Positions 1 to 57,317 of a stretch of 57,317 nt of DNA are shown one piece after another. The translations under genes were made by a program, and so were the position numbers. The notes under the pieces are model-generated. The model did not search any database. It was not told where the DNA came from and was given only the letters and a program-made list of their open reading frames with translations. The stretch is from Chromera velia (lineage: Eukaryota; Sar; Chromeraceae): assembly GCA_018398765.1 (NCBI GenBank), contig JAHBMJ010005891.1, positions 5,001 through 62,317 of the forward strand, given 5' to 3'. The stretch's first letter is position 1; each line of letters begins with the position of its first letter.

Positions 1-686
1 TGAACAATCAACCACCCCTAAGGAAATGGTGAGGTTTTTTGTGGACATGAAGGACATAGAACAGGAACGGGGCAAGTTGGCAGGTTTGGGTTCTTCAACT
101 CGCGTGAGTCGAGTGAAGCTCTTTTCCTCTTGGATCGTCCGGTTGATTTGGGAAGGCGGATGAGTGCCTTGGTTTTTCTCGTTGTGCTGCATGCATGCAT
201 GCTTTCGGAAAAGAAGTGAATGCCTCATTTGGAATGCATGTGAGTGTCTCCGTCATTTTGGGTCATCAGCTGTATGTACACGCATACACTCTGTTGGAGG
301 CAAGATGAGTGGCTTGATGCTTTGTACTGTCGGCACAGGGAGAAATGCCTGGACCCACACACATGTAGCACTCTCATTCATCAGTTTCCCTCTGGCCTCT
401 AGACTGGTGCAGGACTGGGCTCAAGAGCGAGCCCTGTGAGATTTTTGCTCGCTGCTTGGAAAGGAAAACAAGAATAAACAAAGGCAGACAGAATGTACGT
501 CAGGCTTGATATGACTGGGGTCTGAGGTGCTTCCGTCTGATTGATTGGAGGTGCGCTGAGTGCCTCAGTTGACTCTCATTGCTCTCGTTTGATTGATCGG
601 TGAAATGACCATAGACCGCTGCTGCTTTCAGACAGACAAATTTCGATCCCTGAAATCACAACGGGGCTCAATCGGAAGTAATAAGG

Positions 687-728
<42 letters not shown>

Positions 729-3475
729 GCCTCGGGAACTACAAAGGAACATTCAAGCAAATAGGGGGAGACCAGAGACAGCGCTTTGCGCGCTTTTGTT
801 GTGAAAAATGAAAAGCAAAAAAACATTACATCTCGCGTGTATGTCTGCATGTTGCTGCTGTTGCAAGGGAGTAAGAGCGACTTTTGCCAAGCAATAAAGC
901 GATTCAGAATACAGAATACTTCATACGCAGACGTCGCATTTTTTTTTTCCGCTTCCAAAGAGCCTAGAAACAAACTATGCGCGTGGGAACCCGGATCAGC
1001 AGGAAGAGAGAGAGAGAGCTTACAGAGCAATCTTCTTCGGACTGATGCAAAGGCCTCACGCTGCATTGCTTCTCCTTCTCGGCCGTACGTTTCTGTGACG
1101 GGCCTCCTGAATACGTCAAGCAGTGGCATCACCAGGATATACGCAAGGGATAAAATACATGATGAAAGTCATCAAATGTTCCATGGATCCACTTATGTGT
1201 AGAGAAACTCTGGCATGCTGTATTCTGACATAGCAGCGTGCGCAGCAATCGAAGTTTAATCACTCTATGATCAATTATTCATTTAGTTATTAACATATGA
1301 ATGAACTTAATGATTATTCGTATTATCGAAGCATATAGGATTGTTCAAATGAATTTATTGACGATATATCTGTTTACTTAGTATTCTTAAACTTGGCATA
1401 CACTGGTATAGTAAGGATCATGTATAAAATCAGGGAAACATATATATTCTGTTTACTAGAAATTAGTTTGTTAATTCAACAAGCTGTGCCTGTGCTGACT
1501 TGCCGAATGCTAGACGCCTAAGCTAGCGCCTAAGTATGGGCTAGATTATGGGCCGATGGCCTAGCCGATGGCGATGGCGTATAATAACAGACGGTAACCC
1601 CACCCTGATGAGTGATACAGGTCTGGCAAAGGGGTAATACAGCATTGTCCTAGACTCATGCATTGTATGATTGCCTATAGACCGATCAATAATAATAATG
1701 ATGATGATGATATACTTAAAATTATGCTGCTAGGATACCAAACCCTACCCTTGGCCCGGGGCCCCGCCTAGAGGCCCGCCAGAGCTAGCTGTAACTCAAC
1801 TGTCTCGCTAGCTGTTTAGATCTGTTTAGCTACTTTGACCATTACTCTACCACTACTTCTCAGCTGATTGTTTGTTTGGCTTTCAACTCTGAGCTTTATA
1901 GCTTATAAACTTACTGACATAAAAATTGCCAGAAAAACGCTAGGAAAAACGGCATTAGCCAAATCATTTAAACAAAGCTTCTTCCTAAAGCTTTTTCCCA
2001 GCTATATATGAATGAATGAATAACTAAAGCCGTCGGAGCCTATACAGATAAGTTTTTTTCAATGTTTTGCTTGTCTGCTTTATCAATTTTTCTCTAGATT
2101 TTTTTTTTACGATTCTTTTTTAATTTTTCCAGTGTAATGAGCCTTCAAACGCCTCAAAGTTGTGAATTTTACTCCATTAATTGTATTCTTTGATAAGCGG
2201 CAGTAATACATAAAATTCATTAATGATGATTGTTTAATGCTCAGAATTATGCTCTTCTGGCAGTCAATTGATTGCATCATAATTTGCATGCTGACATATA
2301 TTCTACACATATATTATAATTAGAGGCCTAACCAAAGCTTTCAAGGATGTCTGGAAGGGCGTTTTCCATGCAGATCAGCATGTATAGGCAAGAATCTGGG
2401 TCTAGATCTGGGTCGGCACGAGCAGCCACGGTGGGAAGGAAACGAAGCGTGCGCGCGTAGGCAGCAATGCTGGGCCTGGCACTGGTAGGCGACGTTCTTC
2501 TCTGCTCTCTCTGAGTCTTGAGCTCTCCTTGTCTCTCTTTTTTTATGGGGTTGAGAAGAACGCTTGGCAATGCCCCAAATGCATGTAGCTGCTCAATCCA
2601 TTGAAAGGGTCTCGACGAACTGGAAGCAGACCCTAAGAAACATTGGACCCAAAAGATTAACAAACAACCAACGAAACCGCAAGTCAAATAAATAAACAAA
2701 CGAACAAACAAACAAACAAACGATTAAACAAACGAATAATGAGACAACTGAATAAACCGAAACATGCCAGACGGCAGACAGGCAGAGGAGTTTGTTCTTG
2801 TTTGCAGTGAATCAACAGTCACACCCCCAACCAACCCTGGCGAAGTCGAGGAATCTTCAAGGAGAGACTGCGATCTCACACGTCCTGAGAAAGTGGAAAG
2901 TGGCTGCATGCCGGAATTCATGCAGTCTCTCCCTCGGGTGTTATCCTCCTTTCTATCCGTTCCCCCCCTCGAATCTTTCTGATTAATTGCCTTCCTTTTC
3001 TTCTCGACTTTTTTTTGCATTCAGTCTGTCGCCCCCCGGCTTCCTTCTCCCCCACTTGCTTTCCGTTTCGACATCTCTTGCATCTTTCAGTTGGCGCGAA
3101 CCGATCACTCAGGCCACCATCTGGGTGCTTTTGTCACGAAGCCCCGAGATCACGCCTCATGCGAGCGGGCAGACCAAACAGAAGGATAGCAAGACGACGA
3201 AAGACTCAGGAACAATGCCGGACACCGTTCGAGGTCGAGAAGAAACAGACAGATGCGCCAACCTGCGCAACACCCCCTTTGCCCTCTGCCCTCCCAGCAC
3301 GGTAGAGACCTCTCGGTGCGCCTGCTTCTGAGAGAAGGAAGTGGGGGAGGAAGATTCTGAGTCCCAACGGGGGTCACATGTGACGTCTCCAATTTAAGCT
3401 TGCTTGCAGTGCGGGGCTTGCAGTTGTTTGCTTAATTCCTCTCCATTGATCCCTGCTTGCTGGCAGCTTCGTATC
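1..3475. other. intergenic region with no supported gene
   Basis: No convincing exon was found. A GA microsatellite lies at 691-719. An AT-rich stretch runs from about 1240 to 2340 and carries CTAG-rich patches and a small ATG/ATA repeat near 1690. The part from about 2400 to 3420 has balanced composition with pyrimidine-rich tracts and short open frames that show no family features. AT-rich islands of this kind recur in the window between genes and may be old transposon remnants. Confidence 0.5.
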
Positions 3476-3649
3476 TTACGGGATCGACTGCCTTGTCTCC
3501 TTCCTCCCGGGTGCGGTAGGCAGTGGCGACGCCAGCTTGGCGGCTCTCTGACAGACCTCCGTGATGTCCGCCCCTGAGTACCCCACCAGTCTCTCTGCCA
3601 TGGCGTCCAGGCTCACCTCGGGACCCAGCGGGGATTTTCGCCAGCAGGC
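3476..3649 (-). pseudogene. orphan exon of a CDC48/p97-type AAA ATPase (D2 C-terminal part)
   Basis: Read on the minus strand, a TGCCTGCAG acceptor is followed at 3649 by an open frame beginning ACWRKSPLGPEVSLDAMAE. It continues with GYSGADITEVCQRAAKLA. This matches the end of the second AAA domain of CDC48/p97, where the family reads roughly CLRKSPVxxDVDL and then GFSGADLTEICQRACKLA. The similarity stops after KLA. The frame then runs through unrelated sequence to a stop at 3476, or a donor could lie at about 3530. No exon for the Walker A, Walker B or sensor motifs was found upstream (3650-5700), and no continuation was found downstream. It is therefore best read as a broken or dispersed gene copy. 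A real gene with very distant exons cannot be excluded. Confidence 0.6.
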
Positions 3650-3752
3650 CTGCAGGCACAGAACAAAGGAATTAAGGAACACGGACACACGGAAGTGCAT
3701 CGTGTGTGTAACTCAGCTCGAAGGTCCTTCACTTCTGTGTTCGTGACGCACG

Positions 3753-3795
<43 letters not shown>

Positions 3796-4990
3796 CGACT
3801 CACTTTGGGGTGTGTGAAGTTCCGCAGTCATTTTTCGTCATTCGTCCGTTCTTTTACATTTGTAACCTTTCCCATGACCGTTTCAGGGCCACAGAGAGGG
3901 ATGAATGGGGTACGTGAGCTTGGGAGCCTGGGTGCGTGAAGTGAATGTGTACTGAAAGTTCTGTCTATCTACCCCCCCCTTCCGTTCTCTTTTGTTTCCG
4001 TTGTACAGCATCAGTACCATGCTCTTGCCTACCATTCCTTATTTGGGCAAAAGGTCGGCAAGTAAAAGACCCTCGACCCCTGTCCCCTGGCAGCATGCAA
4101 ACCCGTAAGAACCGAAGCTCCTGGGCGGAGAGACGTGGCTAGTCTCCCACTCTGCGGCACCCCTCGGTCCCTCCCCTCTATCTATTTTTTTGTGTTTTTG
4201 GTTTTTATGTCTTCTTTCTGCCTCCTGACCGACAAGTTTGACCTTGCTCAAACCCGAAGAGTCGGGCCGGCTGTCAGTAACAGCCGTCAGCACAGCATGC
4301 AAACCCGTTTCCAGGCGGAGGATGAGCCTCGTTTCCGAGGGTCATGGCCACTCCTCTCTCTGCACTTGTCGGTCAGGTGTCCTTTTTCTCTGTCTGAGTG
4401 ATGCTCTCTACTTCCGTTTTCTTTTTCTTGTTTTCACTTTCTGTGGCGGGGAATGAATGTGTGCATGACTTCATGAGAGTGCGTGAATGGGCGTGTGAGT
4501 GCTCAGGCTCCCTTCCGGACTCTTCTCCTCTTCGTTTCGGCAGGCTTCACAGCTTCACACCCCGCCCACGTCTGGAAGCTTCGCCTCCCGAACCCTCAGG
4601 TCAGGCAGTCTCCGTCCTGCACGGCTCGATCGATCACAAAAAAGAGAATTCAGCAAAACATCATCCGGTAGACCAAGTTGGGCTGCATGGCTCTGTCTGC
4701 CACGAGTAGACCTCCGGTGCTGCCTGTTTCAACACAGAAAAGGGCCATTGAAACATATGTCAAAAAAGAGGGAGAAAGAGACAGAGACCAAAGACGACTC
4801 TTTCTCTGTCTGTCTGAATTTCTGTTTTTGTTTTCCTTTTTCTTTGTTCTGTATGTGAAAGAAAAGGGAGGAAAAAGAAAAAAATAAAATAAATCATCTG
4901 GTCTGTGAGTCTGTCTATCCGTCCAACTAGTATGTACGCATACCTGTCTGACCTCTCTTTGTCTCTCTCTATCTATCCATCTGTTTGCAT

Positions 4991-5054
<64 letters not shown>

Positions 5055-6039
5055 GAGAGAGATTGTGTATGTGCGTGTGTATATGCGTGTATGTGCGTGT
5101 GTGTATGTGCGCGAGAGAACATGCATATGTCTGCCTGCCGGTAGAAGAACTCACAGTGACTCTCTCTGCCCGGTCCAGTCGAGTCCTCTGTTCAGCAAAG
5201 TCGGTCGAACAGCTGCTCTCTAGCTCCTCTCTCTGTCATCTAAAATTGTAGTCGAAAGTGAGTCCATGTCAGTCAGAAAAGAAAGGCCAAGTCGATCCAC
5301 GAGACACGAGGATGCATGCAGGGGGCGGTTGGTCAAAGGTGGGCTCTGGATGTTCCCTCGTGGCTTCTCACTGCAAGAAGCTCTCAGAGGGTGCGGGGGG
5401 CAGTGGCAACGCCGACAACGGACGTGCAGGCTGGGGGGGGCGGCCGACACGCCGTCAGTGGGAGCAGTGAAGACGCTGGGAGGGAGTGGTAGAGGGCGAG
5501 GGAGGGGAGTCGAGACAGCTAGGCCACTTTTGGAAGTGGAAAGAAGAAACACACGGGGGGCCCTGCCTGGCGCAAAAGCCAACAGCGGCTGCGTGCGGCT
5601 GTTGTCCAAGAGAAAACCGCTGTCCAATGGCATTCGATTTAGTGAATTTTCCAACGGTTGCGCGATCGCTGTGAAGGTGCTAATTCAGAAGGGAAATTAA
5701 GAATCCTGTTCCGCTCACGGCCCGGGGTTGCTTTGTTTCCTCGCAAAGTCCCAAGGAAAGAAGCTATGGGGAACGGCAGAAGATAGGAAGGACAGAAGGC
5801 ACATTTTTCGGCAGGGATGCGCTAGGATGCATTTCGGTGGGACATGGGTCTGAAGACGGCTGGCTATCCTACTGTCTCACACACTTACTCCCGCGGGTAA
5901 GCGACGAGTCCTCTGCTGGGTGGTTTGATGCTCCCACGGTGCCTCTTTCTCGAACGAGGCCCGTCATTCTGCCATGCACGCTTGCACCAACTGCGAAGAC
6001 AAGCCGCAGGACCAAAGACTAGATCGATCGGTGCTTCGA
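3650..6039. other. intergenic region with microsatellites
   Basis: No supported gene. The stretch contains a CA repeat (about 3757-3794) and a compound TG then GA repeat (about 4994-5070). The 16-base string CAGCATGCAAACCCGT occurs twice, near 4090 and 4295. Several open frames of 70-150 codons exist on both strands but consist of low-complexity or Ser/Leu-rich translation with no family features. Confidence 0.45.
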
Positions 6040-7276
6040 TCATCCCCTGTCCCTGCGTGCAAGGGACTTAATCCATGCAGCCAGCGGGTCCTCCCTCACG
6101 CTGCTGGTCAGTGACTCGACATCAGATAGGCTCCAATTGTCTTCAGGGAGTGGGGGTGGGCCCCGTTCGGGACCGAGACAAAAACGGAAATACGAAGGGG
6201 TGAGGTACGCAGACTCCGGAATTTGACCTCCACCTCCGAGCATCCACTGGTCGAATTGCTCCGCGTTTAAACGAAACGATCTAGTCCTCAACTGATCTAC
6301 ACTTCCACGCGTGCCAGTGTTGTCCTCTGGCTGCTGTGAGCCTGGGGCTGCACTCCTTCTGTGGTCTCTCTCCTCCTGACGGGAACTGCTGTGATTGAGA
6401 CGGGGGATGAGTGAAGCGTGGGCTGGTGGGGTATGTGTTTCCGTCAAATGAGAGACGGCCTCTCGGCGGAGGTCATCTAAAAGTACCCAGGAAGAGTCTG
6501 TGTCAGATTGGGAGTCGTCTTCTGAGGGAGGGGAAACTCCTGACAGCGCTCCGTGGGTCTCTCTCACGGTCCCTTCAATAGGCTGCTGGGATGCGGACTG
6601 CACCTGATCTGTGCCTCCCCCAGAAGAATAGCGTTGCCCTTCCTCAGCTGGGACTCTGACATGATCGGCACCGGTTGCCTCCTGTCTTCCCTGCGAGTAT
6701 TCTCTGGCCTGTTGGTTTTGCGCATTTGTGTTAGTCCAGCCCGAGAGAAGATCAATCATGACCTCAAAGAAGGACAAGATGTTCGAGCAGTGTCCCATGC
6801 TCCAGTCGAACCCCTCCCCCGCGGTCTCAGACTCTTCTACTTCAGCACTCACCAGGGTCGCTGAATCTCCGTGAATAGGGCCCCGCAGGTTTTGGGTCCT
6901 ACGCGTCGGACTCCCCCCAGATTGTTGAGAGCGCTGTGAGAGGACTTCAGATAGTTCCTGAGGAGGAAACGGAACCCAGAAACGTGCCCTTGCAGCCTGG
7001 CGGTTGGGCGGTTGGACTGCACAAAGACAAACAGATCATGCAAAGGAATCATGGAAGGACTCCCCTGTCGTTTGGATGCTCAGCAAAACGGGGCGTGACA
7101 AGTAGGCGGATTACACACACACACACACAAGCACTTACCAGCACCACTCTCTCCCACGAGAAATCCCTGATCAGGATCTTGTCGCCCTTCACTCACGCTG
7201 CTCGAAATGGTTATTGAAAACGAGAGATCCTCGCGAGCCCGCTGCACGCCCAGAGACAGTCATGACCAAGGAAGAT

Positions 7277-7334
<58 letters not shown>

Positions 7335-8673
7335 CCAGAGAGAGAGACACAGACTACCAAATTGCGATCAATCGAACGCACAAAAACCAAAGAAATGCTG
7401 CATCAGAAAGTGTCTCTGGTGGAGTACATATTCTAGAGAAAGCGGATTTGCGAAGGAAGAAGCACATCACGCAACTCACCAAAATCGGATTATCGTTCGT
7501 CTGTAACGAAGAGAACAAATCAGAAGTGCTTTGTTCGTCATGATCACAAGGCTCTCCTGGCTCCTCTCCTTCCCTGTCAGACTCTTCAAACGCCTCGCTG
7601 CTCCGCTCGCTTGGCTGCACTCTCTCAATCCAAATTTCAGATGCTTCGCTACTCCGCTCGCTGCCCTGCACTCTCTCAAACGAGTAAGGTGCCGCCGTCA
7701 GCGTGAATGCATCCTCTCCTCGGTTTTCAAGTTCTTCGGGGTGCCTCATGTAGTGATTCCGAACCCACGTCTCTCTCAACTGCACATCTCCCTCTGTCTC
7801 AGACAGCCATCGTTGAACCAAAATCATCATCTTTCTTTCCTCTTCTAGGGCTGCCCGTGCCCCCTCAGGAGAGGTCGGAATGCGATTTCTGGGGAGAGAG
7901 TAATTCGGCACTTCCTCATCAGAAGAAAGAGTCTGAACCTCCTCATAAGTTTGTGGGGCAACGGTCTTGGGAGAGGGCAAAAGACCTTCGAAGAAGTTGC
8001 GAATCGTCTGACCTACTCGGACGATGAGTGTCTGCTCTGACTGCCACTTCCTGTACGCCAAAACAAAAGTGTGGAAAGCAGTCCAGAACTTCTTTGTCGC
8101 TCTCACTGGGACCAACAAGACAAGCGTGCGCCCGGACTTTAGGCGCAGGTAGACGGGTTCACATCGAACGGCCCAAATGGGTGTTGTTCGAAACGGAGAG
8201 GGTGGGAGTCCAGAAACATCCCAGGAGTTTCCGAACTCTAAAATGTCCTCAAAGGGAATCTCGATGAGTCCTCCAATTTTTCTGGTGGCTTCGACACCAA
8301 CACTTCTCATGTGGTCGCTGTCGAAAAGGAGAAGCCGGTCCTTCGTGCATTTAAAGGTCAGCGAAAGACCAAACCGCCAAAAGTCAGAAAACGAGTTGAA
8401 AGGAGATGGTGGATAGGCGTTGCAAGCAACCCGACTAGAATCTCGGGGACCACCAAAAATGCTGTGCAAGAGTTCTTCCTCCCACTGGGTTGGATCACAA
8501 CCTCGAGCCTCCTCATGTTGACTCTGCCGGAGCTTCTCAAGAACGTCAGCTCTGGAAACGATGTCTTGCTCATGGATTCGCATTGTGGACGGAAAACGGG
8601 TTTTCGGTTTCAGGTGCAGAGTTCTTGCAGACCAGTGGTTCACAGGCGGTTGCTCAATTAATCCGAGTGACAT
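6040..8673 (-). CDS. hypothetical protein with PH/GRAM-like N-terminal region (3 exons, 757 aa)
   Basis: Three minus-strand exons join in frame: 8673-7480 (ATG start MSLGLIEQ), 7241-7139 and 7016-6040 (stop). Donors are GTGAGT and GTAAGT; acceptors are GTGCAG in both cases. The spliced length is 2274 bases, an exact multiple of three, which supports the model. Residues about 100-210 alternate hydrophobic strands and end in a helix (FWTAFHTFVLAYRKW), the pattern of a PH or GRAM membrane-binding fold; this assignment is inference. Two copies of an ERVQxSERSSEA motif occur near residues 340-370. The last exon is hydrophilic, rich in Ser, Gln and acidic residues, and probably disordered. An AG acceptor lies just upstream of the ATG, so a non-coding first exon is possible. 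The gene diverges from the kinase gene across about 320 bases. Specific function is not recognised. Confidence 0.7.
7278..7336. repeat. compound CA/GA microsatellite in intron 1
   Basis: A run of CA dinucleotides (7278-7311) passes directly into GA dinucleotides. It lies in the first intron of the PH/GRAM-like gene, on its pyrimidine-rich side when read in the gene's direction. Confidence 0.9.
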
Positions 8674-8993
8674 TACAGATGCTGCATGCACCTAATAATA
8701 TATATATATATTAATATGCGCTTCCGACATTCGAAGGCTATATACAATTAACTGCTTATAATTCTGCTTTTGGAACCTTAATTTTTTTATATATATGATA
8801 TCGATCGATCGAGAGCCGATTATTCGATTAATTCCGCGGGCCATGCATCCAATGCATGCATGCATGCATGCACGCGCGTTTTGTCTGCATGGAAGTTTCG
8901 TGTTTCCATCAATCTGGAAGTGCATGCATGCATGCACGCTTCGATCTGATCTCGATCATGCATGCATCGATCGATCGTTTAATTCGCATGCAG
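8674..8993. promoter_or_regulatory. divergent promoter region with clustered TGCATGCA motifs
   Basis: This short interval separates two genes transcribed in opposite directions. It holds a TATATATA stretch (about 8698-8712) and at least four clusters of TGCATGC palindromes (8843-8872, 8921-8938, 8956-8968 and 8984-8992), along with ATCGATCGATCG runs. TGCATGCA is a known binding site class for AP2-domain regulators in apicomplexans. A promoter role is inference from position and motif density. Confidence 0.45.
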
Positions 8994-11395
8994 ACTTCGC
9001 AGTCAGGTGGACTTCATTCCAATTAATCCCAATCAAAACAAGATCAAGGACTTCGACGCTCACTCGTCGCAACTTGATTCTCAAGGCTGGCAAACCACTT
9101 TTGCCATCGTGCCACTGGGGACACGCTCTGATACAGACTTCGGCAGAAACGTGGCAGGTCAACATGAGCAGTGCAGGAGCATCCACTTATGTCCGGTTGC
9201 AAGTAAATACGCGGCTTCGAGGCCAGTATTGGTTTGTAAATTACCTCCACCATGCAAAAACGGTAGACCTGTAGATACACAAGGGAGGCCTTACGTTGGA
9301 AAACTCGAGAGAATCAATCGTCAGTCTGCGTGTGTCCCATGCATTCCTGCATGCAGTCGGTTCACCCTTCCATTTTCCAACATCTCGTTTCAAGGAAGGC
9401 AGACCACAGTCCCAACCACTGGTCTGTAAAGGTGTGCTAGCGGTATCATCTGACATTGGATCAACTCTGGGGCTCACTCTTTTTTGCGTTCTTCCCGTCT
9501 TTCTTTTCGTGCAGACAAGGAAAAGACGCTTGAGAGAGTGCAGAGAGAAGTAGCTCTCATGCTGGACTCTTACCTCAAAGACGGGAGCTACAGCCGCATT
9601 GTCGATGCCGGGTGGCTGTTCAGGGACGTCGTCATACTGATCATGCCCAAATATGGTCAGTAGTGTGTGCGTGATTCATCTCATTCAAGCTGTATATATT
9701 CGTCTAGTAAGGGGGTAAAACTGCCTTCGACCGTAAAGTACCTTGCTTTTCTCTCCAAGTTTGCGCTTTGTGGAAATGTAACAGTGGCTTCTGTGTGATC
9801 CGTTTGTGTACAATCACGGTCGATCTGCGTGATCCGGTCGCGTTGGCGGATCTGACAGTCTACCTCGGTCTCTCTACAATCATACATTTATCCTGACAAG
9901 ATGTGACGATGCTTGTCGACTGTGCTTGTAGATGGTGATCTCCTCGATCTCCTGGACGAATTAGGCAGAGGCATGACAGAAGACGAAGCACTCGGAATCC
10001 TGAAACAGATTCTGACAGGACTGCAGGGCTTGCATGAACATCCTGATGTGATCGTTCACAGAGATCTGAAACCCTCAAACATCCTCTACGAGAAGATCAA
10101 TGGAGAGGTGAGTGACTTACAATCAACAGGTTGAATCTCTCATTGAGAATGAAGGGGCGGTGCACGAAAGAAACCTCTGAGAGTTGACGACAAATACACC
10201 AAAGAATAGCAAAACGACGAGCAAAAGGGAAAGGGAACGAAATGACACTGCGAAAAGAAAAAGCAGAAGAGAACAGAGGGGAGAGGGGAAGGGAGTAATT
10301 CAAAATGAAATACTGTCGCTCTTCTGCTTCTCCTGCCGTGGTTTTTCTTCGTCATTTGTTCTCATTTGTTCAGTCCTTCATTCATTCTTTCATTCATTCA
10401 TTCATTCATTTCCTTCCTCCATTTGTCGATCTATTCATTCATCCACTCAATTCTTCACTCCTTGATTTATGTATTTATGAATATTTCTCAACACATCTAT
10501 TCGCACATTGATTCAATCATACAGTCACTTGATTTTACTGGTTTACCACTCTCCATGTGTTTTTGCAGACGAAGGTTCGAATTGGTGACCTGGGATTTGC
10601 ACGCAAAATGAGGGGAGCACAGAACCTCTCGTGGGGAGGAACTTATGAGTACATGGCGTCAGTCAGTCATCCATCTATCTATCCAGCCAGTCAAATCCAT
10701 TTTTGGCAAGAGGAGCAACGATGCAGCATTAATTCTCATCCACGCTCATGAATAATGCATCCGCAGCGCCTTCAGACCATCCCCTCTTCTCACACACATC
10801 TCTTCTTTGCGCCTCTCCCGTCAAAGTGATTTGCTATCATTTTGACTCATTCTCTTCCTGATCGCTTTCTGCTGTTCCTGTCTTCCCGTTATGTTCGTAG
10901 ACCGGACCTCTTTCTCTGCACTCGAAGGCATGTCACATACACCCTCGCAATTGACGTCTGGGGGGCTGCACTCACAATCGTCCGTCTCTACAGGCGAAAG
11001 ATAAGCAATCTGAAATGACAGTTTGAAGCTAGACTAACGAAATAAAGTCAAACCGGGGTCCGATCGGCTCCCTTCTTCATCGAGGACCAGATGGCTTTTC
11101 TGTGGAAGAACGTAATAAGATTCCCGGTGCACTTTATGCAAACACGAATGTGCCTCTCTGGCTGCTTATTTGTCTCTATTCTTGCTTGCAAATGAAGAGC
11201 AGCTGAAAAAAGCATTCATGTCTGTCTTTCAGCCTGTCTGTTTGTCTCTGTCTGTGCGTCTGTCTGTACGTCTTTCTGTACGTCCAATTTCTTTCTTTCT
11301 CTCTTTCTCTCTTTCTCTCTCTCTCTCTTTCTTCTTCTCTCTTTCTCTCTTTCTTTCTTTCTTTCTTTCTTTCTGTCTGTCTGTCTGTCTGTCTG

Positions 11396-11431
<36 letters not shown>

Positions 11432-11435
11432 TCGT

Positions 11436-11467
<32 letters not shown>

Positions 11468-11507
11468 TTTTTCTTTCGTTCTTTCTTTCTTTCTTTCTTT
11501 CTTTCGT

Positions 11508-11541
<34 letters not shown>

Positions 11542-11579
11542 TTTCTTTCTTTCTTCCTTTCTTCCTCTCTCTCTCTCTC

Positions 11580-11631
<52 letters not shown>

Positions 11632-11753
11632 TGTGTGTGTCTGTCTGTCTGTCTCCTTCCCCCTCTCTTTGTCTCTGTCTCTGTGTCTCTGTCTCTGTCT
11701 CTGTGTGTCTGTCTCTGTCTCTGTCTCTGTCTCTTTCTCTGTCTATGTCTCTG

Positions 11754-11821
<68 letters not shown>

Positions 11822-13971
11822 TTTGTGTATGTGTGTGTGTGTGTGTGTGTGCTTGGTATCTCCCCCCCCTTCCTTTTTCTCTCTCTCTCATCTCTCCCGC
11901 CCCCTGCAATCTCTCTGTCGGTATATATGTAAGTATATAATCACAGTAGTTTTCATCTCTCTACATGCTTTTGCGCGTGTGCGTGTTGGGGACAATAACG
12001 TTCGTCTCTGCGACTGAATTTCGCTCTGCGTTGATTGCAGCTTCCCTGTGCTCAACACGAATTCCCAAGTGACACCGAAGGCCAAAAAAAGTTCTGGTGG
12101 AACCCTGGAGGGAACGTCAACGACTCCGCAGAATTTCGTTCGATCGAACAGTGCCTGAAAGAGGGCGGTCAGACGAGGAAAGCGTATGATGGGAATAGAA
12201 GAAAACTGATAATGAAAGCAGGATAAAAAGCAGGCTGCGCGGGTACGGAAAGATTTACTGCGTTTTTTTGTTTCGGGCAGACTTCGCTTCTTTCCTTTTA
12301 CAAGGATCTCCCTTCCTCCCCAAATCGAATTTCTTCATCGTTCATGCAAGTTTTTTTGTGTTTCTGCACTGCATGAGTGCCGATCCTGGGATGATCTGTG
12401 ATATGCCTCTCGCTGAATGAGCACATTCAAGCGGCGCGTGCGATTTCCCCGAAGGCTTTCACCTTGAGAGAAAAGAATGGAGGAAAAGAATGGAGTAAGG
12501 CCAGTCAGGTTGATAGGCAAAGAGAAATTGGGGCAATATTCGAGATAAAGATTCACATGCACGACAACAAGAAAAGACAGTACGTACGTTCAAGTACGAT
12601 TTGAAGGTATCGTGCCCTTGTGTTGCGTGGAAGTAATGAAAGTGTGTGTGACTCCCAGTCTCTTTGAATGCCCTCGTGCAGCTCCCTCTGAGGCTCCGGA
12701 CTGTCATGACGTCAGTCTCGCTTTCTCTTATTCTTTGAATTATGTTTTCAAATCTCCAAGTGATAGTGTAAAGGCTTGAATTTGTACATCAATGTTCTTG
12801 AAATGGCAGATGTGCTGTTCGCACATCGGATTCGGTTTTGCAGCTGTTTCTCATGGTTGAAAGAAGAGACAATAAGGAACTCTAATGGAAGCTGATCGAT
12901 CGATTAAGCGTAGCTTCAAAACAGCTGATCGAGGAAGCGGCTAGACTGGACGCATGTCGGTATCTTAAGTTTGTACCCTGGTTAATTCGCGTGCAGGAAA
13001 ATGCTGGACTTTCGTCCGCGACAAAGAGGCACCCCGCGCGAGATCCTCTCCATGGCTGCATTCCATGGGATCTCTCTCCCGAAATGCTTCTACGACAACA
13101 CTGACAACCTCGGAGCAAAGATGGGGACTCTCAAACTGTCAATTCAGGTGAGCGCCTAGGGTGAGCGCATAGTTTCATAAACTCTCATGCATCGGGGCTT
13201 GACAATGTTTGTGCAATGAAATTCGATCAATTAATCAACTTGATTGGTGCAGATAGATCCTGAATTCGCCCCTTCTTCCAATAGATAAGGGACTCATTCT
13301 TTGTTCGGTATTTTGGACTAGGCTTGCCCTTCGTTGTTTCGTGTCTCTCTTCGATCGTCTCGTACATCCTGCATGATGCATGAACGCTTCTGAATTATTC
13401 ACTGTCGTTGGTGCATTTGCGAGCCAACACAACTGTCCACTCGTGTGCACACTATTCTTTCATGGAATCTTCGATGCGTTCAATCGTTGTTTCTCTACAG
13501 GATCAAGAGACAGAGCTGGAGACGATCCTTACACCACGTTCTGCTGTTTCGTCTTTCTCTGCGGCCTCCAGTTCTTCTTCAAACGCCAGGCCCGCAGTTC
13601 GGCTCGGAGGCTCCTCAGCTCCCCTGAGGTCTCTGGCTGCTGCTGCTCCTGCTGCTGCTGCTGCTGCTGGCGGTCCTGTCCGACTTGACCTCGTGGCCCT
13701 TCCCCAACAGATGGAGACTTACGGGGCCAGAGTCTTCAAAGACATTCGAAAGGAAATTCTGGAGACGGTCCAGTGCGGGGAGACGGAGGGGATCCAGTGG
13801 GGCGACTGCCTGGATGACAACCTGGAGGATGGACACCGCAAGCAGGCTAAGCAGACTCCAACTCCCAAGGCTGTTCAACCTCGTCAGCCCTCGGAGCCTT
13901 GGTGGCGCTGGCTCTTCTGCCAGGAAGACTGCTTCAACTTCTTTCAGGCAGTGGAGGCAGACTGTCAGTGA
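8994..13971 (+). CDS. divergent protein kinase, 8 predicted exons
   Basis: Exons: about 8994-9262, 9520-9655, 9932-10107, 10569-10657, 10901-10979, 12041-12183, 12997-13147 and 13501-13971; phases agree from exon 2 to the end. Motifs in order: a glycine-loop-like [15 protein letters not shown] at the place of the VAIK strand, with Asn where Lys is expected; REVALM with the helix C glutamate; a hinge-like [12 protein letters not shown]; the catalytic loop [16 protein letters not shown], so DLG replaces DFG; YMAP across the exon 4/5 junction; DVWG; and [16 protein letters not shown] with the subdomain XI arginine. The C-terminal exon adds a Ser/Ala-rich tail ending in [10 protein letters not shown]. 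The first exon, and the exon 1/2 junction (acceptor at 9514 or 9519), are the least certain parts; an in-frame ATG lies at 9164. Intron 5 is an extreme pyrimidine tract. The family within the kinase superfamily is not clear. Confidence 0.8.
10378..10412. repeat. ATTC microsatellite
   Basis: A CATT/ATTC tetranucleotide array, slightly imperfect, in kinase intron 3. Confidence 0.85.
11280..11870. repeat. about 590-base polypyrimidine/GT microsatellite complex
   Basis: Arrays of TTTC, CT, CTGT and GT follow one another almost without interruption: TTTC-type repeats to about 11560, then CT, GT, CTGTCT variants, and GT again to about 11850. The tract lies in kinase intron 5, between the exons ending at 10979 and starting at 12041. 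Both strands stay open for over 220 codons only because of repeat composition, so these frames are not genes. Confidence 0.95.
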
Positions 13972-16900
13972 GTCAGAGGGAGAAGTGAAGGGAACTCTAG
14001 AGGTCTAAAGGGGAGGAGCGGACTCAGGTGACCTTGCAGGCATCTCTGTTGGAGGATCAGAAACTGCAGGCATGTGCATGTGGGAGAAAATCAGATGGAG
14101 ATCGAATTTTTCTCCAGCAATTGATGCACAGATTGACGGAAAAAGAAGACCTGCAAACTTATGTGCACGTACACTTCTGGAGTTCTGCATCCAAATTCTG
14201 GTGGTTCTTTTGTGCGGTGCAGAGCCTGCAGCCACTGTCCCATCGGAGAAGATAGACAAAACAATCTGCACGCACATCGATGAAGTCTCAGTCGATGTGT
14301 CACTGGTTTTCCATGCATCATTTGGGCATCGATGCGATGAAATGCGGCTACTGATGTTATGTAGCCGGAAAGAATGGGTGGTGCGTTTTCTGACGGTTTG
14401 CAGGGTATTCGTGGACGAGGGAAGAAAGGGAAGACGAAATAAAGGGCAGAAGACGAGGCTCGGGAAAAAGGCGGAGGATTGGAGAGGTAAATGCTTTGGG
14501 AGGCACTCAGGAGGAGATCAGACAGATCCAAATGTCGTGCGGCCCTGTAAGGTGTCTGAGAGCAGTGAGATGTATTCAGCAAAGGATGTTTGCATTGCTG
14601 AAAAGAGCTGAAAGAGATCTGCAAGCAAAACTGTCTGAACATTAAAAGCAGAGAAAAAAACATACTTTTCTAAGCTTTCAAATTTATTTTTAAGAATAAG
14701 TCTAGACTCTAGATTCAAGCTTTAAATCTATAAAATTTCTTCCACTAGCAATTTGTATATGAATAGCTTTTGAAGCCGTTTTAAAGTTAGATATAAAAAG
14801 AAAATATAAAGTATTCGTTCTTAATTGATAAAAAGGCTATAGTAAAAATGTTAAAATATAATATCATAATTCGTATTTTTTTTTTAAATTTAGATTTCTA
14901 ATTTCTATGCTCTGCGTCTTTTAACCAATTTTACTTAGTATTTTGCAGTTCTTCTAGATTCAACCTTAATTAAAGATATATATTTTTGAATCTGTCAAAC
15001 ATTCGATCTAGCTAAAATTCTAGTACACATTCTTATTTAATTTTAAGCAACATCCATATTTAAAGAAAGCTAGATTTGAACAGTTACACGGAGTGATTCA
15101 GGGTGACTCAGTGACAGCCTCACGGTTTAAATATTCAAAGTTTATAGCTAGGTTTATAGATGTAACTATTGTATGAATCCTCCCCTCCCATGCATACTGC
15201 ACTCAGCCACTGAAACAATAAAATGGACGCATGCACGTATCATCATGATGGTCCGCATGGCGCCATGGACGGCCTCCACAGCTCAATCCGTCGACCGGCC
15301 AATTTGAGGGCTCAATCCAGTCCAGAGACATGCAGCTGCTTGTACGACGGAAGGAACGAAGAAAACGCGCAACGTAGTTGCAGCAGGTCGATCGATGCAA
15401 AGCTAGAATTACGGAAACGGATTGAGAAAAGAATTCAATAGCAGGCCGATCTCTGTTTGTCGCACAGAGAAAAAAAGAACATGTCCATGCAGCTAGAACA
15501 TTTCATGCACCTATGTGATTTCACCACATATGTATTTCCCTTCTTACGTCACGGCCGATGGCAAACATGCAGGTGGGAAGAGACACTCCGAAGATTTGCT
15601 TGTTCCGTTCTTCTTCTGCTTTTTCTTCTACAGAAAGATTGACAAGAAAGAGGGACGTGTATGTTTGATTCGTTAAATTTTCTCTAGCTCCTTTTCTACA
15701 ATTCAGACAAGGAAGGCCAAAAATATCGGACGCAGTCAGCCAAAGCACAGTCAGAAAGAAAGTCTTCCCTCCCTCTGCATCTCTCTTGACGCTGTTGGGG
15801 TCTCTTAGATGAATGCTCGAAAGCAGACAGACGGGCAGGCAGCATGGCTGAGCAGAGAAGAGGAAATTAAGACACAAGACAGACGGCGCACACCCCTGTC
15901 TTCATTACAAACTCAGGTCTTCCTTCTGCCATCACCCCTGTCTCGTCCTGCAGACATCATGATGACGTCAATCCATCCCACCTTCAGCAGACAGGCACCA
16001 AAACCTGGACGGACGTTCCGATCGATTGAGCGCTCCACAGGGAGGGAAGAACAGTGACTGTCGGTGCATGGAGGGGAGAGGAGAAAGAGAAGAGGGCACC
16101 CAGAGAAGAGAAGAGAAGAGAAGAGAAGAGAAGAGAAGACAAGAGAAAGGAAGGTGGAATGATAGATAGATAAGTATACATGAACAAGTGAAGAGGGAGA
16201 GAAGGAGCAAAGAGAGTGAGGTAATGCCAAATTGATTACACATGAATACGTTCTCCCCCATTCCCCTCTACCTGTCGATCTACGTCAGTTTTCGATCAGT
16301 CTTTTCTTCTTTCTTAATGCAATCGAATTGTTTTCTTTTCTCTTCTCATCTTTTCCTTTTTTTTCTCTGCTTTTCTTTTTCTTTCCTTGCTCTTCTTCAA
16401 TCGCCTCGTTTGAACCAATCAGACCGTGTGTGTCACCATTGATTTATCGGGTGGTACTTCACGGGGTCCTTCATCTCACTTCTCTCCCCTCCTGTTTGAC
16501 GACTTGCCTGTCGTTCTCTCTCTCTCTCCTCAAGAGCTTCCCTGACTGCAGGTTTCTCTCAAAATGCGATGGGGGAGGTATCAGTGGACCTGCTTGGCCC
16601 TTGCCCTCTCTCACATCACCCGCACAGCCAGTTTTCTTTTTTTCTCTGCTGTCAAGTAAAGGCAACCAACCTCCTTCCTTCATTCATTAATGCATTCACT
16701 CTCTCCTCATGTTCATCGTTCGACTGCCAAGAGAGACGAGACTGAGGAGGAGAAGGCAAAGCGCACGTAGGTTAAAAAACCAAAGGAGCGACATTCAAAA
16801 AAACTCCGGGCTCTTTTCGTTCTAGGCATGTCAGGTCATCATTCCTTCATTCCATTCCGTCCCGTTCTTTGAGAAGACGTCCTCTTTGGTTGGATGCCTC

Positions 16901-17462
16901 GTGACTAGTCGACCTACTCTCTTTCTTCACTTTGAAGCACCCCCGTATGCCCAGCGGTCAGACCAAGCAACCTTTCCTCACTTCTTCTTCTTCTCTCTCT
17001 CTCTCCCTTCTCTCTCTCTCTTCTCTCTCGCCTTCCCCCGACTTCCGCTGGCAGAAAGTCATTTCGATCGCCTCTCTTCCTTCTTTCCTTCCTCTTCAAG
17101 GACTCACAGACCGAAACTCTCTACTCACACCCATCTCCGCAACGCGACAAAGCGAGCCTACCTACCCGTACAATTATTTGACACTTATTTCATCACGAAC
17201 TATTGCACAGACCACAAAGTACTGGACATTTATTGTGACCGACCAAATCGGCACAAACCCATCATCCACCCCCTCCTCTAGAACCGGACTAGGAAAAGGG
17301 AAAGGCGAGCGACCATCACCCTCTTCCTTCCTTCCTTCCTTCCAACCCCCTCTTCACCCATCCCTCCTGCTGCATCTAGCTCCAACCAGGCTGCACACCC
17401 TTTCTCATGAAGTCGTTTCAGCTCTGTCCCTCTGGGCCCACATGGCAGAATTTCGCACAATT
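13972..17462. other. intergenic region with an AT-rich island
   Basis: No gene could be supported in about 3.5 kb. The part from about 14640 to 15180 is strongly AT-rich and resembles the other AT-rich islands. An AGAAG array lies at about 16105-16141, and pyrimidine-rich stretches lie at 16260-16540 and 16980-17100. Predicted translations are low-complexity. The stretch separates the 3' ends of the kinase and RING genes, which converge. Confidence 0.5.
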
Positions 17463-18150
17463 TCATGAACGTTCAGGAGACCTGTCAGTGCGGGAAATGA
17501 CAATCTCGTTGGCATCAATCAATTCCCTCTTCGCGCAGCAGGGGGGACGAATAGTCCTGCCCCGTCCGTACACCATACGGCTCCTGAAGGACACACAGGC
17601 AGAACCGCCAAAGAAAGACTGAAACCCCATATGAATACCCGTGAAGAACCGTCGCCACTCGAAGCAGAACATGTCGCCACAGCTGGCCTGCCTGGGCGGC
17701 AGCCACTCGGGGAAACCATACTCATCGAACAACAGCACATCGTACTGCCGCATGAGTGGGTAGTTCCAGGGGTTTCGTCTGGGCCACGTGTGGAAGCTCT
17801 CATCGTGTCTGTCCTCCCACTGGGTGGGTACCCTGCGGGGGGAAGCGCTCGGTCTGGTTCTCTCTCTACAGTTGGGACAGGAGAACTGTGGGTAGTTGTT
17901 GAGGAACCAGGGCTCCAGGCACTTTGGGTGGAATGTGTGCTCACAGGCAGTCACTGCGATCCGCTCACCCTCCCTGAGCCCTTCTTGACAGATCGTGCAC
18001 CTGCAGGCAGAGTTCACCGGAGTGTAAAGAGTTAACAGAGAACGAATCAGACAGAGACGGACAGCGAAACAGGGAGACGGCGAAAGGAACTTACTCGCCA
18101 ATCTTGGCCTGCGCACGCGAGGCCGAGGCCATGGCGCAGCTGGGAATCAT
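17463..18150 (-). CDS. RING-H2 finger protein, 197 aa, two exons
   Basis: Exon 1 spans 18150-18095 (start MIPSCAMASASRAQAK) and exon 2 spans 18000-17463. The donor is GTAAGT and the acceptor CTGCAG. The junction restores frame exactly (594 bases including the stop). Zinc ligands fall at C20, C23, C38, H40, H43, C46, C60 and C63, the C3H2C3 pattern of RING-H2 domains, which usually act in E3 ubiquitin ligases by recruiting E2 enzymes. After the RING, about 130 residues are rich in aromatic and basic residues (for example WPRRNPWNYP and FEWRRFF) and are not recognised. No membrane segment is evident. A second in-frame Met at residue 7 could also start the protein. The gene diverges from the 1128-aa gene, with about 680 bases between the starts. 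Substrate unknown. Confidence 0.8.
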
Positions 18151-18833
18151 GGTGTCCACGCCTATCGAATGGTGTGAGACTGTCTTGCTCACGTTATCAC
18201 CAGTCTGTCTGCCAGAGCTGGGGCTTTCGAAGAGTGGTAGAGCCGTCTCTTTCCTCGAGCAATAAGTCAGGCCCAGTCAGAAGTACAGGTGTAGAAGAAG
18301 TCTGGCAGAGAGACGGACAATCACCGCAAATGCAGCTGAGTCCTCACAGTCCTCACCTCGCCGCACACACTTTCTACTGAGGAGACCGAAAGGAATTAAG
18401 CAGCACTGAGTCTGTTCAAGTGACTGAACGAAGCACTATATTATTCTTTTTGAAGTGCCCCTCAGTTCAGCACCCCTTGTGTGCGCCCACAGCGCGGCAT
18501 TCATGCAGCGCGCGCTTGGAAAATGTGATCCGGATGTGATCCGGGGTGTGATGAAAATTCCGATGAATTCAATGCATGCCATCAGCACTTCAAATTTCAA
18601 TGCTCCAACTTCAATCAGGTGCTTGTGACCACCAAATGGTATTTCACGCTCTGCAAGACGTGGAGAGACGTTTCCGTGCACAGTCTTGTGGCAATAATCC
18701 CAACTAACAGGAAGTTTTTCCAGGATGCAGCTCAGCAACACACGCACGTGAGTGCTTCTTCGTGTTTTCGCTTGCCAGTGTGTCACCGGCAGTGCGTAGA
18801 GCTTCCTTTATCCTCGGGTCTCAGCTTCATGCA

Positions 18834-21800
18834 ATGCTCCAGCTTTTGACCCTTTCCGTTCTCTTGTCGCTGATGTGTACGCATCCTGGCACTGCTGCTG
18901 GGCCTCGCCCCCATCCCAAGCTGTCAACGAGACGGCGTTTTCAAAGGAAGCTCCGATGCAAAATCCCTGCATTTTTTTCTCGTCATTCTGAGCTGTGGAT
19001 AGAAAGTGGGATGCGCTTGTCACGCAGTATTCCCACTGGTGGTAATGTAGAAGAACCAAGGACGGTGTGTTCCGCGGTTCAGGGCAGCGTGAGGATGGAA
19101 GACCCGGAGCTGCGAAGAAGACGCCGTCTCCTTGAAGATGTCGATGCCCTGCAGTCAAGACCCCCCCTTTCCACCGGGTCAAGTTGGCCCTCCCGATCTG
19201 CCGGCAGACGAATGGCCTCCTCGTGGGTCCGACCTCCCCGGCTGAAACCGACAGCCGCCACGAAGGAGAAGGAAGAGTTGATGAAAGGGGGGACGGAGAA
19301 AAAGAAAGAGACCGTCGAGAAAGAAAGCGTGGTAGATGATGATAGGAAGTACTTGGAAGGGAGGACGGAGAAAACGAAAGAGACTGTTGAAAAAGAGGAT
19401 GGGGTGGATGCTTACAGGAAACTCTTTTTTCGTACAAAAGAACGTAAAAGGAAAATGGAGACGAGATCCGTGCAAGGAAAGAGGGAGACGGAGAGTGAGA
19501 CAGGTCCAGTAGCCGTGCAGGTGGATCTGCAGGATGGGGAGGGTGAGTGCCTTGTAGAGAAGTGCTTCATGGTGGAGGAACGAGGAAAGTCTTTGCTGAC
19601 CAAGGTGGACATTGATTTCTTTGTCCAACGCTACCCCGACCCCGTCTCTGCCCGAAAATTCCTGCACACAAGGGAACCGGAACCCGATCCGGTTGGGGCC
19701 GTGGGGGTGTTGGAGGCGCTGCACGTCCATGGAGAAAAGTTGACACTGGAAGATTTCAGCCGCGCCTCTGGTTGCGTGGCTCGAGGAGACGGCAAGCCTC
19801 GATGGCGTGCCGGTTGTGGCCTTGCTCTGGCCGCTGTGGAAGAATTTTCCTCTTCCATCTGTGCGAGTCAAGACCCGGACTGTGAGTCGGCAGCTGCTGC
19901 CGAGAGGTGTGTAGTGGTAGTGGTCAAGCATGCTCTCGCTCTCTGTGGGCGTGCAGCGATGGCTGGGGTGGTTGAGGCTCTCGATGGTGCCAGTGCGGTA
20001 CTGCAGAGCATTCTCGACCGGGGGGGGGGATCAGGGGGGGGGAAAGTCGGTCGGTTAGTGCCGCTGGAAGATCTTTTCAAGTTTTTAGAGGCGGTAGTGG
20101 ATGGGGAGCCGTGTGTTGGCAGAGTTCAAGCAACTCTCCGCGTATTGAGGTGTTTGAGAGGAAATCGATACGCAGCCGCGCGCGAATGTCCTTTGCCTTC
20201 CCGTTTGTTTCCAGGAATTCTTGCAGTTTTAGATGCGGCCGGAAGGTTCTGTTGGTGTCTGGATGGAGGGGCACTTGAGAGACTCCTGTTCCGTCGTTTG
20301 CCTAAGTTGGGCTTGCAGCCTGGCTTAGCAACAGTGCAAGTCTTGCTCAGCCCTGCTTTGCCCTCAGTAACTTCCAAAAAAGCGAAGGCCCTCCTGAACG
20401 TTTTGACGTCACGAATGATGCGTCGTGGGTATCTGGTCCGCATCTGGTCGCTCATGTTGCGTCGCCTGATGACGCACGCCGACAGTCTGGACCTGAATTG
20501 GGCCCTTCGGCAGGCAATGGCGGAGAGTCTCTGCGAACGGCCGGATGCGGTCGCGTCGGATGTGCGGCTCTCGATCGCTTGCACAGTGGCAGAAAGCACA
20601 GAGAGGCTTGAACAGCTTGGGGAAAGAAGAATTCCAAATCGACGAAAGAAGGTAGCAATAGGTTTGCGCCTTTTAGCAAAGGGGCAAGAACGTTTCGGTG
20701 ATGCGGTAGCAGGGGATCCGGTTGCGGTCGGCCCAGTCCTTTTAGTGCTCCGCAACTTGCTGGAAGAAAAGAGTTTGCCGAGTGATGCTGAGAAGGATGT
20801 AAGTCCTGTTGTTGTACAGATGTGGGCCAAGGTTGTGGTAAGAAATTTTGTAGACGTGTACGTGCGTAGGCAATCAAGTCGAGAGGCAGCTGCTCTGAAG
20901 GAAGGGGGGTGCGGGTGCGTGTTGTCTTCTGTCGAGGAAAGTGGGGTGGTGACTCGCGAGATGGCTCGCTGTCTAAGGAACGCGATTTGGTTCATGGGTT
21001 TCGTTGATGGATCTCGTCAGAGGTGCAAGCTGAATGATTGGACCGTCCCTCTGTTCTGTCTAGACAGTTTGGCGTCTCTGGAAAGGGACAGCGCCGCCGT
21101 TTGTTTTTCGTCCAAGACAGTCCAGTTCGCGTTCCAAGCAGCAATCGCAACCGCCAGAAGGAATCTTTATCCCGACCTTGCAGCAAGCACGGGTATGAAT
21201 CTTTTCTCTAGTTTTGCACGGAGGGGGGGAAAAGGAAAGGGAAAGGGGTGTGATGAAAGGTTCAACATGGAACCTGCCATGGTGGAGATGGTAGCGTCTC
21301 TGATGGCAAAACCGTCAGCCTCGACCTTTCCCTGTAAACAACGGGCGTTCTGTGTTTTGCAGCTTCTTGAGGAGATGGTCAAGGAAGGACAGCAGCTGAG
21401 AGTCGAACACTTTGCTGTCGCGATGAAATCAGTAACGAAAGAAAATTGTTTTGCAGTTTCGCTTCGAGTCTACCTCCTTGCCCTCGAAGCTATTGAGGCA
21501 GGAGTGTGTACTGTGACCGATTGGGGTTCTTTTCATTCGTTGCAGAGAGATCTTGTGAGTAGGGCCTGCGTAGAGATGGAAGGGGTGAGGGGGGAAAGGG
21601 GCGTGGTGGATGGAGTCTGCACTGACAGGGGGGGGCGTGAGGGAGGCGGTTTGGAAGGAGTTCGGCGTCTTCGTTGGACCGTCTCATTCCTTGAGGGAGG
21701 GGGGAGAGGGCCGTCTCAAGAGAGGTCAAAGAAGTTTTCGGCCGGATCTCTGCATCCCTCTGTTGTTTCCGCTGCGCTGCAGGGGTTGATCGCTTTAGCG

Positions 21801-22220
21801 GAGAAGAAGAAAATTGGGGGAGGGGAGCTTGAAGATGGTAATGAAGGGAAACGGGAAGGGGAGAACGAAAGTGGACCAAGGAAAGAGCCACGAGAGAGAA
21901 AAGGAGGAGAGAGTGGTTTGACAAAGAGTAGTGACGATTCAGCTTCTGCAGAGAGAAAGTATGAATTTCAGAGAGAAACACGAACCCTTGCAGTTGCCTT
22001 GGTGCTCCGCTGCTTACAGGCAGGTCAGGAGGTGTCTGCGAGAACTGAAGTCAAATTGTTTTCGTTTCTTGCGCGGCTCGTGTCCCTGACTGAGCTGGAA
22101 GGGCCAGGAAGAGCGTCGCATCCCATGGCGTCTGACGGGTTGAGGGAAGCGATAGAGGAAGAGCTCCATCAAGCGATAGACGAAGAGCTGCGATTGGCTC
22201 TGATGTACCGGCAATTCTAG
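18834..22220 (+). CDS. large helical protein with signal peptide, 1128 aa, intronless
   Basis: A single uninterrupted frame begins at an ATG at 18834. The first 22 residues (MLQLLTLSVLLSLMCTHPG and on to TAA) form a clear signal peptide. They are followed by a basic, Arg-rich stretch (RPHPKLSTRRRFQRKLR), an arrangement that resembles the bipartite leaders of plastid proteins in algae with complex plastids. Plastid targeting is therefore a reasonable inference. Residues about 145-200 hold two copies of a TEKxKETVEKE motif and are charged. The rest is mainly amphipathic helix, rich in Leu, Ala and Val, with pieces such as QLLEEMVKEG that recall degenerate PPR-like helical repeats; I could not establish a family. 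A Lys/Gly stretch lies near 21215-21250 and a charged linker at 21800-21960. The lack of introns in such a long gene is unusual here. Confidence 0.7.
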   Translation: MLQLLTLSVLLSLMCTHPGTAAGPRPHPKLSTRRRFQRKLRCKIPAFFSRHSELWIESGMRLSRSIPTGGNVEEPRTVCSAVQGSVRMEDPELRRRRRLLEDVDALQSRPPLSTGSSWPSRSAGRRMASSWVRPPRLKPTAATKEKEELMKGGTEKKKETVEKESVVDDDRKYLEGRTEKTKETVEKEDGVDAYRKLFFRTKERKRKMETRSVQGKRETESETGPVAVQVDLQDGEGECLVEKCFMVEERGKSLLTKVDIDFFVQRYPDPVSARKFLHTREPEPDPVGAVGVLEALHVHGEKLTLEDFSRASGCVARGDGKPRWRAGCGLALAAVEEFSSSICASQDPDCESAAAAERCVVVVVKHALALCGRAAMAGVVEALDGASAVLQSILDRGGGSGGGKVGRLVPLEDLFKFLEAVVDGEPCVGRVQATLRVLRCLRGNRYAAARECPLPSRLFPGILAVLDAAGRFCWCLDGGALERLLFRRLPKLGLQPGLATVQVLLSPALPSVTSKKAKALLNVLTSRMMRRGYLVRIWSLMLRRLMTHADSLDLNWALRQAMAESLCERPDAVASDVRLSIACTVAESTERLEQLGERRIPNRRKKVAIGLRLLAKGQERFGDAVAGDPVAVGPVLLVLRNLLEEKSLPSDAEKDVSPVVVQMWAKVVVRNFVDVYVRRQSSREAAALKEGGCGCVLSSVEESGVVTREMARCLRNAIWFMGFVDGSRQRCKLNDWTVPLFCLDSLASLERDSAAVCFSSKTVQFAFQAAIATARRNLYPDLAASTGMNLFSSFARRGGKGKGKGCDERFNMEPAMVEMVASLMAKPSASTFPCKQRAFCVLQLLEEMVKEGQQLRVEHFAVAMKSVTKENCFAVSLRVYLLALEAIEAGVCTVTDWGSFHSLQRDLVSRACVEMEGVRGERGVVDGVCTDRGGREGGGLEGVRRLRWTVSFLEGGGRGPSQERSKKFSAGSLHPSVVSAALQGLIALAEKKKIGGGELEDGNEGKREGENESGPRKEPRERKGGESGLTKSSDDSASAERKYEFQRETRTLAVALVLRCLQAGQEVSARTEVKLFSFLARLVSLTELEGPGRASHPMASDGLREAIEEELHQAIDEELRLALMYRQF

Positions 22221-22680
22221 GGTCTCTTGGATTCAGGCGGGGCAGGAGGCCGAGAGAACACAATCAAGATTAGTAACCTAGTTAGTATCACTTCGAACAA
22301 CTCTTTGCATGGTCGATAGTCAGAAACGAATATCGATCAGATGTGATATTGATTTTAGTGATTTAAAAAAACACTATAGAAAAAATGAACCCTAGAATAA
22401 ACTACTTTAGTTCCGATTCGAACTTCGAATTTTCCTCGATGATTTCATAAAACGTTTCAATATATATTTAAGAATTTATAATTTTTAAAAGTCATAGGAT
22501 AGGACTCGGATAGGATAGAATCTTGATGTTATAATTATTCAAACAGAGCCTGGTAGAATTTTATATAAATGGCCAACAACTAGCCAACAACACATAACTC
22601 TAGATATAACTTATGTATTCAGATTCAACACTGGCCGGGCCACATTTAAACACAGTGTTACAGTGAGCAATAAGTGATAA

Positions 22681-22730
<50 letters not shown>

Positions 22731-24140
22731 ATAAGTGATTTATTATTGCCCTAGGTTACTGCTAGGGTTACTGTCGCCGTTTTGTCTTTTTAATACTGTA
22801 AATGATTATTTATGATAATAAGAGTGTAAAGAAAAATAATTAAATATTAAACGTACAGCCTATACACGGCCGAGTATACTTACAGCTAGAAGTGTACGTA
22901 TTCAGTATATTATCCAGTAATAATATTATCTACTACATGATGTCTTATATGCATTATTAAATTGCTCTGACTATCTAAAGCTACTTAAAAAACATAATTC
23001 TACTTCTAGCTCTAGATATGGAGCACGTTTCAACCCGTTTTTCACCAATTTTTTTATCTTACACCTAGATATTACCTAGGATATTACATGAACAAATGAA
23101 ATAGAGACGGTGATCAAACTAGTGGTCAAATTGGTGATCATCATGAATCTGCGTGCTTTTAGGCCTACTTGGTGGATATGTAAGGTGCTTCGAGCCTCCG
23201 ACTTACTCCCGTTGCCTTAATCATGTTTTGGATCAAACTTTAAGACTGAGATTGACTGTACGACTCGCAAGAAAGTCTCACAACTCTGACAGGTTTTCGT
23301 GCATCGATCATTCGGTCACAGAATAAGTTTCTAGTCAGGACGTACTTCAATGCGTATGTATCATGCGTGCCAAACAAACCAGCACTGCTCGCTCGCCCTT
23401 CAGTCTTTTCGTTCACCAACTCAATAATTGATGTCGGAAAGAAAGATGCGGGCGTGAGTGTCGATCACAGGGCTACGCATGAGTACGCGAGGCATCTCCG
23501 TTGTCTGACGCACGCACTTCGCCCCCCCTGCTTCGATCTCTTGATGGTTCCTTCGAGCCCAGGTCGCTCTCACTCTTCTTCATCAGGTTCCAAGATGCAC
23601 TGGCACCCTGGCCCTATTTTTTTGTTTGTGTCTCAAGAACAGTCGGTCCTGAATCCCAACGACCGATCGATCAGAATTCTTCCCTCAACTGACCCACCCA
23701 CCCCTGCAGCCTCCCCACCCGCAGAGACGACGCGGACACTTGTCCGACTGATCATCATTACCATGCCGGGGTGATTGCTTTCATCCAAGTTCAAGTTAAA
23801 AAAGCAATTGAAGGCCAGATTTTCATCCAAGGTGGACTCGGAAAAAGGAAAGTAAAACCCAAATTCTGTAATGCCAGACAACGCACTCTTTCTTCCATAA
23901 GCAACGAAATGAATGAATCCACTCGTGCCGCATGCAGCAATCTCCCATTCCCTCGCATCATTCAAGGTCAGGTAGGACATTGATGCGTTGATTGAAGTGA
24001 ATGCAACGTCAAGGCTCGATCAGAACCTGCCCACACCCCCAGCTAGGTGATCGAAGAAAAGACATTTTCCTTCCCTATCTCGTGTCGGTAGCGATGCATT
24101 CCTTTCCTTTCGTTTCCATTCAATGAAGCCATGCTGCCGC
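22221..24140. other. AT-rich island and unassigned spacer
   Basis: 22260-23300 is strongly AT-rich and includes a TA repeat (about 22682-22732). No protein-coding signal was seen there. The rest, to 24140, has balanced composition. A minus-strand frame within it is listed separately with low confidence. The interval separates the 3' end of the 1128-aa gene from the 3' end of the Hcp-like gene. Confidence 0.5.
23633..23980 (-). CDS. possible small protein or exon, 115 codons
   Basis: A minus-strand frame opens with an ATG at 23980 and reads MSYLTLNDAREWEIAACG. It continues through mixed, protein-like composition (FGFYFPFSESTLDENL) before becoming Gly/Val-rich. A GTAATG donor-like site occurs near 23765. 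No family is recognised. It lies about 160 bases beyond the stop of the Hcp-like gene on the same strand. It could be a separate small gene, an exon of another gene, or chance. Confidence 0.2.
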   Translation of the reverse strand: MSYLTLNDAREWEIAACGTSGFIHFVAYGRKSALSGITEFGFYFPFSESTLDENLAFNCFFNLNLDESNHPGMVMMISRTSVRVVSAGGEAAGVGGSVEGRILIDRSLGFRTDCS

Positions 24141-24699
24141 CTATGCCCGCAAGCCGCTTGACTCCCAGGCAAAGCGGGCGGAGGATTCGCCGTCCTCCCC
24201 CACGTGTTCAATATTCATGCTGTGGTAGGCGTAGTGGACCTGCATGCATGCACAGACGGAGGGAGAGAATTAAGGAATGTGGATCGAGAAGCTACACGAT
24301 CTTGGGTGTATGGACATAGACCGACGCCCGATCGAGGAATTGATGTGACTCTTCGATTGCGCATTGGAGCGGCGGACGAAATAAGAGGAAGTCACTAAGC
24401 TAAGAGGTATGCAGGCGGAGTGAATCTGACTGATTGACTGACTGACTGACAATCATGTTCGCCTCCCCTTCGACAGTCGAAGTTCCCTCTGCATCCGGTC
24501 TCTGGCGGTTGACGATTTGAATGTCAGAGAGGCGTCCCTCAAATGCGGAGAGCTCCATGTACTTCTCCTCCTGTCCGTCCCTTCTGTTGTGGAAGAACTT
24601 GATCGTCGCGTTGACAGTGTGTCCCCTTTCAAGGGCCTGCACGCATCGGGCACAGGTCAATGGGTTGAACGGAGACCCCATCGGCGTGCGTGCGTATGG

Positions 24700-24771
<72 letters not shown>

Positions 24772-25983
24772 GTGTTTTGAGTCAACTACAATTTGGGTAT
24801 GCATTTTGACAGTCTCCACAAGAACACACACAGCGTGAGACTGAAGAAAAGCGCAGGCAAGGTCAGGGTTCTGTTCAATTTATTCTGCGTTGATCTCCTG
24901 ATGCCTTCAACTGCATCCGTCTGTCCCTGAAGTTCTATAGAGCATTCTTTTTCTGTCTGCGTGTTTGTTTGTTCGTTCGTTTGTTTGTTTGTTTGTTGAT
25001 CTCCTGTTGGCCCCACCTGCCTCCGTCTCTCCCTGAAGTTCTGTAGAGCATTTTTTTTCTGTCTGCATGTTTGATAAGAATAGCGCTAAAGGTGTTGCGA
25101 GAGAGATGGAGGAGACAGTCACTGGCCTGCATGAGCATGGGAGTTGCCGGGCCCTGGGGCATATCAAACTCGATTCTGTCGTAGTGTGTGTGGCCGGAAA
25201 CGCGGGCTCCTGTGCCAATGTCTCTCTTCAGGCCGTAGGTGACACGCTTGCACTGGATCCACTCTCCCCTGCATGCATGCATGAAGCAGAAAATGAAAAA
25301 AAAGTACGTGCATGTGCGCGTAGCCATTCTGTTCCGGCGTGGTTTTGTCATCTTGTTCAGTAGGCCGTGGATAGGTTCTCTGCATGGGCAGGTGTGCTGA
25401 ACGAATGCGACAGACAACGAAGTCACGTCAGAGGGGGCCCGTTCGCGCCCCCCCATTTCGACCTTCACTGTTTGCAGGAGCCCGTCTGGTAAGAGAAAGG
25501 GGAGGCAGGCAGCGAGATCAGACTGACAGGCATACAGACAGGCTCACACTCAGGCCAACAGACCATAACGCGTGCAGATGCACACAGAAAAAGGTGGACA
25601 GGCAAGTAGCCAGACAGAGACGGACACCGACTGGCACGTAAATGGACGAATTGGCAGACACGTAGATGTATGAAGTGGCAGGTGTTCAGGCAAGAAAGCA
25701 ATGACCGATCAAGAGTCTAGGACAGACAAGTGCATGCACAGGCCCTCAGAGAAAGGCACGAGGGGCAGCGCAAAGCCTGCCAAGGCATCGGTCCGGAAGT
25801 AGGAGAGGACAGGAATAAAAATGACACAGAGAAGCGGGGACTCGTACGAGAGGCAGAATGAGAAAAAGAAGGGGAAGGAAAGCAAGGAAGGCGAAGGAAA
25901 GAAGGGAGGAGAGAAAGGAAGGGGGGGATGCAAAACTTAATTCTCCAAGGGGTGAACAAGAAGTTCTTACAGACACACACACA

Positions 25984-26028
<45 letters not shown>

Positions 26029-26167
26029 TTCAGGGAGAGAGAGGACTCTACCTGGGAAGTTCTTCCCCTCCGATGTTTGTGATGTCGGTGTTGCCTGTCA
26101 CAGTTCTCCCGTTCGCCTCAAACTTGACGAAGGCATAGTGTGTTCCTGCCTGCGCAAGGTTCAACAT
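24141..26167 (-). CDS. Hcp-like protein (type VI secretion tube family fold), 180 aa, four exons
   Basis: Exons are 26167-26052, 25268-25127, 24636-24451 and 24239-24141, giving 543 bases in frame. The product follows the whole Hcp domain: a first strand (HYAFVKFEANG), the WIQCKRVTYGL strand at the place of the family's IEVxSFSxG, a loop with GHTHYDRIEF, the conserved core TPMLMQALERG (family DxxSPxLxxAxxxG), the strand pair TVNATIKFFHN and EEKYMELS, then SDIQIVN, and a C-terminal strand and tail ending FAWESSGLRA (family GWDL-like end). Hcp monomers are about 160-180 aa and form hexameric rings that stack into the T6SS tube in bacteria. No other T6SS gene is present here. Donors are GTAGAG, GC (see findings) and GTCAGT; the three acceptors are TGCAG. 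No signal peptide is seen on this start; an upstream exon is possible. Function in a eukaryote is unknown. Confidence 0.8.
24701..24769. repeat. compound TG/GA microsatellite in Hcp-like intron 2
   Basis: A TG array (24701-24735) passes into a GA array (24739-24769). It lies just upstream of the third coding exon in the gene's direction. Confidence 0.9.
24889..25073. repeat. duplicated 79-base segment flanking a TTTG array
   Basis: Two copies of about 79 bases (24889-24967 and 24995-25073), both starting GTTGATCTCCTG and ending in GTTTG, are separated by TTTG/TTCG repeats. They differ at roughly a dozen positions. Both lie inside intron 2 of the Hcp-like gene. Each copy, read on the minus strand, has an acceptor-like GCAGACAG followed by an open frame. 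Confidence 0.75.
25974..26024. repeat. CA microsatellite in Hcp-like intron 1
   Basis: A nearly pure CA array next to the first coding exon of the Hcp-like gene. Confidence 0.9.
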
Positions 26168-27566
26168 GCCTGCGCACATGCAAAAAGTCACGCCAAATAA
26201 CACAACAAAGGCGTCGCTGGGCTTTTGTCCCTGACTAAATCGGAACCCAATATAAATTAGGCTATGTCAACGAGTTAAGGGCAAAACTGCTCACCGTTCT
26301 GACGTCATGGGAACAAACAACAGGTTCATACTTTTCGTCTGCGCCTGTATCATATACATGCATATATAAATGCAGGAGGGATTCCCCCTTACGGCTCTCC
26401 CCTCCCCATCTTACTTTCAGTTTGTCATGACTGTTATGCTCGACAATTGAAGAAGCAAGTTGATGACTGCGACCAAGAGTTGCCTGTACAACAACAAACA
26501 ACAGCATGCAACAACAACAACACAAAAGCTCACCGAAGAAAAAGAGGGCAAAGCATCCCCAAGTCTTCAATCTGCATCGAAGCCAGCGGCAAAAAAGGGA
26601 GTAACGAAGAATCCCGAAATATACTGACGTGCTTCATCCCTTGACTTACGAGAAAGATGACGACATGGCTGTGGAACAACGGTCTGCAACACGCGGAAAA
26701 CGAGGTTGAGCAACAGTCGGCAACAGTGCGAACTTTTCTGTCCGAGCAGGGCAAGCAACTCCACGACTTGCTTCCAGAGAATAGACAATCGAGTACAGTA
26801 ACAAGCAACAGAGCTATCAATAGAGCCGTATCAAATATGTATGTGCGACACACTGCTCCCAGATTAATTGAGACGGATTGAACGAGAGTTATTTGCTGTA
26901 CGCGGCTTGCCGATCGATTCAAGATCGAGTTGCCTCTCGCGCGATCGATCCGGCCGCGGGTTGCAAAATATTAATCGGTTTCGCGTCGCCTCGGGGGGCA
27001 GCTCAGCTCTGCTGAGATCAGCCGAGAGGCCCTGAGATCGCACGCACTCGCATAACGCATTTTTTCATTTTTGAGGGGGGGATCGGTTGTATCCCGTATA
27101 TATGTACACGCGTGCATTTATTTTTTGTTCCAGTACCATGCACCCGCGCGCAGCCACTTTGCGCGCGCATCTTGAGTGCAAGCAGATTTAAAAAATGATT
27201 ATATTTTAAAATTAAGATTAATATATATAACTATATAGAAATTCCGAAGCTCTGTATCTAAGATCCGATACAGAAAAGGATCGAGGTAAAATTTAATTAT
27301 GTATATATGTAAAATATTTTCATAAATTACCATACAAAAAAGGTAACATACAGAGCTCCAGAAAGGTCCCATACATATGCACGCACGTCGACCGGCGCTG
27401 CGTGCCAGACCATGGTTTCCTCTCTTCCTTTTGAAACTGTTTTGCTCTCCAAATACAGCACCTACTCCACAAATTCGCAGTAGAAGTACTTCACCACGGC
27501 AGACACTCGTGGGCTCTCGTGACTCATTTGCGTCCATGACAGTCCGCACTCGAACCTGCACAGGCA
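26168..27566. other. spacer between divergent Hcp-like and giant repeat-protein genes
   Basis: This interval is the shared upstream region of the two central genes. Possible non-coding 5' exon segments of the Hcp-like gene exist (for example a stretch bounded by GTACAG and GTAAGA near 26490-26420 on the minus strand), but they cannot be joined in an open frame. The part from 26890 to 27180 is GC-rich with GCGCGC runs. The part from 27180 to 27370 is AT-rich and bounded by a short inverted repeat. Confidence 0.4.
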
Positions 27567-30500
27567 ATGTCAGACCCATTTGACCAAAGGGGGCCACCTC
27601 GACTGGTCCCCATCTCCATCACTGCTCCTCCTGAAACGGGAAGACCGTCAGCTGCGAGTCCACACTCACCAGGAGGTTTAGAACCTATCGAACCACTTGA
27701 CAGACCTTCACGCTTACAGTTTGAGGCTCCCCTACCGCAAAGCCCTTCAGCCGACAGTCTATCAGCAAGAGGGATTCTTTCCACCACTTTCGACAGGGGA
27801 AAGGATCGCAAGAAGTCTCTTGGGATTTCCTTCGGAAGCAATTGTACACGAATAATACACGCTGGAGATAAGCCGAGACAAGCTGGTGAGTGCTTTGCCA
27901 CCCTTCCGTCACGCCAGCGTGAAGACACAGACGGGAACCGAATGGTGATTCAATGTTACTTACCTGTGTGCGTGTGTGCTCATGGATGTGTTTTCAGGTC
28001 TCGGTGACTCCAAAGGACCCCATCTTCGCAATTCCAACAGCTCCCCTGGTCGGCACATCTCCCTCATCACCGTTCGAACACCTCTCTTCTGCCTTGCCTG
28101 TCTACCTGTTCAGCGGCTTTGTTTGACAGACCTTTGTTACCAATCAGCCTGCCTGCCTGCCTGCCTGCCTGCCTGTGTGCCTACATACATGCATGCATGC
28201 ATACATTTATGCATTCATGCCTGCAGATCTTCTTTCTCCAGTGTGCAAGTCGAGGGAACAGCTTGCAGAACTGATGAAGGCCGAAGTGCAGACGGACGCC
28301 CTTCTTTCTGAGGCAGCTGCCAACTTGGAGAGAAGGCCGAAGAAAGGGTCAGTCAGCAGGCAGGAAGGGTCGCAGACACACAGGCAGGAAGGCAGGATAT
28401 TCTCTTAAGGGCTCTTCCTTTCGACTTTCCATTCATCAGTCCCCGTCTACATACATGCCTTCCTGCTCCACACGGACGGGAAGAGAAACTGCACTTTCCT
28501 GTCCCCTTTTTGTCCTTTGATTGTGTCTCCCTGCCTCCCTTCACGACGGCATCAATCCCCCAGTCTTGTCTGTCCATCCATCGGTCATTTGCCAGTTCTC
28601 GCTGCTCGCTTCCTTTCTCTGCTCTGCTATCTTGTCAGCCCCCCCTGTGCTCAATGTGTACCTTCCCCACCCACCCCCGGTTGACGTTGGTTGTTGTTTT
28701 TTTGCCTTCCAAATCGGAGATGTGGCCCTTCTTCTCCCCTGCATGTCCTTGGGAGAAACTGTTTCTCCCTCTTCCTGCACACCCTCTTTCCGCCCTCTCC
28801 ACACAACCAGACGGCAGAGGCACACAGAATCCCTTCAGCCCCCTTCCAAACACTCCCTTTTTGGTACCTCTGTGTGTGTGTGTGTGTGTGTGCGCAGGCC
28901 GTCCACGCTACCCCCTCCCTCGGCATTGAGAACTGGAAACAGCGCACCATCGCTAAGAAAGTCAGTCAGGCAGGAAAACAGTGTGTGTCACGATTCTTTT
29001 CACCCGATTGTTTTTGCCTGGGCACCATGCCCATCGACGCGAAGGGCCCCCCCTCAGTCGATCGATCAGTCAGCCCGGCTGCCTCCTTTTCCTTTTCTTT
29101 TTTTGTGGGCGCACGGTGTCCCCGAGTTCTCCCTTCAGGGATTCTGTCCCGGTTGTTCGGACGTTGCCACGCCACACGGAGGAGTGTGGGAGGCAAATAG
29201 ATATTCATGATGCATTTATGTAGATGAATGCGGTTGTGTATGTACGGAAGAGTTGCGTATGTGCGTGTACTTCTTCTTCTTTCAGGGATTCCGGGAACTC
29301 AGAAGTCTTCACAAGGAAGAGTGTGCAAGGGATTGGGGGCAGCAGGGGTGTGAGCATTGCCGACGACACAGAAGTCCGACACTACGAGGTGGCCACTTCT
29401 GGTCGACTTCGCTGTCAGTCCCTTCACAAGCCGTCTCCTTTGTCTCTCTGTCTTTTGTTTCTCTGCTTTTTTGATCGCTTGCTTCTTTTGAATTCGCGTT
29501 CCCTCATCAGAATATGAAATGCACATGAATTCCTCGTCTGCTTCCCTCTTTCGTAGCCTTTCTCTGTCTTTGTCCCTCTGCTGACCCGTCTCTTCAAATA
29601 CAACCAAATCCTCAATTTCCCGTTTTGCCTGCCTGCCTGCGTGTGCTTTCCTCTGTTTCATATACCCAAAAAAAGTCTCTGTCTCTTCTTCTCCTTTCAC
29701 TCCACTTCTACCCTTTGACGGAACTGAATGAATGCAGCGTATCACAACCCCTCCAGTGACTCCGACAACAGCGGCCCCGCACAGCCCCCTATTGCACGAA
29801 AGAAAATGTCCCAGACACTGCCCTCCTCCTCCCTCCGAGCAATGCTGGAAGAGGCAGGAATCACACAGCCACTTTCGCGGCAGACACCTCCGCAGTCAAC
29901 TTTAGGAGCCTCCAGCTCCAGTGTCAGCCGCCCGCCCCCCGCCCCCCCTGCCTCTTCTGTCCAGTCAGCCCCCGCCGCAGCTTCAGGTTCCGCCCCGCCA
30001 AGGTCCGAGCAGCCTTTTATTCCCAACGGTCCTCCTGCCTCTTCAGCGACTTCCCGTCAAGCCCAGATTGCGGGGGGCACACGTGAGCCTGGGGGTCGCG
30101 TAGCTCGGAAGCAAACAGGGTTTCCTGGTAACTTTTCGAATCTCAGTCTTGGGACAGAGGAGGACAGTGATGACGGGGCTCAACGCAAGGAGGAGAAGAA
30201 AGCACTAGAGGCTCATTTGGCCGAGTCTTCACAGAGGAGCAGTAATCAAAGAAAGCCGAAAGGAAACAGTACGGGAGGGAAGGGGGGAGGGAAACGGTCA
30301 TCAGCAGAAGAGGACTCCGATGCCACTGGCCCTCAGCCGTCGGTAAGCGTTCAGTCTTCAGCAGCATCGAGTGCGCCTCCTAAAGCACGGATCGAGGCGA
30401 CGGTTCAAGAGGGAAGGGGAAAGGTAAACAGAAAGGGCACTGGCTATCCCAAGGCCATGGCTCTTGCGGCAAAAATAAAACAGGAGGAGGAGGAGGAAGA

Positions 30501-33500
30501 AGAAGCGGACTTTATTTCAGGGAAGGCCAAGATTGCTGCTGGCACTCAGGAGCCTCGGGGGAAGGTCAATCGTAAGGGCACCGGCTATCCCAAGGCCATG
30601 GCTCTTGCGGCAAAGATGAAGCAGGAGGAGGAAGAGGAAGAAGAGGAAGACGCCGCTTCCTCTGCAAAAGCCAAAATTGCTGCTGGCACTCGTGAGCCAG
30701 GGGGCAAGATAAAGCGAAAGGGCACTGGCTATCCCAAAGCCATGGCTCTTGCAGCAAAGATGAAGGAGGAGGAGGAAGAGGAAGAAGAGGAAGACGCCGC
30801 TTCCTCTGCAAAAGCCAAAATTGCTGCTGGCACTCGTGAGCCAGGGGGTAAGATTAAGCGAAAGGGCACTGGCTATCCCAAGGCCATGGCTCTTGCAGCA
30901 AAGATGAAGCAGGAGGAGGAAGAGGGAGAAGAGGAAGACGCCGCTTTCTCTGCAAAAGCCAAAATTGCTGCTGGCACTCGTGAGCCAGGGGGCAAGATTA
31001 AGCGAAAGGGCACTGGCTATCCCAAAGCCATGGCTCTCGGTGCAAAGATGAAGCAGGAGGAGGAAGAGGAAGAGGAGGATGAGGAAGATGACGCCGCATC
31101 CACCCATGCCAAGATTGCCTCTGGCACCCGGGAGCCTCGGGGGAAGGTGAACCGGAAAGCCACCGGCTATCCCAAGGCCATGGCTCTTGCAGCGAAGATG
31201 AAGCAGGAGGAGGAAGAGGAAGAGGAGGATGAGGAAGATGACGCCGCATCCACCCATGCCAAGATTGCCTCTGGCACCCGGGAGCCTCGGGGGAAGGTGA
31301 ACCGGAAAGCCACCGGCTATCCGAGGGGAATGGCTCTTGCAGCAAAGCTGCAACAGGAAGAGAAAGAGGAGGATGAGGAAGATGACGCCGCATCCACCCA
31401 TGCCAAGATTGCCTCTGGCACCCGGGAGCCTCGGGGGAAGGTGAACCGGAAAGCCACTGGCTATCCCAAGGCCATGGCGTTGGCTGCCAAGAAGAAGCAG
31501 GAGGAGGAAGAGAAAGAGGAGGATGAGGAAGATGACCCCGCATCCACCCATGCCAAGATTGCCTCTGGCACCCGGGAGCCTCGGGGGAAGGTGAACCGGA
31601 AAGCCACCGGCTATCCCAAGGCCATGGCTCTTGCTGCCAAAATGAAGCAGGAGGAGGAAGAGGAAGAGGAGGATGAGGAAGATGACGCCGCATCCACCCA
31701 TGCTAAGATTGCCTCTGGCACCCGGGAGCCTCGGGGGAAGGTGAACCGGAAAGCCACCGGCTATCCCAAGGCCATGGCTCTAGCTGCAAAGATGAAGCAG
31801 GAGGAGGAAGAGGAAGAGGAGGATGAGGAAGATGACGCCGCATCCACCCATGCCAAGATTGCCTCTGGCACCCGGGAGCCTCGGGGGAAGGTGAACCGGA
31901 AAGCCACCGGCTATCCCAAGGCCATGGCTCTTGCAGCAAAGATGAAGCAGGAGGAGGAAGAGGATGAGGATGAGGGAGATGAGGCCTCTGTCCATGCTCA
32001 CATTGCTGCCACCACCCGGGAGCCTCGGGGGAAGGTGAACCGGAAAGCCACTGGATATCCGAGGGGAATGGCGCTTGCAGCAAAGATGAAGCAGGAGGAG
32101 GAAGAGGATCATGAGGATGAGGGAGATGAGGCCTCTGTCCATGCTCACATTGCTGCCACCACTCAAGAGCCTCGGGGGAAGGTGAACCGGAAAGCCACCG
32201 GCTATCCCAAGGCCATGGCTTTGGCTGCAAAGATTAAGCAGGAGGAGGAGGAAGATGATGAGGAGTATGAAGAAGATTTTGAGGCAGAGGAGGAGGAGGA
32301 CAGCCACTCCGTGCACGCTCACATTGCAGTAAGCACAAAGGAGCCCCGTGGGCGGGTGGACAGAAAGGCCACAGGCTACCCCCGCGGAATGGTGTCTGCG
32401 CAGAAGCAGCTGCAGCGAATGGAAGACGAAGAGTCTCTGCACGCTCACATTGCAGACGCAACAAGGGAGCCCCGGGGGAAGGTCAAGCGCACCCCCACAG
32501 GCTACCCTCAAGGCATGAAGAAGTTGCCTTCGGAAGGCGACGAGGGAGGTCCGGCAGCCTCTGGTGCTCCAGCGGAAGGAGATCAAGCAGAGCCAGTCTC
32601 ACCTTCTCGAGCTGGTGGTATTTCCTTCGAGCCCGGGTGTAAATCCGATGACGATGAGCCCAGAAGCCCTCAAGGGGATGACGGGGGGTGTTTCAGTCCT
32701 GCTTCAGCCCGAAGCAAATTCTCTGAGACCTCCAAATCCGGTCTGGAGCTTGCGAAGGAGTTGGGGGTCAGATACGATGCAGCTTTTGATGATTCAGACT
32801 CAGAGCTCACTCCCCCTTCCTCAAGCTCTGAAGAGGAGAGTGATGGTAGTGACTTCAGTCCGGGTGTGACCAAGAAAGTTGACGCCCCCGCGGGCATGGA
32901 CGACTCAGCAGAGAATCATGCGGAAGGAGAGGGAGAACCGGGGGGGCGTTTGCCTGCAGAACCCGATCCCGTAACCTCAGCAGAGCGAGAGACCTCCCCT
33001 GCTTCAGCAGCCTCAAAGCCCCCTCGGGAGCATGGAAAGGGAAAGAAGGAAAAGAAGGGACAGGCTGACGCATCTTCTCCAAAGTCACGAGGAAAGAAGC
33101 ATCAGCAGCAGCAGCAGCAACAGCAAGTATCATCCCCCGATTCCTCTCCCACAGCCGCTCCATCCCGTCCGCCGGCGACCAACATCGCGTCTGGAACGAA
33201 AGAACCAAGGGGTAAGGTCAATCGAAAAGCCACCGGATATCCAAAGGGCATGTCAGCACCTTCGATGCCTTCCTCAGACGAAGACGGAGGAGAGGACGCA
33301 GCTTCTAACCATGCTCACATTGCTGCCACCACTCAAGAGCCTCGGGGAAAGGTGAACCGGAAAGCTACTGGATATCCGAGGGGAATGGCTCTTGCAGCAA
33401 AGATGAAGCAGGAGGAGGAAGAGGAAGAAGAGAGTGAGGAAGATGAGGCTTCTGTCCATGCTCACATTGCAGCCACCACCCGGGAGCCTCGGGGGAAGGT

Positions 33501-36500
33501 GAACCGGAAAGCCACTGGATATCCGAGGGGAATGGCGCTTGCAGCAAAGATGAAGCAGGAGGAGGAAGAGGAAGAAGAGGGTGAGGAAGAGGAGGCTTCT
33601 GTCCATGCTCACATTGCAGCCACCACCCGGGAGCCTCGGGGGAAGGTGAACCGGAAAGCCACCGGCTATCCCAAGGCCATGGCTCTTGCAGCGAAGATGA
33701 AGCAGGAGGAGGATGAGGAAGATGACGCCGCATCCACCCATGCCAAGATTGCCTCTGGCACCCGGGAGCCTCGGGGGAAGGTGAACCGGAAAGCCACCGG
33801 CTATCCCAAGGCCATGGCTCTTGCAGCGAAGATGAAGCAGGAGGAGGAAGAGGAAGAGGAGGATGAGGAAGATGACGCCGCATCCACCCATGCCAAGATT
33901 GCCTCTGGCACCCGGGAGCCTCGGGGGAAGGTGAACCGGAAAGCCACCGGCTATCCCAAGGCCATGGCTCTTGCAGCGAAGATGAAGCAGGAGGAGGAAG
34001 AGGAAGAGGAGGATGAGGAAGATGACGCCGCATCCACCCATGCCAAGATTGCCTCTGGCACCCGGGAGCCTCGGGGGAAGGTGAACCGGAAAGCCACTGG
34101 CTATCCCAAGGCCATGGCTCTTGCTGCCAAAATGAAGCAGGAGGAGGAAGAGGAAGAGGAGGATGAGGAAGATGACGCCGCATCCACCCATGCTAAGATT
34201 GCCTCTGGCACCCGGGAGCCTCGGGGGAAGGTGAACCGAAAAGCCACTGGCTATCCCAAGGCCATGGCTCTTGCTGCCAAGAAGAAGCAGGAGGAGGAAG
34301 AGGAAGAGGAGGATGAGGAAGATGACGCCGCATCCACCCATGCCAAGATTGCCTCTGGCACCCGGGAGCCTCGGGGGAAGGTGAACCGGAAAGCCACCGG
34401 CTATCCCAAGGCCATGGCGTTGGCTGCCAAGAAGAAGCAGGAGGCGGAAGAGGAAGAGGAGGATGAGGAAGATGACGCCGCATCCACCCATGCCAAGATT
34501 GCCTCTGGCACCCGGGAGCCTCGGGGGAAGGTGAACCGGAAAGCCACCGGTTTCCCAAAAGAGATGACTCTGGCTGTTAAGAAGGAGTTGGAGGAGTTAG
34601 AGGATGACTCTGAAGAAGAGGAGGATGAGGAAGAAGAGCATGAAGAGGAGGAGGACGCAGAGTCCGTCCATGCCCACATTGCCTCCGGCACCCGTGAGCC
34701 TCGAGGAAAGGTCAAGCGTGTGCCTACAGGATACCCCAAGGGAATGCACAAGCTCCCTTCCGAAGACGCAGAGTCAGTCCACGCCCACATCTCCCAAACC
34801 ACCAGGGAGCCCCGCGGAAAGGTCGACCGGAAAGCCACCGGTTTCCCCAAGGAAATGACTCTCGCTGTGAAAAAGGAGTTGGAGGAGATAGGGGACAGTG
34901 AGGAAGAGGAGGAAGGGGATGAAGACGTCGAGGAGGAGGAGGAGGAGGACAGCCACTCCGTGCACGCTCACATTGCAGCAAGCACAAAGGAGCCCCGTGG
35001 GCGGGTGGACAGAAAGGCCACAGGCTACCCCCGCGGAATGGTGTCTGCGCAGAAGCAGCTGCAGCGAATGGAAGACGAAGAGTCTCTGCACGCTCACATT
35101 GCAGACGCAACAAGGGAGCCCCGGGGGAAGGTCAAGCGCACCCCCACAGGCTGCCCCAAAGGATTCAAGACTCTGCCCTCCGGAGGAACCGAAGACGAGC
35201 CAACGCAGCAGCGAGCAAAGATTGCTTCTTCGACAAAGGAGCCTCGTGGAAAGATCAGCCGCAAGGGCACGGGGTATCCGAGGGGCATGGTAAAGGCAAA
35301 AGCAGCAATCGCACAGGAAGAGGATGAATCAGAAGATGAAGAGTCCGTACATGCCCGCATTGCCGCCAGCACACGTGAGCCTCGTGGGAAGGTTGCACGC
35401 AAGCCCACAGGTTACCCAAAGAAGAAAGCGGATGGCAAGGGAGGGATATACGAAAAGGCGGGTACCTCCTTTTCTGTGTACGGGAATGAGCATGGAGTGG
35501 AGCTCTCCGACGAGCCTGATGGCACAGCGACCCCCCAGTCGCATCATGATGTCCATTTTTCAGGTTCGGTCAGAGATGAGAAGAGTCGACTGCGGTCCAC
35601 ACGAAAACCCACAGGCTTCCCGGTGGATATGGAAGAAGCTGCGAGGGAAGCAGGGGTTGAATATATTCCAGGGGAGAGCTCTGAGGAAGACGAGTTCCTG
35701 GTAACATTCAACTCAAAGACAAAGGAACCCAGAGGAAAGGTAAAGAGGGTACCGACCGGTCAGTGTGCATGCATGTCCGTCTTGTCGACTCCTCTTGATT
35801 GTCATTTGTCCCATTGGCTCTGCATGCCAAATTTCGACTTTGTGAGTGCTTTCTCTCCTGGTCGTAAACCTCTCACTTGAGCATTTCTCTATTTCCAATT
35901 TGCCGTTTCTCTCATGCTCGCTAGGCGACTAAAGAAGCCTATTTGTTGCTACTGTGTTGCCCCAGTGTGCTTGTTTGAACCTTTCTGCCCTTGTCTTCTC
36001 GTGCACGCTCGTTGATTCCTTGATTCCTTGATCTGCATGCAGGATTCCCAAAGTCGCTTCCCCAGTCGGAGGTCTCTCGAAGCTGCGGGGCAGAGAACTC
36101 GAAGAGCGTGGCTTCCATCAGCTCCTACCCTGAGAGCAACCTGGAGGTCCCCCCAGCACCTGCAGGGTCGGAAGAGTCTGGCAGTCAGACTGTCAGGAGC
36201 AACGTCCGCAAGCAGTCGCACGGTCAGTCAGTCACTCCGTCTGCCCTTCTGTCTGTCTGTCTGCCCACTCGTCTGGGCGTCTGTTTGTCTGCTTGTCTGT
36301 ACGACTACAAGCTTCTGTGTCTCTCTGTCGTCATGTGTGCATGCATGCGAGAAAGATAGACCACCTTTGACTGTTCTTCGGATGTTGTCTGCTTCCGTAT
36401 GAGTTTTGAAATTTGTCTTGATTGCGTCCATTGACTTCCTTCCTCACCTTGACCGGGTTTTTTTCCCTTATGGATGGACTTTCTGCCTGCAGGCTTCTTC

Positions 36501-39500
36501 AAGGTTCTCCAGACCTCTCCCACATCGTCGTTTGTGTATCGAAAGCCAGCGCAAGCCTCACAGATCGAGACGGACCAACCTCGTCTTGTTGACTACGACG
36601 CGCCTCCGATTGCGCAAGGAGCAGCCCCCGCTCAAGGCCGGCTCGACTCTTCGTTGGCTTTGGAGATGGAGAAGCTGTCGAGGAGTGCGGAGGGCCAGGG
36701 AGACATGGGAGGTGTGCAGTACAGAGGAAGCGTGAATCCAAGGGACTCCATGGCGTCCTCAGTGGAGGTCTGGACGAATGAAGCCAACGCACGCTTCACA
36801 CCGACTGCTGCGGACAACGAGGGCAAGCGACGAGTGGAGCGCAGGCAGACACGTGAGTGACTTTTTCGTCTATCTCATAAAAGTTGAAATTTAGTGAAGA
36901 ATGAAAGAGCGCAGCGTGGTCTTCTTTCTTCTTTCGTTCTCTTTCTTGGTGCGCAAGAAGGAAAGCACTGAGCAGACTACAGAAAGGCGCCTGACTCTGT
37001 ATTCAGCAAATTCTTTTTTTCTTTCTGAAAGCCGCGTCCATCGGCCTGTTCTTTTCGTCTGTGCAGGGTACGAGAGACTGAGCATGACTCCGTCAGAGGC
37101 CCCAGGGGGAAACCTGGATAACCCTCTGAGCTCTGGGGAGATTGAAGGAAAGCCTCCGACAGGGTCAGTCACGCAGTCGGGGCCTTCAAATGAAAAAGGG
37201 TCTTTTCTATGCCAAAATGCTCATGTAGTCGTCGTAGGTTCCGCTGAGCTCTCTTGTTCTGCTTGTTTTTTTTCTTCCTTTGGTCAGTCCTGTTTTTGTC
37301 TTTCGCAGTTTGTTCCTGATTACACTTTTGTGTCTGTCTCTTTCTGCCTTTCTGAAAGGCTGTCCGTGTGTCCTGGCCCTCTCTGTCTAGTGACTAACGG
37401 CCATGAGGATATCCGTCCTCTCCTGTCCGCTGCTCTTCTGCGTGCCTGCAGAGCTTCCGGGGACAGACTGCGCAACGCCACCCCAGCGGACGCAGCCAGC
37501 CCCCACCAGAGGCTGCCCCTCGTGGGGCACTTCAGGGTCTACCTGGTCAGGACCAACGGGGTCCTGGCCACTCCCGGCCGACTGAAGACTCTCGACAACC
37601 CGTCGCTGGCTCCTGTGATGACTGTGCGAGTTAGCAAGCGCAGACTGTCCATATGGAAGGACGGAGATTGGGTCCGCGTCTCACAGGACAGGCCGAACGC
37701 GTACGTGGAGGACTCGGGAGACGAAATCGACCCCGAGGTGGCTGCACCCATAGAGACCATGAAGGCTTCCGAGCTACACCGGTGCTCAGTGCGTCACTCG
37801 GACAGGAGGGACCCCGAGATTGAGATCGTCAGCGTGACTGGACGCAGGTGCATCATGGTGGTGCACACTCTCTGTGAGAGAGTCACGATTCAGGAAAAGA
37901 GAGCTGCGGTCAGTCGATCTATCCTGCAGCGAACAGCAAGAGTGGGGTGGGGGGTTGTATATCGTATGTCTACTGAGCCCTGTGGGCCCAAAACTTTTTG
38001 TCATCATTCTATCAACGTGATCCATCTTCTTCATGTTTCTCTTGTCTGTCTTTTTCTCAGAATGCCTTCTTGTCCCCTATTTCTTTATCCACCCCAATTT
38101 GTGTGCCTCTTTGCAGTCCTTTAGCTTTTACCGTCTGTTTGTTGGTGTAGCAGCCTTTCATTTGATTGCACGCCCATGTATGAATCTTGCGCAGGCTCTG
38201 AATTGGCGTGCTGCCGTCAGGCGGCACTTCAACATTGGAGGTGAGGAGATCGTGGACACTTTCCTTGACGACTCAGAGGAGACGGGTGACAGGTCAGGGG
38301 CCAACAAGGCGTTGGTGTCCTCTCCCGGCAACGTGAAACCCGTGAGAAGATACCACGAGACGGGAGACCCCGTGGAGGGTGAGGTCTCCGGGTATTTCTT
38401 TGTGGACGGTCTCGAGCGTTGGTGCAATCTGACTGACGAGGGCTTTGAGGTCTGGCATGTGGAAGGAGGCATGAACATTACCATGGCAGCATGCCGCCAA
38501 ATGCAAGCGTCAGTCCGTGCATAATGTAGAGGCAAGATAGAAAAAAAGAGCACAGGCAGGACGCACGAGTGCGAGTCAAGACAGAAGCTTTCAAGTAGTG
38601 CAGTGAAGACGGAAGCGAAGTTCGTCCCTAGTCTCACATTGCGCCAAGTTGGCTGGCTACCTTTTCCCCTCCTTCAGTCAATTCGTGCCTCCGCTTTGCA
38701 TGGTATGGGGGCCTTTCCGGATCGTTTTTGGTTTTTCTCCTTCGTGAAACGACCCGTTCCCTTGTCTCTTGCATCTCTGCAGACGGTCTCAAAAGGAGCG
38801 CATCCCCCCAGACTTCCGCCGACGTGCAAGTCTGATGCTCCTGGCCCACAACATTTCAGACATCGCGACGATCCAGATCGTGACTTATTCCAACTCTCCG
38901 GAAATGCCTCCGGAAATCTGGCTTCTCGACGGGGAGGATAAGGTCAGCTGTGCATGCATTTACTTTTTGTATGAAAGTATTCTGTATGAAAAAGAATTCT
39001 GTATGAAAGTAAATTCAAACTGTCTGCTCGACGGGGAGGATAAGGTCAGCTGTTTTGCTGGCTTTGGTCTCTCTGTTCACTCTGTGAGTTGAATCGATCG
39101 TAAGTTTCTTCATTGCTAATTGGTGGAGAGTGCGTTGAATGTGGGTGTGTGTTCTTTGTGAAGGAAAGCGTCAATAGTTTGATTGCCCCGTTGTCCGTAC
39201 AAAGCATACCCTTTTTACGATTCTGAACCTTTTCATGAAAGCAAACACATCTGACTGATTTTGCCCTCCCCTGACTGCAGACAATCTGGCGACTTGTGTT
39301 TCCTCCCTGGAACGACGCGACTGACCTGAGGAAGGAGACCAACAGATGGCGTGTTGCTGCCTACAGACTCGGCCTCGAGGTGCGTCTTCTGCGTTCATTC
39401 AAAAATGGAGGGAGGAGAAGAAAAGAATCCCTCCCACCTCTTTTTGCTGTCCTGCTCTTTCTCGTCGGTACTTCTCGTTCTTGAATTTTATTTTGAAGAG

Positions 39501-41884
39501 ATTCTGTTCGCAGGTGTGCCAGAACAACTCTTTGCTCGCGTTCTCTCATCGCTCGACAACGGCAGATTCCCCTCTTTCTTCTTTCGTGATGGCAATATCC
39601 GACACAGAAGTCAGCTAGAATGTTCTGTTTTCACCCTCGTTGATTGATCCTCTCTTTCGTTTGCAGGTCAAATCGGAGATCAAAAAGGGCGAGCCACCTT
39701 CCTTCGGAGTGGAGCCATCGCCTGCGGTGAAGAGCAGATACTCCTATCTCTCACGAGAGGCAGCTACCACGCCCAACCCAGACACGCCAACCTCGACTGT
39801 GCGTCATGCCGCCCCTGTCGACCTCACTCAAAGGGGAACACCCTATGTCTTCGCACAGCTTGCGGCAGACGACGAAGAAAGGGCAGGTGCTCTCTCTTCG
39901 TCCCACCGGTCCGGTCTCCCAAGTGCCTACAGATCTCCCCACCATCTGCTGGCTGTCGGGAAAGGCGACGGGGACCAACAGGCCCTACTGGACCTCAGAG
40001 GGCATGACAACCTAGGGTTTCACAACAGTGGGAGCACGCCTCTGTCCTCGGTTGCTGCTCCTTTGAGAGACACAGGGGGGGGACGCAGCTGGAGTCCGTA
40101 CAAATCCCCCCGGTCGGATTCCATGCTGGCACAGGGGGGACAAGGCTCCATCACTCCACCCTCTGATGGTAAGCGCGCGTCCCTAAGTCAGAAATTCCTC
40201 ACACCAGCCGTCACGCGCACCCCCTCAGTACCGTCGCCCGATGGTGTCAACCCAACACCCGAACCAATTTCCCGCACTTCCGTCAATGGGGTTCCCCGCC
40301 CCTTGTGCACCTTCTCTGGAAATACAAACGATTCCGCCCATTTCTCTGTGGCATCCAGTTCAAATGAGAATCAGAGCAAAGAGAGCAGAGCATCAGACCG
40401 CCAAGGCCCCCAGAGGCCTACCGGGGCCTTCGGGACCACTCAGGAGTCAGGTCTTGACTCCTCTCCTCCAAGCAGAGGTCTCCTTGACCAGAAGTCCGAA
40501 AGCTCAGGCCTCCAGTCATATGACAACCCAGGAGGCTCAGCAGATGCCTCACCCTCGTTCGCAGGGTCACCCAAACAGACGCAGTTCTATGCCGACCTCC
40601 TGCCAGACGGTCGCAATACCCTAGAGGCAACGGACGTCCTCTCAGCAGCGGCGGCGGCAGCAGCCAAACAAGCTGGCGGCGCCCGTTCGGGCTCCCCGAG
40701 AGCGTCCGGTCCTCTTCCCGCCAGCAGACTCTCTGCAGTCTCCTCAGTGGCCAGCGGGCCGACGGTAGTTGCAGTCAAAGTCAATGGCGAGTATCTGATT
40801 GCAGACGGATCTCACCCCGCAGCCACACAGCCGCATTCCCGAGCCGCTTCCCCCATCCCCACTCCCAGGATCTCTGACGCCGCCACCGCTCCAGCAGCAA
40901 TGTCCCCACCCGGGTATCGTCCCAGAGCAACACGCTCACCTCCCGGACAACAGACAAGAACAGGCATGGTCTCGACCGACAGCGCCGTTGCAGAGGAACA
41001 CTTGCAAGTCCTCGAGTCGGAGCTGCACAGGCTCAGAGAGGAAGTCCTACTCCTCCGAGACCTTCAGCGTCGTCACCCCGAGCTCGGAGAGGCCCCCCCC
41101 CTTCCCCCCTCACTGACCCCACGATTACGCAGTGCTGAGGAAATCACGAGCATCAGCAGAGTCATCTCGCCTGCCCTTGAGAGCCCCCTCTCTCACAGGG
41201 TGATTGACTACCGACTTGCAGACACCATGAGGGGTACGGTTGGCGGTTGGACTTCTGATCAGCCCCCCGGGTATTCGTCCTTCACCTTCACTCAGTCCGC
41301 AGCACCGCACAACCTGGCAAGGACTGCTCGGATGGCAGCCTCCAGGGGCGACACTCACATTCAGACCATCCGTGGGGGGAACGTGGGAGTCGGAGCTTCT
41401 GTGTTGGATGTCAGAAGACCCCCAGTGACTCGCAGCTTTGGCTTCAACGCCGCGTTGCGGGGTCCTGGGGGAACGTCTGCGGCCCCTGTTCAGATGCGAA
41501 CGGAGGAGGAGGAGGAGGTTCTGTATTCAGAGAGCGCAAACGGATCGAGAACTCATTGGCGGCGCGTCGTGACGGATGTCATTGTGGACAAACCCCCTTA
41601 CTCGCGGCACAGGTGAGTGCATCTACGAGCATTGCAGTGATTGCAAAGAAGGACCAATTTCAACTTGGCTCGCACTTGAAACACCGAGAGACTTAGGAAA
41701 GAAAGTTTGCCCAAAACAGACAGCACACACTGTTTGGGTTCTTGTTCTCGATGCGCCAACCACTTATTCATGCAAGTCTTTGTACTTGATTGAATGCAGG
41801 CACGGGGCAACAGGCGGTCACGCGTCACGTGGGCCTGCCAGTGGGTTTCGGACGGACGTGCGTGCGCTTCCCTGGCGACGATAG
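27567..41884 (+). CDS. giant repeat protein of about 3466 aa, 15 exons
   Basis: Exons: 27567-27885, 27998-28048 (or -28099), 28227-28347, 28898-28960, 29286-29413, 29738-35758, 36043-36222, 36493-36852, 37067-37163, 37452-37908, 38195-38508, 38783-38942, 39281-39379, 39667-41612 and 41800-41884. All junction phases agree. Residues 1-227 are low-complexity. Exon 6 (about residues 228-2234) carries about 34 repeats built on TREPRGKVNRKATGYPKAM, then AAKMKQ, a Glu/Asp run and a linker ending THAKIASG or VHAHIAAT. They lie in two blocks split by an acidic, Ser-rich linker (32521-33178). Residues about 2447-2790 look globular (VGHFRVYLVRTNGVLATPGR, then IWRLVFPPWNDATDLRKETN) but are not recognised. 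The last 680 residues are Ser/Pro-rich with a coiled coil (LQVLESELHRLREEVLLLRD). No signal peptide or membrane span. Alternating basic and acidic repeats suggest a scaffold or cytoskeletal role, which is speculation. Confidence 0.8.
28147..28174. repeat. GCCT tetranucleotide repeat
   Basis: An array of CCTG/GCCT units upstream of exon 3 of the giant gene, followed by CATACATGCATGCATGC. Confidence 0.85.
30061..32520 (+). repeat. coding tandem repeat block 1 (about 16 units)
   Basis: Units of about 42-60 codons encode xIAxxTxEPRGKVxRKxTGYPxxM plus an acidic spacer. Early units carry KRKGTGYP and SSAKA linkers, middle ones NRKATGYP and DAASTHA, and the last ones VDRKATGYPRGM and SLHA. Several neighbouring units are nearly identical in DNA, which points to recent unequal exchange. 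Confidence 0.9.
33180..35430 (+). repeat. coding tandem repeat block 2 (about 16-18 units)
   Basis: The same repeat resumes after the linker. Central units from about 33725 to 34550 are close to identical at the DNA level. The block ends with more varied units (GFPKEM, VKRVPTGYPKGM, VDRKATGYPRGM, ISRKGTGYPRGM, VARKPTGYPK). Two isolated units follow it, the last split by the intron between exons 6 and 7. Confidence 0.9.
38925..39053. mobile_element. hairpin-type insertion with 27-base direct repeats
   Basis: Identical 27-base copies at 38925-38951 and 39027-39053 flank 75 bases. The insert has inverted ends ATTTACTTT / AAAGTAAAT and several copies of TGTATGAAA, including TTCTGTATGAAAG. The duplicated flank contains the end of exon 12 and its GTCAGC donor. 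Confidence 0.75.
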
Positions 41885-42221
41885 CAGCTGGAGTACCCGA
41901 TTGATTGAATGATGGACTGGTGTGATTGACTGACTGCATAGAATGGATTTTTCTAATTGATCAGAAGACCATCGATGCCTGCATGCATGTGGGAAAGGAA
42001 GGGGGGAAGGGCATCGGGCGGCTGGTAGCCGACGGGACACTGCAATTGCATGGGTAGGAGGCAGGGAAGACATGTGAGGGAGGGAGAGAGCGGAGGGGGT
42101 TTCTCTCGATCGATGATTGATTGGCAGTTTTTTCGTCTGTCTCTTAAGCACGTAGATGGCTCATTCTGCTTGATTCCTTCGTCACGGTGGTGGGCCGGTG
42201 GGTGGTTCTGCTGTCTGTTTT

Positions 42222-42247
42222 GTTGTCTGTCTGTCTGTCTGTCTGTC
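42222..42247. repeat. GTCT tetranucleotide repeat
   Basis: A TGTC/GTCT array downstream of the giant gene. Confidence 0.85.
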
Positions 42248-43800
42248 TTTTCTTCTTCCTCTTCCATCACGCTGCTCGATCGATCGATCGACTTCTATTT
42301 CGTTCGGGTGGGAAGGAAGGGGCGTTGTTTGGTAAGACGGGTAAGGACGAAAGCACATGTATGAAGGAGTGAATGAGTGACTGAATGCATTCTGCATCAA
42401 TGACGGTTTCATGAAGAGGGTGTGGAGAATTCACTTGGCCGGCGGGCTCGAAAGCAATGAGCCTGCGCCTGCTGAAGACACAGAGACAGAACGAAAAAAG
42501 ACTGGTCCCCAACGGCATTCGCTTCTCTTACTTCAGCAAGTACTTCCAAAGAATTAAGTGAAAGCAAGTGCCAGGAGCTTTTGAATGATGCCACGACCAT
42601 AAGAGAGACAGAGACAGATTTGATGGATTTGAATTGCCCTTTTGGTTGTTTATTTCTGTACTGCTTTTTCATGTTCGAAGGGACAGAGAGGAATCGTTAG
42701 GGAATGCGGCATATGTTGAAAAGAAAAGAAAAGAAAAGAAACAAAAAGGCACCTGGACAACAAAAGAGCGACCGACATGCCAACAGACTTCTCTTTCTCT
42801 CTTTCTCTCTCTGCCTTCGTCTCGAGTCACCTGATCTGTCATCTTTCCTCTGTCCTCTTCGACTGATCTGATCTGGATCCACATGTTTCCCCGAGCATGC
42901 ATTCATTCTTAATTTCTGACTGAACGCCTCAAGTTCTCCCAAACCTCTATTCTCTCTCCTTCTGCTCTTCCTCTGGCCCCGTCTCCACCCTCCCCTCCCC
43001 CTCTGTTCTGTTCTATGTCGTCAAGCGTGTCATGCTGTAGTGACTAACGCACGGTCCCCCCCCGTGCATGTCTCCCCGCAAATAACGGTCATTCTTCTGT
43101 CAATGGAAATGAAGAGAAGAGAAGAAATGAAGAGACGGGTGAAGGAAGACAGACACAGGAGAGGGGTCTTGTGCAGAGGAAACGGAAGGAGCATCCTCAG
43201 ACGACTGCGGCCCCCGACGCACGCTCTGAACCCTTCCTGTAGGCACTGGACTCTCTCTTTGAATCCTCCATCCATCCTTTAGAATTAAGGAAAAGCGAAA
43301 GGGTAGGAAGGCCTCCGTCTCATTTTCGATCGATGTATCTGTGATCTATTAAAACATGTCCATGAAGTCCGAGCAAGGTCAAGCGAGTCTCCAAACACAA
43401 TTAAAAGAGAAGAAAAATCAGGCAGGAAGTGAGACTCGACTTTCATTTCATCATGCAGAGCTGAGGTTAGAAGATCTCGACCAGACGGCAAGGAACTCAA
43501 AGCACCCTCCACATGTTGTTTTGAATGTATGAAAGTGAATGCGAATGTGTGTCTGTGCTCATTGTTTCTTCCACATTTGTGGATCTCTTTGTCTCTTGCA
43601 CCACCGAGAAGTCCCAAGCAACACGTACCGGTAGGGTTGATCAATGCGATGCCTGTTCGTCTGTTCTTCAAGAGAGGGAAGGAATTGAAGGGCGGAAAAG
43701 AGGAAGGGAAGGAGAGAATGGGTCGGTGCAGAGAAGGGAACCAGGGAGACGGGAAAAGGGAACCGAGGGAACGGTTTAGGGGAGTGAGTGAGAGATTGAG

Positions 43801-44138
43801 AGTACGGGCGATATCAAAGACATGAAGAGGAGCTCAAAAGCGAAATCAGGAGACTTCGTCACGCCAGCAAAAAGCCTGAAAGCCTCGTGCAAATGTGCGA
43901 GCTGATTGAACGAAGACGGAGGGAACACGAACGGGAAGGAAAGGCGTCCATGTTGAGTTTAAAGGCGTATTCGTTCGACAAAGAGGAAACAAAAAACAGA
44001 AGAAAAAGGGAAATCCTTCTCCAACAACAAAATGGAGAAAGCAAAAAGGATCTGTTAATTCCCGAAAAAAACAAAGATTGTTACTTTACGAAAGAAAGCT
44101 GGCCAAAGGCGAAAATGGGATGGCGCAGGTGTGAGTGA
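43801..44138 (+). CDS. possible coiled-coil exon, unsupported as a full gene
   Basis: An open frame of about 110 codons reads EYGRYQRHEEELKSEIRRLR and continues with strongly charged, helix-prone sequence (CELIERRRREHEREGK, then KNRRKREILLQQQNGE). A GCAG followed by GTGTGAGTGAG near its end offers a donor. It has no in-frame ATG before the Met at 43893, and no partner exons were found. It may be an exon of an undetected gene, a fragment, or purine-rich chance translation. Confidence 0.25.
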
Positions 44139-44519
44139 GCCTTTTGCGTCCTGAAAACCAGAAGCCCACTTCCAAAGATGCAGGCAAAATGAAGTGATCA
44201 ATCAAGAGAGGAAAGGATGAGGGCACATCACACATTCAGGCTCTGATTTGAGAAGGCGGCAACAGATTCCGTAGGCGGCAGCTTAGGAGGTCGATGTGGA
44301 CGTTGTTTGTGTTCCGGTGAAGCCAATCAGACCTCTCCCGGTTGCGTCAACACTCCATCACGGGCACTGCAAGTGTCTCTCTTCATTCTGGGTGCATCAA
44401 TACAGTATTGTTGGCAGCCATTGCCCATCGCATTTTCTCTGGAGTTGGGAAGTTCCATAGATCTTTTTGAAACACCCTTCGTTTTTTATGCTGCATGAAC
44501 TGGTGAAAGAATCACCTTG

Positions 44520-45250
44520 ATCAATGAACAATGAGCACGGAGTAAACTTAAATTTCCTCTATTAATCACGCATCTCAAACAATTGCATCATTGTAACCGC
44601 TTCGATTTATTCATTCATGTAGAGTTTTTAAAACTTTTTTTAAAAAAATGATACATGAGGTTTGAAACTAGCTTTTAACTAGCTAGGAAACTGGGCTTGA
44701 GATATCACTTAATTTCTATATGTCTTAATAAAAATGCTGTTATAGTGAAGTTTTTACTTTTTTTTTAAAAAAAATTATTGTTGAAAATATAGCTGTACTA
44801 AAATATTATGTATTTTCATATGTTTTATTTTTTTTAAGCGCTCTGATTTGAATTTAAGTTTTAAAATATATAATGATCAATTTTTATTGATCTATCTAGT
44901 CATCTACATTGCCACTTAAGTTGACTAGCTCTGATACCACTTAAGACATAGTTTAAGCTAGTTTATAGTAAGGGCCACATATTGAGTGCATAGTATAAGG
45001 ATGTATATGTAAGGTTAGCTTTAGTTAGCTTCAATCACTGCTTTCAGATATTGCTCTGATTCACTCGACTTGACACGCATTTCTTTCCAGAAAGTACTAT
45101 GAAAGTTTTTCCCCACTTCCACTCCTTTCTCTTTGTTTTTCTATTTTATTATTGAAACTGTGAGTAATAAACCGGATTAAAAGTGATTGGTGAGTATTGA
45201 TAAGCAGATTTGCTCTTAGAGCCGAGCTTGACTAGAAGAAAAAGAACTTT
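44520..45250 (-). mobile_element. copia-type LTR retrotransposon relic (candidate)
   Basis: Read on the minus strand, TGGTATCAGAGC occurs at 44940-44929. This 12-mer is the classic primer binding site of Ty1/copia elements, pairing with the 3' end of initiator Met tRNA. Sequence upstream of it on that strand (44941 to about 45250) would be the 5' LTR and includes AATAAAATAG. Downstream is AT-rich and contains no recognisable gag or pol. LTR borders were not defined. Confidence 0.45.
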
Positions 45251-45875
45251 TTGATAAACAATACCAGATCTGCCCTAGCTTCATATATGATGACACGGCA
45301 TGCATAAGAAAAGCCTCAAATTTATGGGCCTCAATCATCATTTCTTTACGTTTTGTAGATGTGTGACGTATCATGTGACGATTTCTATAGGGGATCATCT
45401 CCTGCGTCGCCACTTTTTCAGCGCCTGCGGAACGGGTCTGACGCGGCCCCGCGACTGGGGCTGGGCGGCCCCAGCTGAGCGGACTCCCCGACGCAGGACC
45501 GGAGAAGAGAAAATCCTGCATGGGCCATGGCGGCATGGCCACGCATCTTAGAACACATGTTAGAACGTGCATGAGTGATTCGTCTCTCGGTTTTGATACG
45601 TTTTGTCGAACGTCGGTCGCCTCACACAGACCTGTGCACCCTTATGGGATCTGAACGTCACCCGCTGTGACTCTCTTTCTTGGCAACGCTGGCAGCAGGA
45701 AACTACCGAGACGGCAAGCGTCTCCGGCTGCATCCAATTGCCGTCTCCTTCTGTCGTATCGTCCTTCACCAATTGACTCAAAGTGAAAGCTTTAAGAAGA
45801 GAACTGCCCCCACTGCTGCCCCGACCCCTCGTGTCATCAGTACAAAAACCTCATCCTCTCTGGGGTTGACTGAGA

Positions 45876-48800
45876 ATGAGAACCGCGTTGACACGTAAAT
45901 CACTTCCGTTTACCTCGACTTGCCGTCTCCTCCCCGCCTGTCGTCACAAGAAGACCCGTGCCCCAGATGACTTCGACGTCGCAGAGAAAATGAAGAACCC
46001 TATTTGGTTTCCTGCTGAGTCGTTCTGCAAAGTTCCTGTGAAGCACCAGACGGCATCCGAACTGGTTGTGACCATAGACGTTGCTGCAAAGTACCAAAAG
46101 GGAAATGCCAACTTCTGGAAGCAGTGCACACGCGCAGTGCTGGATCTTGCCAATTCCTTCACTGCCGGTGAGCTCACCAAAATTGTGAATGGGTATGCAA
46201 AGGCGCAGTTTCGGGATCACGCTCTCTTCCTTCCACTGGCAAAGTACATCGCCTTGAAGGCCACAGAGCTCCGATCCTCCGAGATGGCGCTGGTCGTCAA
46301 CGCCTACGCGCGAGTGGAAGTTGTCCATGAGCCTCTATTCGACGTGCTTGCACAAGACATTCCCCACAGATTTGTGGACCTAGGTCCTCGGGGAGTGGCC
46401 ATGATCGCACAGGCCTATGCCAAGCTGGGGATATACAAGAAACAGCTGTTCAACGCCATCGCGCTCTTCTTTGCCGACAAGTATGCACGATTCTCCCCCC
46501 AGGTCCGCTGGTTCTGGATCATGCATACACAAGGATTTGCACATGGGATGACTCAACTGAAGAGCGACTATTGTTCCTTTACTGAAATGCATGCAAGTAT
46601 GTAAAAAGACGCACATGAAGACAAATGCGCGCGCGCGCTCACACGCGAACATACACAACGCAGGAGGAGGAGAGCCTGGTGTCAGAATAGGTCCGAGCAA
46701 AGACGGAAGGTGAAAGGGAAGAGCACTGCATGTCTGTGCTTTCTCTTGCAACTCTGATCGCTGCTTTTACCGTTTCTGTTTATCCTTCTGTTGTATGGTT
46801 TGCCTCCTTTCCTCTCTATCCACTCCCACCCCCCCGAATCTTGGACAGTTGTTTTGGGCATTCTGTGCCGGAGAAAAAATACGTTCGTACAGAGAGACAT
46901 CTTTTTTTTTCTCCTGCAGGACTTTGCACAGATGCTCTGGTCTTTCTGTCAGCTGAAGATCGAGAGCACCAGCGTTGTAAACGTCTGCAGCGAGCACCTC
47001 CTTCAGAAAATGGACTCCATGATGGTCTCAGAGGTAGGACAGGACGGTCAGAGGAAAAACCATGCGTAAACGAAAGAAGGGACGGCCTGAGAGAGAAAGA
47101 AGAAATGCTGAAAGAAAGGGTTGGGGCTCTTTGTCTTGTTTCTGGAGCACTCCATAAGTGCGTTGGCGCCCCGACCTCCTGTCTTTCCTTCGTTGCCCTT
47201 CACGCCCCCCTAGTTTTTGCGGTGGTTTCGTTTTTTTAGTTATGTTCTGCCAGCGGTCCTTTGCCCCTTCAGTGAACCTCTGTTACATGCAGCCAGGATT
47301 TGAACCCTTCTTGTTGCCTCTTCTTAGTTTCAGCTGACCTGCTGCTGTCCCATGGCCGGTGCTTTCTCTTCTCTGTTCTCTCCCTCTCTCGACATCCTTC
47401 CCCCTGCAGGTGCTGTTGTGCACTGACTGTCTGTCACGCATGGGCTGCGACAATGTGAGTCGAGCTTTTCTCTCAATGCCACCGGTTTTATGTATCATTC
47501 AAAACAGCAACTCCTTGAATCCATGCATGCGCCTCCCTTGTCATGTTTCCTTCGTGTCCTATGTCCATCCTTTCATCGAAGCTGTTTCAGAAACGTGTTC
47601 GCAAATCAGAGCAGCACTCGGAATCTCAAAGCGTTCCGTTCCGGACATTCTCTCAGAGGTTCTCGATGGCGCCTTGTGATTCTTTTGTTCGTCTCTTCCT
47701 GTCTTCTTGTTTTGCTTCCATCCTCCATTCATTGCGTCCCGTCTCCTTGTTTGATCTCTGGTTCCCCCCGTGCATCTTCCCTCCCTTTGTCTGCATTTTC
47801 TTTCATACAGAATTTTTTTTGTATAAGAATATATATAAGAATTCTCTTTGTATATGTATAAGAATTCTGTATGAAAGAAAATGCTGTGCATCTTCCCTCC
47901 CTTGTCTGATCCGTTTTCTCTAAAACACAGAGAGAACTGGTCCAGGCTTTGGAGCAGTACTTCGGACAGAGGCACATCGAGATGCCTGCCAACGCATTTC
48001 CCCATCTGCTCGCCGCCTTCTCTCGCTTTCCGTCCAGCGCGACCTCCCCCACCCTCTACAGACGACTCGGGATGGCGGCACTGCGGAGTGCTCATGAACT
48101 GCATCCCAAAGCCATCGCACAAGTCAGTCGAATGAATGTACTCTGCAAGCAAAGGTCGTGTGGGGCATTCATTTTTGCATCGTCGTTTTTCGCCATTGTT
48201 TTCCTCTCAAGTCCTTCGTTGAAACAGAGGCAGATACGAGCAGCTCCATCCGAAAAAGATTTGCCAGTCACAGCGGGGGATTGTTGAAGATTGTGCAAAG
48301 CTTTCTTTCATCAGACATCCAGATGGAAGGCGAGGTTTCATTTCGCTACAAATCATTAGGCCAAAAAGGTTTTTTTGTCCTTTTGTTCCTTCTCTCCCTC
48401 TCCTTCCTCTCTCACACTCACTTTTTGAGCGTGTGTGCAGATGGTTGAGCATTTGAGGTCGGCTGGGTACTCAGATGCGCTCCTTGAGGAAGCTGCAGAG
48501 TCACTTCTGCCTCAGAAACTGGGCGCAGCTCCCGTGTCTGCTCGGTTGGAGCTCCTCGACTCCTACGTCTCCTTTGAAAACAGGTGAGTGAGTGAGTGAG
48601 TGAGTGAGTGAGTGACTGAGTGAGTGTATGAGAGAGAGTGTGTGTGCTGTTCGATGAGTCATCCAGGAAGTTGCTGCATTGTCTTTTCTTGCCTTCGCCG
48701 AGAGAGAGCGGTTTGCGAGATGTTTGCCATGTGTAAGCCTCATGGGAAGCATGGTTCGGCCCTCTGTCCGACCTCGTCAACCTCATTTCTTCCTCCCTTG

Positions 48801-51800
48801 TTGCTGTCGTGCTTCATGCGTTTCGTTTCGGTTGTTCCAGATCGATACTCTTTTTCTTCTTTCGGTCTGCGCATGCAGAGACGAGTTGATGCTCTCCTCC
48901 CTGCTGAAGTCTCTCCGTCTCTTCGGAGACGATCTCCTTAGAGACCGCACTCGTCTGACTGATGACGAATTCGGCCGGTTGGCTGGGGCCTTTGCTGCCC
49001 TCGGATGGCAGCACGGTGTGTCGGAGTGTCTCCTGGCCCTCGACTGGGGTCAAACAGAAGATACAGAGGGTCGTGCGGGGGGGGGAGGGGACTGTTGGGA
49101 CCCCTGGGAACGGTGGTGGCGGCGGGGAGGGATGGGGAGTGCTGGAGGCAGTGACGGTGGTGGAGAGGGGGCTGGTAATGGTGGCATGGGCGTGAGAAAT
49201 TTTGGTGGGGACTCTGCTGGTGTCACCCCGGACTGTTCTCGTATCACCCCGGATGGAATCATCAGACCCTTCCAGCATCTTTCAAGGAAAGACGGTGCCA
49301 TGAATGGACGGGAGTGGATGGAGGGACCCTTTCTTCTCCTGTTGCATCACGCCGTCAAGCAGACTTTTCCGTCGAAAGGTCAGTCTGTTTCTTTGCCCCC
49401 ACGCCTCGCTTTCTCTGTGTGTATGTGTTTATGTATTTTATAGAGAGAAGGAGAATGAGACAGAGAGAGGGAGAGAGACTCTTTTCGCTTCCCTTCTCTG
49501 TCCCCTCCTCTTCACTTCCGTTCTTTCCAATCTGTGATCAACCTTTCATACAGAATTCTTTTTCTTTTTCTGTATGAAAGTAATTTAAAGAAAAAACAAC
49601 ACACACACATTTGTGATCAACCTTGCACTCCGCCCTGTATTCCCCAATTGCCAGAACGAACACTTTGATTCTTGCTGTGCAAACATCGGTTGTGCGGGCC
49701 TTTTGTGCTCTGTTTTCTCTTGCAGATGCCTTCTTAAATTTCCACATCGAGAATGCTCAGAGAAAGGCAGAGATAGTCAGTAAAGCGGACGCAGCTCCGC
49801 AAGGTTCCTTTTCTCTTCAAGAAAGCTTCAGGGAAGCAAGAGCACTTAAAGGGAACGGATGGTCAGAACAGCAAAGCACCGCGACTGCCACAGGAACCTA
49901 CGAGCGTCGGGAGGCGAAACGGCGAGAGCGGGCAAAGGCAGAAGAATACGAACAGGCGAGGGGCAGCTCAAAGCCCTCAAAGCTTTCCCTTAGAGAGACT
50001 TACCACGGAGGAGAGGGGGCGGGAAGGGGAGAGAAAGGACGAACGTTAGGACGCTGGGGTTTGAGTGTCTATCCAGGGGAGGCTGCCGTGGCATCTGAGT
50101 GGGGGCATGAGCGTTTGCAGGAAGATGGGGGGGAGCTTGCAAGAGAGGGGGCCTCGAGAAGGCCGTCAGGAAGACGGCAAAGGGGTAGGGGGCGCAGGAG
50201 AAGTCGTATGGAAATTGAGGGTGGAGAGGAAGAACAAGGTGGAGGGGAAAGGGTGGACATGTTTTTTCATTTAGAAGGGGATGCGGCTCTCCAGACAGAG
50301 ATAGTGAAAATGGGGCCAGAGACGTCGATGGAAGAGGTCAAAAGAGTGACTAGTCAGGACTCGGGTAGCACCTTGATGGAAACAGGTGAGTGTGTCACAG
50401 ATTTGGAGTTGCCATCGGAGGCCCCAGGACTTGCAGTGGAGACAGAAGGGCAGAGAGCGAATAGTGGGAGCCAGAGAGAGCAAGAGCAAAGTGAAACAGC
50501 GAGTGGACAGCGGGGCAGTCGTGCGTGGGAGTCTTGTTTGTCTACTCCTCTTCATGTGCTCTCGAGACAATACGATGCAGTTGACAGAATTCTCTTAGAG
50601 GCCCCAGCCGATGTGTTGGTGGAGGCCATTCTCGCATTCCCTTTGCATCAGGGAAGAGGGAAGTGGCAATCTATACTTGCAGGGGGGGCGGCTCTCGAGG
50701 CAAGTCCCCGTCTTCTATCGGCCCTCTTGCTGAACCTTGTGAAGCTCCGAGATCGAATACAGGCATCAGATCCCGCAGACGTAGAGCTGCAGCAGTACAG
50801 GCAGGCCAGGGGGGTGAGAGATGGAGTGGGCGTTGTTGATCAAAGTGCTGGTCTGGGTGTGGATGTGGATGATGTTGGGGGTCTCTTTCGTCTCATTGTG
50901 GACGTTCTCCTCTCCCACGAGGGGCCAACGGGGGGTTTTCCCTCAGCACATATCTCGAAGAGTCATTCTGAATGCATCACTCCAGATGCAAATGAGACAG
51001 AAGCAGCAAGAGACGGAGAACGAGAAATTGATTCTACTTTCGAGAGCGTTGAGGAGAAAGAAAAGGAGACAGGTATCGACCGTCTGGGTCTCCTTCGAGC
51101 GTCAGATGTGTCTACAGCAGCCCGTGCCCTGATGCTGTTTGGGGAGAGGGAATTCTCAGAGGAACCCCTGGAACTGTTGGCAGCCCGCCTGGTAGAGGTC
51201 GATCTGCTCTCACGGGGCCTTGAGGACACGCAGACGGGAAACATGAGACGCCCCCCACCTCCAAGGGGAAAGGAAGTTGCCAGGTGTCTTCAGGCATTCG
51301 TCCATCTCCGTCTTGCACCGCCTGTGCAACTTTGCAAGTCAGTCTGTTCAAGTCTCTCCCTCGTCAGGGCTGCCTTCTGTGGTTCTTTTTTTCGACAGTT
51401 TTTTCTTCCTTCCTTTGTTCATTCGTTCAATCCTTGGCATTTCTTTGGCTTTCTCTCTCCTTTCTTACAAACATCTGACTGCGTTCGCTTCCCTGAGAAT
51501 CATTACACGGCCGTTCGGGATTTGCGTCTCCACACATGCAGAAATGCATCGATCGATCAGTCTATGGGAGCGGTTGACTTTACCAATCAATAGTGTCTCT
51601 CCCCCCAATCTCTCGGATACCATCTGTCGGCAATTTGTGCAATCTGGTGCCTGCATGCCTCTCTGTCTGTCTCTGGGTGGAATGCAGTTTTCCAGGAAGA
51701 AAGAAAAAGGATTTTGTACACACAAAAATCATCTTATTTTGTGTCTCGTTGCGATTGGCACTGTCCAGTTCTGTTGAAGGACACAGTGCAAATGAGCATT

Positions 51801-53021
51801 GTTCTCCATCGAGTGCTGTTTTGTTCCTCCCTCAGGCTGCTCGGGAAGACCTGCGACGACCTGAACGCCCGGGACTTCCTCACTGCCCTGGAACTTCTTC
51901 GTGCCGGTGCGAGACTGCGACTTCAGTCTTCCTCAGTTGAGACGGCATCTGCGTCGTCATTCGAAGAGGAGCGTTTGCGTCTCGCAGGGGCGTTGAGGTT
52001 CAACGAGGCGTCGCTGGGGTATTTGGGGTCTGTGGCGTCGACCAAAATCAGACAGCTCCTTAGCTGGACAAGGCAGATGCATTTTGAGGTAGGTCAGTTT
52101 GTCTGCACATGCAGGGCCACCTGTTTCTTGTTGGCTTCTTGCTGGGACTCTATGCAGACAGAAGAACTGTATGTATGAGAATGATTTTCTTTTCCTTCCT
52201 TCCTGCAGCGAGTGTGTGCAGACCTGGGCATTGACTGCGGAGATGCGGTGGACGCCCTTGAGAAGGAAAAGAGCGGTGCTTTCATTGTGGGGGGTCTGGT
52301 GAGTCAATGAGCCTTGGGGGGTGCGGGGCACTTTTTTTTCTTTGCCGTGGTGTAGAGACGAGAGAAACAGTGTAGATATGAAAGAAAGACTACAAGAGGG
52401 AACAGAAAGACTGGCATTTCTTTTCTTAGCCCTGCGAGACATTCAAAGACTTAATGAAGACTTCACGATCAGGGAGGCCTACTTTTTCAATGGGTGAATC
52501 TCTCGTTGGTAATCGCAAACTACTGGGATAGACTGCAGTGGCCTCAGAAAAGAAACACTTGACGGCACTGGAACATTCCATGCTGATTCTAGACAGCTTC
52601 AGTCGGTTCGAAGCCGCGCTCTCATGAATGAGGTTCTGAGTCTCCATACATCATTCTAAAGAGAGCAGCCTCTGTCTTGTTCTTTTGGTTTCCTTCTGAA
52701 TTCCCTTAATTGTCGCTGCTTGATTGATGGTGTGTTTGCTTGCAGGGATTCTTACCGAGTGCCGGCAACTTGAAGGTCACGGGAGCAGCCACGCCCCCCG
52801 ACCCGTTCCAAGCATCCCTCCAGGAGGTCAGGGATGGTCTCAACAGGGGGGCTCTCTCTGAGGTCTTGCACGGGGATCGCTCCTGTGAGGAGGCCAGGCC
52901 GGGTGCATTTGGTGGTCCTGCAGACGAGGGAGAGGGATGGGAGGCGAACGATCTCGGAGCAGTGACGGAAGGAGAGGAACTTGTAGGAGAGGAGAGTCAA
53001 TCGAGGGAAGCGATGGCTTGA
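45876..53021 (+). CDS. heptatricopeptide-like (HPR/RAP-family type) organellar protein, 1283 aa, ten exons
   Basis: Exons: 45876-46502, 46920-47033, 47410-47454, 47931-48122, 48441-48583, 48879-49378, 49726-51337, 51836-52088, 52209-52298 and 52746-53021. All phases agree (3852 bases). The N-terminus MRTALTRKSLPFTSTCRLLP is basic and lacks acids, as in mitochondrial presequences. Residues about 70-260 contain paired-helix repeats of 35-40 residues (LTKIVNGYAKAQFRDHALF, MALVVNAYARVEVVHEPLF, VAMIAQAYAKLGIYKKQLF, FAQMLWSFCQLKIES). This is the pattern of heptatricopeptide repeats found in apicomplexan RAP proteins that bind organellar RNA. Similar repeats reappear later (EVARCLQAFVHLRLAPPVQL and the exon 8 product). 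Residues about 450-510 are a Gly-rich insertion; about 550-780 are a charged, low-complexity insertion. No C-terminal RAP domain was recognised. A role in mitochondrial RNA or rRNA metabolism is inference. Confidence 0.75.
47770..47908. mobile_element. hairpin-type insertion with 23/24-base direct repeats
   Basis: Direct repeats starting GTGCATCTTCCCTCCC lie at 47770-47793 and 47886-47908 and differ by one T. Between them are 92 bases. They begin CATTTTCTTTCATACAGAAT and end near 47883 with the exact 21-base reverse complement of that end, enclosing AT-rich sequence with AAGAATTC repeats. It lies in intron 3 of the HPR-like gene. Confidence 0.85.
48581..48622. repeat. GTGA repeat starting at a splice donor
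   Basis: A GTGAGTGAGT array begins exactly at the donor of exon 5 of the HPR-like gene, so several donor-like sites follow each other in register. Confidence 0.9.
49533..49624. mobile_element. hairpin-type insertion with 13-base direct repeats
   Basis: TGTGATCAACCTT occurs at 49533-49545 and 49612-49624. Between them is a near-perfect hairpin, CTTTCATACAGAA (49543-49555) with TTCTGTATGAAAG (49568-49580), then an A-rich tail ending in a CA run. It lies in intron 6 of the HPR-like gene. Confidence 0.8.
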
Positions 53022-53640
53022 CTTTGATGGAGCCATGCGACTCATGATCATCACATGATATCATTGATGTGAGGTTTGTCATCTTTCGATCATATATAAT
53101 TATAAGTATCATTAAATTAGACATTAATGCATACATATTACATAATCTATCATATTTATCATATTTTATCGCTTTTGCTCTTAGGTTTTCAACAGCAGAC
53201 GACAAGTTGTCGTCAAAATGGGCGATAATGCACCTAGCATCCTGGCATGATCCTGCAACTACAGTGCTTTATAGGGCACCACTATGACGTGTATGTCAGT
53301 CGAGGTGCGAGCGTCAGCGAGCGCCCCGCCTCTGTGTGTCGATTGTGATGGAACCGGCCCGCGTGTGTGTCGTTCCGGAGTTGCGATCGAAGTAAGCGTG
53401 CGCATCATTGCATGTGATTTATTAATAGCCATATGAATCAACAGTTGCGTTTCTATCGCATGAGAGTCAGACTGACAGAAACAGAATGAACGAGAGAATA
53501 ACAAAAAACGCCTAGTATGACAGACCTTCCGTCTGACTAACTGTCTCTGTCTCGATGAGTCCTGACTGCTTACGTATAGCAAGCCACTACGCTACACGTG
53601 ATAGCAGGAGCCTCGTTGCGACCAAATTTGCTCTGTCAGG
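53022..53640 (+). other. AT-rich spacer and candidate LTR of the following retroelement
   Basis: 53040-53180 is AT-rich. From about 53240 to 53606 the sequence could be an LTR end. It has a TATA-like TTTATAGG at about 53270 and ends ACTACGCTACA before GATAGCAGGAGCC, a position where a primer binding site would be expected. No second copy exists in the window to confirm borders. Confidence 0.3.
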
Positions 53641-54890
53641 ATGAAAGGTTTCACCAGAGAATTCAAAGAGTTGAAAGCCTTGTACCAAACTCAGGCTGCA
53701 GAGATTGCTAAGCTCAGAGCGATCCTCAGCCACTTATATTCCACTTCTTCCAGTGCTTTTGCGAAAGCGATTAAACCGATTTACGATTATACTGGAACAG
53801 TTGAGGAATTCGAAGATTGGGTCCGGGTGTGCGAGAAGTACCGCGACTTCCATGATATGACTGATGCGCAGCTGCTCAGTGCAGCTGACAGCCACCTGAA
53901 AAGCGATGCAGTCAAGGCTGTGAAGCTCGCAAAAAAGAATGGGTATACGCCTGCAACGTGATTGGAGCTCCAAACTGTCCTGTTGACATATTTTTAGGAC
54001 AGACGGACCCGTGATGATCACCGGAATGAACTAGATAGGATGAAGTGTAGTCCCTGACATGAGCATGAGCGACAAAGTATACTACCATGGGCGACAAAAG
54101 TATTGTATATTTTTTTGTGGAGTTGGCGAAGATTCGTTTTTGAAGTCGATACTGGATTAAGTAGGCTAGAATAGAAGTAGATACAACATAAAGTATTACT
54201 TTAAAGTAATTGGCTTTATACGTCCTCAATTGGCAAAGCTAGATTGAATTTTAAATTTATGTCTTACTTTTTATAGGCTTGGTCGATCGGTCACTTCAGA
54301 AAAAATAAGCTTACTTATATTTGAGACACATTCTCCCCACAACCCCTAATTAACACCTGATTGAAACTGTTATAGCTTACTAATTTAATTGTATAAATGT
54401 TTACTTCTTGTCATATTTCATTGGCGCTAGAGAGGTTAAAAGATGAGTATACAAAACTTATGTCGCCCATGGTAGTATGAGAAGGGTCTTCCCGAAGACG
54501 TCTAAAAGGAGGTGAAGAGAAAAAAACCCGCAAACCTCGAGGCAGCAGTAGGAGCAGCATTCGAAACACTCTCAATCGTTCCCTACCCATCTGTTTCGTT
54601 TGCTGCAGCAGCAGCCCACCCTAAAATACTTTTCTCAACAGAAGCACCCCTTGTGACCGTTAGTGGAGGTCATATGTCACATGATCCCACTGGTCCAGCA
54701 CCTATGGACATTGGTGCACTGGGGCAGATAAACAGAAGCAGACTCTGAGAGCACAATATCCGAAAGCTGCTACCCCCGACTGATAAAGAGAAAGAGATCC
54801 TCAGGGAGTTCCACGGGTGTTTCCTCTGTAGAACACTGCATGCAGGTCATGGTGCAAGAGACTGCCCCAACCACAACATCATCATCATGA
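53641..54890 (+). mobile_element. decayed gag-like retroelement
   Basis: An ATG frame at 53641 encodes 106 aa (MKGFTREFKELKALYQ and on), coiled-coil then a helical segment (EEFEDWVRVCEKYRDF), resembling the N-terminal part of LTR-retrotransposon gag. After an intervening MITE, a second frame (about 54512-54880) contains PMDIGALGQ, which resembles the PMDxxA motif common just before gag zinc knuckles. An in-frame TGA at 54746 follows, then a zinc-knuckle-like C-X2-C-X6-H-X4-C at 54818-54865; the usual spacing is X4 before His. The halves are in different frames. No protease, integrase or reverse transcriptase was seen, so this is an inactive relic. Confidence 0.6.
54082..54475. mobile_element. 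394-base MITE with 28-base inverted ends and TA flanks
   Basis: The left end CTACCATGGGCGACAAAAGT and the reverse complement of the right end agree at 26 of 28 positions. TA dinucleotides flank both ends (54080-54081 and 54476-54477), the target duplication typical of Tc1/mariner-type elements. The interior is AT-rich and non-coding. It interrupts the gag-like relic. Confidence 0.8.
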
Positions 54891-55837
54891 TTTAGAAGCC
54901 GAGGCGATCGAGCCATATAAAGCTGTAGTCTAAGCTAGTATAGAATTCATGTAGTAGATAAAGCCACGCTAGCTGAAGACTCCTGTATACAGTAAGTAAG
55001 GCCAAGCCCTACTATGCTGCTCTAGGCTCAGTTAAAATCTTTCAAGTCATATGGTCTCATACCATGGTCAACTCGGAGTTTTTTAACCTTGATCATGTTA
55101 AAAATCCTTCGAGCTAGCCTTCAAGCCATGCCACTAGCCATGCCAAGATTAAATCATGCTGAGCTAAGGCCGAGCCAGCCGGCCACGGCCTATACCACAC
55201 CCAAGTTGGATTTTTGTATGCAAAAAAGACTTTTTGAAAGACTCAAAGACGACACAAAGTCTTTCAATCAACAAATCAAGATCAAGAAATCTAAACAATA
55301 CTTTTGGTAAGATCAGATCGACAGCTCTGCACTTTTTGAAAATCAAATTATTCCCTTTGAGAAAATTATTCTGCAAACACCATGACTGTAGTGACCAGAT
55401 TTGATTTGATAGGATTTAATTTGATTTGATTTGAGCTTCAAGCTCAAATCTGACCAGATTTGAAGTAGATTTGAGGTTGAAGTCTAGAGGTCACTCTCGA
55501 TAGAACTAAAGTTAGAACTGAAGATGACATAACACAGTCGACACCCTAGTCGACACCACTAGTAAATCTTAGAAAGCCCTAAAGACAAGAAAATCACTAA
55601 AAACTAGACAAAAAGCTAAATTAAGACTCTTAAAATTATAATGAGCTATTGTCAAAGCTAAGAGCTTATATAAGTTAAGAGCTTACAATTACATTACTCC
55701 CTCTTTCTGCAGGCGACACTTTCTTTGTATAGCCGGCAGTGTATACTAATACGGCCTTGTAGTAACTTTCTGCTGCTTTGGAGGTAGCGGCAGGACAGAC
55801 GGAGAGCTAGACCAGAGGCGTGGCCTAGACAGAGAGA

Positions 55838-56327
55838 TGGATCTACAAATTCTACAGACTTTAGCTCAGTCTGAAGATCTCAGTCAGCTAGGGGATTGGA
55901 TATCAGAAGATCCTTAGCCGTTCGTAGAGTCAAGAGATTTACACTTGGGAGTTGGATCGACTTGACTTCTGCTAGCTTACTAAGAAAGGACAGACTTACA
56001 ATTGGACAAACGGAACGAACGATCTCAGCGTCAGAGACGGCTGAGCGTAAACTCTTCAAAGCCTGGTCCCCACGCGAACGTGAAGACCAGCTTTCCGTGG
56101 ACAGGCAAACAGAACGCAGCGGCGTGCCGGCGATCGAAGCAAAGGCGGCGCACATGCGAGAAGGACCGGACGGCGGCAGCGGGACGGCGCCGGAAGGCAG
56201 GACACTACAGCCTTCTTGTTATTATAATCTATGGGATTGTTTGATATCGTTGATCGGTTTGATAAGGGGGGACCCAAAAAAAGCCCAAGGTAAAGAAAGA
56301 AGCGTAAAAACTGCTATAGGACAATAA
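55838..56327 (+). pseudogene. unrecognised frame-broken coding region inside the TIR element
   Basis: An ATG at 55838 opens a short frame (MDLQILQTLAQSEDLSQLGD) that stops at 55917. An overlapping frame from 55896 continues for about 140 codons of hydrophilic sequence with several Arg/Glu-rich stretches (for example ETAERKLFKAWSPREREDQL). Together they look like one reading frame split by a small indel. No transposase motif is visible. Confidence 0.35.
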
Positions 56328-56447
56328 AGAACCACTTCAAACCCTCAATCAAAACTTGAATCTCTGGAGAATAGACTGGATGACCTCTTTTTTACTGAAC
56401 AGACATTTGAAAAAGCTTTTGGGCATTCACATTCATATGAAACTAAT

Positions 56448-56595
56448 AAAAAAATCTTTTTGTAATCTTTTTTTTTTTTTAACGCACAAAAAAGTGCGAA
56501 GATGCGAAGACTCATTTAAGAAAAAAAATCTTTTTGTAATCTTTTTTTTTTTTTAACGCACAAAAAAGTGCGAAGATGCGAAGACTCATTTAAGA
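56448..56595. repeat. 74-base tandem duplication with a hairpin
   Basis: Two almost identical copies lie head to tail. Each contains ATCTTTTTGTAATC, a T run, AACGCACAAAAAAGTGCG (a CGCAC/GTGCG hairpin) and GAAGATGCGAAGACTCATTT. They sit inside the TIR element. Confidence 0.85.
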
Positions 56596-57138
56596 GACTA
56601 GATGACGGATTGACCTCGAAAATTTGAGGTTAAAGGGTTAGATTTGAAGTAGATTTGATAGGCCCTATCATGCTAAAGTTTCTCAGGCCTAAGATTTGAT
56701 TTGAGGTTAAGCCCTACTTCAAATCAAATCAAATCAAATCAAATCTGGTCACGACGTGACTGCCAAACAGTATTGGACACAGCATTCAATCTTAGACTCT
56801 TATACAATATAGAAGACTAGGTTTCTTTCAAATTTTAACTCAGATTTAATAAATTCTGGCTGCCTTCTGACGAATAGAGTCGGAGCACTAGTCGGAGCAG
56901 TACAGAACATCGCTTACAGACTAATAAATAAGAATACAAATAATAATATTAAATGATGATAATAATAAATATCAGCATAGCAAAATGATGCTGATAAAAT
57001 GTCTGACAAGATGTTATCCTAGTAATTCAGATAAAATTACTTTCAATTTTTGAAACTATGATGGAGACTCCCCTCTTTTGAATGGTTTGGATAGTTTGGG
57101 GCATGTTTTTGAGTCAAAGACTCTCATATCGTAAGCCC

Positions 57139-57317
57139 TCAGAGCCCGCTTCCTTGTCCACGGAAAGCCTGGGCCCCAGATTTGGGCCTCTTTTTCCCCG
57201 CAAAGGGGGTTTTCTCATTCGTCTCTTCTGCATCGATTGCCGCGGCATCGGTCTGTTCTTGAGCAGCTCCAACAGTCTGAGCGCGAGGAGTCGTGAGACC
57301 TGTAAGACGACCCAATT
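57139..57317 (-). CDS. possible 3' end of a gene running off the window edge
   Basis: On the minus strand the window edge enters an open frame of 58 codons ending at a TGA at 57139. It has a hydrophilic, protein-like composition (LTTPRAQTVGAAQEQTDAAA, then a Lys/Gly-rich end GKKRPKSGAQAFRGQGSGL). No family is recognised. It could be a host gene or a retroelement polyprotein end. Confidence 0.3.
   Translation of the reverse strand, partial: LGRLTGLTTPRAQTVGAAQEQTDAAAIDAEETNEKTPFAGKKRPKSGAQAFRGQGSGL

What the first reader, a model, noticed from the sequence alone, without database searches (positions are those of the whole stretch)
24141..26167. A full-length, intron-containing Hcp-like (type VI secretion tube) gene in a eukaryotic genome
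Seen: four minus-strand exons whose phases match give a 180-aa protein. Known: Hcp (Pfam T6SS_HCP) forms the inner tube of the bacterial T6SS, about 160-180 aa, with conserved positions corresponding here to WIQCKRVTYGL, GHTHYDRIEF, TPMLMQALERG, EEKYMELS and a C-terminal FAW. The match covers the whole domain, including the last exon, which was found only by following the splice donor. Inference: a bacterial gene was acquired and given introns, or the fold has an old eukaryotic lineage. With no sheath, spike or baseplate genes nearby, the role must differ from a complete T6SS.
Basis: partly seen in the sequence, partly recalled or inferred. Interest (0 to 1): 0.92.

Follow-up and report, generated by a model that had tools for sequence, protein, structure and literature searches.

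The report
Secreted-type Hcp relative in Chromera
A single-celled alga related to malaria parasites carries, in its own nucleus and with introns, a gene of the protein family that builds the inner tube of a bacterial injection machine, and its closest known bacterial relatives are rare proteins that look exported and show no sign of belonging to that machine.

The parts
24141..24239 (-). last coding exon, VHYAYHSMNIEHVGEDGESSARFAWESSGLRA and stop
   Evidence: same intron position and phase 0 in the paralogue
24451..24636 (-). coding exon, ALERGHTVNATIKFFHNRRDGQEEKYMEL...GEANMI
24637..25126 (-). intron with GC-AG ends (ATGCAG|gccagt); GC donor also in the paralogue
25127..25268 (-). coding exon with the most conserved segment, GEWIQCKRVTYGLKRDIGTGARVSGHTHYDRIEFDMPQGPATPMLMQ (residues 51-69 of P0001 lie at the place of Hcp loop L2,3)
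26052..26149 (-). coding exon that starts at the family's common domain start AGTHYAFVKFEANG
26150..26167 (-).
26295..26344 (-). inferred upstream exon ADEKYEPVVCSHDVRT, donor gtgagc; all 11 open chains found end at this donor
   Evidence: prediction
26534..26571 (-). inferred leader exon LKTWGCFALFFF, hydrophobic, donor gtgagc
   Evidence: prediction, not supported by P0001
26650..26666 (-). inferred first coding exon MSSSFS, donor gtaagt
   Evidence: prediction, not supported by P0001

Best explanation
This is a nuclear Chromera velia gene for a single-domain protein with the Hcp (TssD) tube-protein fold. It belongs to a small subfamily that seems to have left the T6SS: its named bacterial members carry Tat-like leaders and its protist members carry signal-peptide-like leaders, so the protein is probably delivered by ordinary export rather than pushed out as a tube by a contractile sheath. 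A bacterial ancestor, perhaps from Myxococcota, was acquired by a eukaryote, received introns and was duplicated before the two Chromera copies diverged. Most likely mechanism (inferred): after export the barrels form Hcp-like rings, and the almost fixed loop GLKRDIGTGARVSGHTHYD makes ring-to-ring contacts or binds one conserved partner, so the protein works as an extracellular or endomembrane ring or binding protein. Shown: gene, predicted fold, introns, paralogue, purifying selection, subfamily, loop conservation. Inferred: species, secretion of this copy, ring formation, partner, direction of transfer.
Against: P0001 starts at MLNLAQ, so the contig behind it does not use the leader-exon join for this gene. 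The leader chain is one of 11 open chains and second in hydropathy; 4 of 200 Markov-shuffled controls gave a leader as hydrophobic. No signal-peptide predictor was available; leaders were judged by eye and hydropathy. The loop has low model confidence (block means 48 and 59). The score is below the NCBIfam TssD cut-off (37.2 against 58.9). Ring formation was not tested. P0002-P0005 and P0013 show no leader as predicted. The nearest canonical kin, one eukaryotic origin and the direction of transfer are not resolved (p-AU 0.38-0.48 for the alternatives). One of the 9 neighbouring frames scanned matched a phage tail family (PF12691, 35.4 bits, no single stretch passing), which I take as spurious in a repeat protein.
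Confidence: 0.5

Rival explanations
1. Cytosolic Hcp-fold protein: the main product starts at MLNLAQ, is not secreted, and acts as an intracellular binding protein or ring.
For: P0001 begins there; several metagenomic members begin at the domain without a leader (P0002-P0005, P0013).
Against: The paralogue and the EukProt members P0012, P0017 and P0028 begin with hydrophobic leaders (by eye), as do P0014 and P0015 of unnamed organisms; start calls on short contigs are mechanical.
Confidence: 0.25
2. The gene went from a protist to Myxococcota, not the other way; the leader-bearing bacterial forms are the recipients.
For: Subfamily rare in the bacteria searched: 1 relative in the scan of 84,980 species genomes, 1 of 377 Myxococcota genomes. 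Root unresolved.
Against: Hcp is otherwise bacterial: 75 of 377 Myxococcota genomes match PF05638; the best PDB sequence match is a myxobacterial T6SS Hcp; named bacterial members have Tat-like leaders.
Confidence: 0.15
3. A working T6SS-like injection machine of Chromera, with Hcp as its tube.
For: Predicted fold and loop retained.
Against: No T6SS family in 9 of 60 neighbouring open frames scanned; no VipB match in the whole genome, though that search type misses intron-split genes, as it missed this Hcp; leaders would send the protein to the wrong compartment.
Confidence: 0.03
4. Bacterial contamination or a decaying transferred gene.
For: Bacterial relatives at 50-61% identity.
Against: Introns, the same introns in a second locus, an identical product from an intronless contig, dN well below dS, a UniProt C. 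velia record for the paralogue.
Confidence: 0.02

Closest known systems
[quoted passage not shown] e.g. Hcp in 5urw, Myxococcus xanthus)
   Different: Below the TIGR03344 cut-off; no T6SS genes seen in the two neighbourhoods read; many relatives bear leaders; loop segment more conserved than the rest; stem of 2.42 changes per site.
Phage, pyocin and extracellular contractile injection system tube proteins
   Different: Less similar than the Hcp rows (10.8-18.3); the PDB sequence search at E up to 1 listed only two Hcp chains.
Leader-bearing Hcp subfamily: Myxococcota P0009-P0011; protists P0007, P0012, P0017, P0028
   Same: Same domain start and same nearly invariant loop; BLAST identities 58, 50, 50 and 71, 67, 56, 40%.
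   Different: P0008-P0011 carry an insert of about 28 aa after IEFD. No paper on this subfamily appeared in the listings of searches, most of them capped.

Membership tests
Hcp/TssD fold family | Hcp barrel with one helix, full length | tested here: met
Hcp/TssD fold family | passes Pfam T6SS_HCP curated cut-off | tested here: met
   28.1 bits against 23.5
T6SS tube protein TssD (TIGR03344) | passes the NCBIfam curated cut-off | tested here: not met
   37.2 bits against 58.9
T6SS tube protein TssD | encoded with sheath, spike and baseplate genes | tested here: inconclusive
   no T6SS family in 9 of 60 unspliced open frames of the window; none seen by eye around the Polyangia relative
T6SS tube protein TssD | rest of a T6SS present in the same genome | tested here: inconclusive
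   no VipB match, but the same search type missed this Hcp too
T6SS tube protein TssD | hexameric rings that stack | not testable with these tools
   only monomer models; loop at the stacking position is conserved
Leader-bearing Hcp subfamily | invariant W42 G51 R54 D55 G59 R61 V62 G64 T66 Y68 | tested here: met
   invariant in the 28 of 35 members aligned, P0001 among them; 7 partial members were left out
Leader-bearing Hcp subfamily | leader on this copy | tested here: inconclusive
   possible leader exons but P0001 does not use them

The most novel reading that the evidence does not exclude
Hcp tube proteins have been freed from the T6SS and work as exported rings or tubes in both bacteria and protists; Chromera builds an extracellular or vacuolar Hcp structure through its secretory pathway, held together by an almost unchangeable loop.
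Probability: 0.2. Interest if true: 0.85.

Novelty: new variant of a known kind. Interest (0 to 1): 0.62.

Why it matters
Hcp is usually treated as a part that makes sense only inside a T6SS. A small, strongly conserved subfamily shared by Myxococcota and protists, with leaders and no T6SS seen beside it, suggests that the fold has a second job. Chromera can be cultured (recalled), has two copies, and the protein is small, so ring formation and location are directly testable.

Tried and rejected
Family search PF05638 over the whole own genome gave no match, because exons are scored apart, so negative family searches there count for little. Virus collection: none of 5 and none of 59 pattern matches encodes a relative. 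Plasmid collection: one weak match, 28% identity over 71%. A search with the longer relative P0034 returned only itself. AU tests did not separate rival placements. Papers: seven searches; one search found none, the others showed at most 20 titles each (all 3), none on a eukaryotic Hcp by title or abstract start; passages were read only in PMC4650826. P0017's label 'Rhum' is recalled as Rhynchopus humris; only shows that such a diplonemid exists. Of the 35 subfamily proteins 20 were used in both trees; 15 partial or half-divergent ones were dropped (P0018-P0025, P0027, P0029-P0031, P0033-P0035). P0014-P0016 were counted as eukaryotic in the tests although their organisms are unnamed.

Full report
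OBSERVATION. Spliced, they give 180 residues, identical to P0001. P0001's longest contig has 1,223 bases, while the exons span 2,027 bases here, so that contig cannot hold the introns. Its DNA and sample were not available to me: it is transcript-like, not proven RNA. The second intron has a GC donor.

GENOME. The window is contig C3962 of a 177.8 Mb genome in 4,040 contigs. A search with the protein found nine exon matches, five on C3962 and four on C1413. The C1413 gene, spliced by me, equals P0007, which UniRef names Type VI secretion system tube protein Hcp of Chromera velia. The species is inferred from this; its taxonomy is. Three introns are shared by both copies in position and phase. 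Over 162 codons the copies are 75% identical in protein, dN 0.205, dS 1.94 and near saturation, which points to purifying selection.

RELATIVES. Two protein searches gave 29 of 99 and 35 of 7,998 scored candidates at E 0.001 or better; the second includes the first, and in it only the candidates sharing most words were scored, so the count is a lower bound. Names or sources show Chromera (P0007), three EukProt proteins (P0012, P0017, P0028) and three Myxococcota (P0009, P0010 by name, P0011 through L011); the rest are unnamed. Identity to the window protein: 50-61% for the named Myxococcota, up to 78% for unnamed P0002. The scan of 84,980 species genomes found one relative, the Polyangia MAG. 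Profile searches found the subfamily in 1 of 317 genomes of that class and 1 of 377 of that phylum, while 75 of 377 match PF05638. In one search three more genomes had weak matches; two that I read (L014, L015) look like ordinary Hcp, the third has a stop inside and was not examined.

LEADERS. A Tat-like motif lies in the first 40 residues of 8 of 35 proteins. Several others have Sec-like leaders ending where the domain begins, AGTHYxF (by eye). P0002-P0005 and P0013 have none as predicted. No signal-peptide predictor was available. For the window gene, upstream exons 26666-26650, 26571-26534 and 26344-26295 with consensus donors read in frame into AGTHYAF and give MSSSFSLKTWGCFALFFFGADEKYEPVVCSHDVRT. 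This is one of 11 open chains to the acceptor at 26149, second in hydropathy; 4 of 200 shuffled controls gave a leader as hydrophobic. P0001 contains the residues that this join would remove, so it speaks against the join in that molecule. The leader is a prediction.

LOOP. Residues 51-69 (GLKRDIGTGARVSGHTHYD) have low model confidence but the highest conservation: 0.86 mean pairwise identity in 20 family rows against 0.57, 0.62 and 0.53 in the other three regions; in 37 other Hcp rows 0.28 against 0.26-0.37. Ten bacterial or unnamed rows and eight eukaryotic or presumed eukaryotic rows of the family show it apart (0.93 and 0.83). In five clades that I picked from the other rows (30 of 37) the segment is the top region once, 0.74 against 0.70, and otherwise lies within the range of the others or below. 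By position it corresponds to loop L2,3 of B. pseudomallei Hcp1, where a double change stopped rings from pairing and which is hardly conserved among the six Hcps compared there (PMC4650826, passages). The correspondence is mine, from spacing to the helix, not from a superposition.

TREE. In 57 rows the 20 subfamily rows are one side of a branch at 100/100 with a stem of 2.42. They join nearest two Polyangia Hcps, L014 and L015 (94/85), but holding them with either other group is not rejected (p-AU 0.43, 0.38), nor is one clade of the eight eukaryotic or presumed eukaryotic rows (0.48). A 20-row tree set 11 rows, with all three named Myxococcota, apart from the five rows of eukaryotic source and four unnamed ones at 90/94; the 57-row tree does not resolve that split. 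Origin and direction stay open; bacteria to eukaryote is favoured because Hcp is otherwise bacterial.

CONTEXT. Of 60 open frames of 150 codons or more in the window, I scanned nine neighbours: no T6SS family; one RING finger; one match to a phage tail terminator family inside a repeat protein, with no single stretch passing, which I take as spurious. The Polyangia member has no T6SS genes within 10 kb that I could recognise by eye, and its genome has no VipB match and no other PF05638 match; its completeness is unknown. The own genome has no VipB match either, but that test is weak.

VERDICT. A real, conserved, intron-bearing Hcp-fold gene. I would call it an Hcp-family protein of a small, mostly leader-bearing subfamily with no T6SS seen beside it, not a T6SS tube.

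Noticed in passing
P0018-P0025: These eight proteins share an almost invariant first half but not the second: of 46 invariant columns 45 lie at or before the GPxTP motif and one after it; the boundary is sharp.
   Followed up: partly
P0008-P0011, P0026, P0031: An insert of about 28 aa after RIEFD, of the type GGPGFPALTKALE...YTHIGF (strongly changed in P0026), that looks like a partial repeat of the neighbouring segment.
   Followed up: no
P0027, P0029, P0033, P0035: Proteins on contigs of 599-3,440 bases that carry only one conserved piece of the family next to unrelated sequence; P0035 has an EF-hand-like end (by eye). Gene mosaics or assembly chimeras.
   Followed up: no
L042 and L045: Other Myxococcota Hcp-family open frames with leader-like hydrophobic stretches before the domain (by eye), so export of Hcp-like proteins may have arisen more than once.
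   Followed up: no
window 29728-35880 (+): A 2,050-codon open frame made of many copies of an about 46-aa repeat (IASGTREPRGKVNRKATGYPKAMALAAKMKQEEEE); its only Pfam match, a phage tail terminator (35.4 bits, no single stretch passing), looks spurious (residues 1-1591 scanned).
   Followed up: no
window 17463-18146 (-): Open frame with a RING-H2 finger (zf-RING_2, 40.1 bits).
   Followed up: no
window 24637-25126 and the matching intron in L010: GC-AG intron conserved between the two paralogues.
   Followed up: yes
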